This document shows, in pieces, positions 1-64,000 of a stretch of DNA of 64,000 nucleotides (the stretch's first letter is position 1; the number at the start of each line of letters is the position of its first letter). Under the pieces are notes generated by a model. The model had not been told where the DNA came from. It searched no databases and saw only the letters and a list, made by a program, of their open reading frames with translations. The DNA is from Prochlorococcus sp. AG-347-J19 (GTDB taxonomy: Bacteria; Cyanobacteriota; Cyanobacteriia; PCC-6307; Cyanobiaceae), in the NCBI GenBank assembly GCA_003279015.1, contig QCBV01000003.1, positions 62,001 through 126,000 on the forward strand, written 5' to 3'. The translations under genes were made by a program, and so were the position numbers.

Positions 1-666
1 GAACAAAATAGAGATGGTGATAACCATAACAATTCTTGGAATCATGGTATAGAGGGACCAACTACAAACTTATTTATCAATGATTTAAGAAAAAGACAAC
101 AAAAAAATCTTATTCTTAGTTTACTCATCTCCAAAGGTGTTCCAATGATACTTATGGGTGATGAGATAGGAAGGTCACAAGGCGGAAACAATAATTCTTG
201 GTGCCAAAATAATTTATTAGGCTGGATGAATTGGGAACATGTTCAACAAGATATGGAATTATTAGATTATTTTAAATACGTTATTAAAATTCGGAAAAAA
301 CTAATAAATATTTTTAATCCATCATTCTTCCCTAACAATCAAACCAATGAAAATGTTCCAACATATCATTGGCATGGAACAAAGTTAGATAGCCCAGATT
401 GGAGTAGCTGGTCTCACACAGTTGCCTTTAGCATTAACAAAGGCAATACTAATCCCCTTGTCTGGATAGGTTTTAATGCATATTCAAAAAGTATCGATTT
501 CCCTTTGCCGAAATGTAAATATAATTGGTTAAAAGTTATTGACACTAGCATGACTGAGATTTTCGAACCCTTAACTATTAATGAAAAATCTGTTTCAATA
601 AAGAGTAGAAGCTCTTTATTGATCATTTCAGAACAAGTATTTGGAGCAAAAAATAATACATTCTAA
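1..666 (+). CDS. glgX: Glycogen debranching enzyme (isoamylase type), 3' part only
   Basis: The frame is open from the first base, so the start lies outside the window; about 221 residues are visible. The segment ILMGDEIGRSQGGNNNSW, followed by a C-terminal beta-sandwich-like tail, matches the end of the GH13 isoamylase/GlgX family, which cleaves alpha-1,6 branches during glycogen breakdown in the cytoplasm. Family assignment is from motif recognition. The catalytic Asp/Glu region is mostly upstream of the window. The gene ends two bases before a convergent tRNA-Gly. Confidence 0.85.
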   Translation, partial: EQNRDGDNHNNSWNHGIEGPTTNLFINDLRKRQQKNLILSLLISKGVPMILMGDEIGRSQGGNNNSWCQNNLLGWMNWEHVQQDMELLDYFKYVIKIRKKLINIFNPSFFPNNQTNENVPTYHWHGTKLDSPDWSSWSHTVAFSINKGNTNPLVWIGFNAYSKSIDFPLPKCKYNWLKVIDTSMTEIFEPLTINEKSVSIKSRSSLLIISEQVFGAKNNTF

Positions 667-667
667 G

Positions 668-738
668 AGCGGGCGGCGGGAATCGAACCCGCATCTTCAG
701 CTTGGAAGGCTGAGGTTTTACCACTAAACCACGCCCGC
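668..738 (-). tRNA. trnG: tRNA-Gly (anticodon TCC)
   Basis: The reverse complement folds as a cloverleaf: acceptor GCGGGCG/CGCCCGC, anticodon loop CTTCCAA giving TCC, and T-loop TTCGATT. Length is 71 nt and no CCA is encoded. It decodes GGA/GGG glycine codons. It lies convergent to and just after glgX. Confidence 0.95.
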
Positions 739-799
739 ATTAAGTAATAGAATTACCATTGCAATAATACATTATCAAACAATCAACAAAGTAAAAAGA

Positions 800-2194
800 T
801 TGGAAAATTCACACTCGAAAAAAAATATTAGGTCAACAACAAGATTAATGTTCTCTTATGGACTAGGAGACGCAGGTACAGGTTTAGTCGCGACTCAATT
901 TGGTTTTTTTCTTTTCAAATTCTTTATTTCTGCTGGTTTACCAGTAATAATTGCAGGTTCATTATTAATGTTAATAAAAATATGGGATGCAGTAAATGAT
1001 CCGTTAATTGGATGGTTAAGTGATCGTACCAAATCTAGATGGGGGCCTAGAATCCCTTGGATGGTGGCAGCATCTGTTCCTCTTGGTTTCTCTTTAGCTG
1101 CAATATGGTGGACGCCCACTGGTTCCGTGCTAACCAAGACTATTTACTATTCCATAATTTCTATAGTCGTAATGACTGCTTATACGAGTATTAATCTTCC
1201 TTTTGCAGCTCTATCTACTGAAATTTCTGAAAAAACAGAAATAAGAACGAAACTAAACGCATCTAGATTTACTGGCTCAATAATTGCAGGACTAACTGGT
1301 TTGATTATTGCTGGAATTGTATTAGGTTCTGAAGGATCAGCAAATAATGAATATTTTTTAATGGGTAAAATTAGTGGGTGCATTGCAGTTGCTGCAACAT
1401 TAATTTCTTGTTGGGGATTGGCTCCATTCGCAAAAAAAGCAAGAAGGCCTTCAGGAAAAGCTGAAGCAATAACACTGCAATTCAAAAGGATCTTCAGAAA
1501 TAAAAAATTTCTAAAAGTTATTACTCTTTATATTCTCCTTTGGTGCGCCTTACAATTGATGCAAACGGTAGCGTTAATCTATGTAGAGGATGTACTGAAT
1601 GTACCAACATATATTGCGAAGTGGATCCCGATACCTTTCCAAATTAGCGCTTTAGTGGGTCTACAACTATGGGCCAGAGTATCAAATAAATTGAATAGGA
1701 TTTTAGCTTTAAACTATGGATCAATTATGTGGATTGTTTCATGTACGGCAGCTTTATTTTTACCTTCATTATCAAAAACTTCAGGCGTTGGAGATAGTTT
1801 ATTCCTAAATGCCGGTAACATATTTCTATTCATTCTCTTAATTTTTATAATCTGTCTTATTGGTATTGGAGCTTCAACCGCTTTTCTTATACCTTGGTCA
1901 CTTCTTCCTGATGCGATAGACGAAGATCCAGAGAAACCAGCAGGATTATATACTGCTTGGATGGTACTTATTCAGAAGATTGGTATTGCATTTAGTGTTC
2001 AATTATTAGGATTTTTATTGTATTTATCTGGTTATCAATCATGCATTGTTGATAAAGACGGTATAAACATTATTGAACAATGCTACTCAGCACAATTAAC
2101 TATTAGATTATGTATTGGTTTTATACCTTCAATACTGGTAATAATTGGTCTTTTAATCATGAGAAAATGGGATCGGAAATTAATTACAAACTAA
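800..2194 (+). CDS. GPH-family sugar:cation symporter (MelB-like MFS transporter)
   Basis: 464 residues with about twelve hydrophobic segments. The loop DAVNDPLIGWLSDRTKSRWG near residues 60-80 is the signature of the glycoside-pentoside-hexuronide:cation symporter family, the family of melibiose carrier MelB. It would move a sugar or glycoside across the inner membrane with Na+ or H+; the substrate cannot be read from sequence. TTG start at 800 is the first in-frame start giving the usual charged N-terminus before helix 1. The next gene starts 9 bp after its stop, so co-transcription with the permease gene is likely. Confidence 0.85.
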   Translation: MENSHSKKNIRSTTRLMFSYGLGDAGTGLVATQFGFFLFKFFISAGLPVIIAGSLLMLIKIWDAVNDPLIGWLSDRTKSRWGPRIPWMVAASVPLGFSLAAIWWTPTGSVLTKTIYYSIISIVVMTAYTSINLPFAALSTEISEKTEIRTKLNASRFTGSIIAGLTGLIIAGIVLGSEGSANNEYFLMGKISGCIAVAATLISCWGLAPFAKKARRPSGKAEAITLQFKRIFRNKKFLKVITLYILLWCALQLMQTVALIYVEDVLNVPTYIAKWIPIPFQISALVGLQLWARVSNKLNRILALNYGSIMWIVSCTAALFLPSLSKTSGVGDSLFLNAGNIFLFILLIFIICLIGIGASTAFLIPWSLLPDAIDEDPEKPAGLYTAWMVLIQKIGIAFSVQLLGFLLYLSGYQSCIVDKDGINIIEQCYSAQLTIRLCIGFIPSILVIIGLLIMRKWDRKLITN

Positions 2195-2203
2195 TATAAA
2201 GAT

Positions 2204-2959
2204 ATGTATTACCTTAATTTTCTCAAAAGACTTCTAAGCAGCTTAATCATTGGCGGGCAAGCAATTAATTTTATCTTTAAGGGTAAAATTTCCAAAAATG
2301 ATCTGTTTGACCAACTTATGGAGTCAGGTCCTGGAAGTTTGTTAATTGTATTAATTACAGGAATTGCCGCAGGTACAGTTTTTAATATTCAAGTTGCATC
2401 ACAACTTACAAGCATGGGTGTTTCAAGTGAAATTGGAGGTTTATTAGCAGTAGGCATGGCGAGAGAAATGGCTCCTCTTCTAACCGCTACTTTAATGACT
2501 GGAAAGGTTGCAACTGCATATGCTGCTCAACTGGGCACTATGAAAGTTACTGAACAAATTGAGGCAATAACCATGTTAAGGACCGAACCAGTCCAATATT
2601 TGGTAGTCCCAAGGCTACTTTCGATGGTAATAATGTCACCAATACAGTGTCTTTTATTTTTATCTGTAGCTTTATGGAGCGGACAAATTTGGAGCACAAT
2701 TTTTTATAAAGTTCCTCCAATAGTTTTTTGGACATCTGTAAGATCAGGTAATGTAAGTTTAACTAGTACAGACTTAACTTCAATGTTAATAAAATCTGTA
2801 GTCTTCGGATTACTTATTTCAATCATTGCTTGTGGATATGGACTCACAACTAAAGGTGGTCCAAAAGAGGTTGGAACAAGTACTACAGGCGCAGTTGTGA
2901 TGACTCTCGTTACTGTATCTTTAATGGATGTATTACTAACACAAATTTTATTTGGATGA
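2204..2959 (+). CDS. MlaE/YrbE-type ABC transporter permease
   Basis: 251 residues, five to six membrane segments, with the family segment GLLAVGMAREMAPLLTATLM (residues about 80-100). MlaE-type permeases move phospholipids between the inner and outer membranes; in plants and cyanobacteria the relatives (TGD1, Ycf63) serve lipid import. The ATPase and MCE partner genes are not in this window. It overlaps the next gene by 8 bp, suggesting translational coupling. Confidence 0.85.
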   Translation: MYYLNFLKRLLSSLIIGGQAINFIFKGKISKNDLFDQLMESGPGSLLIVLITGIAAGTVFNIQVASQLTSMGVSSEIGGLLAVGMAREMAPLLTATLMTGKVATAYAAQLGTMKVTEQIEAITMLRTEPVQYLVVPRLLSMVIMSPIQCLLFLSVALWSGQIWSTIFYKVPPIVFWTSVRSGNVSLTSTDLTSMLIKSVVFGLLISIIACGYGLTTKGGPKEVGTSTTGAVVMTLVTVSLMDVLLTQILFG

Positions 2960-3368
2960 TCCTATGTTTAACACTAAATCAAAAAAAGAGGAACCAGTAA
3001 TAATATCTCCATCATTTCAGTTGCCAATCATTCTAATAGTTTTAAGTTTTATGCTTTTGTTTTTGAATATTGGTTCTTTGCCAACAATAGTTTTTGCTTC
3101 TTTTAGCTTTTTTTTATTACTTCAGTCATTCACCTTAAGAATAAAAATAACAAATGATGATTTTATCGTTTTACAATTAGGGAAAGAGATTAGAACTTTT
3201 CCATTCAAAAACTGGATTTCATGGAAATTCTTTTTCCCTATTATCCCAGGTATTTTTTATTTTAGAGAAAAGTCCAGTCCTCATTTATTACCAATTTTAT
3301 TTAATCCAAAGCAATTAAAAGATGAGCTCATAAAAAAAGTTGACTCCCTGGAAATTAAAAATTCTTAA
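2952..3368 (+). CDS. DUF3119-like cyanobacterial membrane protein
   Basis: 138 residues. Two adjacent hydrophobic segments (about residues 20-60) are followed by a PH-like soluble region ending in a charged tail. I recognise it as resembling the cyanobacterial DUF3119 family, function unknown. The 8-bp overlap with the MlaE-type permease suggests a shared membrane-lipid role, which is inference only. Confidence 0.65.
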   Translation: MDDPMFNTKSKKEEPVIISPSFQLPIILIVLSFMLLFLNIGSLPTIVFASFSFFLLLQSFTLRIKITNDDFIVLQLGKEIRTFPFKNWISWKFFFPIIPGIFYFREKSSPHLLPILFNPKQLKDELIKKVDSLEIKNS

Positions 3369-3403
3369 AATTCAGACTTTGCCTATTCATCAAAATTATT
3401 TAA

Positions 3404-4414
3404 ATGACCAATACAGAAATTTCCGACAATAATCCTGAAAAGGAATTTATAATAGATAAGTCAATTTCAGATGATAAAACCAAACAAATTAGTAAGAAAA
3501 ATACAACGCAAAATAAAAAAATTACACCAAAAAAAGACAAATCAAATAAATCTTTTGATGAAATTTCTAATGAAATCTTTAGAGATCTCGTTTCAAAAAA
3601 AGACTCTTTAAATAAAGAAATAAAAGAGTTAGAAACAAAAAAAAATGAACTAGAAAAAGATATTGAGTCAAATTTCAAAGGACAGTCAGATAATATCGCT
3701 AAGAGAGTAAAAGGCTTTCAGGAGTATTTAACTGGAGCTTTGCAGAATCTTTCACAAAACGTAGAGAAACTTGAATTAGTTTCTCAACCAATAATCGTAA
3801 AGCCATCTCCCCTTGATGAGAAAAAACAAAACAATATCACAAATAATGTGGTTAATGTTCCCGCTCTTTCTGAAACATTTAAACCAGATGAAAAGATAAT
3901 AAAAGATTGCTTTTCAAGTTTTACAGAACAACCTGATTTTTATGCTGAACCTTGGAAATTGAGAAGAAGTCTTGATTCATCAGATATAGAAATTATGGAT
4001 GATTGGTTCTTTAACATGGGTGGAAGAGGTTCTCTTGAAAGTAGAGGATCTCGACAAAAAAATGCATTGCTATCAGCGGGGTTAATATCTATTCTTGGAG
4101 AATTATATGGAGATCAGTTTCAAACTCTTATTTTAGCTTCGCAACCCGAACGATTAGGTGAATGGAGAAGAATTCTTCAAGATTCACTTGGTCTCACAAG
4201 GGATGACTTTGGACCTAATAGTGGGATTGTTCTTTTTGAAAGGCCTGAAGGTGTCATCGAAAGAGCTGATAGATTAGAAGCCCAGGAAGAATTGCCATTT
4301 ATTATCATTGATGCAGCAGAAACCTCTGTTGAAATTCCAATACTTCAGTTCCCATTATGGGTTGCATTTGCTGGTTCAGATAGTGAAATTTACGATGATC
4401 TTGAATTAAACTAA
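3404..4414 (+). CDS. DUF3086-like cyanobacterial protein with coiled coil
   Basis: 336 residues. The first 130 are Lys/Glu/Asn-rich with a heptad-like stretch at about residues 65-100 ([20 protein letters not shown]), predicted coiled coil. The C-terminal part is folded and conserved-looking ([20 protein letters not shown]). It resembles the cyanobacteria-restricted DUF3086 family, function unknown. It lies 5 bp before plsY on the same strand. Confidence 0.65.
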
Positions 4415-4419
4415 TCTTT

Positions 4420-5010
4420 ATGAATATCTTAATAATTTTCACAAGTTATCTTTTAGGATCAATTCCTACAGGTTTTTTAGTTGGAAAATATCTTAAAAAT
4501 ATAGATCTAAGGACTATAGGTTCTGGATCTACAGGAGCCACAAATGTCTTAAGAAATGTTGGGAAATGGCCTGCACTTTTTGTATTTATCGTTGATGTTG
4601 GGAAAGGCCTTATTGCAGTCAAAATTGCTCAATATTACACCGCTCAAGGATTAATAGAAGTTATAGCAGGCATATCCGCCATCTCAGGGCATATTTGGCC
4701 AATATGGCTCAGAGGTAAAGGAGGGAAAGCTGTTGCGACTGGATTAGGTATGTTTTTGGCTCTTTCTTGGAAAGTTGGACTAGCATCACTTGGCATTTTT
4801 TTAATAGTCCTAACAAAAACTAAATTTGTTTCTTTATCAAGTATTTCAGCTGCAATCTTACTTCCTATATTTATGTTTTTTTACCTCGATAATTTTATGC
4901 ACTCATACTTTTTTATAAGTTTAATTGTGGCATTATTAGTAATATGGAAACATAGAACAAACATAAAAAGATTGCTCAAGGGAGAAGAATCCAAAATTAA
5001 CCAGAATTAA
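4420..5010 (+). CDS. plsY: Acyl-phosphate:glycerol-3-phosphate acyltransferase
   Basis: 196 residues with about five membrane helices. All three family motifs are visible: [11 protein letters not shown] near the N-terminus, [16 protein letters not shown] (about 35-50) and [12 protein letters not shown] (about 103-114). PlsY makes lysophosphatidic acid from acyl-phosphate, the first committed step of membrane lipid synthesis. The 3' end overlaps the convergent pyrF by 14 bp. Confidence 0.95.
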
Positions 5011-5728
5011 TAGATTTCAATATATCTATTAGAGCTTTATTAGGATCTATAGCTTTTGATATAGATCTACCAATCACTAATTTAGAAGCCCCATTATCTA
5101 TAGCTTCATGGGGAGTCATAATTCTATTTTGATCATCTTTATTTTCAATCTTCAACCTGATACCTGGTGTAATTAGCTCAAAATTATCCCTATAAATAGA
5201 TCTCAACATTTCTACCTCCCAAGGCGAACAGACACATCCATCTAATCCAGCATCAAAAGACAACTTTGCAAGTCTCAATACATTTTCTTCAATTGAATTA
5301 TTTCTATCAAGATCAGTTTGAAAATCTTTAAGAGAAAAGCTTGTTAAAACAGTTATTCCTACAACAAATGGAGGTTTTAGACTTTCTGAGGAGGCTCCTT
5401 CTAAAGATGCTTTTTTCGAATCTTTGAGAGCTTTTAGACCTGCTGAAGCATGAATAGAAATAATATCAACCCCTAATTTTGAAACTTGGAAACATGCTGC
5501 ACTCATAGTATTTGGAATATCATGAAATTTTAAGTCTAAAAAAATTTTTTTATTTAAACTTTTTAAAATTTCAATAACTCTTGGACCTTCCCTAACAAAA
5601 AGCTCTAAACCAACTTTCACCCACTTAATATTAGGACATTTTTCTAAAAGTAATTTTGCTTGACTCACATCTAGTCCATCAATTGCCAATATTATTTTAT
5701 CTTCTGGATTTAATCTATTATTCATCAA
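4997..5728 (-). CDS. pyrF: Orotidine 5'-phosphate decarboxylase
   Basis: 243 residues, normal length for the TIM-barrel decarboxylase that converts OMP to UMP in pyrimidine synthesis. The catalytic DxKxxD motif is seen as [10 protein letters not shown] (D65, K67, D70). The phosphate-binding end [12 protein letters not shown] is also present. It follows tyrS on the minus strand with a 2-bp gap. Confidence 0.97.
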
Positions 5729-5730
5729 TT

Positions 5731-6969
5731 TTAGTTTTCAAACCTCTTAATTATTTTTTTCCCAATTTGCAAAATTTTCCCTTCTAATTCATTTTTCGAA
5801 TCAAAAACTAAATCAGGATTTATTACTTTCTGACTATCAATTTTCACACCGCCGCCTTTAATGGATCTTTTGGATTCACTACTTGATTTGAAAAGTTTTA
5901 GAGCACTTAGCAAATAAAAAAACTTAACAGGAAAAATTATTTCTTTTAATGAAATCTCTGGAATTTCTCCAACTTTTTCTTTCTGTCCAAGAAATAATTT
6001 TTCACAGTTTGATTGCGCTTTTAATGCTTCTTCAGCCCCGTGAAATAAACTAGTAACTTCTAAAGCCATTCTTCTCTGTAATTCACGAGGATTTGAGTTT
6101 TCAAGCAAACTTAAATCTAATTCAGTAAGTAATTCAAAATACGTAGTTATTACATTATCGGGTACTTTTTCTAATTTTGAATACATTGATAGAGGATCAT
6201 CAGTCAACCCGACGGTATTAAATTCAGATTTACTCATCTTCTTGATTCCATCTAAACCTGTCAAAATTGGCAAAAGAACACCAAATTGAGGTTCTTGTTT
6301 AAAGTGCCTTTGAAGATCTCTTCCTATTGCAATATTAAATTTCTGATCTGTACCTCCAAGCTCAATATCTGATTGAACAACCACCGAATCGTAACCTTGT
6401 AATAGTGGATATAAGAATTCATGCAGAGCAATTGGAACTTGTGAAGTGTACCTTTTTTGAAATTCCTCCTTAGCTAGCATTTGACTAACTGTTGCACTTC
6501 CCATTAATTCAATTATTGAATTAAGATCTAACCCTTTTAACCAATCACTGTTATATCTAATTTCTATTCTATCTTTTGAATCAAAATCTAAAATAGATTC
6601 ATTAGCTGGTTTACCCATTCCTAATTGGGTTAAGTATGTTTTTGCATTTTCCTTAACTTGTTTTTCCGATAACTGCACTCTTGTTTTATTTTTTCCAGTT
6701 GGGTCTCCAATTTGAGCAGTAAAGTCTCCAATAATCAAAACTGCAACGTGTCCATTATCTTGGAATGCCCTAAGTTTTTTGAACAATATGCTGTGCCCAA
6801 GATGAATATCTGTTCCAGTTGGATCGATTCCGAGTTTAACCCTTAATTTTTTATTATTTTTTTTCGCATGATCAATTATCTCCGAAAAAGTTTGATCTGT
6901 GCCCTTAATTGGGAAATATTCTTCTATTCCTCTTGACAGCCATGGTGGCAGTATTAAATTATCTGACAT
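5731..6969 (-). CDS. tyrS: Tyrosyl-tRNA synthetase
   Basis: 412 residues, class I synthetase. The HIGH-like motif is HLGH (56-59) inside [14 protein letters not shown], and the KMSKS loop appears as KKMSKS near residue 248. A C-terminal S4-type RNA-binding segment ([12 protein letters not shown]) completes the usual layout. It charges tRNA-Tyr. Second gene of a DUF1825-tyrS-pyrF minus-strand run. Confidence 0.97.
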
Positions 6970-6988
6970 GAAGTTTTAACCGTTGCAT

Positions 6989-7312
6989 TTAAGAAGTTTT
7001 ATCAAGTTCATCCTTCATTCTTATTAAGGTTTTGTTCATCTGATCGAACATTTGATCAGGAGTAATTCCAAATTGACTTAACTGTGTCTTTAATTGTTCT
7101 ACTGTCATTTTGGCTTGAAAATCTTCAGACAATTCGAATCTCTTCATAAAAACCTTATAACGATCCATAAGAGATTCCATTTTTTTTATAAACATTTTTT
7201 TCCCTTCTCTGTCAAATTTTCCATAATCAGAACCAAGTTTCATAAGTTCTTGGTAATCTGTAAAAAGCTTTTTAGCTTCTTCTTGAACGATGTCTGACTC
7301 AAAAAATCCCAT
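6989..7312 (-). CDS. DUF1825-like cyanobacterial protein
   Basis: 107 residues from the ATG at 7312. I prefer this start to the upstream in-frame codon at 7333 because MGFFESDIVQEEAKKLF is the characteristic N-terminus of this small helical family. Nearly all residues are in predicted amphipathic helices; no membrane segment. The family is confined to cyanobacteria and has no established role. It is the first gene of the run leading into tyrS. Confidence 0.7.
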   Translation of the reverse strand: MGFFESDIVQEEAKKLFTDYQELMKLGSDYGKFDREGKKMFIKKMESLMDRYKVFMKRFELSEDFQAKMTVEQLKTQLSQFGITPDQMFDQMNKTLIRMKDELDKTS

Positions 7313-7463
7313 TTCTATTTTTTTACTTCGCAAGATTAAGTCTCAATTACAAGATAACAAGAATCTTTTAAATTGATTAGAACATTAATAAATTTTAGTT
7401 TATAAATAATTCTTTGATTTATATTTTTTCAGAATTAAATTTAGTAAACATCTTTCATAAATA

Positions 7464-8075
7464 TTGGAAAAATTCAACGTAAATAATATTTCAAATCAAA
7501 ATAGACAATTTGAATTATTTGGTTCAAATGTAAATACATCAATTAATTTTCAACACTCAAACAATCTAAAAATCAAAGACAAAATCCTAACTGAATGGAG
7601 AAATAGAATCCATAAGCACCAATTTAAAATTTCAAAAGATGCTCAAAATAAAACTTTGCACCAAACAAGTCTGCCTATAAATACAATTTCCAATGAAATT
7701 AAAATTGATCCGTTTTCCCTGCAGCCATTATCATTGAACTTTTGGAGAACTAATCAATACATCCACAATGGTCCAGCAATGTATTTTGTAATTGACTCGA
7801 TGGAGAATTCTAAAATAATCCTTTATATAGGTGAAACAAACTTTGCAAATAAAAGATGGAAGGGAGAACATGACTGTAAAAATTACCTCACAAATTATAA
7901 AGAAGCCCTAGCCCACACCAATCTCGCGAGTCACCAAGATATTCGTTTCTTCTTAGATGTACCTAAAGAAGTAAAATTAAGACGTAAATTAGAGCAGCAA
8001 CTGATATATTTATGGTTACCCCCCTTTAATAAAGAAACCCGAGATAGGTGGGCAACTACTTTCACAAACAACTAA
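7464..8075 (+). CDS. GIY-YIG-like nuclease domain protein
   Basis: 203 residues. The C-terminal half carries a GIY-YIG-like core: AMYFVID, then ILYIGETNFANKRWKGEH, with a downstream E in RKLEQQLIYLWLPPFN. The N-terminal 85 residues are polar and low-complexity. The GIY-YIG fold cuts nucleic acids; whether this copy is active and on what is unknown. TTG start at 7464. It precedes pepA by 25 bp. Confidence 0.6.
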   Translation: MEKFNVNNISNQNRQFELFGSNVNTSINFQHSNNLKIKDKILTEWRNRIHKHQFKISKDAQNKTLHQTSLPINTISNEIKIDPFSLQPLSLNFWRTNQYIHNGPAMYFVIDSMENSKIILYIGETNFANKRWKGEHDCKNYLTNYKEALAHTNLASHQDIRFFLDVPKEVKLRRKLEQQLIYLWLPPFNKETRDRWATTFTNN

Positions 8076-8099
8076 AAGTTAATCAAATCCATTTTCCAA

Positions 8100-9578
8100 A
8101 TGCAATTTTCCACATTCCAAAAAAATCTAGATAACTGGCAAGGTTCTTCATTAATTTTTGGAATTTTAGAGGAAGAAATTGCAAGCCAACTTGAAAACAT
8201 AAAATTTGTTGTTGACCCAAAATTATTACTAAAAAAAGTTACTCAAAAAAAATTCAAAGGAGAAAAAGGAAAAACTCTGAGCTTTGAATTTTTAGACCAA
8301 AAACTAGAAACTTTAATCATAGTTGGTCTTGGCAAATCGAAAGACCTAAAAAAAAGTGATATGGAAAACTCCATAGGTAATTTAATTAGGAAAACTGTTG
8401 ATAAAAGTGAAAAAATCAGCATCTTGCTACCGTGGGAATCAATAATTTCAAAACTAGAAATAAATCAACTAGCTGAGTCAGCCAGGTTATCTGCTTATAA
8501 GGACAATAGATTCAACAAGAACAAAGATGAAGAGAAAGTTCTTAAAGAAATAGAGTTTTTGAATTTAAAGAAATTTGAGAATATTAGCTTTGATGATACA
8601 GAAAAAATATGTGAAGGTGTAGAACTAGCAAGAAGACTTGTGGCCGCCCCTCCAAATAGTCTTACGCCCCAGGAAATGTCTATGCAAGCTACTAAAATTG
8701 CTAAAGATAATGGTTTGGAAGTAAAAATTTTAGAGGCAAAAGAATGTGAAGATTTAGGAATGGGTGCTTATTTAGCTGTAGCAAAAGGTTCTGATCTTGA
8801 TCCTAAATTTATACATCTTACTTTGAAGTCAGAGGGGCCTATAAAAGAAAAGATTGCTCTTGTTGGGAAAGGTTTAACCTTTGATTCTGGAGGATACAAC
8901 CTGAAAGTTGGGGCCTCTCAAATTGAAATGATGAAATATGATATGGGCGGAAGCGCTGCAGTTTTAGGAGCTGCAAAAGCGCTTGGAGCAATAAAACCAA
9001 AGGGACTAGAAATACATTTCATTGTGGCAGCTTGCGAAAACATGATAAATGGATCTGCAGTACATCCTGGAGATGTAGTTAAGGCATCTAATGGTAAGAC
9101 TATTGAAATAAATAATACTGATGCAGAGGGTAGACTAACTTTAGCTGATGCTTTAACATACGCATCCAATTTAAAGCCTGATTCAATAATAGATCTCGCC
9201 ACTTTAACAGGAGCTATTGTTGTTGCATTAGGGAATGATGTAGCTGGATTCTGGAGCAATAATGATGATCTTGCAAATGATCTAAAAGCTGCATCAGCCC
9301 AGGCTGGAGAAGATTTATGGCAAATGCCTTTACAAAAATCTTATAAAGAAGGGTTAAAGTCTCACATAGCTGATATGAAAAATACAGGCCCTAGAGCAGG
9401 TGGGTCAATAACTGCTGCTTTGTTTTTAGAGGAATTCTTTGATAAAAAGATCAAATGGGCTCATATTGATATAGCTGGGACTTGTTGGACTGATAAGAAT
9501 AAGGGGATTAATCCATCAGGTGCAACCGGTTTTGGAGTTAAAACACTTGTTCAATGGATTAAAAATAAATCTATTTAA
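8100..9578 (+). CDS. pepA: Leucyl aminopeptidase (M17)
   Basis: 492 residues, full length. The M17 signature [14 protein letters not shown] (about 338-351), which carries metal ligands and the active-site Arg, is intact. The upstream metal-binding Lys/Asp region is seen as [14 protein letters not shown]. It is a two-metal cytosolic hexameric exopeptidase that removes N-terminal Leu and other residues in peptide turnover. It is convergent with msrA with one base between the stops. Confidence 0.96.
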
Positions 9579-9579
9579 A

Positions 9580-10182
9580 TCATTCAGTCCAAAGATTTGT
9601 TGATCTAGCGTTATCCCCCCATAATTTATCCAACTTCTGATCTCTCCCACATGAGAATCTATAGAACTTATATTTAAATTCATTTCTCTCAGCAAAATCC
9701 TGATGATATTCTTCAGCCAACCAAAATTTGCCTTTTGATTTTAGTTCTACAGATATTTTTTCTAAAGGCACTCGCAACTCATTAGAGGCAGAAACAATTG
9801 CATTTTTTGCATCACTTTCCTCAGTCGCATCATTGAAAAAGATCACAGGCCTGTAAGAATCTCCTCGATCACAAAATTGTCCGTTACCATCAAGAGGATC
9901 TATATTTCTGAAATAAAGCCTAAGTATCTTTGGCAAACTTACTAATTTGGAATCATAATTGACCAAAACTACTTCTTGATGTCCATCATGATTTTCGTAT
10001 GTTGGATTTTCTAGATCTCCACCTGAATAGCCACTTTCTACATAATTAATCCCCCTTAAAGACTCTAAGTCGTGCTCTAAACACCAAAAACAACCTCCTG
10101 CAAGAATCAATTCTTCTGCAAAAGTGTTTAAAGGGTTTATGAATATTGAAAAAACAATTATTAGAGATAAAAAATTTTTCAT
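9580..10182 (-). CDS. msrA: Peptide methionine-S-sulfoxide reductase with export signal
   Basis: 200 residues. The first 22 form a signal-peptide-like segment (K, long hydrophobic core, ending FAEE), followed at once by the active site GGCFWCLEHD with catalytic Cys31. MsrA reduces methionine-S-sulfoxide in oxidised proteins. The signal suggests a periplasmic or thylakoid-lumen location, where photosynthetic oxidants act; that location is inferred. Confidence 0.93.
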   Translation of the reverse strand: MKNFLSLIIVFSIFINPLNTFAEELILAGGCFWCLEHDLESLRGINYVESGYSGGDLENPTYENHDGHQEVVLVNYDSKLVSLPKILRLYFRNIDPLDGNGQFCDRGDSYRPVIFFNDATEESDAKNAIVSASNELRVPLEKISVELKSKGKFWLAEEYHQDFAERNEFKYKFYRFSCGRDQKLDKLWGDNARSTNLWTE

Positions 10183-10198
10183 TATTTTATTATAAAGT

Positions 10199-11377
10199 TC
10201 AAATTATGGAATTAATAATTTCTCTAGCTGCTCTCTCAACAACTCCTTCTTCTCCTAATTCTTTTTTTAACAAAGAATAACCTTTTTTGATTTTGGCTTG
10301 TTCTGATGACAAATCTAGAAGCCTGCAAGCTTTATAAAAAATTCTTTTTTCATTAAAATTTTTCTGTATAAACTCGGGAATTATTAATTTTTTTACTAAA
10401 AGATTCACAGGAGATATAAATCTTACCTTAAAGTTAAGAATTTTTTTTGCAATAAAGGCAGTAACTCTACTCACTCTATATCCAACGATCTGGGGTATTT
10501 GATATAAAGCCAATTCCATATTTACTGTACCTGATTTGCATAAAGCTAATTTTGTTAATGAATAAATATAAGGCTTTAATTCAGAAACATCGTCTTGAGA
10601 AATCACCTTGCCTTTAATTTCATATTTTTCTAAACCCTTTGTAAATTTTTCATCAAAAACCTTTCTGCATGAGGGGATATACACAATTAAATTTGGATAT
10701 TTTAGTTGTAATTTTTTTGCAGTTTTCAAATAAGTAGGTAATATATATCTCAACTCTTGGGGTCTTGATGCAGGCATTAAAAGTAAGATATTCTGATTTG
10801 CTCGAAGTTTTAAGATTGTTCTAGAATCTCTCTTGGAAGGTAATTTTTTCGTTAAATCAATCATTGGATGTCCTACCCAAAATACATTTCCACCCCTTCT
10901 TTTATAAAAGTTCGCTTCTTGCTTAAAAATCGCAAAAATCTTATCTGAAAAATTGATTAAATTTGTAGTGCTATTATTACCAATTCTCCATGCCCATTCT
11001 TGAGGGGCTATGTAGTAATAAATAGGCATATTATTTTTCATTCTCTTTAGTTTATTCCCTATCTTTATATTGGGTCCCATATAGTCAATCAATATTAAGC
11101 AGTTTGGCCTATACTTTTTAAGAGATTTATAAAATTTTTTTTGAATATTTATCATTGGAATAAGTAGCGGTAAAGCCTCCCAAATTCCTATCGCACTTAT
11201 GGATGTAGTATCTTGAATTATTTTTACTCCTTCGTTTTTCATCTTTTCGCCACCAAGTCCATAGATCTCTAAGTTAATTGAATATTTTCTAGCTTCATCA
11301 AACAATGCTTTTGACAATAAACCACCATGTAAATCTCCAGAAACTTCACCAGTACTTATAAATATCTTTTTATTCAT
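10199..11377 (-). CDS. lpxB: Lipid-A-disaccharide synthase
   Basis: 392 residues. The N-terminus IFISTGEVSGDLHGGLL and the mid-protein YIAPQEWAWR are typical of LpxB, a GT-B glycosyltransferase joining UDP-diacylglucosamine and lipid X at the inner membrane. Its start codon shares one base with the end of lpxA (11377), suggesting coupled translation. Last gene of the lipid A block. Confidence 0.96.
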   Translation of the reverse strand: MNKKIFISTGEVSGDLHGGLLSKALFDEARKYSINLEIYGLGGEKMKNEGVKIIQDTTSISAIGIWEALPLLIPMINIQKKFYKSLKKYRPNCLILIDYMGPNIKIGNKLKRMKNNMPIYYYIAPQEWAWRIGNNSTTNLINFSDKIFAIFKQEANFYKRRGGNVFWVGHPMIDLTKKLPSKRDSRTILKLRANQNILLLMPASRPQELRYILPTYLKTAKKLQLKYPNLIVYIPSCRKVFDEKFTKGLEKYEIKGKVISQDDVSELKPYIYSLTKLALCKSGTVNMELALYQIPQIVGYRVSRVTAFIAKKILNFKVRFISPVNLLVKKLIIPEFIQKNFNEKRIFYKACRLLDLSSEQAKIKKGYSLLKKELGEEGVVERAAREIINSII

Positions 11378-12216
11378 TAATTTATTAAAGGCATTGGACC
11401 GCGTCTTTCTTTTGATATTGAATCTTTTAAAAAATCACATAATTTAGTTGAAGCAAGGTCTAAATTACTATTTAATGCAATTTTCAATGCATCAGACATT
11501 ACATTGGTGGACTTAAAAAGCAAATTCCAGGTACTTTGCAAAATTTTTAAATCAAAATCCTTATTTTCCATCAAACCACTTCTTTTAATTCCAATCCTAT
11601 TTAAACCTCTCAATCTTCCTGGATGTCCTTCGGCCAAACAAAAAGGTGGGACATCTCTATCTACTCTAGTCATTCCTCCAATCATTGCTAGATATCCAAT
11701 ATGTACGAATTGATGAACACCTAAACAGCCACCAATAATAGCTTTATCTTCAACTTTTACATGTCCTGCAACTTGAACACTATTTGAAATAACTATCTTA
11801 TTTCCAAGTTCACAATTATGACCTATGTGAGTATAGGCCATTAATAAATTATTATTTCCAATAATAGTTTTTTCTCCTTCATCAGTTGCCTTGTTAATAG
11901 TTACACATTCTCTAAAAGTATTATTATCTCCAATAATTACTTCAGTAGGTGCCCCTTTATATTTAAGATCTTGAGGCTCAAGACCTATAAAAACATTTGG
12001 GAAGACTTTATTGTTATTTCCAATTTGAGTTTTTCCAGTAATAACAGCATTAGGCCCTACTTCGGTACCTTTACCAATAGTCACATCAGGACCAACAATA
12101 GCTCCCTGAGAGATAATGACCCCATCATGTAATTCGGCACTTGGATCAACAAAAGCGTTAGGGTGAATTTTTACACCACGAAAGGTTGAATTTAATTCAG
12201 TATTTGTATTCTCCAT
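11377..12216 (-). CDS. lpxA: UDP-N-acetylglucosamine O-acyltransferase
   Basis: 279 residues with left-handed beta-helix hexapeptide repeats through about residue 190, then a helical C-terminal domain. The catalytic His region is MAYTHIGHNCELGN. LpxA performs the first acyl transfer of lipid A synthesis. It lies 4 bp after fabZ, the usual gene order. Confidence 0.96.
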   Translation of the reverse strand: MENTNTELNSTFRGVKIHPNAFVDPSAELHDGVIISQGAIVGPDVTIGKGTEVGPNAVITGKTQIGNNNKVFPNVFIGLEPQDLKYKGAPTEVIIGDNNTFRECVTINKATDEGEKTIIGNNNLLMAYTHIGHNCELGNKIVISNSVQVAGHVKVEDKAIIGGCLGVHQFVHIGYLAMIGGMTRVDRDVPPFCLAEGHPGRLRGLNRIGIKRSGLMENKDFDLKILQSTWNLLFKSTNVMSDALKIALNSNLDLASTKLCDFLKDSISKERRGPMPLIN

Positions 12217-12220
12217 ATAC

Positions 12221-12679
12221 CTAATCGACTAATGAGAACATTAATTCTCCAGCACAAACCAATTTCCCATCTACGTGGGCCTCACCCTTAACCTTTCCAA
12301 ATCTTTGCCTTTTAATACCAAGTAATTCACAAGTAATAATCAATTGATCTCCAGGTAAAACAGGTTTTCTGAATTTAACATTATTGATTCCCGCGAATAC
12401 GAAAAGTCCTTTGGGAAGATCAGGCATTTGCGTTACTATTATTCCCCCAACTTGAGCCATTGATTCAACTATAAGAACACCAGGCATTAATGGCCTTTCA
12501 GGAAAATGGCCTTGAAATTGAGGTTCATTTATAGTTACATTTTTTACTGCAACAGCTCGCTCCCCTGGTATATGTTCTATGACTTTATCCACAAGAGCGA
12601 AAGGATATCTGTGAGGTAATAAACCTAGTATTTTTTCAGAAGAAATCTGATTATTTTCACTGGATAATTTCTTTTCCAA
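12221..12679 (-). CDS. fabZ: (3R)-hydroxyacyl-ACP dehydratase
   Basis: 152 residues. The hot-dog dehydratase motifs [14 protein letters not shown] and [20 protein letters not shown] hold the catalytic His and Glu. FabZ dehydrates beta-hydroxyacyl-ACP for fatty acid elongation and competes with LpxA for the same substrate, which fits its place between lpxC and lpxA. Confidence 0.96.
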
Positions 12680-12696
12680 AACAATTTAAGATAAAG

Positions 12697-13533
12697 TTAA
12701 TTTTTTAGAGATGAGGCCAATAAAGCATTTAAAGAATGTGATCCTTTATAAACTATAATTTGTGCCTTAGGTAACCCTACCAAAGCTAAGTCCCCAATTA
12801 GGTCTAAAATTTTATGTCTTATTGGTTCATTATCAAATCTTAATGGTGGATTAACCCATTCATCTCCATCACAAACAAGGGCATTTTCCAAACTTCCACC
12901 TTTTATTAATCCAAGTTCACTTAATTCTTGAAATTGATCCTTAAAACCAAATGTTCTCGCTGGAGCAATCATTTCAACAAAACTATTTGGATTCAAATCA
13001 ATCACAAAAGTTTGATTTCCAATTGCTTTGTAGGAAAAACTTATTGTTGATATTATTGTAGTCTTTTCAGAAGGTGTTGCTGCTATAACTGAGCCATCTT
13101 TATTAAAGATTATTGGTTTAGTAATTTCTCGAAAAAAATTATCTGGATTTGGTGCCTTTTTTATCCCTACTTCTTCGAAAGCTTTAACCCACTGTATTGC
13201 CGATCCATCTAAAAGCGGTATTTCTTTGCCATCAACCTCTATATGTATATAACTTAATCCACACCCAGCCAATGAAGATAACAAATGCTCGATAGTATAT
13301 AAATTCCTACCTCCTAATTTAACTGCCGTACAAAGCATGGTACTTCCAATCAAATCTTGAGTAAGCTTAAAAATCTCGTCGGGTTTATCCCTGAAGGAAA
13401 CATAATATCCTTCTTTTTCATAGGAAGAAATAGTAATCCTTGTTTTTTCTCCACTATGAAGACCTATACCTTCTCTGGAGATAACACCCGATAAGGTAAA
13501 ACAAGAATCATAATTAGTTGGCCAAGAAAACAC
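12697..13533 (-). CDS. lpxC: UDP-3-O-acyl-N-acetylglucosamine deacetylase
   Basis: 278 residues, slightly short for the family (about 300). The zinc ligands are visible in TIEHLLSSLAG and RHKILDLIGDLAL. It catalyses the committed step of lipid A synthesis. It directly abuts the preceding outer-membrane protein gene (stop at 13534), so the two are very likely co-transcribed. Confidence 0.96.
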   Translation of the reverse strand: MFSWPTNYDSCFTLSGVISREGIGLHSGEKTRITISSYEKEGYYVSFRDKPDEIFKLTQDLIGSTMLCTAVKLGGRNLYTIEHLLSSLAGCGLSYIHIEVDGKEIPLLDGSAIQWVKAFEEVGIKKAPNPDNFFREITKPIIFNKDGSVIAATPSEKTTIISTISFSYKAIGNQTFVIDLNPNSFVEMIAPARTFGFKDQFQELSELGLIKGGSLENALVCDGDEWVNPPLRFDNEPIRHKILDLIGDLALVGLPKAQIIVYKGSHSLNALLASSLKN

Positions 13534-15672
13534 TTAAAACTTCCATCCAACTCCAAGAGTATATCTCCAATCTCCACTAAAGTCCTTACTGGCAACATCT
13601 AACCTTAATGGACCGATCGGAGTTTTCACTCCTATTCCCCCACCTACTGAATAACCAGAACCTGATTTCTTCAATAATTTACCAGGTTTTCCCGGAACAT
13701 CCTTTTGAGAGCCCAAATCACTTCCTGCATCAACAAAAAAAGCTCCTGATATCATTCTCCAAACAGGGAATCTATATTCTGCCGTACCCTCAATAAAACT
13801 TTTACTTACAGACAAATCACAAGATCCCCAACCTCTAACAGATGATGTTCCACCCATACAAAAAGCTTCATAAGGAGGCAATTCTCCAACAATAGTTCCT
13901 GCCTTTAATTGAAAGCCAATAGCTTGTGGGCAATCTTCACTAGCATTATTTTTAGACCTACATGCTTTGGTTAAATTTATCCATTTTGTAGGGATGAAAT
14001 ATGAATATGAGGCTATCACTCTATTAAAAGTTGGAGAGTTTTCTCCCATTGAAACAAACTGTTCACTTCCAAGGGTTAATTTATTTCCTGAAGTTGGGTT
14101 GACAGAATTATTCAAATTATTTCTTGATGCACTTGCAATAACACTGACTAATGTATTTTCCGCAGGACATGACCCATCTTTTGGAGTAAATCCAATACAG
14201 ATAATATCGCTAATGTTATTCCTTGTCGTAGTTGGCGTCCTATCTCCGTAGGGTTTTTTGTTACCGCTACTATCGATCATTTTTACTCTCTTAAAATTCA
14301 TTCCTGCAAGAACTCTCCATTTAGCAATTTTGAACGGATCTCCTCCATTAAGTGGCCTTGAGAAAGAAAATCCGCCTCCAGTTTTTTCTAAAACTATTGA
14401 TGAGAAGGAATCACTGCTAGATGGAGTTTTATCATTCACAGCATATATTTTTCCATCTTTTTCACTTCTAAATTCTTGTGGATAATCCCTACTTAGAAAA
14501 ACATTTGTCCTAAAAGAGGTTTTATGCTTATCACCTTTAATCCATGGATCAGTTAAAGAAAAATTATAAGTTGTTGAATATTCTCCAAAGTTGAGATTTA
14601 TATTTGTAGACCAAGCTCTACCTAATGCATTCGTCTCTTGTAAACCAACAGTAGCAAAGATACCTGAACTGGTACTATAGCCAAGCCCACCTGTTAATGA
14701 TCCTGTTCTTTGCTCACTCAAATCTAAAAAAATTATGACTTGTCCGGGATTTGAATTGTCAGGGCCAAGAGATACCTTAACATCATCAAAAAGTGAGGTG
14801 GCATAGAGTCTTTTGATATCTGCTTCAAGAACTTTTCTATTAAATATGGTACCGGGTTGAGTTTTTAACTCTCTTTTAATGACCCAGTCTTTTGTTTTCC
14901 CTTTCCTAGGTTTACCATCTATGATGGATTCACCGTCCGATCCTGGGAATCTCAACTCAACATCAGATATGATACCTTCAGATACATTTAATGTTACTAT
15001 TCCATTTTCTGAGATTCTTTCTGGGCCTTTTATTCTAGCTAAAGAATAACCTTCACTCTCATAACGCTTTTTAATTATTTCTATCTTATTTTGTAATTCG
15101 ATTAGGTTGAGTGTCGTACCATAAAAATTATTAAAAATACTATCAACGTACTCAGTAGAGATTACAGAATTTATTGGTTTGAGTTCAACTTTCTTCAAAA
15201 TTGGATTAGGCACTACATTTACAATTAGCCTCACACCTAATGGACCATCTTGAGATTTTATTTTTACTCCTGAAAACCAACCACTAGCATAAATTGCATT
15301 TAGGTCTCTATTTAAGTTTCTATTATCTACAACACTTCCTGGCTTTATAAGCATAGAATCATATGCAGCTAATTCAAGTTTTCTACCTTCAGGGTGATTT
15401 TCCCAACCTTCGATAATTATTTCTGAGATGAGAACTTTTTCTTGATCAATATTTTCTTCATTATCTGCAATGAGTAATTTTTTCTCTTGTTTGATACCAA
15501 ATTCTTCTAAAAAAATATTGTTTATATTGTATATCTCTAAATTTGAGATTAATTGGTCAGAGTCATTTGGCAAATACTTAGCGAATAGTTCTGAATTATT
15601 TGATATCAAAATCAAAGGAGAACAAGCAAAATTGGTGAAAACCTTTCTAAATTTTAAAAAATGTTTTTGCAT
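13534..15672 (-). CDS. bamA: Outer-membrane assembly factor, BamA/Omp85 family
   Basis: 712 residues. The N-terminal half has POTRA-like repeats (VPNPILKKVELKPINS; IKKRYESEGYSLARIKGPE). The C-terminal half is a 16-strand-type barrel ending in Phe, with the conserved GGTSSVRGWGSCDL (VRGY/F-like). It inserts beta-barrel proteins into the outer membrane; cyanobacterial members are homologous to chloroplast Toc75. The first 40 residues lack a clear signal peptide, so the true start may lie downstream. It heads the bamA-lpxC-fabZ-lpxA-lpxB unit. Confidence 0.93.
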   Translation of the reverse strand: MQKHFLKFRKVFTNFACSPLILISNNSELFAKYLPNDSDQLISNLEIYNINNIFLEEFGIKQEKKLLIADNEENIDQEKVLISEIIIEGWENHPEGRKLELAAYDSMLIKPGSVVDNRNLNRDLNAIYASGWFSGVKIKSQDGPLGVRLIVNVVPNPILKKVELKPINSVISTEYVDSIFNNFYGTTLNLIELQNKIEIIKKRYESEGYSLARIKGPERISENGIVTLNVSEGIISDVELRFPGSDGESIIDGKPRKGKTKDWVIKRELKTQPGTIFNRKVLEADIKRLYATSLFDDVKVSLGPDNSNPGQVIIFLDLSEQRTGSLTGGLGYSTSSGIFATVGLQETNALGRAWSTNINLNFGEYSTTYNFSLTDPWIKGDKHKTSFRTNVFLSRDYPQEFRSEKDGKIYAVNDKTPSSSDSFSSIVLEKTGGGFSFSRPLNGGDPFKIAKWRVLAGMNFKRVKMIDSSGNKKPYGDRTPTTTRNNISDIICIGFTPKDGSCPAENTLVSVIASASRNNLNNSVNPTSGNKLTLGSEQFVSMGENSPTFNRVIASYSYFIPTKWINLTKACRSKNNASEDCPQAIGFQLKAGTIVGELPPYEAFCMGGTSSVRGWGSCDLSVSKSFIEGTAEYRFPVWRMISGAFFVDAGSDLGSQKDVPGKPGKLLKKSGSGYSVGGGIGVKTPIGPLRLDVASKDFSGDWRYTLGVGWKF

Positions 15673-15703
15673 AGAATTTTAATTAAGTTAAATAAAACAT
15701 TAT

Positions 15704-16444
15704 TTATTTAGTTAATTTAAAGAAATCATTTATTCTTCGGTTAATTTCACTGTAAGCCTCGATTAAACCACCTAAATCATTTCTAAATCTGTCCTTATCT
15801 AGACTTACTATTATATCATTTTTTTGATTTAGATCCCACAATCTACAATTATCTGGACTTATTTCATCCCCCAAAAGAATATTATTTTTGAGATCATATC
15901 CAAACTCTAACTTAAAATCTACTAGCTGGAGCTGAATATTTTTAAAAAAACTTTGCAGAATTCCATTAATTTTTAAAGTTAAATCTATTATTATATCTAA
16001 ATCTTTTGATTCTAATATATTCATTAATTTAATTCTATCTTTTGTAATTAATGGATCATTCAGTTCATCATTTTTCAGATAAATATCGATTAATGGTTTC
16101 GTCAGTTTAGTCCCTGGTTTAATTGTTGTTTGTTTGCACAAAGAACCATAAGCAATATTTCTTAGAACAATTTCAAGTGGAATTACTTTTATTTTTTTCG
16201 CAATCATTGTATTTTCATTTTTCAGTTCAAGAAAATGAGTTGGTATATTATTCTTCTTGAGAAATTCAAAAATTTTTGCACTTATCAGGCAATTCAATTT
16301 GCCCTTTCCTTCAAATTTAGCTTTCTTCAATGCATTAAAAGCAGTAGCATCATCTTTAAATTCAATTATTACTTTTTCTAGATCCTCATGAGAAAATACT
16401 TTTTTTGCTTTGCCTTCATAAATTAATTCATATTTATTTTTCAT
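15704..16444 (-). CDS. purC: Phosphoribosylaminoimidazole-succinocarboxamide synthase
   Basis: 246 residues, full length SAICAR synthetase. The N-terminal YEGKAKKVF, the middle IPLEIVLRNIAYGSLCKQ and LVDFKLEFGYD are family hallmarks. It joins CAIR and aspartate in purine synthesis. It is divergent from purD across 135 bp, so both purine genes may share a control region. Confidence 0.97.
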   Translation of the reverse strand: MKNKYELIYEGKAKKVFSHEDLEKVIIEFKDDATAFNALKKAKFEGKGKLNCLISAKIFEFLKKNNIPTHFLELKNENTMIAKKIKVIPLEIVLRNIAYGSLCKQTTIKPGTKLTKPLIDIYLKNDELNDPLITKDRIKLMNILESKDLDIIIDLTLKINGILQSFFKNIQLQLVDFKLEFGYDLKNNILLGDEISPDNCRLWDLNQKNDIIVSLDKDRFRNDLGGLIEAYSEINRRINDFFKLTK

Positions 16445-16579
16445 TAATTAAGACCTAATTTGATGACTAAAAGTACGATTTTTAATTAACATATTTATTA
16501 AGGATCAACTTTTCAAATAAGTTTATTTTATTTTACCTGATTATTCATCGAATCCTCATAACCTTCAAAAAATAAATTT

Positions 16580-17911
16580 ATGAGTATTAATTCAACAAGT
16601 TCTAAGACCGTCACTAAATTAGAAAATGTTTTAATAATTGGAAATGGCGGAAGAGAAAATTCTTTAGCATGGGCAATTCAAAAAAATAAAATAGTCAAAC
16701 AAGTTTATCTAATTCCTGGTAACGCTGGCTCAGAAAGAATAAATAAATGTGAAAGAATAAAAATTGATATTAGAAATAAAAATGAATTAATAGAAAAGCT
16801 TTATTTTTTAAAAATAGATTTGATAGTAATAGGACCAGAAATACCTTTAGCAGATGGACTGGCGGATTTCCTTCGCGAAAAAGATTTTAAAGTATTTGGA
16901 CCAGGTAGAGATGGAGCAAAACTAGAATATAGCAAGTCTTGGGCAAAGGAATTTATGCGAGATGCAAATATTCCAACTGCAAACTTTTGGAAAGTGAATT
17001 CTCAAGAAGAAGCAAGAAAAATTATCCAGTCATCTTCGTTCCCACTTGTTGTGAAAGCGGATGGTCTTGCTTCAGGTAAAGGTGTTTTTATTCCTGATTC
17101 CAAAGATGAATGTTTTAGAGCTGCAGAATCAATCTTTAACGGTAAGTTTGGCAACTCTGGAAATGTGGTAGTTTTAGAAGAAAAAATTCAAGGTCCAGAA
17201 GTCTCAGTTTTTGCTTTATGTGATGGAAAGAGGTACGTATTACTTCCAACCGCCCAAGATCACAAACGTCTTAATGAGAACGATAAAGGTCCCAATACAG
17301 GAGGAATGGGAGCTTATTCCCCTGCTCCACTTATAACAGAGGATTACCTTAAAATAATCATCAAAGAGATAATTGAACCAACAATAGATGAACTAAATAA
17401 AAAAAATATTGATTACAAAGGCGTAATTTATTTTGGATTAATGATCACAAAATCTGGGCCCAAAGTTATAGAATATAACTGCAGATTTGGTGATCCAGAA
17501 TGCCAAACAATAATGCCTTTGATGGATCAAAATTTTGTATTTTTATTAGAAAAATGTTCAATGGGAAACTTAACTTATGATGATAAAATTGAGGCTCCTA
17601 ATAAGGTTAGTGGTTGTGTAATAGCAGCCTCAAAAGGTTACCCTCACAAATATAAAATTGGCCTTCCCATAAAAATAGGAAAGATTGATTCAAGCGATTG
17701 TCAAATCTTCGACTCAGGTACTTGTCTAAGTAAAAATGGAGAATTATTAACTGATGGAGGAAGAGTCTTAAGTATTGTCTGTCAGGATAAAGATTTTGAT
17801 ATGGTTTTCGAAAAAGCATACAAAAATTTAAAAGAAGTAGATTTTGATGGAATTTACTTTAGAAATGATATTGGACATCAAGTGAGAAAAAACTTTCCTA
17901 AGGAGAATTAA
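16580..17911 (+). CDS. purD: Phosphoribosylamine-glycine ligase
   Basis: 443 residues, ATP-grasp enzyme of purine synthesis. Seen: NVLIIGNGGRENSLAWAI, LASGKGVFIP, and AQDHKRLNENDKGPNTGGMG. It starts with about 15 extra polar residues before the usual start, so an internal start is possible. nblS begins 4 bp after its stop. Confidence 0.97.
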   Translation: MSINSTSSKTVTKLENVLIIGNGGRENSLAWAIQKNKIVKQVYLIPGNAGSERINKCERIKIDIRNKNELIEKLYFLKIDLIVIGPEIPLADGLADFLREKDFKVFGPGRDGAKLEYSKSWAKEFMRDANIPTANFWKVNSQEEARKIIQSSSFPLVVKADGLASGKGVFIPDSKDECFRAAESIFNGKFGNSGNVVVLEEKIQGPEVSVFALCDGKRYVLLPTAQDHKRLNENDKGPNTGGMGAYSPAPLITEDYLKIIIKEIIEPTIDELNKKNIDYKGVIYFGLMITKSGPKVIEYNCRFGDPECQTIMPLMDQNFVFLLEKCSMGNLTYDDKIEAPNKVSGCVIAASKGYPHKYKIGLPIKIGKIDSSDCQIFDSGTCLSKNGELLTDGGRVLSIVCQDKDFDMVFEKAYKNLKEVDFDGIYFRNDIGHQVRKNFPKEN

Positions 17912-17915
17912 ACTG

Positions 17916-19985
17916 ATGGTAGATACCAACAATAATAGTGAGAGTAAAATACATAACATCGCAGTTAATGAAGATGTTGATAATAACTATTGGGTAAAAA
18001 AAATTCTAGCTTGGTGGAGTGGGTTTAGTTTAAGAACCAAATTATTAGCAATCGCAACCCTCGTGGTAAGCCTCATAATGACAGGAATAACATTTTTTGC
18101 TTTAAATAGTATTCAAAGAGATGCAGGAATGAACGATACTAGATACGCTCGAGATCTTGGCTTATTATTATCAGGGAATGTCACAGAATTAGTTGCTAAT
18201 AACCAAAAAAAAGAAATTTCGAATGTAGCTGAAAAGTTTTGGAGATCAAGTCGAAATCTGCGTTACATATTTTTTACTGATGCTGATGATATAGTTCAAC
18301 TTGGAATACCGATTAGTGCCACTCCAGCAAGTTCAGACAGTCAGTTTCAGCTCACTAGAAGATTAAAACTACCAGCAGAATTAAAGAAAAGGCCACAATT
18401 CCCGCTCGTAAGACAACATGTCACGCCTCAAGGGCAAGTAACAGATGTATTTGTCCCAATGCTTTGGAAAGGAAAATATCTTGGAACTTTAGCTTTAGGA
18501 GTTACACCTAATAAAAAAGCCTTAGCCAGTGCTGCATTAACAAGAGAAGTAACAATAGCTGTTTTTATCTCTATTTGGGTTTTAGTAATACTAGGAGCTG
18601 TATTTAATGCCCTTACAATTACAAGACCTGTAAGAGAATTAGTAAGAGGTGTTAGGGAAATTTCAAAAGGAAACTTTAAATCCAGAATTTCATTACCTAT
18701 GACGGGAGATTTAGGAGAACTTTTAAATGGATTTAACCGAATGGCCACTCAATTAGAAAATTATAACGAGGCAAATATTGAGGAGCTTAAAGCCGCTCAA
18801 ATAAAGCAACAATCACTAATAGCTACTATGGCTGATGGTGCAATATTATTGGATTCCAAAGGTAAAATCGTACTCACAAATCCAACGGCGAAAAGATTAT
18901 TTCGTTGGGACGGAAGATTCTTAGAAGGGAAATATTTTTTAAATGAGATCCCTGAAATTTTATCTAACGACTTACATACAAACATTGAATGTATTTTAAA
19001 CAGAGAGAAAGAGAAAGATGATTTAAGATTTAGTTTGGGGGAACCGGCTAGAACTTTAAGAATTGTCTTACAATCAGTATTAGATACAAACAAAGTCGAA
19101 TTAAAAGGAATTGCCGTTACAATTCAAGATTTAACAAGAGAAGTAGAACTCAATGCGGCACAAAACAGATTTATTAGTAATGTTTCCCATGAACTAAGGA
19201 CACCACTTTTTAACATCAAAAGTTATGTAGAGACCTTACATGATTTAAAAGATAAGCTTTCTAATGAAGAACAACTCGAATTCTTAGGTATTGCAAATTC
19301 AGAGACTGATAGGCTAACTAGACTTGTGAATGATGTATTAGATTTATCAAGATTAGAGTCAGGGAAAATAATTCAATTAGAGGAAATGGACATTAAACCA
19401 GCAATTGAACAGACCCTCAGAAATTACAGACTTAATGCCACAGAAAAAAATGTTTCATTATCACATGATATAGAAGAAACTATTCCTTCAATTCTTGGAA
19501 ATTTTGATCTGCTTTTACAAGTGTTTGATAATTTGCTGGGTAACGGATTAAAGTTTAGTCCGAAAAATAGCAATCTTATGATAAGAGCCTATACTTGGCC
19601 AGATTCTTGTCCTGCATTTCCCCCAATTAACAAAAATGACGGAGCTCCTCAGTGTGAGTTGGTTTCACCATTGCCAAAGGTAAGAATTGAAATTGCTGAT
19701 ACTGGTTCAGGAATATCGCAAACGGATCAAGAAAAGATATTTGACCGTTTTTACAGAGTAGAGAATTCCGTTCATACTGAGCAAGGAACAGGTTTAGGTC
19801 TATCTATAGTGAGAGGGATAATTGAAAAACATGGTGGAGAAATTCGTATGGCTAGTGAAATAGGAGTTGGAACAACGTTTTGGTTTGATTTAGCCTTGGC
19901 TCAATCCGATAAAGATGAATTACTTACTCAATCAATTAATAATACTGATGCTTTTTCAAGTTCTGAAATCAGAGAAATTATTTAA
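17916..19985 (+). CDS. nblS: Sensor histidine kinase NblS (Hik33/DspA/Ycf26 type)
   Basis: 689 residues. Order: N-terminal membrane helix (about 40-65), periplasmic sensing loop, second helix (about 210-235), HAMP (TRPVRELVRGVREISKGNFK), PAS (LIATMADGAILLDSKGKIVL), HisKA with SNVSHELRTPLFN (His425), and HATPase with DTGSGIS and GTGLGLSIVRGII. This arrangement and the purD neighbour fit NblS, the conserved cyanobacterial kinase that controls high-light genes, including hli, through RpaB. It ends 4 bp inside convergent kaiC. Confidence 0.93.
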   Translation: MVDTNNNSESKIHNIAVNEDVDNNYWVKKILAWWSGFSLRTKLLAIATLVVSLIMTGITFFALNSIQRDAGMNDTRYARDLGLLLSGNVTELVANNQKKEISNVAEKFWRSSRNLRYIFFTDADDIVQLGIPISATPASSDSQFQLTRRLKLPAELKKRPQFPLVRQHVTPQGQVTDVFVPMLWKGKYLGTLALGVTPNKKALASAALTREVTIAVFISIWVLVILGAVFNALTITRPVRELVRGVREISKGNFKSRISLPMTGDLGELLNGFNRMATQLENYNEANIEELKAAQIKQQSLIATMADGAILLDSKGKIVLTNPTAKRLFRWDGRFLEGKYFLNEIPEILSNDLHTNIECILNREKEKDDLRFSLGEPARTLRIVLQSVLDTNKVELKGIAVTIQDLTREVELNAAQNRFISNVSHELRTPLFNIKSYVETLHDLKDKLSNEEQLEFLGIANSETDRLTRLVNDVLDLSRLESGKIIQLEEMDIKPAIEQTLRNYRLNATEKNVSLSHDIEETIPSILGNFDLLLQVFDNLLGNGLKFSPKNSNLMIRAYTWPDSCPAFPPINKNDGAPQCELVSPLPKVRIEIADTGSGISQTDQEKIFDRFYRVENSVHTEQGTGLGLSIVRGIIEKHGGEIRMASEIGVGTTFWFDLALAQSDKDELLTQSINNTDAFSSSEIREII

Positions 19986-21511
19986 TTATTATCCAAACCT
20001 TTAAAAACATTTTGAACATTTTGATCAGGCATAACTCTATGGGGAGCACCACTGAAAATCTGCTCAAAGTTAGAAAAAGAATCTTTTATTTCTGGGCCAC
20101 TATTGGTAATTATAAATTCTCTTATACGTTTGTCATGCCATGATCCTCTCATTTTAAAAACATTTATAGCCCTAGCCATCTCTCCTTTTATTTCTACATA
20201 TTGAAGCAATAATATAGTATCTGTAATTGTTGAGATATGAGAATCAGTAATAGAATGGCTACCCATGAATTCTTCTGCTGTATTCGTAAAAAAGCCCGCT
20301 ATCTCTTCTTGTTTTGTATAACCAGTCACAGCAATTACAAATTGTCTAAATGCATTTAAACTCACACCTCTGGCTAAAGCTGATAGAGAATCTATTGCCA
20401 TTCTCTTTGGTTTAAATTGATTAATTTGAGTTTTTATAATTTGTAAGTGATCCTCCAAACCAGTAGATTCAGGATATGCGCAAATAATTTTTAATAACCC
20501 ATCACTTTCCATCTTTTCAAAGTCTATTCCCCAACTTGTAGCGTTCCTAAGTAATTGAGCTCTAGATTCTTCATATGCAAAAAGTATTGCTCTTTCACTA
20601 TTGTTATAAGCATCTTCCACAAATTTTGAAACAAGCATAGTTTTTCCTGTACCAGTAGCTCCAGTAGCAAGGATAATAGAATCTTGAAAATAACCTCCAC
20701 CACACATATCATCCAGATCTTTAACTCCTGAACTTATCCTAATATTTGAAGATCTTTGAGTAAGTCTCATTGCTCCTAAGGCAAACACACTTATACCATC
20801 TATTCCCATAGTGAATGGGTATTCCCCTTTCATATGTATAGTACCTCTTAACTTCAAAACTTCTAAAGTTCTTCTCCTCTTCTCTGACTCTAGAACATTT
20901 CTTAATAAGACAACATTATCAGAAACAAATTCTTCTACTCCATATCTTGCAATAGGCCCGTAATCATCAACCCTTTCTGTTGTCATAACTGTTGTTACTC
21001 CTATTTCTTTTAATCTTGCTATTAATCTAAATATTTCTCTTCTAACAACGTATATAGCATCATATTGTTGAAAAACCGCAGTTATTGAATCTATTGCCAC
21101 TCTTTTAGCTTTATATTTTCTAATTGCGTAACTAATTCTCTCAATAAGTCCAGACAAGTCAAAATTACCCGCAACATCCTGACCATCCGGATCAGGAGAA
21201 GCATCCAAAATAAAAAGTTTATTTTGATCAATTAATTCTTGTAAATCCCAACCAAAACTTGCAGCATTTCTAATTATATCTAATGGTGATTCTTCAAATG
21301 TGACAAAGATCCCAGGTTCATCAAAATTACAAATTCCATGGTGTAAATATTGGAGAGAAAACACAGTTTTACCAGTTCCTGAAGTACCACTTACGAGAGT
21401 ACTTCGTGCTACAGGCAACCCTCCCCTACAAACATCATCAAAGCCTTCTATACCCGTAGGTAATTTTTGTACTTGCATTTTATTTGATTTACCAAATTTC
21501 TTATCGTTCAT
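19982..21511 (-). CDS. kaiC: Circadian/timing ATPase KaiC
   Basis: 509 residues, two RecA-like domains with Walker A GTSGTGKT and GATGTGKT. The autophosphorylation pair is kept in DSHISTITDT (S427, T428, equal to S431/T432 of Synechococcus elongatus). The C-terminal tail after SGAPHRVMPD is shorter than in S. elongatus (519 residues), in the region that KaiA binds. kaiB lies 64 bp upstream and no kaiA is present. Confidence 0.97.
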   Translation of the reverse strand: MNDKKFGKSNKMQVQKLPTGIEGFDDVCRGGLPVARSTLVSGTSGTGKTVFSLQYLHHGICNFDEPGIFVTFEESPLDIIRNAASFGWDLQELIDQNKLFILDASPDPDGQDVAGNFDLSGLIERISYAIRKYKAKRVAIDSITAVFQQYDAIYVVRREIFRLIARLKEIGVTTVMTTERVDDYGPIARYGVEEFVSDNVVLLRNVLESEKRRRTLEVLKLRGTIHMKGEYPFTMGIDGISVFALGAMRLTQRSSNIRISSGVKDLDDMCGGGYFQDSIILATGATGTGKTMLVSKFVEDAYNNSERAILFAYEESRAQLLRNATSWGIDFEKMESDGLLKIICAYPESTGLEDHLQIIKTQINQFKPKRMAIDSLSALARGVSLNAFRQFVIAVTGYTKQEEIAGFFTNTAEEFMGSHSITDSHISTITDTILLLQYVEIKGEMARAINVFKMRGSWHDKRIREFIITNSGPEIKDSFSNFEQIFSGAPHRVMPDQNVQNVFKGLDNN

Positions 21512-21575
21512 AGTTTTGTACTAATTAAACAAAAATAAATTTTGAATTTTTTTTTAATTTTAAAAGTTTAATGTA

Positions 21576-21893
21576 TTATTTATCTCCACTATATTCAGTT
21601 TCAGTTAATTCATCAAAAAGTAGATCTAAACCTATTAAAACTTTTTCCCTATCAGATAGGTCACCAATTATTCTTCTCACGGGGGGAGGTAAAATTTTAG
21701 CTAATGTTGGTGTGGCTAAAATCTTATCTTCTTCTGCAAGTTGTGGTTGCTTGAGTACATCAATAACTTTCAAAGCATAAACTCCTTTGAATTCATTTTC
21801 TAAAATTTCTCTCAAAGTATTTAAAGCTCTCATTGAATTAGGAGTATTTCCTGCAACATATAGTTTTAAAATGTATGTTTTTCTTGCTGCCAT
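21576..21893 (-). CDS. kaiB: Clock protein KaiB
   Basis: 105 residues, thioredoxin-like fold-switching protein that binds KaiC. The core [20 protein letters not shown] is unmistakable. It is transcribed with kaiC. The 143-bp gap to divergent rplU holds no kaiA-like open frame. Confidence 0.97.
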
Positions 21894-22036
21894 TTTTATA
21901 GTTCCTCAATTGATATGAAAGATTTAAAACAACCCTTGACTTATTACACTATAAAATAAGAAGATAAACAATTATTATGATTGCTTATTTGGCTTAATCA
22001 AATTATCAATTTGAGCCTGATAGCGTCTTTAAAGAT

Positions 22037-22477
22037 ATGACAAACTCTAAAAACTCCTCAAACAATTCTTTAAAAAGTAGGGAATTGTACGCGATAGCAG
22101 AAACTTCAGGTCAACAATTTTGGTTCGAAGTTGACAGATACTATGATATAGACAGGTTAAATGCAAAAGAAAAAGACAAGATAACACTTGAAAAAGTTTT
22201 ACTTATAAAAGACAAAGACTCTATAACTCTTGGGAAACCTTACGTTAAGGATGCGAAAATAGAATTAGAAGTGGTCTCCCATAAAAGAGATAAGAAAATT
22301 CTTGTATACAAGATGCGTCCCAAAAAAAAGACAAGAAGAAAGATGGGACACAGACAGGAACTTACAAGAGTTATGGTAAAATCTATAACAATTGGTAAGA
22401 GCGCTCCCAAGTCTTCTGTAAAAAAGGAAACTGTTAAAAAAGAGACTAAACCAAAATCAGAAAAATCTACAAATTAA
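22037..22477 (+). CDS. rplU: 50S ribosomal protein L21
   Basis: 146 residues. The core YAIAETSGQQFWFEVDRYYD and KMRPKKKTRRKMGHRQELT is L21. The protein has a roughly 15-residue N-terminal and a 35-residue Lys/Ser-rich C-terminal extension relative to typical L21 of about 103 residues. It is followed 9 bp later by rpmA. Confidence 0.96.
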   Translation: MTNSKNSSNNSLKSRELYAIAETSGQQFWFEVDRYYDIDRLNAKEKDKITLEKVLLIKDKDSITLGKPYVKDAKIELEVVSHKRDKKILVYKMRPKKKTRRKMGHRQELTRVMVKSITIGKSAPKSSVKKETVKKETKPKSEKSTN

Positions 22478-22486
22478 ACACTTCTA

Positions 22487-22747
22487 ATGGCACATAAAAA
22501 AGGAACAGGTTCTACTAGAAACGGAAGAGATTCAAATTCCAAAAGATTAGGTGTTAAAGCTTATGGTGGAGAAAAAGTAACTGCTGGATCAATTTTAATT
22601 CGACAAAGAGGTACTTCTTTTCTTCCCGGAAATAATGTTGGGAAAGGTAAAGATGACACGCTTTTTGCGCTAAAAGAAGGAACTGTAAGTTTCGAAAGCA
22701 TTAAAAGAAATTTAAGAAATAGAAAAAGAGTTAATATAGTTATCTAA
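22487..22747 (+). CDS. rpmA: 50S ribosomal protein L27
   Basis: 86 residues. [20 protein letters not shown] is the standard L27 N-terminus, which reaches the peptidyl transferase centre. No cleavable N-terminal extension of the Firmicutes type is present. The end overlaps a convergent methyltransferase gene by 8 bp. Confidence 0.97.
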
Positions 22748-23480
22748 TTTTCTTATAAGCTCTCGTTGTTATAAGAATAGGATGAAATACTTCTAAGAAA
22801 TTTGATTGAAGAGTCTCAAAAAATTTTTCAACAATTTTGATGTCGTCGATATGAAACGGATATTCATTTTTTTCTCCTTTGAAAAAATACCAATTAAATA
22901 AAGCAATAGAATTAGGATCCATAAACTCATTGAAAATCTCAATTTGAGAAGCTGGATCAGCAAGATGTTCCAAAACATCAAGGCAAACTATCGTATCAAA
23001 TTTAGATATTTGTGTATCTTGAATTGTCTTGCAAAAAGTAAGTTTTTTTTCGAGGCCTAATTTCTTGGCCCTGTATTCAACAAAATTTCTATTTGTCTCA
23101 TTAATATCTACAAAAAAAACATGCTCAACTTTTGAAGACATAGCGTTAGCTAAGGCATGCGTTCCAATACCTCCTCCAAAATCTAAAACCAAATCTCTAG
23201 AAAATCTCTGCTGAAGTTTTAAAGTATCAGCTATGTAGTCCTTGCTTGTGATATGCCAAGCAGCTAAATCAGCTACATGCCGATCTCCAACTATTTCAGT
23301 ATAAAAATCCGAAACATCATTCAAAGAATCTCCAGGATGTGAATTTGCCAAATTCATCTTTGCATTTGCAAGGAATCCATCTAAATCACATTCTCTAATA
23401 GATAAGTATTCCATTAAATGTGATTTCAAATTAAAAGCATTATCTAAAAACTCTTTTACAATAATATTATTGTTCTTCAA
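22740..23480 (-). CDS. Class I SAM-dependent methyltransferase, substrate unknown
   Basis: 246 residues. SAM-binding motif I is [18 protein letters not shown], the acidic motif II is [10 protein letters not shown], and [15 protein letters not shown] is the post-motif typical of ubiquinone/Methyltransf_11 relatives. The N-terminal 75 residues are helical and lineage-specific. No neighbour points to a substrate. Confidence 0.8.
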
Positions 23481-23556
23481 TTTCTTACTCTAAATTTCCG
23501 ATAATAAAATCATAGGATGGTTATAAATCTTTCTCAAAGTATTCTTAATATTAAAA

Positions 23557-24480
23557 ATGGAAACTAAAGATGGATTCTTAGTAATTAATAAAGATAAAGG
23601 GTGTACCTCACATGATTGTGTTAAACAAATAAGGAAGTTACTTAATACTAAAAAGGTTGGTCACACAGGAACTCTTGATCCAGAAGTTATAGGAATATTA
23701 CCAATCGCGATAGGCAGTGCAACAAGATTTATTCAATATCTCCCTCAGGGTAAAACTTACATAGGACAAATTAAATTAGGGATAAGAACTAACACTGATG
23801 ATATTCACGGAGAAATAATTAATCAAAAAAGTTGGCCTAAAATCAGTGATGAAAAATTAGATCAATACTTAAATAGATTTAGAGGAATTATTAAACAAAT
23901 TCCGCCGAAAGTATCTAGTGTGCACGTTAATGGTGAGAGAGCTTATAAGAAATCTTTCAGGAATGAAGTTTTTGAATTAGCACCAAGAGAAGTAAAAATA
24001 GACGAACTTACTTTAATGAAATGGGACCAAATAAACGGAATCATAGAAATAAAAATCAAATGTTCAGCTGGCACATACATAAGAGCAATTGCAAGAGATT
24101 TAGGAGAAATTCTTCATTCCGAGGGTTGCCTTCTACAACTAAAAAGAATTTCAGCTTGTGGCTTTGATGAACAAAACTCGATAAAAATATCTGAGATGGA
24201 AAAAGAAAAGGTAGGGGAAAGCTCGAAAAATTTTATTATTCCAATAATCTCTGCTCTTAACCACATTTCAACATTTGTCTTAAATAATGAAGAAGAAATC
24301 AATTTTTGGCAAACGGGAAGAGCAATTAAAGTTGATAGTAATTGCTTCCAAAAAAGCAAATCTTTTGACTACAAAAAACCCATAAAAGTAATAGATAAAA
24401 AAGAAACACTTCTTGGGATAGGCTTCTTAAATAAAGATCAAACTTTTATAAATCCAAAATTAGTCCTGAATGCCAAATAA
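23557..24480 (+). CDS. truB: tRNA pseudouridine-55 synthase
   Basis: 307 residues. The catalytic Asp lies in [19 protein letters not shown] (D41), and the second motif [17 protein letters not shown] is present. It makes pseudouridine 55 in the T-loop of tRNAs. It is convergent with the next gene, 3 bp between stops. Confidence 0.96.
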
Positions 24481-24483
24481 TTT

Positions 24484-25659
24484 CTATAGGTAATCTTTTC
24501 TAAATGGTTTAATCTGCACACCCCTATAAAAATGCTTTAATATTCTCTCAGCTTTTTGACCTCTAGACGCCAGATATTTAGCGCCCCATTGACTCATTCC
24601 CACTCCATGACCTGATCCCTGACCAAAAACTATCAAACCTTTTTTTATGGGAAATTTATTGTTTAATTCTTCCTCAAAAAATTTAAATCTCACAAAATTA
24701 CTTTTGAGGCCTAATCTTTTTCTTAAAGCTACACCAGATATTTGATCAGAACCATAAGCCCCAATAAGTTTTACATTTTTCACCCTCCCTGTACTAGTAA
24801 TATCCAGAATCTCTATTTTTTTTAAACCTCCAATCTTGGGAAACAAATCTATTAATTCATTACTTGAAATTTTTTTTTGCCATCTAAATTTTGGATTATT
24901 CTTATCAAAATCTTTCACACTTGATAAATATGGATATTTATTCTTCCAAACATCTTGACTATTTTCAGTCATTCCACCTGAGCTACTATGGAACAATGCA
25001 TTAATCAATTTGCCTTTATACGTCAAAACCAAAGATCTGGTACTTTTAACAGCTCTTATAGTTTTATAAGTTCTTGACTCCAACCCATTATAGACTTGAT
25101 TTTTCTGGGTTGAATCTATATCAAATAAATTATTTCCCTTTTGCTTTAAAGCATAAGTTCTTGAGGCAATTGCTTGTGCTTTTAATGCTTCAATAGGCCA
25201 TTTTGTTGGCATCTCAGAGCCCACTACACTACTTAGGTATTTCTCTATTCCTAAAACATTAACTACCAATATTTCAGAATCAAGTACGAAGAGATTAAGC
25301 TTACCAGAAAATCTTTTCTGACCTACCCATATACCTCTTCCATCAAAGGATCTAATTTGTAATTGTTGATTACTTTTTAAGTCATATTTCTTTTGTTTAT
25401 TTTTATCAAAATATAAAATTTTTCTATTTTTCTCATTTTTCACAGTTAAGCCTTTTATTTTTTTACTTGAAAAAAATTCCCCCTCTATTATTAAAGGAAT
25501 TGATCTATCTGATCTAATCCTTAAATTGTTATTTTTTGATATCAAAACTCTAATTCTTGGCTCTCTAGATGCAAAAACACTTTGACTATGAAAAACACAA
25601 ATAAATACAATAGTAATCAAGCAAAATTTACTATAATTATTTTTAAATTTAAGTATCAC
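24484..25659 (-). CDS. SpoIID/LytB-domain protein, exported
   Basis: 391 residues with a signal peptide (hydrophobic stretch about 12-30, ending FASREP). The SpoIID domain is shown by VVGSEMPTKWPIEALKAQAI, ASRTYAL, and GHGVGMSQWGAKYLASRGQ. Family members are peptidoglycan lytic transglycosylases or amidase enhancers; here a cell-wall role outside sporulation is likely. Confidence 0.88.
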   Translation of the reverse strand: MILKFKNNYSKFCLITIVFICVFHSQSVFASREPRIRVLISKNNNLRIRSDRSIPLIIEGEFFSSKKIKGLTVKNEKNRKILYFDKNKQKKYDLKSNQQLQIRSFDGRGIWVGQKRFSGKLNLFVLDSEILVVNVLGIEKYLSSVVGSEMPTKWPIEALKAQAIASRTYALKQKGNNLFDIDSTQKNQVYNGLESRTYKTIRAVKSTRSLVLTYKGKLINALFHSSSGGMTENSQDVWKNKYPYLSSVKDFDKNNPKFRWQKKISSNELIDLFPKIGGLKKIEILDITSTGRVKNVKLIGAYGSDQISGVALRKRLGLKSNFVRFKFFEEELNNKFPIKKGLIVFGQGSGHGVGMSQWGAKYLASRGQKAERILKHFYRGVQIKPFRKDYL

Positions 25660-25748
25660 TTTGTTTAAAAAACAAATGCTTAATTTGCCTAAGTTTGACT
25701 AAAAGTCTAGATTTAATCCAGATATAAAAATAAAAATATCATAAATAA

Positions 25749-26687
25749 GTGAATATCACCTTCTTAGGAACAAGCTCAGGAGTCCCATCCTTAACGAGAA
25801 ATGTTTCTTCCCTAGCACTTAAATTATCACAATCATCAGAAGTTTGGCTTTTTGATTGTGGAGAGGGAACGCAACATCAAATAATGAAAAGCAATATTAA
25901 ATCTTCACAAATCAAGAAAATATTTATTACACATATGCATGGAGATCATATTTATGGTTTACCTGGACTTTTGGCTACCTTAGGTTTATCAGGAAATAGT
26001 AAGGGTATTGAAATTTACGGTCCTTCAGAGTTGAGAAGTTATATAAATTCTGCACTTAAAAGTAGTTTTTGCAAATTATCATTCCCATTACATTTTGTGG
26101 AAGTTGAAAATTTTGCATCAGAAAATAAAATCCTATTTGAAAACAGCAAAATAAAAGTAAACTGCGCTTGTCTTAAACACAAAATACCTGCTTATGGTTA
26201 TCGAGTGAGTGAAAAAGATAAACCAGGAATTTTTGATATCAAAAAAGCAGAGTCTCTAAAAATAGCACCTGGACCAATTTATTCAGAACTCCAACAAGGT
26301 AAAAAAGTAGTATTAGAAGATGGCAGGAAATTTGATGGGAAAGAATTCTGTGGACCCCCTAGAGAGGGTGAAAGTTTTGTTTATTGTACAGATACAGTCT
26401 TTAGTGAATCAGCTGTTTCACTATCAAAAAATGCCGATTTACTCGTACATGAATCGACTTTTTCAGAGGAGGATGAAAGCATGGCATACGAAAAATTACA
26501 TTCCACAACAATCATGGCTGCCAAAACAGCATTATTATCTAACACAAAAAAATTAATTATTACTCATTTAAGTCCAAGATATACCAATAAAAACGCAATT
26601 ACTCCAAGCGATTTGCTTAAAGAGGCTCAAAAAGTTTTTCCAAATACTCAGCTTGCAAAAGATTTTTTAACGGCAGAAATAAAATAA
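25749..26687 (+). CDS. rnz: Ribonuclease Z
   Basis: 312 residues, GTG start. It begins at once with ITFLGTSSGVPSLTRNVSS and has the zinc motif THMHGDHIYGLPGLL of the beta-lactamase-fold tRNase Z. The later metal ligands are in VHESTFSEED and THLSPRY. It processes tRNA 3' ends; the two tRNAs in this window do not encode CCA, which fits a tRNase Z pathway. Confidence 0.96.
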   Translation: MNITFLGTSSGVPSLTRNVSSLALKLSQSSEVWLFDCGEGTQHQIMKSNIKSSQIKKIFITHMHGDHIYGLPGLLATLGLSGNSKGIEIYGPSELRSYINSALKSSFCKLSFPLHFVEVENFASENKILFENSKIKVNCACLKHKIPAYGYRVSEKDKPGIFDIKKAESLKIAPGPIYSELQQGKKVVLEDGRKFDGKEFCGPPREGESFVYCTDTVFSESAVSLSKNADLLVHESTFSEEDESMAYEKLHSTTIMAAKTALLSNTKKLIITHLSPRYTNKNAITPSDLLKEAQKVFPNTQLAKDFLTAEIK

Positions 26688-26761
26688 ACTGCAACAGTTC
26701 GTTAGCAGGAGCGTTGTAAATGACCAACCCATGAAATAATAGTCTTAGGTTTTTCTATTTG

Positions 26762-27322
26762 ATGTCGATCGAAATGGTCTCTATTTTTTCATCACTACAT
26801 AAGTCTTGTAAAAGACTATTTATTTTTCTTCCATTAATTATTGGGTTACTTATTAATCCAATATCTGCAAATGCACTTTATCCTAGTGATCCTTCATCAG
26901 TTGACGTTTTAAAAGATGATCTTCACGGTGCTGACCTTCATAATACTGAATATGTTAAATATGATTTATCTAATCAAGATTTAGGAGAAGCTAATCTTCA
27001 AGGCGCATATATGAGTGTAACTACAGCAAAAAACTCTAGTTTTAAAGGAGCCAATATGACAGACCTCATTGCATATGCAACACGCTTCGATAATGCTGAC
27101 TTTACTGACGCAAATCTTACTAATGGTGAGCTAATGAAAAGTGTTTTTGATGGAGCAATTATTGATGGGGCAGACTTTACTGATGCAAATCTTGATCTTT
27201 CTCAGAGAAAATCATTATGTGAAAGAGCTAGTGGAACTAACTCACAAACTGGAGTTAATACAATTGATAGTCTTGAATGCACTGGCTTAAAAGGTTACAT
27301 GCCTCCAAAGCCAAAAGCATAA
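26762..27322 (+). CDS. Pentapeptide-repeat protein, exported
   Basis: 186 residues from ATG 26762; a TTG just before it is an alternative. A signal peptide (about 14-40, ending SANALYP) precedes A(D/N)LXX-type repeats between residues 55 and 145 (LHGADLHNTEYV, LGEANLQGAYM, FTDANLTNGEL), forming a right-handed beta helix. A Cys pair near the end may form a disulfide. Thylakoid-lumen location is likely but inferred. A strong terminator lies 38 bp downstream. Confidence 0.85.
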   Translation: MSIEMVSIFSSLHKSCKRLFIFLPLIIGLLINPISANALYPSDPSSVDVLKDDLHGADLHNTEYVKYDLSNQDLGEANLQGAYMSVTTAKNSSFKGANMTDLIAYATRFDNADFTDANLTNGELMKSVFDGAIIDGADFTDANLDLSQRKSLCERASGTNSQTGVNTIDSLECTGLKGYMPPKPKA

Positions 27323-27331
27323 TATTTAAAG

Positions 27332-27700
27332 CTAGCCAATTTCAGAAGGGAAGATATTACCAGGCTCTTTTGAGCCTGGTTTTTTGCTATACCACCATTC
27401 TTGTATATCAGAAGAAAATTTCTTTGAAAAAAGAGTTATAACAGTCTCAACAGGTTTTGATCCAGGCTCCAAAATCTGAACTGAGTAAGATGGGCATTTT
27501 CTTGTGGCCATATCAGCAACGAACCTAGACCCTATTCTTCTCCAACTAGGCTCCTTACTTCTCCAAGCAAGCCTTGAACAGGGCCAAGGTAACTCTTCCC
27601 TATCATAAAGTCTGCAACATGGGCCAATTACCTTATAACTGTACTGACCTCCATAACTTGATTGAACACTGCCAGTCTTGAAAAATTCAAATTTATCCAT
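27332..27700 (-). CDS. Conserved-looking hypothetical protein
   Basis: 122 residues, not recognised. Rich in Arg, Trp, Ser and Pro, with four Cys (CCRLYDREELPWPC, and a later KCPSY), no membrane segment. The Cys spacing hints at a metal site or disulfides, but I cannot match a family. It follows ferredoxin on the minus strand after a terminator, so transcription by read-through or its own promoter is unclear. Its final 20 codons overlap a convergent terminator. Confidence 0.7.
   Translation of the reverse strand: MDKFEFFKTGSVQSSYGGQYSYKVIGPCCRLYDREELPWPCSRLAWRSKEPSWRRIGSRFVADMATRKCPSYSVQILEPGSKPVETVITLFSKKFSSDIQEWWYSKKPGSKEPGNIFPSEIG
27360..27385 (+). terminator. Rho-independent terminator of the pentapeptide gene
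   Basis: CCAGGCTC (27360-27367) pairs perfectly with GAGCCTGG (27372-27379) around a TTTT loop, followed by six T. It lies inside the 3' coding end of the opposite-strand gene at 27332-27700. Confidence 0.88.
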
Positions 27701-27704
27701 TTAC

Positions 27705-27732
27705 AAAAAAAGCCACCTTCATAGAGGGTGGC
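27705..27732 (-). terminator. Rho-independent terminator after ferredoxin
   Basis: On the minus strand a 9-bp stem (27724-27732 with 27712-27720, one G-U) around a 3-nt loop is followed by seven T. It lies 46 bp after the ferredoxin stop and ends 4 bp before the start of the next minus-strand gene. Confidence 0.85.
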
Positions 27733-27777
27733 AGATAAATAATCAATAATCAACTTAGAAAAGTTAAATTTTTATAA

Positions 27778-28077
27778 TTAGTACAATTCTTCCTCAGCAT
27801 GAGTTGTAATTGTTACGTCAGATGTTGGATAAGCAACACAAGTAAGAACAAAACCAGCTTCTAGTTGGTCGTCATCCAAGAAACTTTGATCAGACTGATC
27901 AACACTACCTGAAGTAACTTTTCCAGCACATGTTGAACATGCTCCAGCTCTGCAGGAATAAGGAAGGTCGATACCTTGTTCTTCAGCTGCATCGAGGATG
28001 TATTGGTCATCAGGTACTTCAATAGTTGAATTGAGACCTTCACCTTCGCTGATGAGAGTAACTTTGTAAGAAGCCAT
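27778..28077 (-). CDS. petF: Plant-type [2Fe-2S] ferredoxin
   Basis: 99 residues. Cluster ligands C42, C47, C50 and C80 in [14 protein letters not shown] and LTCVAYP match photosynthetic ferredoxin I, which carries electrons from photosystem I to FNR and other reductases. Acidic surface residues and C-terminal HAEEELY are typical. A terminator follows. Confidence 0.97.
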
Positions 28078-28211
28078 TTAAAAAAAAAATTGTTGGTAAT
28101 TAATACCTATCAAATACATTTTTAACATCGATTAGGTCGATATGTGAGATTTTGAAGTAAAAAATGACACAATAAAATGTATTAAAGAGTATCGATAAGA
28201 AAAACTTATAT

Positions 28212-29123
28212 TTAGGTTGGATTGCTGGCTTTTTGCGCAGAAATGCATGCCCAATCTTTTCTAGTTGTTACATCCAATAATTTCAAGTTATTCTTAATTA
28301 ATATTTTTATAATTTCATCCTTTTGAGAATTCAGAATCCCACTGAAAATGACTTCCCCATTGTTTCTCAAGCACTTATAAATATTTGGAATCATTCCTTT
28401 TATTACTTCGGCAAGAATATTGCATAAAACAAAATCAAATTGTGTGAGTTGATTTTTTAAAATTACCTCATTAAAAGATCCCAAATATGTATTTAAATTG
28501 TTTAAATCACCGAAATTTAGTCGGAAATTAGATTTTGTTGAATTTATAGCTAAATAATCATTATCCACTGCATAAACCTCTCTAGCACCAAGCAATCTTG
28601 CGGCGACACTCAAAATCCCGCTACCACTCCCAATATCTAAAATCTTTTTATCAGAAAAGAAAATATTCTCCATTTTTTCCAAGCAAAGATAAGTCGAAGG
28701 GTGACTTCCTGTACCAAAGGCTGCTCCAGGATCAATTTTTATGATTTTTTTATCTTTAAATTTTTCATTTAGATTCATCCAACAAGGCAATATTAAAAGA
28801 TGATTTCCTACTAATTCAGGTGCCCAATATTTCTTCCAGCTTGTCAACCAATCCTCCTCTTTAATAATACTCCAATCAAAAAATTGATTCTTAGGGGCAT
28901 TCATATTTAGAAGTTTGCTAATTATTTTTTCAAAATCACACCTAGAACTCTCCCCCCAATCATCGACTGGAAGCCATATATTCACCACTTTTTTATTTTC
29001 ATTTTTAATTAAATATTCAAATGAAAAACTAAATATTCCCAGCTCATTTAATTTCCAAATAATAATTTCTTCTGTATCACTTTCTATCAGAAAAGTTAGT
29101 TTATACCAATCTTTAATTGCCAT
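28212..29123 (-). CDS. prmA: Ribosomal protein L11 methyltransferase
   Basis: 303 residues. The SAM site is [20 protein letters not shown], preceded by [20 protein letters not shown], diagnostic of PrmA. It trimethylates L11. It lies 17 bp downstream of serA on the same strand. Confidence 0.94.
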
Positions 29124-29140
29124 AAATAGAGCTGGCCTTT

Positions 29141-30727
29141 TTATAGAGTAACTGGATTAGCGTTGGTAATTCCCTCTACTTCAATAATGGTGTCAAGCAA
29201 CTTATTAGGAATTGGATCATCAATACTTAGAACCATAACAGCCTCCCCTCTAACAATTTTGCGCCCAACTTGCATCGAGGCAATATTTACATTGTTACTA
29301 CCTAATAAAGAACCAAGTTTACCAATAATACCAGGCATATCCCTGTGCCTAGTAACCAGCATGTATCTACTTGGCGATACATTAACAGGATATTGATCAA
29401 TACTAATAATTCTTAATTCCCCATCAGCAAAAATGCTTCCTGCTACACTATGATCTCCATTATCTCCATAAGTGGTTAACTGAAGCGAACCACTTGCAAA
29501 TTCAGGCCTCGCCTCATCTTTATTCTCGACTACTGAAATACCTCTTGAATCTGCTTCTAGAGAAGCATTCACATAATTAATCCTATCTCCCAAAGCTTTA
29601 CTTAGAAGGCCTTTTAGACTAGCTATTATTAATGGCTGAGAAGGATGTTGAACAAATTCACCTTGAAGCTTTACTTCTAGTTTTTGAATCTGCCCACCTG
29701 AAAGCTGGCTTATAAGCAGACCCATTGTTTCTGCCAACTGCAAATGAGGTTTTAGACTATCCATAATATCAGGGCTCAAACCTGGAATATTTACTGCAGT
29801 TCTAGCAGATAAACCAAGCAAGACATCTCTTATTTGTTCTGCAACATCAACAGCTACATTTTCTTGTGCTTCCCGTGTAGATGCACCTAAATGTGGGGTA
29901 AGTATAAGATTCTTTTCAACCTTCAAAAGTGGTGAATTAGATTCCAAGGGTTCTTTAGAAAAGACATCTATTGCAGCACCTGCAATCAATGATTGATTTA
30001 AAGCTTGTGCTAATGCCTCTTCATCAATTAAGCCTCCTCGAGCACAATTAATCAATTTTGCGCTACTTTTCATATTTTTAAGTACGTCTATATTTACTAA
30101 ATTCTCTGTCTCTGGTGTTCGAGGCAAATGCAAAGTTACATAATCAGATTGTTTGAATAAATCCTCTAGTTCAGATAATTTAACTTGTATTTGTTGAGCC
30201 CTTTCAGTTGATACAAAGGGATCATATCCGTAAACTTCCATTCCTAATGCATTAGCAACTTTCGCTACATGTGCACCAATTTTCCCTAAACCTACTACAC
30301 CTAATTTTTTCTTATAAAGCTCATTACCAACAAATTTCTTTCTTTCCCATTTACCTGACAAAGTACTACTATTAGCAATTGGAATATGTCTAGATAAAGC
30401 CAACATCATAGCTATAGTATGTTCAGCAGCAGCTATTGTGTTGCCCCCTGGAGAGTTAACAACAAGAACTCCTTTTTGCGTAGCAGCCTTTACATCTACA
30501 TTATCAACTCCAACTCCTGCTCTTCCAATAATTCTAAGTTTACTTGAAGAGTTAATAATTTTTTCGGTCACTTGAGTGCCAGATCGAATCATTAAAGCAT
30601 CATAATCTTTAATAATGGAAACTAGCTCAGAGTCTGAGATTCCTATCTTCTGATCAACCTGAGCAACTTGTGAAAGAATATCGATTCCTGTTTGATCAAT
30701 TGGATCTGTAATGAGAACTTTTGTCAT
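29141..30727 (-). CDS. serA: D-3-phosphoglycerate dehydrogenase
   Basis: 528 residues, the long type: catalytic and NAD domains ([20 protein letters not shown]), an intervening domain, and a C-terminal ACT domain ([20 protein letters not shown]) that senses serine. It starts the phosphorylated serine pathway. Catalytic His/Glu region: [13 protein letters not shown]. Confidence 0.97.
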
Positions 30728-30826
30728 TTAAGATTGGTTCTTTAATCTTTTACTTTAACTTAATCTATAGTGTATGTATCTTATTTTATTAATTTGAATA
30801 ACACACAAACATTTGAGGATTGAAAT

Positions 30827-31393
30827 TTGACTAAAAGTATTGTGATATTTGAGGACATTGATAAATGTATCAAACTATTTGAAATTTTCAACGAAAAATC
30901 AGTAATGCTCTCTGAAGCTATTTTGATCCCACCAAAAAGTGAGAAAATATCATCAGATGAAACAGAATTGCTAAATGCGAAAGCAAATATCTTATTCAAA
31001 TCTCAAAAATTTGAAGATTTAAGAATTTTAAATCCAAAACTTGATAGAAAGATTAGACAAAAAGAAATGAGTAGATGGCTTATGCCATTTGGTTTTATAG
31101 CTGGAATAGCTTTTTCTAATATGACAAATTTATCTACTTTCAGTTTTCTTGGATTGAATAACATCGGTGAATCTCTCATTGGAGGACTTTTAGGAATGGG
31201 TTCAGGCTATTTAGGTAGTGTTGTTTCTTCTGCGAGTATCAACATTAATAGAAATAAAGAGTTGAGATCAATTATTAATTTTAATAAAGAGGGTAGATGG
31301 CTTGTTCTGCTTGAAAATCAAATTGGAACTGAATTACCTTGGGCTTTGATAAAACAATCAGAAGCAAAAGATATAATTTTTTTAGAAGGATAA
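30827..31393 (+). CDS. Hypothetical protein with central glycine-rich membrane segment
   Basis: 188 residues, TTG start. A soluble N-terminal part (about 1-85) is followed by hydrophobic glycine-rich segments (about 87-140, GGLLGMGSGYLGSVVSSA) and a soluble tail. I do not recognise the family. Its stop abuts the ATG of the next gene, so the two are probably co-expressed. Confidence 0.75.
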   Translation: MTKSIVIFEDIDKCIKLFEIFNEKSVMLSEAILIPPKSEKISSDETELLNAKANILFKSQKFEDLRILNPKLDRKIRQKEMSRWLMPFGFIAGIAFSNMTNLSTFSFLGLNNIGESLIGGLLGMGSGYLGSVVSSASININRNKELRSIINFNKEGRWLVLLENQIGTELPWALIKQSEAKDIIFLEG

Positions 31394-32185
31394 ATGATTG
31401 ACTTAAAAGAAATCTTAATAAATTCAAATTACAAAAAAGAAACTGAGGAATTAATAAATATTGCTTACTTAGCTTACAAACACTGGGAAACTTATTGGAC
31501 TGGGTTTAATTCAACTTATGTTTGCGAGGAGATTTTAAAAGATTTTGAAAATTTAAATGATTTCAAATTTTTTATTTATGGAGGATTCTCCTCTTCTCAA
31601 AGATCTAGGATAGCTTGCTTTAGAGAAGATAGCATTCCTGAAGAGGATGCGCTAAAAAGTAATTTTCCAGCTCAAGGAATAAAAATTAATGGCAATTTTT
31701 TGTTTGATAATGCTACACAAGATGACTTTAGATCTCTCTTAATTAAAAATGGGGTAAATCAAAGCAAAGTAGGAGATATATGGGTCATTGGTGATAGAGG
31801 AGCACAAGGGATAATTGATAATTTAGATATTGAGAATCTAGATGAAAAGATTTTTTATTTAAGAGACGTAAAAGTAAAAATTAATGTAGTAGGTATAGAT
31901 GAATTACAAATACCTTCTGGAAGAACAAAAAAACTTGTCAATACAGTAGAAGCCTCAACAAGATTAGATGCTATAGCTTCAGCTGGGTTTAGGGTATCAC
32001 GAACCAAAATCATTGAAAGGATAGAAAATGGAATGCTCAGATTAAATGGAAGCAAAGTTAATAAACCAACTATTAATCTAAAAATTGGCGACAAACTAGA
32101 ACTTGAAAATAAAGGATTTATTGAAATTCTAAATTTAGAAATAACCAAAAGAGAACGATGGAAAGTTAAATTACTTAGAAAATGA
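31394..32185 (+). CDS. Photosystem II S4-domain protein (YlmH-like)
   Basis: 263 residues. A C-terminal S4 RNA-binding domain is visible (STRLDAIASAGFRVSRTKII, NGMLRLNGSKVNKPT). The N-terminal and middle region (FFIYGGFSSSQRSRIACF) resembles YlmH proteins. Cyanobacterial members are annotated as photosystem II S4 proteins by phylogenetic profile; a ribosome-linked role is equally possible. Confidence 0.85.
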   Translation: MIDLKEILINSNYKKETEELINIAYLAYKHWETYWTGFNSTYVCEEILKDFENLNDFKFFIYGGFSSSQRSRIACFREDSIPEEDALKSNFPAQGIKINGNFLFDNATQDDFRSLLIKNGVNQSKVGDIWVIGDRGAQGIIDNLDIENLDEKIFYLRDVKVKINVVGIDELQIPSGRTKKLVNTVEASTRLDAIASAGFRVSRTKIIERIENGMLRLNGSKVNKPTINLKIGDKLELENKGFIEILNLEITKRERWKVKLLRK

Positions 32186-32235
32186 AACGCAACCTGCTAT
32201 TTTCTTATAAGGGGAATAAAAAATTTCTTCAATTT

Positions 32236-32307
32236 GGGCGATTAGCTCAGTGGTAGAGCACTACCTCGACACGGTAGTGGCCACTGGTTCGAATCCAGTA
32301 TCGCCCA
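32236..32307 (+). tRNA. trnV: tRNA-Val (anticodon GAC)
   Basis: 72-nt cloverleaf: acceptor GGGCGAT/ATCGCCC, D-arm GCTC/GAGC, anticodon stem CTACC/GGTAG, loop TCGACAC giving GAC, T-loop TTCGAAT. No CCA is encoded. Position 33 of the loop is C rather than the nearly universal U. Confidence 0.92.
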
Positions 32308-32374
32308 TTAAAACGTTTGACGACTTAGGTTAGATCCACAGAAAATAATTTCATTTTTTAGATTATTCAAAAAG

Positions 32375-32992
32375 ATGAAACTTAATCAAATAATTAATCT
32401 TCACAAGGGGCTCACTGCATTTGTAGTTATAGGTCTTATGAATTTTTTTGATAATTTTACAGTCGCTCCCTATGTTTATTTAGCTCTGCACGGCACTTAT
32501 GGATTACTTTGGCTTTTAAAAGAAAAGATATTCCCAGATCCTTATTTTAAAGAAAAAATCAATTTTTTAACTTCAGTTACTGGTTTTATTTTCCTTGGAA
32601 GTTACTGGGTAGCTCCCTACATTCTTATCTCATCTCAGAAATCTGTTCCAAATATTGTAATAGCTGCTTCTGTATCTATAAATATAATTGGTGTGTTTTT
32701 ACACTTTGCTAGTGATGCCCAAAAATATTTTTCTCTTAAATTAAAAAAAGATCTAATCAAAGAAGGATTTTTCGAAAATATAAGGAATACAAATTATCTA
32801 GGTGAAATACTAATTTATCTATCATTTGCCATCCTCTCAATGAGTTTCGTTCCATTAGCAATTCTTGCAATATTTTTCTCTATAGTTTTTCTCCCAAGAA
32901 TGATAAAAAAAGATAAATCACTCTCAAAATATGATTCATTCGAAGAATACAAAAAGAAAAGTGGTCTTATTTTCCCTAAACTAAATGCTTGA
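32375..32992 (+). CDS. Membrane protein of the steroid-reductase/isoprenylcysteine methyltransferase type (DUF1295-like)
   Basis: 205 residues with five to six hydrophobic segments. The C-terminal part NTNYLGEILIYLSFAI, then a charged end EEYKKKSGLIFPKLN, resembles the ICMT/DUF1295 group of membrane enzymes that bind NADPH or SAM. Substrate unknown. It overlaps the next gene by 8 bp. Confidence 0.65.
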   Translation: MKLNQIINLHKGLTAFVVIGLMNFFDNFTVAPYVYLALHGTYGLLWLLKEKIFPDPYFKEKINFLTSVTGFIFLGSYWVAPYILISSQKSVPNIVIAASVSINIIGVFLHFASDAQKYFSLKLKKDLIKEGFFENIRNTNYLGEILIYLSFAILSMSFVPLAILAIFFSIVFLPRMIKKDKSLSKYDSFEEYKKKSGLIFPKLNA

Positions 32993-33536
32993 TAACAACT
33001 TACCAAGTTGGAGACAAGATTTAAAATCTTCTAGAAAAAAAGAGGGGAAATTACCCTCTAATAGATGGATACAGCTTGCAACAGTAAGCGAAGAAAATGA
33101 GCCAAGATTAAGAACAGTTGTTTTCAGAGGATGGCATAAAGATAGTTCAATGATAATTTTTACAGATAGAAGAAGTGAAAAAATTGGGCATTTAAAATCC
33201 AACCCTAATGCAGAAATATTATGGTTCTTTTTGAAATCCAAATCACAATATAGGTTCAAAGGAAAAATACGTGAATTAATTTATAACAAAAATTATTGGG
33301 ATTCATTATCAGAAAAATCAAAATCTTCTTGGTTTTGGGGGTCTCCTGGAGAGAAAATAAACCCAAAAGCCCAATCTAATAATGAAATATTATCAAATCT
33401 ACCCAAGTCAGAAAATTTTGTAGTTCTAAATTTTGAAATCGATTCAGTAGATCTTCTTAAATTAGAACAGCCTATTCATAGAAGGTATCTATGGGAGAGG
33501 ACTAAGAAATGGGAAAAAGTTGAAATTAATCCCTAA
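32985..33536 (+). CDS. FMN-binding PNPOx-like protein
   Basis: 183 residues. PSWRQDLKSSRKKEG, RWIQLATVSEENEPRLRTVV and a C-terminal RRYLWER correspond to the pyridoxamine-5'-phosphate-oxidase-like split-barrel family common in cyanobacteria (Alr4036/Npun type). It probably binds FMN; a true PdxH function is not shown. ATG at 32985 lies inside the preceding gene, implying coupled translation. Confidence 0.8.
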   Translation: MLDNNLPSWRQDLKSSRKKEGKLPSNRWIQLATVSEENEPRLRTVVFRGWHKDSSMIIFTDRRSEKIGHLKSNPNAEILWFFLKSKSQYRFKGKIRELIYNKNYWDSLSEKSKSSWFWGSPGEKINPKAQSNNEILSNLPKSENFVVLNFEIDSVDLLKLEQPIHRRYLWERTKKWEKVEINP

Positions 33537-33610
33537 ATATTTCTAAATTGTATATTTAGGTTGAAAAACATATAGTAATCAGTCAGTTTTAAAAAAGAAG
33601 TATTATTTAT

Positions 33611-33784
33611 ATGAATTTCTCAGAAATTCCTGAAAACCCATTTATTTTTTTATCATGGGTGACTGCTATAGGGCTGTTTATAAGTCTTTCTGAAGCTACG
33701 ATTAAGATAAAAATTGAGAAGAGGAACAGTTATCGAAAAAAGTTAGAGTTACTGAGTAGTCTCTATCCTAAGAAATTAGCTTGA
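33611..33784 (+). CDS. Small single-helix membrane protein
   Basis: 57 residues: a hydrophobic segment (about 11-29, FIFLSWVTAIGLFISL) followed by a basic tail ending LLSSLYPKKLA. Layout and tail resemble the 78-residue protein at 44338. It overlaps the 3' end of convergent doxX-like gene by 9 bp. Function unknown. Confidence 0.6.
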   Translation: MNFSEIPENPFIFLSWVTAIGLFISLSEATIKIKIEKRNSYRKKLELLSSLYPKKLA

Positions 33785-34327
33785 AGTATCTGAGAGTATG
33801 TTCGCTTGCAGAAATTGAAATAAACCACCTTTGTTTGCTTCTTCTTTAACTTCAACTTGCTTGGAAGATTTTACTTTTGTTGAAGGTATAATTTCCTCTT
33901 CATCTTCTGATTTCAAAATTCTGATAATGACTTCATCTAAGGAAAAATTACCAGGCCCTGTTAATGCAATTGAAGTTGCTGAAGCGAAATACAAAAGTAA
34001 AAGCTCGAGTAAGAAGATATTAAAACCTGAAGTAACAAGTGCATGATATATAGCCACAGAAATTGTTCCAACAATTGCTAAAGCTCCGAATCTTGTAGCT
34101 AAGCCGATAATTAGCAACCAACTACCACCTATTTCTGAGAATGCTGCTATATATGATAAAAATATTGGGAATGGAAGATGTAATGGTCTGACAAAAGCAT
34201 CAGCGAAATTTTCTATATTTGCCAATTTCTCATAACCATGATGAATAAGAACAGTTCCGGTTATTACTCTAAGAATTAATAAAGCAGTATCTTTGCTAAA
34301 CGACTTGGTAAGAATTGTTGAAAGCAC
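33776..34327 (-). CDS. DoxX-family membrane protein
   Basis: 183 residues with four membrane helices in the first 130, starting LILRVITGTVLIHHGYEKL and including SEIGGSWLLIIGLATRFGAL, both typical of DoxX. An acidic/basic C-terminal tail of about 45 residues is lineage-specific. DoxX proteins are linked to redox or quinone metabolism, but function here is unknown. A second DoxX-like gene is at 60910. Confidence 0.82.
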   Translation of the reverse strand: MLSTILTKSFSKDTALLILRVITGTVLIHHGYEKLANIENFADAFVRPLHLPFPIFLSYIAAFSEIGGSWLLIIGLATRFGALAIVGTISVAIYHALVTSGFNIFLLELLLLYFASATSIALTGPGNFSLDEVIIRILKSEDEEEIIPSTKVKSSKQVEVKEEANKGGLFQFLQANILSDTSS

Positions 34328-34463
34328 TATAAAAAAATTATCCTTAAGTAAAAATAACTAGTCACAGTATCCATCGTGGATTAAAGAGCAAAAGTCGCAC
34401 CTAAATAAGTATTTATACTTACTTACTTAAATGAGTTATTTTCTGATTAGGAATTCAACTAAG

Positions 34464-35618
34464 TTAAAAATTATTTTTTGAATAATTTTCTAATATTCTC
34501 TGATTTATTTTTGGAATATTTTCTTTAAATTTGAAAAACCCTTTTTTAGCAAATTTCCAAGCAAATAAATCTTCATCCCTCACAAGATTAAAAATTTTTT
34601 TATGGTGTAAATTTTTAAACTCAGTTATGAAATCATAATTTTCTCCTACTCCAGGATAAATAATATCTATTTCGTTGGTATTTTTAAAAGTATTTTCCAT
34701 TGAATGAGTATCAATCTGTTCAACATTATCAAAATCCTCTACAAATTCAGTGACCAAATCTTGTTTGAATTTCAAAACAGATTCAGACAATTTAATTTGT
34801 CTTTGTTGATTTTTTAAAAGGATAATAAATACTTTTTTATAGCTTGTAAGTAAATTTTTAAGGGTTGCAAGGTGCAGATCATTTTCAAACATAATCAGAT
34901 TATCTGATTTAGGATGCATATCATTTTTATAAATCTCATCTTCTAATGGTATTTGATTAGATTCTTCAAGAAAAATTTGTTGATTACTGATTTTTTCTGC
35001 ATTAAATCTATTATTTGAAAATTTTCTGAGGTTTGATGATGAAAAAAGATATTGTTTTCCCTTCGTTTGCAATCCTCCTACCCATCTCCAGCTAAGGAGA
35101 TTAGATGCAGCATCACCATCAAAAAGATATTTAAAGAAAAACTTTGCTCCCAATTGCCATGGGAGGCCTAAATTAAATATCCAAGTACTCGCAAACCACA
35201 TTCTTGTATGGTTATGCAAATAGTTGTATTGCTTTAATTCATGGACCCAAGAATTAAAAAAATCTAATTCTGTATTACCATTAATTGCACTTTCATACAG
35301 CTCATAATCAAAATCGAAATTGTTTTCTGAAATAAAATTTCTCCAAACTTTAGGTCTATTTTCCATCCACCCTTTCCAGTAAACTCTCCAAAATATTTCT
35401 TCAACAAATTTAGTTGAATTTTTGATTTTGTACTTCCTTTTAATATCATGAATAAGATCATATTCCGATAAAACTCTATGAGTAATGAAAGGCGATAATT
35501 TTGAAACTGAACTTTCGTTATTTGGCCCAAAATCAAAATTTCTTAATTTTGCATAATCATTAATTTTGTATTTTGCAAAATTTTCCCAATTATTTTGGGC
35601 TTTGAATAAAAATGACAT
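34464..35618 (-). CDS. Photolyase/cryptochrome-like FAD-binding domain protein lacking the antenna domain
   Basis: 384 residues. The region NYLHNHTRMWFASTWIFNLG, with WQLGAKFFFKYLFDGDAASN and LLSWRWVGG, is the FAD-binding helical domain of DNA photolyases (RMxxA, GDxAxNxxxWQW-like). The usual N-terminal Rossmann antenna domain of about 200 residues is absent; the C-terminal 150 residues are unlike photolyases. Similar short proteins occur in marine cyanobacteria. Repair activity is uncertain. Confidence 0.75.
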   Translation of the reverse strand: MSFLFKAQNNWENFAKYKINDYAKLRNFDFGPNNESSVSKLSPFITHRVLSEYDLIHDIKRKYKIKNSTKFVEEIFWRVYWKGWMENRPKVWRNFISENNFDFDYELYESAINGNTELDFFNSWVHELKQYNYLHNHTRMWFASTWIFNLGLPWQLGAKFFFKYLFDGDAASNLLSWRWVGGLQTKGKQYLFSSSNLRKFSNNRFNAEKISNQQIFLEESNQIPLEDEIYKNDMHPKSDNLIMFENDLHLATLKNLLTSYKKVFIILLKNQQRQIKLSESVLKFKQDLVTEFVEDFDNVEQIDTHSMENTFKNTNEIDIIYPGVGENYDFITEFKNLHHKKIFNLVRDEDLFAWKFAKKGFFKFKENIPKINQRILENYSKNNF

Positions 35619-35882
35619 TTTCTCATAACTTTAAAAAATTTTTTTTTGTATTGATAGAAATTTCAAAAATTCTCCTGCAAATTAAAACTTAAAATTTTCT
35701 ATTTCACATTTAAGTAAATATATTTGATAAAAGTATTTAATTTAAACATCTTATAAGTACATTTTATACTCTTAAATCGCTCTCTGCGTAAGAGGATATT
35801 TAATTTTCAATTACTTTTTAAATCTAATTTTAATTTTCAAATCTTTATTTAATTGATTTTTTAATTATTTATCAAAATTATT
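35619..35882. other. Gene-free spacer
   Basis: Very AT-rich 264 bp between divergent genes. I see no convincing open frame, hairpin or repeat. It must hold the promoters of both neighbours. Confidence 0.5.
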
Positions 35883-36632
35883 ATGAATAATTTATTAGTG
35901 AGAGATGTTAAGTATCTAGATGAACAATACAGAATAGGTGAAGGCATGATTTCGGATGATGCATTTAAGCAACTTGAAAAGCTCTTTATTCCTGTTGATC
36001 CAGAGACTGACTACTTTAATCAAAAAAATAATAAACTTTTGCCAAAATTACCTAAAGAAAACTATAAAGAATTTTTGAAAAGTTTATTAACAAAAACAAG
36101 ATTAAGCATTCAACCAAAAATTGATGGCTGTGCTATTGCAATTAGATATATAGATGGCAATTTTAATAAAGCTATTACAAAAAAAGGATTAGATGTCTCA
36201 AGCAAAATTAAACAAATTAAAAATGTCCCCGATTGTATTCCTATCAAACGAGATTTTCAAATTAGAGGTGAACTATACGCTACAAACCAAGTTGCCGGCA
36301 TTTCCCAAAGAATTACAAGAAAATACCTCAATGATAAGAAAGGGATTGGAGAAAGTCTCCGCTTTTGCTGTTTCCAAATACTTAATGGAAGACTTAATCA
36401 ATACGAAACCCTTAACTATCTTAAAAAATGTGGCTTTAGCACCCCTGAAAGTTACTTCACAAATCATACAAGCGAAATCCAAATATATAAAAAAAATTGG
36501 GTAGAGAGAAAAATATTTGCGAAATATCCAACTAATGGAATAGTTATAAAAATAAATAGTAGGAAATTACAGTTACTTAGAGAGAAAAGTTTATCTCAAA
36601 ATAACGAATGGCAATATGCGATTCAAAAATAA
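35883..36632 (+). CDS. Stand-alone NAD-dependent DNA ligase adenylation domain
   Basis: 249 residues. LigA motifs are present in order: motif I QPKIDG (K79 as nucleotidyl acceptor), RGE (128-130), motif IV NGIVIKIN (218-225), and motif V-like EWQYAIQK at the very end. The N-terminal 45 residues resemble domain Ia that binds NMN. OB-fold, zinc finger, HhH and BRCT domains are missing because the protein ends at motif V. It could be a degraded ligase, an NAD-using nucleotidyltransferase or a partner-dependent ligase. Confidence 0.8.
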   Translation: MNNLLVRDVKYLDEQYRIGEGMISDDAFKQLEKLFIPVDPETDYFNQKNNKLLPKLPKENYKEFLKSLLTKTRLSIQPKIDGCAIAIRYIDGNFNKAITKKGLDVSSKIKQIKNVPDCIPIKRDFQIRGELYATNQVAGISQRITRKYLNDKKGIGESLRFCCFQILNGRLNQYETLNYLKKCGFSTPESYFTNHTSEIQIYKKNWVERKIFAKYPTNGIVIKINSRKLQLLREKSLSQNNEWQYAIQK

Positions 36633-36740
36633 TATTAAATAGTACCTTCAAAAAGAGCTCACGATACTGACTTCCAGTATTTACAGTGGAAGAGTAATTA
36701 AATTTTGGTTAAATTCCAAAGCAATTTGCAGGATTCCTAA

Positions 36741-37670
36741 ATGACTGCCACTATTTCAAGACCTAAAATCTTTAACTGGGAAACATCTAATATTCCAAAC
36801 CTTGCAGGCAAAACAGCACTAATTACTGGTGCGAATAGTGGTCTTGGATACTACACTGCAAAGGCCTTAGCAGAAAAAAATGCTCATGTTGTCATAGCAT
36901 GTAGATCGCTTGAAAAAGCTAATCAAACTATCAAAAAACTTAAAGGTCTTAATCCTAAAGGATTATTTACACCTTTAGAATTAGATTTGTCAGATTTAGA
37001 AAATATTGTTGAAGTTCAGTCAAAAATTTTTGATAATTTTGAAAATTTGGATTTACTAATCAATAATGCAGGCATTATGCATCCACCTAAAACTCTTAGT
37101 GCCCAGGGATATGAAATACAATTTGCAGTTAATCATCTAGCTCACATGCTTTTGACTCTAAAGCTACTTCCAATTATTGAAAAAAAAGAAGAATCTAGAA
37201 TAGTGACGGTTACTTCCGGAGCACAATTTTTTGGCAAAGTTGGTTGGGAAAATCTGAAAGCCGAGAATTATTACAACAAATGGGAATCTTACTCCAATAG
37301 CAAATTGGCAAATGTAATGTTTGCTTTGGAACTAAATGATAACTTAAAGCACAAAAATATACTTTCTTTAGCTGCTCACCCTGGGATTGCAAAAACAAAT
37401 CTCTTTACTGCTCAAAAACCTAACCCTAGTCCATTAGAAACATTCTCATTGGAATTATTTAGCCCTATTTTTCAAACTGCTGAAATGGGTGCTTTACCTC
37501 AACTTTTTGCAGCTACTTCACCAGACGCAAGAGGCGGTGATCATTATGGTCCTAGATTTAATTTCAGAGGTCATCCAAAACTATCCCCTACTTCTCCTTT
37601 CGCCAATAATAAAAAAGAAAGAAAAAATTTATGGGGGAAAAGCCTTGAAATACTTAATAACTTCTTATAA
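36741..37670 (+). CDS. Short-chain dehydrogenase/reductase
   Basis: 309 residues. NAD(P)-binding ALITGANSGLGYYTAKAL, NNAG in LLINNAGIMHPPKT, catalytic Ser in VTVTSGAQ and YxxxK as YSNSK. The set resembles retinol-dehydrogenase or protochlorophyllide-reductase-like SDRs. Substrate unknown. It ends 6 bp inside a convergent small gene. Confidence 0.87.
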   Translation: MTATISRPKIFNWETSNIPNLAGKTALITGANSGLGYYTAKALAEKNAHVVIACRSLEKANQTIKKLKGLNPKGLFTPLELDLSDLENIVEVQSKIFDNFENLDLLINNAGIMHPPKTLSAQGYEIQFAVNHLAHMLLTLKLLPIIEKKEESRIVTVTSGAQFFGKVGWENLKAENYYNKWESYSNSKLANVMFALELNDNLKHKNILSLAAHPGIAKTNLFTAQKPNPSPLETFSLELFSPIFQTAEMGALPQLFAATSPDARGGDHYGPRFNFRGHPKLSPTSPFANNKKERKNLWGKSLEILNNFL

Positions 37671-37931
37671 ATTTTTCATTTTTACTAACTTTAGAAAATA
37701 CTTCAAGATATGTAATTCACTCTCTGAGAGTTTCATAAATTCTGTTAAGGCATCATAATTTTTTTCATCAATTTTTTTTGACAATTGAATAAAACTTTCA
37801 TGGTTTTCATTAACAAAGCGCTCAGCAATCTGAGACGGAGTTAAACCCTGTTCAATTAATTCACCTGGAGCATTTTTCTCCCACTTTTCATAAAACCAAG
37901 AGAACCAATATTTTGCAGTATTATCTTCCAT
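37665..37931 (-). CDS. Small helical protein, paralogue of 48418-48744
   Basis: 88 residues, soluble and mostly helical. Starts with KYWFSWFYEKWEKN and contains AERFVNENHESF and FMKLSESELHILKYFLK. The protein at 48418 shares WFxW, AExF, and F(L/M)KL(S/T)ExE(L/M)H, so both belong to one family, which I cannot name. Confidence 0.72.
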   Translation of the reverse strand: MEDNTAKYWFSWFYEKWEKNAPGELIEQGLTPSQIAERFVNENHESFIQLSKKIDEKNYDALTEFMKLSESELHILKYFLKLVKMKNL

Positions 37932-38031
37932 TAATTAACTTTTCTTGGGCGAATACTATAAATACTGAAGAAAGATCTCATGATTGAATTAACCCTTAAA
38001 CACAATTAATATAAATGCAATTATAAGTTTA

Positions 38032-39429
38032 ATGATAGATAATCATTCAGGTAATAGAAATATTAATCTTGTAATTGGATTAGGTAAATCTGGATTTTGG
38101 GCTGCCAAGTATTTAAGAAGCATCAATAAGAGAGTAATTGTTTGGGAAAGTAAAGATGGGATAGAATTCTTTGAAAGAAAATTAGCATTAGAAGAGCTTA
38201 ATATAGTAGTTTCTCTAAATAAAGAATTTGTATTTGAAGAAATTCAACCTTTTTTGAAAGAGATCGAATCTGTTGTTGTAAGTCCATCAATACCTTATGA
38301 CCATATAACTATTATTGAATTAAAAAAAAAGAGAATTAAAGTAATAGGAGAAATTAATGTTGCATGGGAAATTTTAAAAGACACAAATTGGATAGGTATT
38401 ACTGGCACTAATGGCAAGACTACTGTTACTCATCTACTAAGCCATATACTCTGCGATACTGGATTATATGCTCCTTTTGCTGGAAATATTGGTACACCTT
38501 TATGCAAATATGCTCACTCCAAAAAAAATGAAAAAATTGATTGGGTTGTAGCTGAATTAAGCAGTTATCAAATAGAAATATCTCCAGAAGTAAAACCTAA
38601 TATTGGAATATGGACAACCTTCACAGAAGATCATCTTGAAAGGCATAAAACACTTGAAAACTATTTCAACATAAAAAAAAGCTTGTTAGAAAAATCTGAT
38701 TTTAGAATTTATAATTATGACGATAAAAACCTAAGAAATCACTACAGTTCGCTATCAAGAGGGGTTTGGATAACAACTAGTTTCGATAAATCAAATTTTA
38801 TTCATTGCGATTATTGGATAGATGATCAAGCATACATTATTGAGAGAGGGAAGAAATTATTTAAACTTGAACATTTTTCTTTAAAAGGAATGCATAATCT
38901 TCAAAATCTTTTATTGGTAATTGCAGCAGCAAGAAAAGTTGGATTATCTGGCAAGAAGATTAAAGATTCTTTATCTAATTACAAACAATTACCCCATAGG
39001 ATGGAAACAATTTATAAAAATAATGATCTAGAAATCATTAATGATAGTAAAGCTACAAATTTTGACTCATCTATTGCGGGAATAAGTTCAATTGAAGGTC
39101 AAATAATAATCATTGCTGGGGGTAGATTAAAAGGCAATGAATATAGTGACTGGATAAAAGTTTTAAAGAAAAAAGTTAAATGTGTTTTCCTTTTTGGAGA
39201 AAGCTCAAAAGTCTTAAAAATGGCGCTTATTAATGAAGGATTTAAAAAAAATATTTATGAATTTTCAGAACTAAAAGAGCTTTTAAATTTTGTTTTTCAT
39301 TATTTACAAAAAAATAGGGTTGGAACATTATTATTCTCACCTTCATGCTCTAGTTTTGATCAATTTAAAAATTATGAAGAGCGTGGAGATTATTTCAAGA
39401 AACTAATAAATGAAAAAATTAAAGGTTAA
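38032..39429 (+). CDS. murD: UDP-N-acetylmuramoyl-L-alanine:D-glutamate ligase
   Basis: 465 residues. ATP loop [26 protein letters not shown], and HRMETI are Mur ligase hallmarks, and the N-terminal [13 protein letters not shown] is MurD's. It adds D-Glu during peptidoglycan precursor synthesis in the cytoplasm. Confidence 0.95.
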
Positions 39430-39549
39430 TAAATCCATTTTTTGTTCAAATATCATTTCGTAATTTTCAGGTCGGTCATCACAACCGTTTAACCTCTAGC
39501 AAATATTCACTTAATTAGTTAGATTTTGACTATAAATTAAATACTAGCA

Positions 39550-39864
39550 ATGAGTGAATCTAACAATTTACCTCAAGCAATAAGTCATAAAAAATTAAGT
39601 TACTTAATGCTTAAGGCACAAAAGGATGCTCATTTTTCTGATGAATTAGCAGAAATAGAAAGCCCTGAAAAAAGAGAATTTGAAGAGTTAATAAATAATT
39701 GGGAGGCTTCAACTAAGAAGGTAGTTAATGAGTTATCAAAAAGAAAAGAGAATTTACTAAAAGATAAATCACCGAATTCTTTAATTGCACTTGGTGCTAT
39801 GGAAGTTCACCTTAATATGGCTTTGCAAGCCTTAAATGCATTTAATAAAGGAGTTGATGGGTAA
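39550..39864 (+). CDS. Hypothetical helical protein
   Basis: 104 residues, all helix-prone, no membrane segment: YLMLKAQKDAHFSDELAEIE, EELINNWEASTKKVVNEL, and a small-residue C-terminal helix GAMEVHLNMALQALNAF. Not recognised. Convergent with the pirin gene 14 bp away. Confidence 0.65.
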   Translation: MSESNNLPQAISHKKLSYLMLKAQKDAHFSDELAEIESPEKREFEELINNWEASTKKVVNELSKRKENLLKDKSPNSLIALGAMEVHLNMALQALNAFNKGVDG

Positions 39865-39878
39865 AACTAACAGATAAA

Positions 39879-40610
39879 TTATAAGGAAGGCATCGAAAAT
39901 AAGAGAAAATCTAAGTCTTTTTTAGTATCTATAGAGACATCATCATAATAATTAACTTCAAAACCCAAGCCATCTCCAGGTTCAAGAAATATATTTAAAT
40001 TGGAGTGTTTACTTTTTAATAAAAGATTCCCTTTTATTACTTGTATCCAATTATATTTATCGATTTTTAATGGCAATTTTTTTTCTTTAATTGGCTTATA
40101 TTTACAACGCCATAAAGAGATACTTTGATTTAGAAAAAGCTTATTATTTTTACCGTCTTTGTAATCAAAAATAAGATTGTCCCACAACTTTTCATTTAAT
40201 GAAATTTGATCATATCGAGGTTTGATATTTTCTTTTTGAGGGTATATCCAAATCTGGAACAACTTACAGTTCTCATTTTCTTCATTTTTCTCGCTATGAG
40301 AGATTCCAGTACCTGCAGACATAACTTGTACTTCATCTTTGTGAATTTTTCCAAGATTGTTTAAAGAGTCTCTATGAGTTATTGCTCCTTTTGTTACAAC
40401 CGTAATTATTTCCATATTTGCATGAGAATGTGTATTAAATCCTGCATTAGGAGAAATAATATCTTCGTTTATAACTCTAATTTTCCCAAAATTATCCCAT
40501 TTTGGATCTCTATGCTCTGCGAAAGAAAATGAATGCATCGAATTTAGCCATTCTCTAGTCGATCTAAATCTTTCGTGAGATTTCCTTATTTTAATTATTT
40601 TCAAAGTCAT
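39879..40610 (-). CDS. Pirin-family bicupin
   Basis: 243 residues. RSTREWLNSMHSFSFAEHRD, NAGFNTHSHANMEIITVV and SAGTGISHSEKNEE give the pirin N-terminal cupin with its His metal ligands. Pirins bind Fe and act as quercetinases or redox sensors; role here unknown. Confidence 0.88.
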   Translation of the reverse strand: MTLKIIKIRKSHERFRSTREWLNSMHSFSFAEHRDPKWDNFGKIRVINEDIISPNAGFNTHSHANMEIITVVTKGAITHRDSLNNLGKIHKDEVQVMSAGTGISHSEKNEENENCKLFQIWIYPQKENIKPRYDQISLNEKLWDNLIFDYKDGKNNKLFLNQSISLWRCKYKPIKEKKLPLKIDKYNWIQVIKGNLLLKSKHSNLNIFLEPGDGLGFEVNYYDDVSIDTKKDLDFLLFSMPSL

Positions 40611-40697
40611 AAATACTAAGAAATAAATATGGTGTATTTGTGTAAATTAAATATTTTTGAAAATTATAAATTATGAATAAGTGAAATTACTTTTTAT

Positions 40698-40826
40698 TTA
40701 TTTGTTGATTTTACTTTGTGCTTTATTTGCTTTATTAATTATTTTTTTGGCTTCTTCTCTTGTAGAACATTTTTCTGCTTCAACATTCAAGTTTTTTAGT
40801 TTATTCAATTGCTTTGAAATTTTCAT
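40698..40826 (-). CDS. Small basic helical protein
   Basis: 42 residues, Lys-rich, predicted amphipathic helices (KISKQLNKLKNLNVEAEK; EEAKKIINKANKAQSK). Soluble. Not recognised. Support is only the open frame with ATG and helix-like composition, so a moderate call. Confidence 0.45.
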   Translation of the reverse strand: MKISKQLNKLKNLNVEAEKCSTREEAKKIINKANKAQSKINK

Positions 40827-40908
40827 ATTAAGTTAACTTAACAAGTAGAAATTAACACATATTTAATGGAATAGCTAAAAATACTGGTTTGCATTTGAGC
40901 CTTTCTAA

Positions 40909-41445
40909 CTAAAAATAAGATTGGAGGATGGAATTATCAGAACAATATAGAGGGTGTATTGGATTATCTTTGATTGTTCTCTTAATTAGTAGCGGTCCAA
41001 GAGGATTATCAAAATTATTTTTCCTAATTGAGTTATATTGCATTATTTTTTTTGATATTCTTTTATTTCTATTTAGAAATTTACCTTTGTTACCCCAACC
41101 TAACCATAAATCACAATTTTTACTTTCAGACCAGTGTTTTAAGTTTGTATAAATATGACTATTATTTAGATAACCCACAGGGTTTTTATGTTTAAAAAGT
41201 TTTTCTGGTTTGCTTGAAATAAGAGCAAATAGATTTAATAATTTTACTTTGCCGTAATTATTGTTTTTCGAAATTTTGATTATCTTTTTTGTTGTGTTGT
41301 CCAAGAAAACTTCATCCGATAATGATGGATTTAAACCAATAAAGATAATCTCTTTTTTAGATTTAGAAATCTTATAACTTAAACTCCATCTATATAGTTT
41401 GTTAGCACTTATTAAACAATTTTTCTCTAGAAATGAATTTTTCAA
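40909..41445 (-). CDS. DUF1643-family protein
   Basis: 178 residues. YRWSLSYKI, IIFIGLNPSLSDEVFLDNTT, VKLLNLFALISSKPEKL, NPVGYLNNSHI and LWLGWGNKGKF follow the DUF1643 pattern, a small family of unknown function often seen on phage or mobile DNA. Start overlaps the upstream DUF2214 gene by 4 bp. Confidence 0.82.
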   Translation of the reverse strand: MKNSFLEKNCLISANKLYRWSLSYKISKSKKEIIFIGLNPSLSDEVFLDNTTKKIIKISKNNNYGKVKLLNLFALISSKPEKLFKHKNPVGYLNNSHIYTNLKHWSESKNCDLWLGWGNKGKFLNRNKRISKKIMQYNSIRKNNFDNPLGPLLIKRTIKDNPIHPLYCSDNSILQSYF

Positions 41446-41927
41446 CCTAAACCTACACCTCTAGCCATGAGAGTGGCAAACAAAGGTATTGTTGCAAAGC
41501 CCACTAATTCAGTAGTAATGATTAGTCTGAACCTCTGAACTAGATTTTCAGAAATTTCAGGTAATTTATTCTTACTTAATGGAATGGCCCATAAGATATA
41601 GGTTGTTGTTGGATATAAAGAAAGTAATCCCACAAGAATGTAAAGAGAAACTTTTATCCAAAAAACAGGATTACCTGTATAAAAATCACCTCCTTGACCA
41701 AAATACTTAACACGTAAAATCCCAGTAACCAATATTGCAACTCCTGCCAAACCATAGACCACATCTGCAATTATCATTGAAATTATCTCATTTCTATTAA
41801 GACCTACTTTGAGAGTCAATCTTTCAAATAAAAGAGAACCGAAACACAATATAATTCCTAAATAATGAACATATGCTACTAATGCACTTTTAGCAATTTC
41901 ACCTGTAAATAAAGTTCCTAATAACAT
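41442..41927 (-). CDS. DUF2214-like membrane protein
   Basis: 161 residues with four membrane helices: YVHYLGIILCFGSLLFERL, then ADVVYGLAGVAILVTGILRV, VSLYILVGLLSLYPTTTYI and the C-terminal FATIPLFATLMARGVGLG. Resembles the cyanobacterial DUF2214 family of unknown function. Confidence 0.75.
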   Translation of the reverse strand: MLLGTLFTGEIAKSALVAYVHYLGIILCFGSLLFERLTLKVGLNRNEIISMIIADVVYGLAGVAILVTGILRVKYFGQGGDFYTGNPVFWIKVSLYILVGLLSLYPTTTYILWAIPLSKNKLPEISENLVQRFRLIITTELVGFATIPLFATLMARGVGLG

Positions 41928-42014
41928 TTTCTAGTCAAAATTTATACAATACTAACCACCAAATAAAGAATTTGTTTAGAAATAGATTAGTAACTTAAAA
42001 GCAAGATATTAAAT

Positions 42015-42764
42015 CTAAGACTCTAAAAACCTTTTTTGACCATCTTCAAAAAAATCCTTTTTATTCCACACTTCGATTACATCCGGGAAATGTTTTTCCA
42101 TACAATTATCACAAACTCCATGGCTGAATCTAATATCACTAATTTTCGAAAGATATTTTTCTAAATGCATCCAATCGCCCTCCTTATTTTTGACTTCTCT
42201 GCAATATGAACATACAGATAAAATTCCTTCCTGTTTATGCAAATTAGATAAAGCATCTAGTAAATTTAATGACTTTTTTCTAAGCTCTAAAAATGAAACT
42301 ATTTGCTTGGATAATAATTCCATAATATTAAATTGTTGCGTTGTTAGATTTCCTGGCTTTCTATCTATTACACACAGAGTTCCAAGCTTATTACCATCAC
42401 TATTTCTAAGGGGAAAACCTGCATAAAAACGAATCTTTGGATCTCCAGTTACCAATGGATTATTTATAAATCTTTCATCTTGGAAAGCATCATGAATAAT
42501 TAATGGACTATTTTCTTTTATTGCATGTGTACAAAAAGACCAATCTCTTCTAGTTTCTGATATTTGAAGTCCTATTTTCGATTTAAACCATTGTTTATCT
42601 TTGTCTACCAAAGTCATTAAAGAAATAGGCACATTACAGGTTGTAGCAGCAATTTTTGTAATATCGTCATAACATGATTCTGGCTTCGTTCCCAAAATCC
42701 TATATTCTGCTAAAGCTTTTAATCTTCTTTCTTCTTCTTCTTTTTTTGATACAAGATTCTGCAT
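42015..42764 (-). CDS. GAF-domain sensor protein with Cys-rich tail
   Basis: 249 residues. GAF domain about residues 25-165 (ISLMTLVDKDKQWFKSKIG; TRRDWSFCTHAIKENSPLII; AGFPLRNSDGNKLGTLCVID). The C-terminal segment SVCSYCREVKNKEGDW and SHGVCDNCMEKHFP has two CxxC pairs, a module seen at the end of many kinases and regulators. No kinase or cyclase output domain is attached. Confidence 0.85.
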   Translation of the reverse strand: MQNLVSKKEEEERRLKALAEYRILGTKPESCYDDITKIAATTCNVPISLMTLVDKDKQWFKSKIGLQISETRRDWSFCTHAIKENSPLIIHDAFQDERFINNPLVTGDPKIRFYAGFPLRNSDGNKLGTLCVIDRKPGNLTTQQFNIMELLSKQIVSFLELRKKSLNLLDALSNLHKQEGILSVCSYCREVKNKEGDWMHLEKYLSKISDIRFSHGVCDNCMEKHFPDVIEVWNKKDFFEDGQKRFLES

Positions 42765-42840
42765 TAATCTTCACCAATAATTAAAACTTTAAAATTAAAG
42801 TTTCTCGAAAAAACTTTTTCCGTCTAATACTTAATAAAAA

Positions 42841-42945
42841 AAAGATAAACTTATTGAATTGTTACTTACTGATTTATTACTTATTAATTTATTACCTTTT
42901 AATTGATAACTTTTTAATTTATTACTTAATGATTTAACTTTGAGA
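42841..42945. repeat. 15-bp imperfect tandem repeat
   Basis: About six 15-bp units start at 42856, 42871, 42886, 42901, 42916 and 42931, with a weaker one at 42841. The common core is (A/G)ATTTATTAC plus five T/A-rich bases. The array begins inside the last codons of the minus-strand flavoprotein gene and runs past its stop. Confidence 0.8.
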
Positions 42946-44197
42946 CTGCCATCCCAGCGATCCATCCACTTGTCCAACAATGTTGAAAATTAAATCCACC
43001 AGTGATCCCATCAACATCCAAAACTTCTCCAGAAAAAAATAACCCTGGACAAATTAAGCTCTCCATACTTTTAAAATTAACCTCATTAATTTTTACGCCT
43101 CCGGAAGTAACAAATTCCTCTCCAAATGGACCTTTGCCCGAGATTATATATTTATCCCTCATTAGAGTATTTATCATTTTCTCTCTTTCATCCGCCAGTA
43201 AATCAGCCCACTTTTTCTCTTTATCAATACCTATTTTCTTTAATAAAAAAATCCATAATCTTTTTGTTAATAGTGGAACAGGTCTACTATTAATGAGATT
43301 CGCCTTACCTTTATTTAATCTTAAATATTTAACTTTTTCTTTTAACTCCTCATAACTTAAAGAAGACCATTTAATGATTAGATTAAATTTATATTTTTGG
43401 CTAAAAAGTTCCCTTGCTGCAATTGATGAAAGTTTTAATACTGCTGGCCCACTAAATCCCCAATGCGTTATTAGTAAATCACCTCTATTTTGGAAATTCT
43501 TATTGTTTAATTTAATTTCTATATCTATGCCCTTTATCGATACCCCACTACATTCATCCAAATTTGGTTCTTTTGTAGAAAAAGTAAAAAGCGATGGTAC
43601 AGGTTTAACAATGGTATGTCCAAGATTTTTAGCTAATTTATATCCACTTGGATTACCTCCAGTTGAAAGAATAATATTTTTTGCAGTTACCTTTGCTTTT
43701 TTAAGACTTAAAATATTGAATATATTATCTGGAGTTTTTGAAATTTCTTTTACAAAAAATTTTGTTAATATCTCTACTTTTTTTGATAAAGCACTTTTTC
43801 TCAAACAATTAATAACATCTGAAGAAGAATTAGATACTGGGAAAACTCTTAGATCTTCTTCAATTTTCAATTTTAACCCTTTTTTCTCAAACCAATCATA
43901 TACATCTCCAGCAGCAAAACGATTAAATGATTCCAAGAGCTGAATTCCACCTCTGGGGTAATTATCAACTAGTTCATTCGGTATCCATGTCGCATTAGTG
44001 ACGTTACATCTTCCCCCTCCACTAATCCTTACTTTCTCCATTAGTTTTGAAGTGCCTTCAAGAATTATTATTTTTTTTACTCCATTTTCAGCAGCAGTTA
44101 TTGCTGTCATAAAACCAGCTGCACCGCCTCCTACAACTGCTAAATCAAAAGGTTCCAAAAACTTATCATTCAATATGCTTCTATCTGATAATAGCAA
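42926..44197 (-). CDS. HI0933/BaiN-type flavoprotein
   Basis: 423 residues. FAD-binding VGGGAAGFMTAITAAENG, KVRISGGGRCNVTN, and the C-terminal GLFFSGEVLDVDGITGGFNF and QHCWTSGWIAGMA are the HI0933 (YhiN/BaiN) family. NAD(P)/FAD-dependent oxidoreductase of unknown substrate. Its 3' end lies in a 15-bp tandem repeat. Confidence 0.92.
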   Translation of the reverse strand: MLLSDRSILNDKFLEPFDLAVVGGGAAGFMTAITAAENGVKKIIILEGTSKLMEKVRISGGGRCNVTNATWIPNELVDNYPRGGIQLLESFNRFAAGDVYDWFEKKGLKLKIEEDLRVFPVSNSSSDVINCLRKSALSKKVEILTKFFVKEISKTPDNIFNILSLKKAKVTAKNIILSTGGNPSGYKLAKNLGHTIVKPVPSLFTFSTKEPNLDECSGVSIKGIDIEIKLNNKNFQNRGDLLITHWGFSGPAVLKLSSIAARELFSQKYKFNLIIKWSSLSYEELKEKVKYLRLNKGKANLINSRPVPLLTKRLWIFLLKKIGIDKEKKWADLLADEREKMINTLMRDKYIISGKGPFGEEFVTSGGVKINEVNFKSMESLICPGLFFSGEVLDVDGITGGFNFQHCWTSGWIAGMAVSKLNH

Positions 44198-44337
44198 TTA
44201 GTTATCAAGAAAAATTATTCCAAAAACTATCAAAAAAATAAATAAAAAACTTCATAATAAATAACTGCAATTCACTAATTTTTAAATATCAAAAAAAAAT
44301 CAACGCAGTCGTTATTTTTATGCTTTAACTTAATTAA

Positions 44338-44574
44338 ATGAGTCTAATTTTTTCTTACGTCAAATATTCCGAGGCCAGTTTTCCTATGACTGGTCAATAT
44401 ACGGCTCTTCTTTTGATAACTTCTGTTATTTGGGTTTTACTTTGGTTAGGTTACAGACAAAACAAGATAAATGATGAGATCAAGAAAAAAGAAAAAGAAG
44501 AAAGAATTAATGCGAAAGTTCAAAGAAGAAAGAAGTTAGAGAGTTTGTACCCTAGTAATAAAAAAACTGTTTAG
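44338..44574 (+). CDS. Small membrane protein with basic coiled tail
   Basis: 78 residues: one helix (about 22-40, ALLLITSVIWVLLWLGY) and a Lys/Glu-rich coiled-coil-prone tail KKKEKEERINAKVQRRKKLE ending in SLYPSNKKTV. The RRKKLExLYP end recalls the protein at 33611. Function unknown. Confidence 0.65.
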   Translation: MSLIFSYVKYSEASFPMTGQYTALLLITSVIWVLLWLGYRQNKINDEIKKKEKEERINAKVQRRKKLESLYPSNKKTV

Positions 44575-44599
44575 AATTAAAAAATTACTTTAAGTAAAT

Positions 44600-44698
44600 A
44601 TGAAAAAAAATAATTTCAAATCACTTATTCAGTACTTACCGGGGATTTTGATTCTTGTTTATGTATCCTTTTTAGTATTTACTCAATTTATAAAATAA
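44600..44698 (+). CDS. Tiny membrane protein (32 aa)
   Basis: A short basic start (MKKNNFKSLIQYLP) is followed by one hydrophobic helix (GILILVYVSFLVFTQFIK). Follows the 44338 gene by 25 bp on the same strand, so may be co-transcribed. Unknown function. Confidence 0.5.
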   Translation: MKKNNFKSLIQYLPGILILVYVSFLVFTQFIK

Positions 44699-44719
44699 AA
44701 TTTCTAAAAATTATTCGTT

Positions 44720-45592
44720 TTGATTGGAATCCTTTCTGCTTTTGGAGCCGCTACATCTTGGACTTATGCGTGCTTTATTTGGCGCACGCAAACTCAAAAA
44801 TATAAATCAATAGATATAAATTTAATAAAAAACATAATAGCTTTTTTAGTTTTTATTCCTGCTTTTATTAATCTAAGTTCTATAACAGAATTAAAACACA
44901 TATTTATCTTACTAATAAGTGGAATAATAGGTATTGGTTTAGGTGATACTTTCTATTTAAAGTCACTACAAACAATTGGCACAAGAAAAACTTTATCTAT
45001 AGAAACGCTTTCCCCCTTAGTAGCTGCTTTGTCAGGAGAAATTTTTATTAATGAAAATTTAACAACTAAATCATGGGTTGGAATAATCATAGTATCGATT
45101 TCGCTATTCATAATTCTCAAAAAAGGTAATAATTTAAAAGAGGAAAACGCACCTTTCTCAGAAAAAAATAACATTCAGATTTTTGCTTTTCCTTTTTTGT
45201 CAGTTTTATGTGCAGTTCTAGGAGGTCTTTTTTCAAGGATGGTTTTCCTTCAAAGCAATTTATCTCCTTTCCTTACAACTGAGATAAGATTATTAGGTGC
45301 AATAATTTTTTTGATTAGTCTAAAAGGATTTAATATTAATTTTTTCTTAAACAAAATAGAAAAAAAACAACAAAAAAGATTTTTGATTTCAATACTTCTT
45401 GGAACCAATATAGGAATATTGCTACAACAAGTTGTTTTTAAAACCCTTCCCATAGGAGTAGGTTGGACTTTATTAAGTACATCTCCAGTAATTTCCTTAT
45501 TCTTTGCTAAGAATGAGGAAAGAGAAATTTCCAGAAAAATAATATTTTTCACTTGTTTTTTATTGTTTGGCTTGACATTAATAATTCTTTAA
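44720..45592 (+). CDS. EamA/DMT-superfamily transporter
   Basis: 290 residues, about ten membrane helices in two EamA halves (GIGLGDTFYLKSLQTIG in the first, GILLQQVVFKTLPIGVG in the second). TTG start. Drug/metabolite exporters of this type move small organic molecules; substrate unknown. Confidence 0.87.
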   Translation: MIGILSAFGAATSWTYACFIWRTQTQKYKSIDINLIKNIIAFLVFIPAFINLSSITELKHIFILLISGIIGIGLGDTFYLKSLQTIGTRKTLSIETLSPLVAALSGEIFINENLTTKSWVGIIIVSISLFIILKKGNNLKEENAPFSEKNNIQIFAFPFLSVLCAVLGGLFSRMVFLQSNLSPFLTTEIRLLGAIIFLISLKGFNINFFLNKIEKKQQKRFLISILLGTNIGILLQQVVFKTLPIGVGWTLLSTSPVISLFFAKNEEREISRKIIFFTCFLLFGLTLIIL

Positions 45593-45669
45593 TCTCAGAT
45601 TTAATGTAAAAAATACTCATGTTAATAGAAATCAGATTAAATAAAATTATCCTATAAACACTCAGAACA

Positions 45670-45786
45670 ATGAAAATTTTAAAGAAAAAAAGAAATGGTA
45701 TATTTGAGGTTTATCTTATTTTTTTAAGTTGCATTTATGCAGGCGTTATGGGTTATAAATTTTTATTAAATTTTCTATTTACTTAA
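45670..45786 (+). CDS. Small membrane protein (38 aa)
   Basis: Basic N-terminus MKILKKKRNG followed by one helix with small residues (YLIFLSCIYAGVMGY). Convergent with the next small gene, 2 bp between stops. Unknown. Confidence 0.5.
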   Translation: MKILKKKRNGIFEVYLIFLSCIYAGVMGYKFLLNFLFT

Positions 45787-45788
45787 AA

Positions 45789-45923
45789 TTAATTAATTCT
45801 TTCGAATGATTTAATCAACTTACCTCCGTCTTGGTCATCATCATCATTGGATGCAAAAAATAAAAAAAATATCCCAAGAGAAGCTATAGACAATGATATT
45901 GACAATACAGAAAGTTCATCCAT
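45789..45923 (-). CDS. Small membrane protein with acidic DDDDQDGG motif
   Basis: 44 residues: one helix (LSVLSISLSIASLGIFFLFF), then ASNDDDDQDGGKLIKSFER. The acidic motif recurs in the protein at 47058. The cluster of four Asp after the helix could bind a divalent cation; function unknown. Confidence 0.6.
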   Translation of the reverse strand: MDELSVLSISLSIASLGIFFLFFASNDDDDQDGGKLIKSFERIN

Positions 45924-46040
45924 AAATTTAAATTTTTTTCATGATAAACCAAAAAAAATAAAAGACAGTAAACAAATACACATTCTTGAAAATATAAATT
46001 GCCTTTATTTGTAAAATAAAAAAAATATTCAAACTATTTC

Positions 46041-46316
46041 GTGAAAGTTCTAATCACTTCCCCTTGTAGTGCAAGCACAATAATTCAGTATGGAATAAAA
46101 AGTTGGCCTATTTGGGAATGTGAGCCAAGTAAATTTCAATGGAATTACGATGATAAGGAAATTTGCTTAATTATTGAAGGCCAAGCGAAAATAAGTACGC
46201 AAAACGGTGACATTTATATTGTTAAAGCTGGCGATCTAGTTGAGTTTCCTGCTGGACTATACTGTGAATGGGAAGTTACCAAAAGTATTAAAAAACATTA
46301 TCGATTAGGCAGCTAA
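46041..46316 (+). CDS. Small cupin-fold protein
   Basis: 91 residues, GTG start. KEICLIIEGQAKISTQNGDI and IVKAGDLVEFPAGLYCEWEV fit the RmlC-like cupin/DUF861 type (EGx..., GDxVxFPAGxxCxW). Metal-ligand His residues are sparse. Possible small-molecule binding; role unknown. Confidence 0.75.
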   Translation: MKVLITSPCSASTIIQYGIKSWPIWECEPSKFQWNYDDKEICLIIEGQAKISTQNGDIYIVKAGDLVEFPAGLYCEWEVTKSIKKHYRLGS

Positions 46317-46407
46317 ATGTAAGAAAAAAGATCTTTCTTTCTTTATTTTATAATCAATAAAGATAAAATATAGTTAATACATAATTTTCAAAAAGGAAAC
46401 TAATTTT

Positions 46408-46578
46408 ATGCCTTTTACTGATCAAGAATATTTTGAGGTTATCGAAAAAAACGAAATAGTAAAAAAGTCATTTGAAAATATTAAGCAAATTTGCATTGAT
46501 TTGCAAAAACAAACAAATTGTCCTGAAGAAGACCTAAAAGATTTTCTTGAGTTTATTTCTAAACAATGGAATAAGTAA
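46408..46578 (+). CDS. Small acidic soluble protein (56 aa)
   Basis: ATG preceded by AAAAAGGAAAC, a fair ribosome binding site. Helical and charged: TDQEYFEVIEKNEIVKKS, then FENIKQICIDLQKQT and CPEEDLKDFLEFISKQW. No membrane segment. Not recognised. Confidence 0.6.
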   Translation: MPFTDQEYFEVIEKNEIVKKSFENIKQICIDLQKQTNCPEEDLKDFLEFISKQWNK

Positions 46579-46653
46579 TAATTAACAACCTTTTTAAGAA
46601 TACTAGATTTAAAATCTCAATTTAGTTTTCTCACCGAACAAATTCTAATCTAA

Positions 46654-46776
46654 TTACTTTTTTGGTTTTGTATTGATACTGGAAGTTCCCTTAGCAGCAG
46701 AAACAAAGAAAAAGAAGCCTACAATTCCTGAAATACCAAATATCGCAGCCAAAGGATCAAAAGTGAAAGAAAACAT
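46654..46776 (-). CDS. Small membrane protein (40 aa)
   Basis: One glycine- and Phe-rich helix (LAAIFGISGIVGFFFFVSAA) followed by a basic tail NTKPKK. Size and layout resemble accessory subunits of photosynthetic complexes, but I cannot match any known one. Confidence 0.55.
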   Translation of the reverse strand: MFSFTFDPLAAIFGISGIVGFFFFVSAAKGTSSINTKPKK

Positions 46777-47057
46777 AGAATTTATAAAATCAAGATAAAT
46801 AATAGTTTTTGAATTAAAATTGCACAATTATTGTTAAGTATAAAAAATAACAATTACGCGATTCATTATGTCATTATATGTTTCTTAGTAGGTTAAAAAA
46901 ATAATTATTCAAATTGATATTGAAGAATAAAAAAATCAATAAACACCAAAGATTTATTCCTATGACATAGAAAAGTTTAAAAAAATATTTATAGAAAAAT
47001 TGAAAAACACTGCCTAGTGGATCCACAATTGTTGTTTCTTTGGATTAGTATAACCCC

Positions 47058-47237
47058 ATGACAGAATTCTATTCGGCCTCTACCTCTGTACTCCCTTTAA
47101 CAGCAATATTATGGTGTTTTTATCCAATAGCTGTTCTCGTAATCATTGAGTTACTTCTAGGTGGTGGATTTGATGATGATAACGACGATCAAGATGGTGG
47201 AATGCTTATACCTGCTTACTCAAGCTCAAAGGTCTAA
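47058..47237 (+). CDS. Small membrane protein with acidic DDNDDQDGG motif
   Basis: 59 residues: membrane helix (about 12-34, LTAILWCFYPIAVLVIIELL), a GGGF turn, then DDDNDDQDGGMLIPAYSSS. Shares the D-rich DDQDGGxLI motif with the protein at 45789. Unknown function; the acidic loop may bind a cation or a partner. Confidence 0.65.
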   Translation: MTEFYSASTSVLPLTAILWCFYPIAVLVIIELLLGGGFDDDNDDQDGGMLIPAYSSSKV

Positions 47238-47280
47238 AAAATTTTTTTAAATTACAAACTTCTGAAATAATTTCAGTAAA

Positions 47281-47421
47281 TTGACTAATAATATTGATAC
47301 AACTCTTATTTCTCTAGTAACACTGACCATCCTTATTATTTTTTCTCTCTCCTGGCTTTTGTTTAGAACACTTAAAGAAGGTAGAAAAGCTATAACAGAA
47401 ATGAATAAGGATAAATCTTAA
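47281..47421 (+). CDS. Small membrane protein (46 aa)
   Basis: TTG start. One helix (LISLVTLTILIIFSLSWLLF) and a charged tail RTLKEGRKAITEMNKDKS. Lies 43 bp after the 47058 gene on the same strand. Unknown. Confidence 0.55.
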   Translation: MTNNIDTTLISLVTLTILIIFSLSWLLFRTLKEGRKAITEMNKDKS

Positions 47422-47668
47422 ATAACACAAAAGAAATTTAAAAATATTGAATTTTCATTGAATTTATTAAATTCTTAGATTTATAAGATTTACTAACTAA
47501 AAGATATATTCGTAATATTTAAAACTTTTCCATATGAAAGTTCGGAGATATCATGAAAAACTTAAATAAATATTAGAATTCAAAGGATTGCTGAATTAAA
47601 AATACCAATCCATTGATAACTCTTTTTTTTGAAAAGCCCTCTCTTAGTAATTACTTTAATAAATAAGC

Positions 47669-47764
47669 ATGCATCTAAATTCTTTACTTTATATTTGTTC
47701 CATATCTTTATTCATTTATATTATGGCGCTATTTTGGAGAGACTTACCAAATCAAAAAAAGTAA
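47669..47764 (+). CDS. Tiny membrane protein (31 aa)
   Basis: One hydrophobic helix (LLYICSISLFIYIMALF) then WRDLPNQKK. Coding call rests on size, ATG and membrane-helix composition. Unknown. Confidence 0.45.
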   Translation: MHLNSLLYICSISLFIYIMALFWRDLPNQKK

Positions 47765-47845
47765 ATAAATAATTAATATTAAATTTATTGCTTATCAAAA
47801 TAAATTGAGTTATTAATTTAATATTGGATTTAATTTTTTATATAA

Positions 47846-48010
47846 ATGCTTAAAGAATCTTCAAACGACAATAACAAAAATATACTCTCGGAGACTACAA
47901 GTATTGCAAAAGAAAAGATGAGTTGCAAAGACGGATTCTGTTCATTACCAAATCAAGATGAGATCCCAAAACAAGATTCAAATAAAATTAATTTATTTGA
48001 TCCTATTTAG
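47846..48010 (+). CDS. Small polar protein with CX4C pair (54 aa)
   Basis: Hydrophilic, Asn/Asp/Ser/Lys-rich with one CKDGFC motif in the middle and the end KINLFDPI. Likely disordered except around the Cys pair. Unknown. Confidence 0.5.
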   Translation: MLKESSNDNNKNILSETTSIAKEKMSCKDGFCSLPNQDEIPKQDSNKINLFDPI

Positions 48011-48078
48011 TAAATAAAAAACATTTTGATAAATTGAAGATTAAATTGATAGTGTTAAATTCTTTGATTATTTAATTT

Positions 48079-48414
48079 ATGTTAAATGAATTTTTAAATG
48101 CGTATAAGGAGTTTTGGATTAAAGCTACAGAATTCAAAGGATTCACATCTCGATCGGACTGGTGGTTAGTTCAATTAGCGAATCTTATAATTTCTTTCCT
48201 AACTATCCCAATATTTTTAAAAACGTTTGGTTTCAATGCTTATGGCATAGTTTGTATCATTCCTCAAATAGCTATTGATATAAGAAGAATCAGAGACTTT
48301 GGAAAAGATTGGAAATGGATTTTTATTAATTTAATACCTATCTTCGGATGGATCATGTGGTTCATCTGGTTAGGCTTTGGTAAGACAGGTAATGGAGGAA
48401 ATAAACTTAAATAG
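48079..48414 (+). CDS. DUF805-family membrane protein
   Basis: 111 residues with three to four membrane helices. FKGFTSRSDWWLVQLANLII, IAIDIRRIRDFGKDWKWIF and a G-rich end follow the DUF805 family (YhaH/YhaI type), function unknown. Confidence 0.82.
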   Translation: MLNEFLNAYKEFWIKATEFKGFTSRSDWWLVQLANLIISFLTIPIFLKTFGFNAYGIVCIIPQIAIDIRRIRDFGKDWKWIFINLIPIFGWIMWFIWLGFGKTGNGGNKLK

Positions 48415-48417
48415 AAA

Positions 48418-48744
48418 TTAACTCTTTATTTTTTTTCTTTTTTTAAAGTCTACAAATCTTATCTTGTTTCTTAACTCTATTTGCTTTTCAAGAATCCTAA
48501 ACACATGCATCTCGCATTCGGTTAATTTAAGAAACTGATCGAGTGTATCTTTATCTTCTTCATCAAAATCTTCGAAAACTTCTGAAATAGCAATACTATT
48601 TCTAGAAATAAAATCCTCTGCAACATCTCGTGGATTCTTTCCTGATTCAAAATCCTGAAAAGCTTCATAAGAATTAAGTTCTCTCGTTAACCATTTAAAC
48701 CATGGTTCATTTTTATTATTTTTTTTATTTATGATTTTCTTCAT
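48418..48744 (-). CDS. Small helical protein, paralogue of 37665-37931
   Basis: 108 residues. EPWFKWLTRELNSYEAFQDF, AEDFISRN and FLKLTECEMHVFRILEKQ align with the shorter protein at 37665. It has an extra basic N-terminus and a basic C-terminal tail. Function unknown; 3 bp from the stop of convergent DUF805 gene. Confidence 0.72.
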   Translation of the reverse strand: MKKIINKKNNKNEPWFKWLTRELNSYEAFQDFESGKNPRDVAEDFISRNSIAISEVFEDFDEEDKDTLDQFLKLTECEMHVFRILEKQIELRNKIRFVDFKKRKKIKS

Positions 48745-48948
48745 TAAAAATTTTTTACTAGTTTAATCATTATTAGTTATTCTTTCTTTGACAGCTGTAC
48801 AATTACTTATTTTTAAAATTTAATTAAAGATAAACCTTATTTTTAGAAAATAACTAGCATAATTACCCATAAATCTTCCTGAAAAATAAGTATTTATTAC
48901 TCATTTTTTGTTAATGAGATAGCTAGAATTTATTTTTTGTAAAGTACA

Positions 48949-49167
48949 TTGTCAATTCCATTTTATGATTTTCCTTCGTCTCCAATTTTAATAATTGGTG
49001 CCCTCGGCATTGCAGTCGCGATAGTAGTTTTTTTTGTCTCTTACCAAAAATATTTCAATTCTCCTTTGAACAGAGAGCGTGCAGAAAAGAAAAAATCCTT
49101 AATTAAGGAACGAAAAGAATTAAATGAAAGATTAGAAAAAATTGAACAAGATTTAAAAAATTTATAA
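48949..49167 (+). CDS. Small membrane-anchored coiled-coil protein
   Basis: 72 residues, TTG start. One helix (about 12-32, PILIIGALGIAVAIVVFFV) then a Glu/Lys coiled coil (KKKSLIKERKELNERLEKIE). A membrane-tethered coiled coil; partner unknown. Confidence 0.65.
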   Translation: MSIPFYDFPSSPILIIGALGIAVAIVVFFVSYQKYFNSPLNRERAEKKKSLIKERKELNERLEKIEQDLKNL

Positions 49168-49251
49168 AAATTTCTCTTAATAGAGATGAGTTAATGATCT
49201 CGAATTCAAGACCTTAATTTTTTAAACAGCAATTTTGGTCTATAAGGAGTT

Positions 49252-49407
49252 ATGGATAAAGATCATCTTATTGATTTAATTTCTAATAGTCTTCTTTACG
49301 AGAGCAAAAATTCTGACTCTACTAAGAATCTTAGTGACTTTAAAAATTACTTAGAAAGATTAAATCTAGATCAATTGAGAACTATGTCTAAAGAATTTAT
49401 TCTTTAG
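49252..49407 (+). CDS. Small soluble protein (51 aa)
   Basis: ATG is preceded by TAAGGAGT, the clearest Shine-Dalgarno in this region, which supports this start. MDKDHLIDLISNSLLYESK and FKNYLERLNLDQLRTMSKEF are helical. Unknown. Confidence 0.6.
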   Translation: MDKDHLIDLISNSLLYESKNSDSTKNLSDFKNYLERLNLDQLRTMSKEFIL

Positions 49408-49488
49408 TATGATTTTTAAAATATTTTATTGTTTATTAAATAATCAATACTTATTAAAAATTGTTAGCATCAAAAAAATAATAGAAAT

Positions 49489-50595
49489 ATGCTTAAAGTT
49501 AATAGAGCTGATTTTTTAATAAAGCCATTTTTAAAAAGAAATAATACTAGAGCTTTTTATCAAATTATTTCTACCATCTTCCCAATAATTTCTATTTGGT
49601 TAATCGTCCACCAAATAATAACTCTACCTTTTTCATTATTTATTAAAGGATTTCTATTGGTACCTTTCATAGTTCTCCTAACTCTTTTCTCTTCTCGAAC
49701 ATTTTCATTAATGCACGATTGCGGACATAATTCTCTTTTTACAAAACGCAAATTAAACCGCTTTTTTGGATTTTTACTTGGCTTAGTTAATGGTATTCCC
49801 CAGAAGTCATGGTCAATTGATCATGCATTTCATCATAGAAATAATGGAAATTGGGAAATTTACAGAGGACCAATAGATGTTTTAAGTCTTGAAGATTATA
49901 ATTCCCTTACAAAAAGAGATCAAATTTTTTATAAATTAAGTCGAAACTGGATGATGCTTTTCCCTGGCGGTTTTTTTTACTTAGTTTTGAAACCTAGATT
50001 AGGACTGATTATTATTATTTTTAATTTCACTAAAGATATATTGAAAGAAACTTTTATCAAAATAAAAAACAGAGAAATTTATCAACTTCTCGCTATTAAT
50101 TCAAGAGTCAAGCCACCCTTTTCTGATTATGGAGATAATTTCAGTGAAATATGTGAATTAATAATCAATAACATGGTAGTAATCGCAGGGTGGATTTTTA
50201 TGTGTAAATGGCTGGGGTTAGTTTTTTTCTTATCATTTTATTCCATTGTATTAACCTTATCAGCAGCAATTTTAATATGTGTTTTTTTCGTGCAACACAA
50301 CTATGAGAATGCATATGCTAAAAATACAAAAAATTGGGATCTTATAGATGGAGCGATTTTAGGTAGTAGCAATTTAGATATCCCTAATTGGCTAAATTGG
50401 TTTTTAGCAGACATATCCTTCCACAGCATTCATCATCTCTCTGAGAGAATACCTAATTACAACTTAAGGGCTTGTCATAAAGCAAACATTCATTTGCTCC
50501 AGCAATCAAAGTTCTTAAAATTAAGCGATTTTTCAAACTGCTTTAAATATATTATTTGGGATAATAAAAATGAAAAATTAATTCCTATAAGTTAA
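49489..50595 (+). CDS. Membrane fatty acid desaturase
   Basis: 368 residues with the three His boxes of membrane desaturases: HDCGHNS, HAFHHRNNG and HSIHHLSERIPNYNL, and four hydrophobic spans. These di-iron enzymes place double bonds in membrane lipids using ferredoxin electrons. It is distinct from the second desaturase at 52348; regiospecificity cannot be read directly. Confidence 0.9.
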   Translation: MLKVNRADFLIKPFLKRNNTRAFYQIISTIFPIISIWLIVHQIITLPFSLFIKGFLLVPFIVLLTLFSSRTFSLMHDCGHNSLFTKRKLNRFFGFLLGLVNGIPQKSWSIDHAFHHRNNGNWEIYRGPIDVLSLEDYNSLTKRDQIFYKLSRNWMMLFPGGFFYLVLKPRLGLIIIIFNFTKDILKETFIKIKNREIYQLLAINSRVKPPFSDYGDNFSEICELIINNMVVIAGWIFMCKWLGLVFFLSFYSIVLTLSAAILICVFFVQHNYENAYAKNTKNWDLIDGAILGSSNLDIPNWLNWFLADISFHSIHHLSERIPNYNLRACHKANIHLLQQSKFLKLSDFSNCFKYIIWDNKNEKLIPIS

Positions 50596-50598
50596 TAT

Positions 50599-50751
50599 CT
50601 AATTCAACCTTCTTCTCAATTTTCTTTTTAGAGGGATACTGCTATATGCATGAGTACCAATGGATGGAGGCAAGTCATTCTTTAAAGGATGCATAAAAGC
50701 ATTTGCCATACTCTCTAACATTTTCGAAAGCCAATTAATTACTGATTTCAT
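50599..50751 (-). CDS. Small basic protein (50 aa)
   Basis: Amphipathic N-terminal helix MKSVINWLSKMLESMANAF, then MHPLKNDLPPSIGTHAY and an Arg-rich end LKRKLRRRLN. Convergent with the desaturase, 3 bp between stops. Protein-like composition; family unknown. Confidence 0.6.
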   Translation of the reverse strand: MKSVINWLSKMLESMANAFMHPLKNDLPPSIGTHAYSSIPLKRKLRRRLN

Positions 50752-51039
50752 TTAAAAATCTAAAAGTGTACTTTTTTATCATCTAACCAAATAACTTAAA
50801 AGTAAATCAGTCTTTATGCTGATTTTTTTGGAATATTAACTTATAAGATTAAAATTAAAAATCAAAAGTGTTTTTTTCTTTTATCTTTTAAAAGGATAAT
50901 AGTACTACCTTTTTAAAAGCAAACTTGGTGAAATATAGATTTAGTAAATAATACTTATTTTTTCTAATTCACTTAATAAATTGAATTATTGAACATAATT
51001 TCGTGCTATATCTCTATTTCAAATAAATTTAACAATATT

Positions 51040-51198
51040 ATGAATGATTCATTTGCTTCTACCAACCAGAACACAGAAATAGATTCTATTAATTCATATT
51101 TTGAGTGTATTACTGAATGCAGTATTGTGGATGGTCATCAAGAATGTATTACACGTTGTTTAGAAATTCATTTAAAGGGTGGTGATCAAAATGAATAA
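51040..51198 (+). CDS. Twin CX3C mini-protein (52 aa)
   Basis: I choose ATG 51040 over an upstream in-frame ATG at 50989, because the upstream part is unlike the rest. The core ECITECSIVDGHQECITRC has CX3C-X8-CX3C spacing, a helix-turn-helix hairpin pattern that can hold two disulfides or a metal. Its end overlaps the next mini-gene by 8 bp. Confidence 0.65.
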   Translation: MNDSFASTNQNTEIDSINSYFECITECSIVDGHQECITRCLEIHLKGGDQNE

Positions 51199-51343
51199 AA
51201 AAAATACACCACAAAGGAAGACAACTTTAAAATGGAACTCTAATGGAGAGCTTTCGGAAATTGATATGTTAAGAATTTTAGAAAAGTTATCATCTGTTGA
51301 TCTTAATCAATGTGAATTAACATGCGATTCTGAACAAATTTAA
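51191..51343 (+). CDS. Small protein with C-terminal CX4C (50 aa)
   Basis: Basic start MNKKNTPQRKTTLKWNSNGE, a short helix LSEIDMLRILEKL and CELTCDS at the end. Starts inside the upstream twin CX3C gene, implying coupled expression. Unknown. Confidence 0.6.
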   Translation: MNKKNTPQRKTTLKWNSNGELSEIDMLRILEKLSSVDLNQCELTCDSEQI

Positions 51344-51639
51344 AAATTATTTATTATTTCTAGAACTTTTCAAATTCTTAATTACGCAAATAAATTTGAT
51401 CCTGATATCAAAAAAGAGTTTTTTTTAGTAATTACTTTTAAATTTTAAAAATATTTCTATTAAGAACCAATATTAATAATTCTGAAGTCAGACTAGATTG
51501 AAAAATTTCTTTTTTATATTTTTACCAATACTGCAGATAAAAAGCAGCTTATGGGATTTTAAGGTATTAATTTTTAATTGACTAGATTTCAATCAAGATT
51601 TAGAGCATTTTCTCGAAGACTAAGGATTTATTTTAAAAA

Positions 51640-51780
51640 TTAATTTTTAGAACTACTACCTTTTTTTAAGAATTTTTTACTAATTTCGTTTTTTGTTAGT
51701 TGAATCGGTTTTACTAATCCCGAATCACCATGAGTTGGACAATAATAAGTCATAAGCATCCAATTTTTTTCTTGATCCAT
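51640..51780 (-). CDS. Small soluble protein (46 aa)
   Basis: MDQEKNWMLMTYYCPTHGDS then GLVKPIQLTKNEISKKFLKK. CPTH could be part of a metal site. Protein-like composition; unknown family. The 296 bp before it (51344-51639) hold no convincing gene. Confidence 0.55.
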   Translation of the reverse strand: MDQEKNWMLMTYYCPTHGDSGLVKPIQLTKNEISKKFLKKGSSSKN

Positions 51781-51971
51781 AAATTAATCACTGTTCTAAA
51801 TAATGATTAATTAAATAGGATGAATTTTGAAAAAATTGATGTTTTTTAATCTTTTTTTCTTTTTTACTTAATAATTTATAAAAACTTCGAATTTATTCTC
51901 ACAAAATAGATATAAATACGCATGACTTTGAATAAAAATCCTGCTATTTATTAATAAATTCAAAAAAATCT

Positions 51972-52103
51972 ATGTCTCTAGAATCTATATTGATGGTAGT
52001 TGCTCCAATATGTGTTTTTACAGTAGGAGTTATTGTTTTACCTATTCTAGTAAAGCCTCGTAAACAATCTGGTTTACCTAAGAGATATATACGCGGTCTT
52101 TAG
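51972..52103 (+). CDS. Small membrane protein (43 aa)
   Basis: One helix (SILMVVAPICVFTVGVIVLP) and a basic tail VKPRKQSGLPKRYIRGL. Resembles small photosynthetic-complex or lipid-associated subunits in layout only. Unknown. Confidence 0.6.
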   Translation: MSLESILMVVAPICVFTVGVIVLPILVKPRKQSGLPKRYIRGL

Positions 52104-52347
52104 ATTAATTAATCTTAAAAGAAGAGCATAGATAATCAAAAAAAGAATTAAATAGATAATAAAAAGATTTCGTTAAAAGAAAAAAATAATAAATTTTTGG
52201 CACAAATAATTTTATTTGAGGATGAAATTAAAATCGTAAAAATTTATCGAAAGAAAAATTATAAATTCTTTTCATTATGAGATCCTGTGATGGATAATAG
52301 ATTATATAAATTCACTTTTATTTAACAAAATTCTTAACCAAAAAAAT

Positions 52348-53514
52348 TTGAGTAATATAAAATTTTCAGGTCTTAAAGGCCAAGCGCTTGTAATTGAGGA
52401 TAATGATATTCCAAGCATAAAAGAATTTCAGGATGTTATCCCAGATCACTACTTTAAGTGCAATACCAAAACTTCTTTGAGGTATCTTTTACAAACAGCT
52501 TTAATTCAATCATTTGTAGTTGCAATAGGGCTATCTATTCCATTCAACCCAAAAATGATTCCAATTTGGATTATTTACGCATTACTATCAGGTACCACTG
52601 CAATGGGATTCTGGGTCATTGCCCATGAATGTGGGCATGGAGCATTCTCCAATAACAAGACATTGCAATCTATAACTGGTTATTTACTACATTCAATACT
52701 TCTAGTGCCTTATTTTTCTTGGCAGCGTTCTCATGCAGTTCATCATCGATTCACAAATAACATAACCAATGGAGAAACTCACGTCCCTTTAGTCATTAAA
52801 GGAAATGGAGTTACAGAAAAAGTTGGCGGAGAAAAAGAATTACATTTTTCAAATTCATTAGGTAAGAAAAATTATGGAATTCTTCAAATTGTTTTACATC
52901 TTATATTTGGCTGGCCTGCTTATTTACTCACGGGAAGTACAGGAGGTGTTAAATATGGTATTTCAAATCATTTTTGGCCAATTAAACCATTTTCTAAGGC
53001 ATTATGGCCATCTATATGGGCCAAGAAAGTTTGGATATCAGATATTGGCGTAGGTTTAACATTATTGGGCATTTTTTATTTAGTTTTCAAGTATGGATTA
53101 TTTCCAGTAATTGCTCTGTATTTTGGCCCTTTATTGGTGGTTAATTGTTGGCTAGTAGTTTATACATGGCTTCATCATACAGATTCAGATGTACCACATC
53201 TTTCAAATACGGAATTTTCTTTTATGAAAGGCGCATTTCTATCTATTGACAGGCCTTACGGAAGAGTCCTTAATTTTCTTCACCATAATATAGGTTCTAG
53301 CCATGTCGTTCATCATGTATGTCCAACGATCCCTCATTATCATGCAAAAAAGGCAACTGTCTTAATTAAAAAAGCCTTTAAAAAAGCATATCTTTTTAAT
53401 CCTGATCCAATACACAAAGCTCTCTGGAATATTGCTTGTAATTGCGTTGCTGTTGGGTCAGACAGCAAGAGAGGAAGATATATATGGCAATCTTCTTACA
53501 AAATTGTGGATTAA
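52348..53514 (+). CDS. Omega-6/delta-12-type fatty acid desaturase
   Basis: 388 residues, TTG start. Histidine boxes HECGHGAFS, HAVHHRFTNN and HHVCPTIPHYHAK, arranged as in DesA/FAD2 acyl-lipid desaturases. Introduces a second double bond in membrane acyl chains, relevant to cold and light stress. The 244 bp upstream are AT-rich without a gene. Confidence 0.92.
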   Translation: MSNIKFSGLKGQALVIEDNDIPSIKEFQDVIPDHYFKCNTKTSLRYLLQTALIQSFVVAIGLSIPFNPKMIPIWIIYALLSGTTAMGFWVIAHECGHGAFSNNKTLQSITGYLLHSILLVPYFSWQRSHAVHHRFTNNITNGETHVPLVIKGNGVTEKVGGEKELHFSNSLGKKNYGILQIVLHLIFGWPAYLLTGSTGGVKYGISNHFWPIKPFSKALWPSIWAKKVWISDIGVGLTLLGIFYLVFKYGLFPVIALYFGPLLVVNCWLVVYTWLHHTDSDVPHLSNTEFSFMKGAFLSIDRPYGRVLNFLHHNIGSSHVVHHVCPTIPHYHAKKATVLIKKAFKKAYLFNPDPIHKALWNIACNCVAVGSDSKRGRYIWQSSYKIVD

Positions 53515-53632
53515 TACAATATAAGCATCAATTCTTTATCACATTAATTTGCGCAAATCTGAAAATAATATAAAAGAATAGGCAATAACAAATTTTTTAT
53601 CTTAGAAAATACTAACAATTTCAAGTAATTCT

Positions 53633-53794
53633 ATGAGTGGCGACAATTTGTATGGTAAGCAGCCTATTAAATTTTATTCGGAGAAAATAACACTTACAAA
53701 AGTTGAATTATTAGAAAGACAGCTGAGTTTAGGCGAAAAAATTTCAGATTTAGATCAAAAACATAAAGAATGGAGCAAAAAACTATCCAGTTGA
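53633..53794 (+). CDS. Small coiled-coil protein (53 aa)
   Basis: Polar N-terminus (MSGDNLYGKQPIKFYSEK), then heptad-like LTKVELLERQLSLGEKISDL and DQKHKEWSKKL. Soluble. Unknown. Confidence 0.5.
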   Translation: MSGDNLYGKQPIKFYSEKITLTKVELLERQLSLGEKISDLDQKHKEWSKKLSS

Positions 53795-53845
53795 TCATCT
53801 AATAAAATTAATTTTCAAGACTTATTAATATTTGTATTTGCCTTA

Positions 53846-54463
53846 TCAAGAAACTTTTCTATAAATTATTGAAAAATTATTTGCAGGCATCCTAATAAAA
53901 TCCTCTTGAGAAAAACCATTTTTCTTACTCTCATCACAAACTTCCTCAAGATTTTTAATACCCCAAAGATCATTTTGCATTTTTAATGAATTATCAAAAA
54001 AATAATTACTTTCGCTTGTATGCTTATTACAAATTTTAAATGGCCCATATAAAATTAAAAATTGCCCCTTTTTTAGTAATTTTCCTGACTCTCTAAAGAG
54101 TGCTACAGTACAAGACCACTGTGCTACATGAATCATATTTATCGAGACTATTCCTTGCAAAGAATGAGCTAATCTCAATGGAATTTTCCAAGGAATTTTT
54201 TCTACATCTATTTCAAGAGGCTGGGGCATTTTCTTAGTTAGTTCCTCATACTCAATCCAAGAACTTATACTTTTTCTATGCATTAACTCTGGGTCACTTG
54301 TTTGCCAAATTATTCCAGGAAAGCGTTTTTGAAAAACCACTCCATGTTCACCGCTTCCACTCCCGATTTCCAATACTGTACCTTTTTTTATAATTCTGGA
54401 TAGTACATCACCAATGCAGTCTCTATTTCTTTTAGTTGCCGAAAAAAAAAGTCTATTATCCAA
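53846..54463 (-). CDS. DUF938-family SAM-dependent methyltransferase
   Basis: 205 residues. FFSATKRNRDCIGDVLSRII, TVLEIGSGSGEHGVVFQKRF and ISINMIHVAQW match the DUF938 methyltransferase group; substrate unknown. Confidence 0.85.
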   Translation of the reverse strand: MDNRLFFSATKRNRDCIGDVLSRIIKKGTVLEIGSGSGEHGVVFQKRFPGIIWQTSDPELMHRKSISSWIEYEELTKKMPQPLEIDVEKIPWKIPLRLAHSLQGIVSINMIHVAQWSCTVALFRESGKLLKKGQFLILYGPFKICNKHTSESNYFFDNSLKMQNDLWGIKNLEEVCDESKKNGFSQEDFIRMPANNFSIIYRKVS

Positions 54464-54515
54464 AATTAAAAAAAATTGGGCCCTTTAATAAAAAAAATAA
54501 TTCTAAAATTCTTGA

Positions 54516-54680
54516 TTACTTAACCTTTCTCAATTTAGGAGTTTTGAAAAACATTATTTTAAGGCTAAAGAATAATATGGAAATTGTAAGAGCAGGCAAG
54601 ATATAAAGTATTAAATCAGAACTAACTAGAGAAGGAATCCTTCCAAAAATTAAATGCATGTAATAAGTAGCAAATGACAT
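54516..54680 (-). CDS. Small membrane protein (54 aa)
   Basis: Starts MSFATYYMHLIFGRIPSLVS; one helix LILYILPALTISILFFSL and a basic tail FKTPKLRKVK. Minus strand, 52 bp upstream of the methyltransferase start. Unknown. Confidence 0.55.
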   Translation of the reverse strand: MSFATYYMHLIFGRIPSLVSSDLILYILPALTISILFFSLKIMFFKTPKLRKVK

Positions 54681-54765
54681 AATCTCTTATATATCTTATT
54701 TATTAATAGCAATTATTTGAATTTTTAAAACTTCTTTTAGTCAAAATCTAAAATTTTTAATGAAA

Positions 54766-54797
54766 AGAGTCAGCCTGTATCCCTACTAGCTGACTCT
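54766..54797. terminator. Hairpin, probable terminator on the minus strand
   Basis: AGAGTCAGC (54766-54774) pairs perfectly with GCTGACTCT (54789-54797). On the minus strand TTTTC follows. No obvious gene lies immediately upstream on that strand, so it may end a short RNA. Confidence 0.5.
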
Positions 54798-54993
54798 TGC
54801 CTTTATCTTAATTAAAATAACTTTTTAATGAGGCTTTAACCCGAAAAATAAAAAAAGCTTATAACTTTTATTTCCCCTTCAAATTGGTAGATATTTGTAT
54901 CAAAAATATAATCAAAAATTGAGTATAAACTGATACAGATTTGTCGCATATTTGCAATTCATCGAAATATAACCGTAGATTCCCATATTTTTC

Positions 54994-55035
54994 TTTACAA
55001 AAATAAATAAATATGTTATATTTGTTAATATTATT
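54994..55035 (+). promoter_or_regulatory. hli promoter element, HLR1-like
   Basis: TTTACAAAAA (54994-55003), 10 bp, then TGTTATATTTGTTAATATT. The same arrangement occurs on the minus strand before the other hli gene. It resembles the HLR1 site bound by RpaB, but the match is by eye. Confidence 0.5.
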
Positions 55036-55046
55036 TATTCAAAATC

Positions 55047-55154
55047 ATGACTCCAGAAGCAGAACGTTTTAACGGTTGGGCAGCAATGCTAGGATTCGTT
55101 GCAGCGGTTGGTGCATATGTAACAACTGGCCAAATTATTCCAGGTTGGTTCTAA
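55047..55154 (+). CDS. hli: High-light-inducible protein (35 aa)
   Basis: Single-helix LHC-type domain: ERFNGWAAMLGFVAAVGAYV then TTGQIIPGWF. The E...N/R chlorophyll-binding residues (ERFNGW) are present. Protects photosystems in high light at the thylakoid membrane. Stop overlaps the next hli start (TAATG). Confidence 0.93.
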   Translation: MTPEAERFNGWAAMLGFVAAVGAYVTTGQIIPGWF

Positions 55155-55294
55155 TGAAAAAAATTGAACCAAAAACTGTAGAAAAAGAAAAAATAGTCGC
55201 TGAAAAACTTAACGGAAGATTTGCTATGTTAGGTTTTGTCGCACTAGTTGGAGCATACTTAACAACGGGTCAAATTATTCCAGGTTTTATTTAA
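55154..55294 (+). CDS. hli: High-light-inducible protein (46 aa)
   Basis: EKLNGRFAMLGFVALVGAYL then TTGQIIPGFI, with ExxNxR chlorophyll-binding motif intact. Starts on the last A of the upstream hli stop codon, so translation is very likely coupled. A terminator follows 21 bp on. Confidence 0.94.
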   Translation: MKKIEPKTVEKEKIVAEKLNGRFAMLGFVALVGAYLTTGQIIPGFI

Positions 55295-55315
55295 AGAAAC
55301 TTCGGCGATCTTGAT

Positions 55316-55354
55316 AAGGAATCGATTTAGAACATATTTCGATTCCTTTTTTTG
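55316..55354 (+). terminator. Rho-independent terminator of the hli pair
   Basis: 10-bp stem AAGGAATCGA/TCGATTCCTT around a 13-nt loop with a seven-T tail. Confidence 0.9.
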
Positions 55355-55491
55355 TAATTTTTTAAATATTTAGGATTAACTGAAACTTGTACAAACAAAA
55401 ATATAAAGTATCAGCTCAAAAATCAGTATAAAAACTCTTACAAGATAATAAAAATAATAATATATTGATCCTAGTAATCCAGGTAAATCAA

Positions 55492-55593
55492 ATGGTTAAC
55501 ATTATTTTGGAAATAGGATTCTGGCTCATTTTGCTAATTTATATTTCTGCAAGATTAACTCAAACCAAAAAAGGTTTTAAACAACAACATTAA
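55492..55593 (+). CDS. Tiny membrane protein (33 aa)
   Basis: Helix VNIILEIGFWLILLIYISAR and basic tail TQTKKGFKQQH. Lies downstream of the hli pair after its terminator. Unknown. Confidence 0.5.
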   Translation: MVNIILEIGFWLILLIYISARLTQTKKGFKQQH

Positions 55594-55745
55594 AAAAATC
55601 CTCATTCAAAGAGTAAGTAAGTACGAATTTGTTAGGCTAAATTTAAAAAAGACTAATACTCAGGAATTAATTCAATCCTTTTTTCTAAAAAACTTAAATT
55701 GATTTTAAAATTAATCTGACTTAATCAAGATAATAAGAAAAATTT

Positions 55746-55874
55746 ATGAGAGTAAAACTTGAGCCCGACACAGCGTTTATTGGCAAAAAATTTACATACA
55801 TATTTCTTGGATTAATATTTGGTCTTAATGCAATAACTTTTATTTGGTTTTTTTTATTTTCAAGATTAATTTAA
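55746..55874 (+). CDS. Small membrane protein (42 aa)
   Basis: MRVKLEPDTAFIGKKFTYIF followed by one helix FLGLIFGLNAITFIWFFLF. Convergent with the third hli gene, 18 bp between stops. Unknown. Confidence 0.55.
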   Translation: MRVKLEPDTAFIGKKFTYIFLGLIFGLNAITFIWFFLFSRLI

Positions 55875-55892
55875 ATCAAGTCAAAAAGTTTT

Positions 55893-56099
55893 TTAAAAAA
55901 TTCCAGGTATTATCTGTCCCGTTGTTACATAAGCACCAATTAGTGCTACAAAACCTACCATTGCCCATCGACCATTTACTTTTTCAGCATTCTGAGGATA
56001 ACCATCATATGATACTGAGTCATCTATGTAAGGTCTAGTTTCAGATGGGAACATATTTTGCCTTCCGCCTGATTCTGTTGTTAATCCTGTATTTGACAT
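55893..56099 (-). CDS. hli: High-light-inducible protein (68 aa)
   Basis: Polar N-terminal half (SNTGLTTESGGRQNMF), then AEKVNGRWAMVGFVALIGAY and TTGQIIPGIF. ExxNxR motif present. Longer N-terminus than the two other hli products. An HLR1-like element lies 42-51 bp upstream. Confidence 0.94.
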   Translation of the reverse strand: MSNTGLTTESGGRQNMFPSETRPYIDDSVSYDGYPQNAEKVNGRWAMVGFVALIGAYVTTGQIIPGIF

Positions 56100-56109
56100 T
56101 AATTTTTTT

Positions 56110-56150
56110 TAATTGTTAACTAAAGTAACATAAATATTAATTTTTGTAAA
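56110..56150 (-). promoter_or_regulatory. hli promoter element, HLR1-like
   Basis: On the minus strand TTTACAAAAA (56150-56141), 10 bp, then TGTTACTTTAGTTAACAAT, the same layout as before the hli pair at 55047. Confidence 0.5.
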
Positions 56151-56326
56151 CCTGAAGAAGCAGCTATTAAGTTGAGAGAATTTTTAGATCAATTAATAAT
56201 ATCTTTGTATAGAAAATTTGTTGCTAAAAAATTTTAATTAAATATTCCCTTTGATCAAATCTGAGAGAAAATTACATAAATAAGTAATTATACTCACATT
56301 AAGTAATTTTACTTAGTAGAATAAGA

Positions 56327-56425
56327 AAGCATTTAGGAAGTGCTTAGCTGGTTAATCAGGAACTCTGAATTTAACCAAGTCGTCATGAGCTTGCCAGTGG
56401 GATACTTGTAAGCTCTTTTTATTTT
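56327..56425 (+). ncRNA. Candidate small RNA with three hairpins and terminator
   Basis: Stem 1 AAGCA/TGCTT (56327-56331 with 56341-56345). Stem 2 GGTTAATCAG (56351-56360) pairs with CTGA plus TTAACC (56365-56376) with a 2-nt bulge. Stem 3 GAGCTT/AAGCTC (56387-56415) is followed by TTTTTATTTTT. TAGAAT about 10 bp before stem 1 could be a -10 box. No protein-size frame fits. The T-tail fixes the plus strand. Confidence 0.65.
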
Positions 56426-56543
56426 TAAGGTCAGTGGAAAGTAATACCTAATAGAAAAGCCTCTAAATATATTAAAACCATGCAATCGAACAAATGTTAA
56501 AATTTTTTTTTTTTGCTAAATATAAAATAGACAAAAAAAAAGT

Positions 56544-56645
56544 ATGTCTCTTGATTTTTTTCTCATTCCTTGTTGTATTTTGATTATCCTTTTTCTTTTA
56601 AATAGAGAGAATAGAATCTACAAAAGAAATCAAAAAGCTAAGTAA
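56544..56645 (+). CDS. Tiny membrane protein (33 aa)
   Basis: Helix LDFFLIPCCILIILFLL and a basic tail NRENRIYKRNQKAK. Unknown. Spacing to the next gene (324 bp, 56646-56969) holds no evident feature. Confidence 0.5.
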   Translation: MSLDFFLIPCCILIILFLLNRENRIYKRNQKAK

Positions 56646-56969
56646 TAAAAAATTTTGCGAGGGGAACTAAGTTAAATCTTTTCTTAATATTAATTTTTCA
56701 CAATATAGTCTTTAACAATTAATCATGTTTTATTTTTTATGGCAGCGTAAGTATTTAAATTCTTTAAAGAGATTTATTTTTTATTAGTTATTTCATTTTA
56801 AGAAACCAAATTTTTTGTTTTGCTGCAAATATAAATAAGCTATTTTTTGATCAATGTTGGGTTTCTATTTATAATTATTCTCCTAGTTATTGATCAAAAT
56901 TATATTGGTCTCTAAATCATTGATATTTTATAATTAGACAAAAGTTAGAACAAATTAAATAAATTCCTT

Positions 56970-58172
56970 TTGAAAATTTCAAATCAATCACTTATTAATA
57001 AAATCATCCATAAAATCATAATGCCTTGGTATTCAATACCTTTAATAGATAGATGGTTATTAGGGCAAATAATACCTCCTATGATATTTGCCATTTCTGC
57101 TTTTACTGTTATTTCATTATCTGTTGGGGTAATGTTTGATCTCATAAGAAAAATAGTAGAGTATGGCCTACCTTTACTACAAGCTTTCAAAGCTTTAATT
57201 TATAGCCTTCCAAGCTTTTTAGTTTTGTCATTTCCAATGGCTGTTTTATTGTCCACATTATTATCTTATGGAAAACTATCTGCTAATTCTGAATTATTAG
57301 CTTTAAGGTCATTAGGGATTACAACATCTCGAATTCTCGCTCCTGCTATTACAGTTTCAATATTCATGACAGGATTAACTTTCTATTTCAACGATAACTT
57401 AGTTCCTACAAGTAATAAACTTGCAGAAGCAACCTTAAGATCTGGAATAGGAAGTTCTTTCAATAAAGAAAAAGGGAAAAATAATATTATTTTTTCTAGA
57501 AAAGGATCAAGAATAGATACCTCTACTAATAAGCCAACGAAAACAAATACATTGCTAACCCATATTTTCTATGCTTCTCGGTTTGAAAATAATATTATGA
57601 GGGAAGTTACAGTCTTAGACTTTTCAAGAGAAAATATTCAACAAATTCTTACTGCAAAAAGTGCCATCTTTAATAAAGATAATTCTTCTTGGATATTTAC
57701 AGATGGAAGTATTGTTTCAACTGACTTTTCTGGACAAACAACAAGTACTAAATTCAAACAATATACATATCCTTTCGTTGAAGGTCCATTAGATCTTGCG
57801 AAAGTTCCAAAAGATGCAAGCGATATGTCTTTAAAAGAAGCTTTAGAAGCTGAAAGAATATATAAAAAGATAGGAGATCTTAAGGAGATTAGAAAGATTC
57901 AAGTACGTATTCAAGAAAAATTTACTTTACCTTGTGCTTGTTTAGTTTTTGGATTAATAGGTAGTATTTTAGGCTCTAAATCTCATCTAAGATCTTCAAA
58001 AAGTCAGGGATTTGGGTTAAGTATACTTCTAATATTAGTTTATTATGTAATTTCGTTTATAAGTAGTTCTTTTGGTGTCAAAGGATTACTTCCCCCATTA
58101 ATTGCAGCATGGTTTCCGGTATTAATTTCTTTGGGAGGCGGATTTTATTTTTTAAGAAGAACGTCTACATAA
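56970..58172 (+). CDS. LptF/LptG-family permease (YjgP/YjgQ)
   Basis: 400 residues, TTG start. N-terminal helices (LLGQIIPPMIFAISAFTVIS), FPMAVLLSTLLSYGKLSANS with the LRSLGIT segment, a periplasmic beta-rich middle and three C-terminal helices. LptFG carries lipopolysaccharide to the outer membrane with LptB. Whether it is F or G cannot be told. Confidence 0.9.
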   Translation: MKISNQSLINKIIHKIIMPWYSIPLIDRWLLGQIIPPMIFAISAFTVISLSVGVMFDLIRKIVEYGLPLLQAFKALIYSLPSFLVLSFPMAVLLSTLLSYGKLSANSELLALRSLGITTSRILAPAITVSIFMTGLTFYFNDNLVPTSNKLAEATLRSGIGSSFNKEKGKNNIIFSRKGSRIDTSTNKPTKTNTLLTHIFYASRFENNIMREVTVLDFSRENIQQILTAKSAIFNKDNSSWIFTDGSIVSTDFSGQTTSTKFKQYTYPFVEGPLDLAKVPKDASDMSLKEALEAERIYKKIGDLKEIRKIQVRIQEKFTLPCACLVFGLIGSILGSKSHLRSSKSQGFGLSILLILVYYVISFISSSFGVKGLLPPLIAAWFPVLISLGGGFYFLRRTST

Positions 58173-58346
58173 TTTTTTAAAGAAAAACCTTGATAATTTA
58201 TTCTTTTCTAAATAAAAAAGAAAAAAATATCTAAATTTTTATAAATATTACTTTTTAAAATTAAATTTATTGAAAAAAAATTATGAAAATATCAAAGACG
58301 CTTACCTTATAAAGAAATATAATTTATCTACTTAAAAATATAAAAA

Positions 58347-59024
58347 TTAGTTTTTTGAGTCTTTTAATAATTTTAAATTCTGCCAAAAATGCAAAAAGAT
58401 TCCTGTTGATAAGAGAAATTCAAAAATTTCTTGATCGTTTCTAATATGTTCAACTGTTGAAGCCCAGGAAATATCATAATAAGCAAAGAATAAAGAAACT
58501 ATTAAAAAAAACAAGCTGTATTTTCTAGTTGGTAAAGAACTTAAATGGGGCCATTTTCTCCATCCTATCCAACCAAAAAAGATACATATAAGATGCAATA
58601 ATGGATCTAGAAGAATATTATGAAAAAAAGGAAGATTATGAAAATTTATCTCACCTTGAATACTCAACTCTGATACTGAATTCAATGTAAAACCAAAAAT
58701 CCTCTCCCCCCAACTTATTTCTTCAGCAGAAATTAGAAAGCAAAATAAACTAAAAGTTAACCAAACCAAGGAATTTATTGATCTCTTTTTTTTTGACTTA
58801 TAGAAAATAAAAAGACCTATTAGAGAAGAAATAAAAAATTGGCTAAACTGTAGCCATTCCAAAGGCCCATCTTCTTTTTTCAACAAATCAAACCATGAAG
58901 TTCCAATTACATTTTTGCCAAAAGGTAATATATATACAAAACCATAAATAAATATCAAATAGTAAATTGGGAATAAACTAACTTTTGAGGATATTGAACC
59001 CCAAGGTGTTCTTATATCATGCAT
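58347..59024 (-). CDS. Multi-spanning membrane protein, unknown
   Basis: 225 residues with six to seven hydrophobic segments. A charged loop SAEEISWGERIFGF between helices looks conserved and could be functional. No family recognised. The 174 bp upstream of it (58173-58346) is AT-rich and empty. Confidence 0.7.
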   Translation of the reverse strand: MHDIRTPWGSISSKVSLFPIYYLIFIYGFVYILPFGKNVIGTSWFDLLKKEDGPLEWLQFSQFFISSLIGLFIFYKSKKKRSINSLVWLTFSLFCFLISAEEISWGERIFGFTLNSVSELSIQGEINFHNLPFFHNILLDPLLHLICIFFGWIGWRKWPHLSSLPTRKYSLFFLIVSLFFAYYDISWASTVEHIRNDQEIFEFLLSTGIFLHFWQNLKLLKDSKN

Positions 59025-59404
59025 TGCAATTTGAGCATTTTTTGTTATCAGCCTAAGTTTATATCTATGAATTAATTAAGTAAATATTTTAAGTTTTTTT
59101 AAAAGAATATTTGATTTTAATTTAAAATGAGATGACTTGGATTTTTTTCAAATATAGTAAGGACAATCGATTAATTATCCTATAAATAGGAAAATATTAT
59201 GTAATAGTTTATAAGCTTATATTTTCTTTCTCATAAATGTAGACAAAAGAATGAATATTATAGGTATTACTAATAACTCAAATTTTCTAAAAATTTTAGC
59301 TTGGGATATCATATCTACCAAAACTTAAAATAATAGATTTGATGCTTTGAAAATCTCAATGTATATCTTGAAAATTATAAAAATCAAAGACAAATGATTA
59401 TTTA
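59025..59404. other. Gene-poor spacer
   Basis: AT-rich 380 bp. Only a 25-codon open frame (59251) that I do not trust. No clear hairpin or repeat. Confidence 0.5.
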
Positions 59405-59545
59405 CTAAAACCAACCTTTTTTCTGGGCTTTGACTTTTGGGGCAGTCTTAATTTTTGGAGATTCTTCAACTCTACCCTTTATTATCATTAAAGGGACAAT
59501 TGCCCATAAAGCTAAAAATAATATCCAAAATAAGTAAATGTTCAT
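59405..59545 (-). CDS. Small membrane protein (46 aa)
   Basis: Helix NIYLFWILFLALWAIVPLMI, then KGRVEESPKIKTAPKVKAQK and a final GWF. Basic, proline-containing tail. Unknown. Confidence 0.6.
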   Translation of the reverse strand: MNIYLFWILFLALWAIVPLMIIKGRVEESPKIKTAPKVKAQKKGWF

Positions 59546-59624
59546 AGTACAAATATTAATAAATTTATAATAAATTGAAAAAAATAATATATGCGAGTTT
59601 CTTTTTAAAGTTCTAATTTACGTG

Positions 59625-59719
59625 TATAATCCTTTTTTTTTTGAAGAGAAATGATTTTTTTATATAAAAGATTTGCACTCATCAAGTCCACTGCTTTGCT
59701 TCAGTTAATGAGGAGTGCA
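59625..59719 (+). promoter_or_regulatory. TATAAT promoter with downstream hairpin leader
   Basis: Extended -10 TGTATAAT (TATAAT at 59625-59630). Downstream, TGCACTC (59674-59680) pairs perfectly with GAGTGCA (59713-59719). The gene at 59811 follows. Confidence 0.45.
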
Positions 59720-59810
59720 TTATTATGATGGCATTGTAGAAACTTATTTGTGAATTTTATTGGATGAAATATGTTTACATTAAAAATTTCCTTAGCAAAA
59801 GTTGAAATCA

Positions 59811-59966
59811 ATGAAAAAATGTGATTTATGTAATAAGCCAGATAAAATTCATTATAGAGTTAAATCCATAATTCAAAGTAACTGGATTTTTTGTTGTAAA
59901 AAATGTTGGAATATTATTTCAACGCAAAATAAGTATTCCTATGGTGGCACAAGAAAGTCAAAATGA
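59811..59966 (+). CDS. Small zinc-ribbon-like protein (51 aa)
   Basis: MKKCDLCNKPDKIHYRVKS with CxxC, then WIFCCKKCWNII giving the second Cys group; basic. Likely one zinc site. Begins after a promoter and leader hairpin at 59625-59719. Unknown role. Confidence 0.6.
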   Translation: MKKCDLCNKPDKIHYRVKSIIQSNWIFCCKKCWNIISTQNKYSYGGTRKSK

Positions 59967-60085
59967 GAAATTATCTCTCAAATTAACTTGTAAAAACTAT
60001 TGAAAAAAATAATAATATGTTTGAAATTTATAAAATTGCATTAAATAAAGTATTTACAATTATTGATGATATATAAATATAGTTT

Positions 60086-60220
60086 ATGAAATTTATCTAC
60101 AAAAATAACTTTATTTTCTTAGTTATTCGACTTTTTTTAATTTTTAGATCACTACTAATTTTGATTTCTCAATCAAAAAAAAATGAATCGATAATAATCA
60201 ATAAACAATTTTTTCTATAA
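60086..60220 (+). CDS. Possible small membrane protein (44 aa)
   Basis: Helix IFLVIRLFLIFRSLLILIS with basic start and polar tail SKKNESIIINKQ. AT-rich sequence readily makes such frames, so low confidence. Convergent with the next gene. Confidence 0.38.
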   Translation: MKFIYKNNFIFLVIRLFLIFRSLLILISQSKKNESIIINKQFFL

Positions 60221-60236
60221 AAAATTTTTTAATTTT

Positions 60237-60716
60237 CTAAAAGAAATCATCAATTTCTTTTTTTATAGATTTATATTCTGAATTAATATCTTTAATAAAT
60301 TCATCGAATTCCTTTTTAGAATTTTTATAGTTATTAATTCTTTCTTTGCTTTTCTCATAGATAATAGATTGAAATGTTCCTGGGTTTATCCTCTCAATCC
60401 AATATCCTGATAAACAATAAAATTTATTCGGAACTAAACTTATAATATATGATTGCTTGGAAGTTTTATATTGATTAATTATCTTATTAACTAGAGCTCC
60501 TTTAGTTTTTTTAGTCCCAAACAAAGTAATATTTTTTGCAAAGATCTTATACTTTTTTGAAACATTTTTACTTTTTTCTAATGAGTTTCCAGAAAGTATC
60601 TTTTCAAAAGAATAACAATAATCAAATAAATTAGTATTTTCTTTTTTTGAAGGATAAATAGCTATAAAAAAACTGAAAAATAAAAAAAATGTTAAAAATA
60701 ATTTCCTATACATCAT
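60237..60716 (-). CDS. Exported hypothetical protein
   Basis: 159 residues; N-terminal signal peptide (KLFLTFFLFFSFFIAIY). Mature part is Lys-rich with helical C-terminal half (EKSKERINNYKNSKKEFDEF). Starts with two Met; the second is as likely. Unknown. Confidence 0.65.
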   Translation of the reverse strand: MMYRKLFLTFFLFFSFFIAIYPSKKENTNLFDYCYSFEKILSGNSLEKSKNVSKKYKIFAKNITLFGTKKTKGALVNKIINQYKTSKQSYIISLVPNKFYCLSGYWIERINPGTFQSIIYEKSKERINNYKNSKKEFDEFIKDINSEYKSIKKEIDDFF

Positions 60717-60896
60717 AAATTTAAGTCAAATTTATTATTACATAAAAAGAAAGAAAGGATTCAAAAAATGCTATAAATTCTTTTTTTGAAGAATCATATT
60801 AATTTAAAAGACATCTATTAATTAATCCAAACTTTTTTTAAAAAATCTAAAATTTTTACTGACTAATTTAGTATTTATTAAAAATCATTTTTTTCT

Positions 60897-60902
60897 TATA
60901 AT
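60897..60902 (+). promoter_or_regulatory. TATAAT box just before DoxX start
   Basis: TATAAT ends 7 bp before the ATG at 60910, so transcription would begin at or near the start codon (leaderless mRNA). Confidence 0.4.
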
Positions 60903-60909
60903 ATGTATT

Positions 60910-61290
60910 ATGAAAAATTTTTTTTTTAAAAATAAAAGAATCAAAACCTTTTTAGATTTTTTTTCTAGAGTATCAATCTCGGCAATATTTATTTCCGCCA
61001 TACCAGGCAAAATAAATGGTTTTGAAAGAACAGTTGAATATATTTCTTCAAAAGGAATTCCTGAACCATTTTCATCTATCCTTCTAGTGGGGGCAATAAT
61101 ATGTCTTATTTTGGGTTCTGGATTTTTTATATTTGGAGAAAATCAAAGAATCGGTTCAGTTTTTTTATTACTATTTCTTATTCCAACAACAATAATTTTT
61201 CATGTATTCCCTTTCCATGAAAGAGCAGTGTTTATGAATCTCGGATTGATAGGTGGATTAATTATTTCTGCAATAAGGGAACCAAAATAA
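60910..61290 (+). CDS. DoxX-like membrane protein
   Basis: 126 residues, four helices. FLDFFSRVSISAIFISAIPG and FERTVEYISSKGIPEPFSSI then LLVGAIICLILGSGFFIFGE fit DoxX. Shorter than the DoxX protein at 33776 and unlike it in sequence tail. Unknown substrate. Confidence 0.8.
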   Translation: MKNFFFKNKRIKTFLDFFSRVSISAIFISAIPGKINGFERTVEYISSKGIPEPFSSILLVGAIICLILGSGFFIFGENQRIGSVFLLLFLIPTTIIFHVFPFHERAVFMNLGLIGGLIISAIREPK

Positions 61291-61321
61291 GTAACTTCAT
61301 TAAAGAAACTTAAATATTTTT

Positions 61322-61516
61322 TTATTTTTTCTCTCTTAATTCTGGGAAGCAATTCGAAATATGAATTAATTCATAAACCTCTTTGCTATCGTATTTTTTA
61401 TTAGGAATTCCACTTCCCACCTCTATGCCTCTTTCTTTCATCTTCTTTAATATCAATTCTTGTCGTTGTTTACTCGACATAGACTTAAATCTTTTAGTTC
61501 GTTCTTTTTTATTCAC
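61322..61516 (-). CDS. Small basic protein (64 aa)
   Basis: KKERTKRFKSMSSKQRQELI, then LKKMKERGIEVGSGIPNKKY and DSKEVYELIHISNCFPEL. Soluble, basic helix first. Possibly nucleic-acid or ribosome binding by charge only. Unknown. Confidence 0.55.
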   Translation of the reverse strand: MNKKERTKRFKSMSSKQRQELILKKMKERGIEVGSGIPNKKYDSKEVYELIHISNCFPELREKK

Positions 61517-61559
61517 TAGATCTTAATTTAGTTAAACTTTTGTGTTGAGGTTATATCAA

Positions 61560-61715
61560 TTAGCGATTCATTAAATAAGTAAGAAAGCCAGTAAATGTAA
61601 GTAATTTAAATCCAATAAAGAAAGGCAAATATTTTTTGACCTTTTTGCCAAAGGGCAATAATTTGTTTAATGAATTGATCATGATTTCCATCAAAAATCT
61701 AATTATTTCGAACAT
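61560..61715 (-). CDS. Small membrane-associated protein (51 aa)
   Basis: MFEIIRFLMEIMINSLNKLL, a basic turn PFGKKVKKY, then a helix LPFFIGFKLLTFTGFLTYLM. Amphipathic plus membrane helix. Protein-like composition. Unknown. Confidence 0.55.
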   Translation of the reverse strand: MFEIIRFLMEIMINSLNKLLPFGKKVKKYLPFFIGFKLLTFTGFLTYLMNR

Positions 61716-61803
61716 GCTAACAAAATTTTTTTTGAATTATTCCATTTCGATTTGTACATTTTAAAAAGTAGATCTAAACTGAAATGGTTACGTCCCTTTT
61801 TTT

Positions 61804-62190
61804 ATGAATGATAAAGAAACTATAATTTCGTTATTAAATGAGTTTGCTAATCCAAAAAAAATGGCCTCATTTTTTGTTGACAAAGCGACTTCAGATTTTT
61901 TATTCATAAGACCAAGTGGTAATCCTATAGATGCAAAAGGGTTCGAACAAATGATTACTGGTGATATAGTTCAAGAAAAGGCAGAAATAACCAAAATTCA
62001 CCGATTCGAATTTTTAAGCGACAATATAGTAATGTGCATATTTACACTAGGTTCAAAATTTACTTATAAAGGGACACCTAATGATGACTTACCAACAGTT
62101 ACGTCAATTTTTAAAAAAGTAAATAATGTTTGGAAAATTCACTGGATGCAAAGATCTACAGGAAATTCTGATTTATCTTTATGGGATTAG
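61804..62190 (+). CDS. NTF2-like protein (DUF3804-like)
   Basis: 128 residues, soluble. SFFVDKATSDFLFIRPSGNP, then FLSDNIVMCIFTLGSKFTYK and VWKIHWMQRSTGNS follow a SnoaL/NTF2-like cone fold. Resembles the marine cyanobacterial DUF3804 family. It overlaps the next tiny gene by 10 bp. Confidence 0.72.
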   Translation: MNDKETIISLLNEFANPKKMASFFVDKATSDFLFIRPSGNPIDAKGFEQMITGDIVQEKAEITKIHRFEFLSDNIVMCIFTLGSKFTYKGTPNDDLPTVTSIFKKVNNVWKIHWMQRSTGNSDLSLWD

Positions 62191-62270
62191 CAAAGTTAAT
62201 AGCCCTTTTAATGGTGCTACTACTTGTAGGTAGTTCTTTTGTTGGTTTAATTTATTATTTTATAAAATAA
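62181..62270 (+). CDS. Tiny membrane protein (29 aa), overlaps NTF2-like gene
   Basis: MGLAKLIALLMVLLLVGSSF then VGLIYYFIK: a single helix. ATG lies inside the last codons of the NTF2-like gene, so translation is probably coupled. Unknown. Confidence 0.5.
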   Translation: MGLAKLIALLMVLLLVGSSFVGLIYYFIK

Positions 62271-62349
62271 ATACATCAAATAAAGAATACATAGTAACTA
62301 TTCCTTTTTTAGATAACCATTTCTCCTTTTTTGCTAAGTAATTTGATTT

Positions 62350-62424
62350 TCATGTAAAAATAAAAACTTTAGACAGACTAACGCCAATATCTAAAGCTAA
62401 TAAAGCAATTAGTAACTTACTCAT
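62350..62424 (-). CDS. Possible micro-protein (24 aa)
   Basis: MSKLLIALLALDIGVSLSKV with hydrophobic core. Its ATG overlaps the TGA of an 18-codon frame ending at 62421 (ATGA). Low confidence. Confidence 0.25.
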   Translation of the reverse strand: MSKLLIALLALDIGVSLSKVFIFT

Positions 62425-62477
62425 TTTTTAGAACTCTCAACTATTTTTTTGTAAAGTTCTTCTGAAATAGGTTTCAT

Positions 62478-62763
62478 AACCTTTTAAAATCTAATTACAA
62501 ATTAGTTATTTTAAAATTAATTTCTCGTTACTAAATATACGAATATATGAATTTTTAAATAGGCAAAAAATATCTTCACAATAAGTTTTTCTTATAACGT
62601 ATTAATAAATACTTAATCCAAAAACCTCTATAAATGTCAAAACTTTTTTAAAAAAGAAATAAGAAATATTATTTCAAGTAAATAGATCCTCTATAAGTAA
62701 GCTTTATCAACTTTTCTTCTTGTTTTCTACAATATACGAATGACTTTCCATTAAAATACATGT
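62478..62763. other. Gene-poor spacer before structured RNA
   Basis: AT-rich, no convincing open frame. A possible -10 (TAAAAT) lies near its right end before the structured segment. Confidence 0.4.
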
Positions 62764-62773
62764 TTACCATGTT

Positions 62774-62876
62774 GCAGCTCCTAAACTTGCTCAAGTCCCC
62801 GTCCTATGGCTTGAGTCGTACTGCGGTCTATCAAATGGTAGATCGGACGATTTTGTAGTATTCACTACAATCTATT
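62774..62876 (+). ncRNA. Candidate structured RNA with loop-linker tertiary pairing
   Basis: GCAG/CTGC (62774-62777 with 62821-62824) encloses CTCAAG/CTTGAG (62790-62795 with 62810-62815). Next GGTCTATC/GGTAGATC (62825-62844) with AAAT loop, linker GGACG (62845-62849), and TTGTAGT/ACTACAA (62853-62870). Linker GGACG complements CGTCC in the first loop (62800-62804). Three G-U pairs are valid only on the plus strand. Clearly higher GC than its surroundings. Confidence 0.6.
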
Positions 62877-62879
62877 TAT

Positions 62880-63378
62880 AAAGTATTTATACTTAGATGT
62901 CAACAATTAATAGAAACTATACTTCAATTTAAAATTAGATTCTGCTCTCAGAAACTCCCTAAAAAGAATATAAAACATATAACTACGAGTAACTCCCATA
63001 AAAACTGAAACAAATGCCAGAACCACACAAATAGGGCAATGCGGGAATCCCATTATTTATTTTCCAAAATAAATTTCAATTCAGCCTCTGCATTAAGAAT
63101 ATCGATTCTTCTCTTAAGTAATTTAAAAAATTTAATTATTTTTTTCAAAATTAAACCTTCTTTAGGCATCATTAATAATATTATTCTAAGAATGAATATA
63201 TCAATGAGCAAAAATACTGAATCCATTGATATAACAATAGTTTTGTAGCAAAATTATACAATTAACAACACCAACATATTCTCATATAATCTTAATCAAT
63301 AAAGGCTAATTCAGAATCAAATATAATAACTGGTGACTTATTTACCTTGCAGTTCTATTTTTCTTTTGCTAGAAAATT
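62880..63378. other. Gene-poor spacer
   Basis: About 500 bp, AT-rich. A 69-codon frame (63039-63248) exists but has odd composition. No clear gene. Confidence 0.4.
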
Positions 63379-63430
63379 GAGCGGGTAAAGTCCATTACTC
63401 CAGGAGGATTTAGTCCGCTGCCAAAATCCT
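63379..63430 (+). ncRNA. Candidate H-type pseudoknot
   Basis: AGCGG (63380-63384) pairs with CCGCT (63415-63419), and AGGATTT (63405-63411) pairs with AAATCCT (63424-63430); the stems cross. A G-U extension is valid on the plus strand. May be part of a leader upstream of 63565 or 63831, or a separate RNA. Confidence 0.45.
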
Positions 63431-63564
63431 GAGAGTGCAAATTTCTGAGTTAATAATATGCAACTATGCTTTGTAAGGGAAATATCTTGATTGCTTAATA
63501 AATTTATTTTGTATATTGCTATTACAAAAACTATTAGTTTATTTAAATTAGTTGCTAAATACTC

Positions 63565-63684
63565 ATGGAGAAAGCTTTAGTAAATTTCTTTTACTTGTTA
63601 TTAATAAGATCAGCCGAATCTCATTATGGAGAATCATTTGTGTCTGTAAAAGTTCCATCTAATTCAATCAAAAGTTTTTCTTGA
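63565..63684 (+). CDS. Possible small protein (39 aa)
   Basis: MEKALVNFFYLLLIRSAESH then YGESFVSVKVPSNSIKSFS. Hydrophobic start, polar end. Supported only by frame and composition. Confidence 0.33.
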   Translation: MEKALVNFFYLLLIRSAESHYGESFVSVKVPSNSIKSFS

Positions 63685-63830
63685 TTTTAGAAAGTTTTTA
63701 ATAGTTAAATTAATAGCTTTCTGAAAAATTGAATAACTAATTTGAGTTAAGTTGGTTAATTATCTCTATTGCAAATAAAGATAAGGTTGTTAATCTTGCA
63801 CTTAAAGAAGAAACTTAATTCCTTAAACTC

Positions 63831-64000
63831 ATGAAATTTGATCATCTAAATTTCAATGAAGATGATGGCCTCTTGTCAATAGAAGATTTAAGGGCTTTAC
63901 GTCTTCGAAAAAAGAAAATTGAAAGTGATAAGAAAGCCAGAAAGTATATCCTGGATATAAATCAAAGATATAGAAAAATGAGTACTCGCAAAAGTAATAA
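63831..64000 (+). CDS. Small basic protein, 3' end outside window
   Basis: Partial: 56 complete codons from ATG, still open at the window end. MKFDHLNFNEDDGLLSIEDL then a basic helix RALRLRKKKIESDKKARKYI. Soluble; unknown family. Confidence 0.55.
   Translation, partial: MKFDHLNFNEDDGLLSIEDLRALRLRKKKIESDKKARKYILDINQRYRKMSTRKSN

Follow-up and report, generated by a model that had tools for sequence, protein, structure and literature searches.

Background

Yfr20 was described in 2008 in Prochlorococcus MED4 by Steglich et al. as an abundant RNA of 89 nucleotides, whose 5' end was determined via 5'RACE (PMC2518516; statements on this and the other papers cited below hold for the accessible part of their text). 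In MED4 it lies in genomic island 5, less than 2 kb from hli11 and hli12, and is made from its own promoter, while a dicistronic transcript also joins it to an ORF upstream. No other ncRNA examined in that study rose when cells were moved from darkness into high light. Yfr20 was assigned a low RNA-class probability of 0.14, and was listed with homologs from MIT9515 and MIT9312 only (PMC2518516). A decay value of 2.0 min is given for it in PMC2897979, where the functions of Yfr1 to Yfr21 are stated as unknown. The accessible text of the literature naming Yfr20 (PMC2518516, PMC2897979) yielded no target for it. Likewise, beyond the psbA and psbD contained in a Yfr2 pull-down, no psbD-targeting sRNA of Prochlorococcus was found in the accessible text of a literature set which includes PMC6778093, PMC3441193, PMC2663038, PMC5082946, PMC7368042, PMC5069720 and PMC8136909, and which lies mostly outside the subscription journals.

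The Yfr1/Yfr10 and Yfr2 families are, as far as the available sources go, likewise small RNAs of this organism with one exposed motif common to several genes; the Yfr1/Yfr10 motif in the accessible text of PMC2518516 differs from the blocks described below, and Rfam matched neither Yfr1 nor Yfr2, whether in the window or at the scanned hli-end loci. A functional parallel is offered by ApcZ of Synechocystis 6803, an sRNA derived from the 3' end of the apcABC operon, in which the 3' RNA of a light-related operon acts on how a partner gene of photosynthesis is translated. With ApcZ, antenna genes are coupled to ocp, whereas here one module, probably directed to psbD, is common to hli operons and a stand-alone RNA; the two are likened by function only, and the hli 3' ends, seen here as sequence, would have to be released to form comparable RNAs.

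The window analyzed here is a stretch of 64,000 nucleotides of Prochlorococcus sp. AG-347-J19 (contig QCBV01000003.1, positions 62,001 to 126,000) and carries Yfr20 itself. Beyond what is published, we find that 106 of the 151 genomes examined from the genus carry this RNA and that hli operons, too, end in its 3' module. Yfr20 has thus been known since 2008; the recurrence of its module and the match to psbD are newly noted here, neither having been found in the literature searched. On balance, we favor the view that Yfr20 and the hli-operon 3' ends constitute a family of psbD-targeting RNAs, which probably repress D2 translation under light stress.

Identity and architecture of the Yfr20 locus

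The original prediction, made from the sequence of the window, described a small RNA of three stems next to hli genes. Comparison with the known Yfr RNAs identifies it as Yfr20, with a covariance match to RF02367 of 78.8 bits against a gathering score of 44, covering model positions 1-89 of 89 (Table 1). The genome has a single copy of it, hli-type ORFs lie less than 1.5 kb from it in the window, and one genome of our collection has Yfr20 exactly at the published MED4 coordinates (1336435-1336523). The full-length match, the common genus, the hli neighbors and the 5' end and length as published in the MED4 genome mark this as the same RNA. The accompanying hint at stress expression, drawn from the proximity of hli genes, was right, since Yfr20 of MED4 is the sole ncRNA of the 2008 study raised on the dark-to-high-light shift (PMC2518516).

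Table 1. Coordinates of Yfr20 and associated features in the window
Feature	Position	Strand	Basis
Class E module copy, GTCAGCTAGTAGGGATACAGGCTGAC and T run, without TCGTCATGA	54763-54806	-	R1, 42.3 bits, E 4.7e-8
hli-type ORFs of 35 aa and about 46 aa, upstream of Yfr20	55047-55294	+	sequence motif only; 35-aa ORF without Pfam match
hli gene, 68 aa, divergent from Yfr20	55893-56099	-	Chloroa_b-bind, E 8.5e-4, 20.3 bits, below Pfam cut-off of 22.3
Two inverted repeats, TAAGTAATTATACTCA and TAAGTAATTTTACTTA, candidate operator	56281-56315	+	strongly conserved upstream of Yfr20
-10-like TAGAAT	56317-56322	+	sequence; TA..AT pattern conserved in 61-locus alignment
Yfr20 small RNA	56327-56414	+	RF02367, full-model covariance match
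Hairpin 1	56327-56345	+	fold, alignments
Hairpin 2, 10 bp with 2-nt bulge and closing pairs; more variable in family	56347-56380	+	fold, family fold
Block 1, TCGTCATGA	56380-56388	+	complementary to psbD start codon region (UCAUGACGA); mostly unpaired in fold
Hairpin 3, terminator hairpin; stem covaries (Yfr20 and hli-operon 3' ends)	56387-56415	+	fold, covariance model R1
Block 2, GGGATAC, in loop	56399-56405	+	complementary to GUAUCCC in psbD leader
Terminator T tract, TTTTTATTTTT	56416-56426	+	sequence

Positions 56327-56425 of the forward strand fold into three successive stems. The MFE is -29.8 kcal/mol, with a z of -2.60; of 200 dinucleotide shuffles of this segment, 3 gave equally or more stable folds. 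The stems comprise 8 bp, then 10 bp (6+4) with a 2-nt bulge and weak closing pairs, and a third with an outer helix of 8 bp, which agrees with the predicted three-stem layout and its bulged 10-bp middle stem. To speak of a perfect terminator, as had been done, was somewhat strong: fold and sequence do reveal a third hairpin followed by TTTTTATTTTT (56387-56426), but a simple scan for terminator-like sites returned none between 55000 and 58000, its loops being limited to 3-8 nt and that of hairpin 3 being longer, and the T run is broken in many relatives (e.g. TCTTTCAATTTT). The expected -10-like TAGAAT is present, ending four bases before the first base of Yfr20, though paired with a weak -35 element (9 of 12 in all), and the promoter region is conserved in sequence in the 61-locus alignment. 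As had also been stated, no forward-strand ORF of at least 30 aa intervenes between the divergent hli gene and 56327. The possibility of a longer transcript reading from an upstream gene, which had been set against an independent RNA, is realized in MED4, where co-transcription with the upstream ORF produces such a transcript besides the 89-nt one; the latter, with its own promoter, exists as well (PMC2518516). A small ORF within Yfr20, starting from a GTG at hairpin 1, was rejected on account of single-base length differences and an early in-frame stop in at least one relative (L022).

Palindromes of the TAAGTATTTATACTTA type, possibly the operator of some regulator, occur in the window at 56281-56315, 34406-34421 and 62880-62895, one lying about 28 nt upstream of a glutamine-II riboswitch (62790-62852, reverse strand, 59.3 bits) and another between two genes. 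Near matches to TAAGTAATTTTACTTA number 21 in the window (three places being counted on both strands) against 6.9 expected, and 0 of 100 shuffles reach 21. There is no ORF of at least 50 aa directly downstream of the riboswitch on the same strand within 62300-63500. No promoter common to Yfr20 and the hli operons was found: in the 464 kb of own sequence, a 24-nt pattern taken from upstream of Yfr20 and allowed at most 5 mismatches had no site other than Yfr20.

Conservation of Yfr20

A search of 151 genomes from the genus finds Yfr20 in 111 at E <= 0.001 and in 106 above the curated score; of those at least 90% complete, 48/52 have a match. In a family-wide draw it was recovered from 16 of 251 genomes, all belonging to one genus of 59, which we call high-light on the ground that MED4 belongs to it. 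Alignment of 61 loci (60 whole) shows strong conservation of the upstream inverted repeats, of a 5' stretch, GCATTTAGGAAGTGCTTAGCTGGTTAA, and of the 3' module. The 5' stretch (56329-56355, forward strand), which runs from hairpin 1 on, is the longest conserved part of the RNA, and psbD does not explain it. Within the 3' module TCGTCATGA is exact at 57 of the 61 loci and altered at four (L049, L051, L063, L071); GGGATA or GGGATG is present at 56 (GGGATA alone at 49), one of the five misses being truncated. MED4-like copies have GGGATG, in which one G-U maintains the pairing with UAUCCC. A family fold of whole Yfr20 from 36 sequences retains the three hairpins with 22 pairs. Just 3 of these pairs show two-sided changes, so that Yfr20 alone provides little covariation, and the covariation suggested as a check on the RNA emerges instead in the stem of the 3' module across Yfr20 and the hli-operon ends.

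A shared 3' module at the ends of hli operons

The module consists of UCGUCAUGA, a hairpin presenting GGGAUA in its loop and a run of U's. Its recurrence is apparent from the second, weaker matches of the Yfr20 search, of which the 15 inspected lie at the ends of other transcripts; in 10/15 of these loci Yfr19 (RF02366) is convergent with the module. Yfr19, which faces the class B hli-operon module, is encoded on the opposite strand and belongs to a different family, and we claim no kinship. In the own genome, the exact pattern TCGTCATGAN{4,24}GGGATA has three matches and its reversed control none; the three are Yfr20, the 3' end of an hli operon (class B) and the antisense of the psbD start. 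The class B module closes an operon of hli genes followed by a 59-aa ORF, and the modules of classes C and D likewise end hli operons. Across the genus the exact pattern occurs in 145/151 genomes, psbD antisense and modules taken together, against 7 matches of the reversed pattern in the same 151. Block 1 begins 14-16 nt past the stop codon of an open frame in all 13 class B-D loci read (13/13); from this distance and the hli genes upstream, these modules sit at the 3' end of the mRNA and share its terminator.

A covariance model of the module (R1), which matches the window's Yfr20 at 56377-56419 with 59.1 bits, finds it in 144/151 genomes of the genus and in 52/52 of the good ones. Across the family it matches 10 of 201 genomes, all within the genus; no module was found in other genera among these 201, large draws being subject to stricter filters. 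We classified 80 R1 loci, taken from the best matches, of which one was clipped, and the 79 readable ones comprise 21 Yfr20 loci, 5 of class E and 53 others. An hli ORF lies on the same strand less than about 1.1 kb upstream at 51/53 of these others, being absent at two (L284, L288). Among the same 79 best matches, TCGTCATGA is exact in 66 and GGGATA in 74. The hli genes were named by a sequence motif, by weak Chloroa_b-bind matches below the Pfam cut-off (two proteins) and by DNA identity to phage; NCBIfam gave no match above cut-off for the hli proteins. The motif concerned, NGRxAMxG, is one that we take to be the mark of hli proteins. The class C operon has 77.5-84.7% DNA identity to phage regions, several of them annotated as hli (among the 20 records listed).

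Candidate viral copies of the module were sought and rejected: in at least 120 viral stretches picked by motif R1 scored no higher than 21.5 bits (E 0.015), followed by 21.1 bits (E 0.036), values which we take as chance, the weakest match among those listed for the genus being 24.8 bits and most exceeding 40. R1 found no module in the hli-psbD region of phage P-HM1 either.

The class E copy lies about 1.5 kb from Yfr20 on the opposite strand, and its sequence was read in the own genome and four others; in 15 of 18 genomes, R1 has a match on the opposite strand less than 5 kb from Yfr20. As no convincing ORF precedes it, this copy may end an antisense or small RNA, which may start at the divergent hli promoter.

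Aligning 40 modules of classes A-D, we evaluated the 8-pair stem against 500 shuffles. It is standard-paired in 99.3% of cells, with 35 cells changed on both sides, and none of the shuffles (0/500) reaches its pairing, two-sided cell count or covariation score. Two-sided change affects 6 of the stem pairs, which 52/500 shuffles attain, and there are 13 further pair types, attained by 20/500; versions of the stem slid out of register drop to 30.7-49.3% paired. While the stem covaries, the exposed blocks vary little over the same 40 modules, an invariance that is biased in classes B-D, whose members were found by the exact pattern, the Yfr20 members having been found without it.

Complementarity of the module to the psbD start region

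The own psbD gene (TIGR01152, 708 bits) has GUAUCCC-N17-CUCAUGACGA in its start region, in which AUG is the start codon. Both of its blocks are the reverse complement of the two exposed blocks of the module, in the order needed for an antiparallel duplex: block 1, UCGUCAUGA(G), faces the translation start CUCAUGACGA, and GGGAUA(C) faces GUAUCCC, 21-27 nt upstream of the start codon. We ranked predicted duplexes against the starts of 438 mechanically called ORFs of at least 70 aa, each taken at its 5'-most ATG, some surely wrong; they come from the window and a further 400 kb, 464 kb of own sequence altogether. By RNAduplex energies, which leave out unfolding costs, psbD comes out on top of the 438 with five module sequences, which represent four classes: A_own (-34.5 kcal/mol; next start -32.5; 1/1000 sRNA dinucleotide shuffles as good), B_own (-38.7; next -27.3; 0/1000), A_MED4 (-40.2; next -31.6; 0/1000), C (-31.1; next -27.1; 0/1000) and D (-38.5; next -28.7; 0/1000). 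The margin for the window's own Yfr20 module is thus small, only 2 kcal/mol, and, as the five modules share ancestry and the genomes are related, neither makes up a set of independent tests. For class E, which is without block 1, psbD ranks 19 and 61/1000 shuffles are as good; with full-length Yfr20 as query it ranks 4/438.

Within the same sample, TATCCC less than 50 nt before the start is seen at psbD only (1/438), and two other genes have an ATGACGA start. The looser target pattern TATCCCN{3,30}TCATGA has 8 places in the own genome, namely Yfr20, class B, psbD and 5 further ones. From 80 psbD loci fetched, two without a start were dropped, and both blocks are present in 76/78 of the remainder; in the closest 74 the blocks are exact in all 74 and the spacer in 54. 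No compensatory change between psbD and the modules was found, psbD hardly varying. Folded in isolation, the psbD start region is predicted to have its blocks about half paired (0.41 and 0.47), and GUAUCCC might lie outside the psbD mRNA. Taking these predictions together, we consider it likely that the base-pairing of the module with psbD is real.

The psbD element is older than the sRNA, being present in psbD of other genera, while the R1 module was found in one genus only. In other genera 17 genomes match the exact pattern, and the 5 inspected comprise 4 psbD genes and one locus (L113) that is neither psbD nor module. Conservation at psbD by itself is therefore no evidence of regulation by Yfr20, and, R1 having found no module outside the genus, the element has another cause as well. 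Codon 2 of psbD is ACG in 78/78 loci (outgroups and near-identical sequences included) against 10 of 1477 other Thr codons, which suggests a constraint at the RNA level on the start that predates Yfr20.

Eight cyanophage psbD genes have a different leader and other first codons, and both blocks are absent. With the same three module sequences, energies run from -11.4 to -20.0 kcal/mol at phage psbD starts and from -31.5 to -39.2 at host starts. The absence of the site from phage psbD may simply reflect phage ribosome sites, and we do not count it in favor of psbD targeting. Seven of the phage proteins, from Prochlorococcus phages (L425-L431), are 95-96% identical to that of the host and begin MVAST..., and that of S-PM2 (L432), 83% identical to the host's, begins MTSST.

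Alternative explanations

The module could be merely a terminator that works efficiently and was carried along as hli cassettes duplicated, its match to psbD being coincidental. The hli cassettes are indeed multi-copy, phages have related hli genes, all module classes look like descendants of one sequence, and class E retains the hairpin without block 1. However, a terminator has no need of a near-invariant 9-nt linear block and a fixed loop while its stem drifts; the reversed pattern occurs about 0.05 times per genome (7 in 151), the psbD match itself being one event inherited by relatives; and what comes out first of 438 is a photosystem gene (-38.7 versus -27.3 for B_own). We regard this explanation as unlikely. 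The conserved 5' part of Yfr20 invites a different reading, fairly doubtful in our estimate, in which it directs the RNA to another mRNA as its main target, with psbD minor or absent. This would account for GCATTTAGGAAGTGCTTAGCTGGTTAA, which is the longest conserved part and is left unexplained by psbD, and for the fourth place of psbD with full-length Yfr20; against it, the 3' module is common to hli operon ends, where the 5' part is not seen, and so seems to have a function of its own.

Two further readings concern what the exposed blocks do. Pairing could be real with the opposite effect, the RNAs stabilizing or activating psbD mRNA, or psbD mRNA acting on the hli 3' ends as a sponge or decay control. 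Some cyanobacterial antisense RNAs protect their targets, which would fit such an effect, but the predicted duplex would lie over the start codon itself, as is usual for repression. We find an opposite effect distinctly improbable, even counting against repression that psbD mRNA increases in light and that some hli genes track daily photosynthetic capacity (PMC2663038). Alternatively, loop and linear block might be sites for an RNA-binding protein and no pairing seed. Those class E copies that were read retain the GGGAUA loop and have no block 1, and Hfq is absent from MED4 (PMC2518516), both of which speak for such sites; this reading nevertheless gives no reason to expect that the two blocks would match a single start codon region by complementarity, with order and polarity correct, and appears very improbable.

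Functional implications

In the favored reading of Yfr20 and the hli-operon ends as psbD-targeting RNAs, we infer that the pairing takes place in cells, that its effect is repressive and that the hli 3' ends are released as separate RNAs. High light would then induce Yfr20 from its own promoter, as reported in print, and the hli operons too; the two blocks of the module would pair with the psbD start and the GUAUCCC upstream; and the duplex over the start codon would block ribosome loading and thereby lower D2 synthesis, so that D1-only repair and photoprotection would be favored over the assembly of new PSII. More tentatively, these elements may form a dispersed RNA regulon, in which one two-seed RNA, common to the ends of stand-alone Yfr20 and of several hli operons, silences psbD translation, and which phage copies of psbD escape. 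The making of photoprotective proteins would thus automatically brake D2 synthesis in high-light Prochlorococcus, and cyanophage psbD, by its different leader and first codons, would evade silencing. In the light, hli genes and psbA of the host increase in the course of infection (PMC5082946).

If psbD is the target, the ends of stress operons would tie photoprotection to reaction-centre synthesis in a dominant photosynthesizer of the ocean. This would represent RNA control in an organism with few regulatory proteins and, according to the accessible text of PMC2518516, no Hfq, and it would offer a reason for phage psbD genes carrying a start region of their own.
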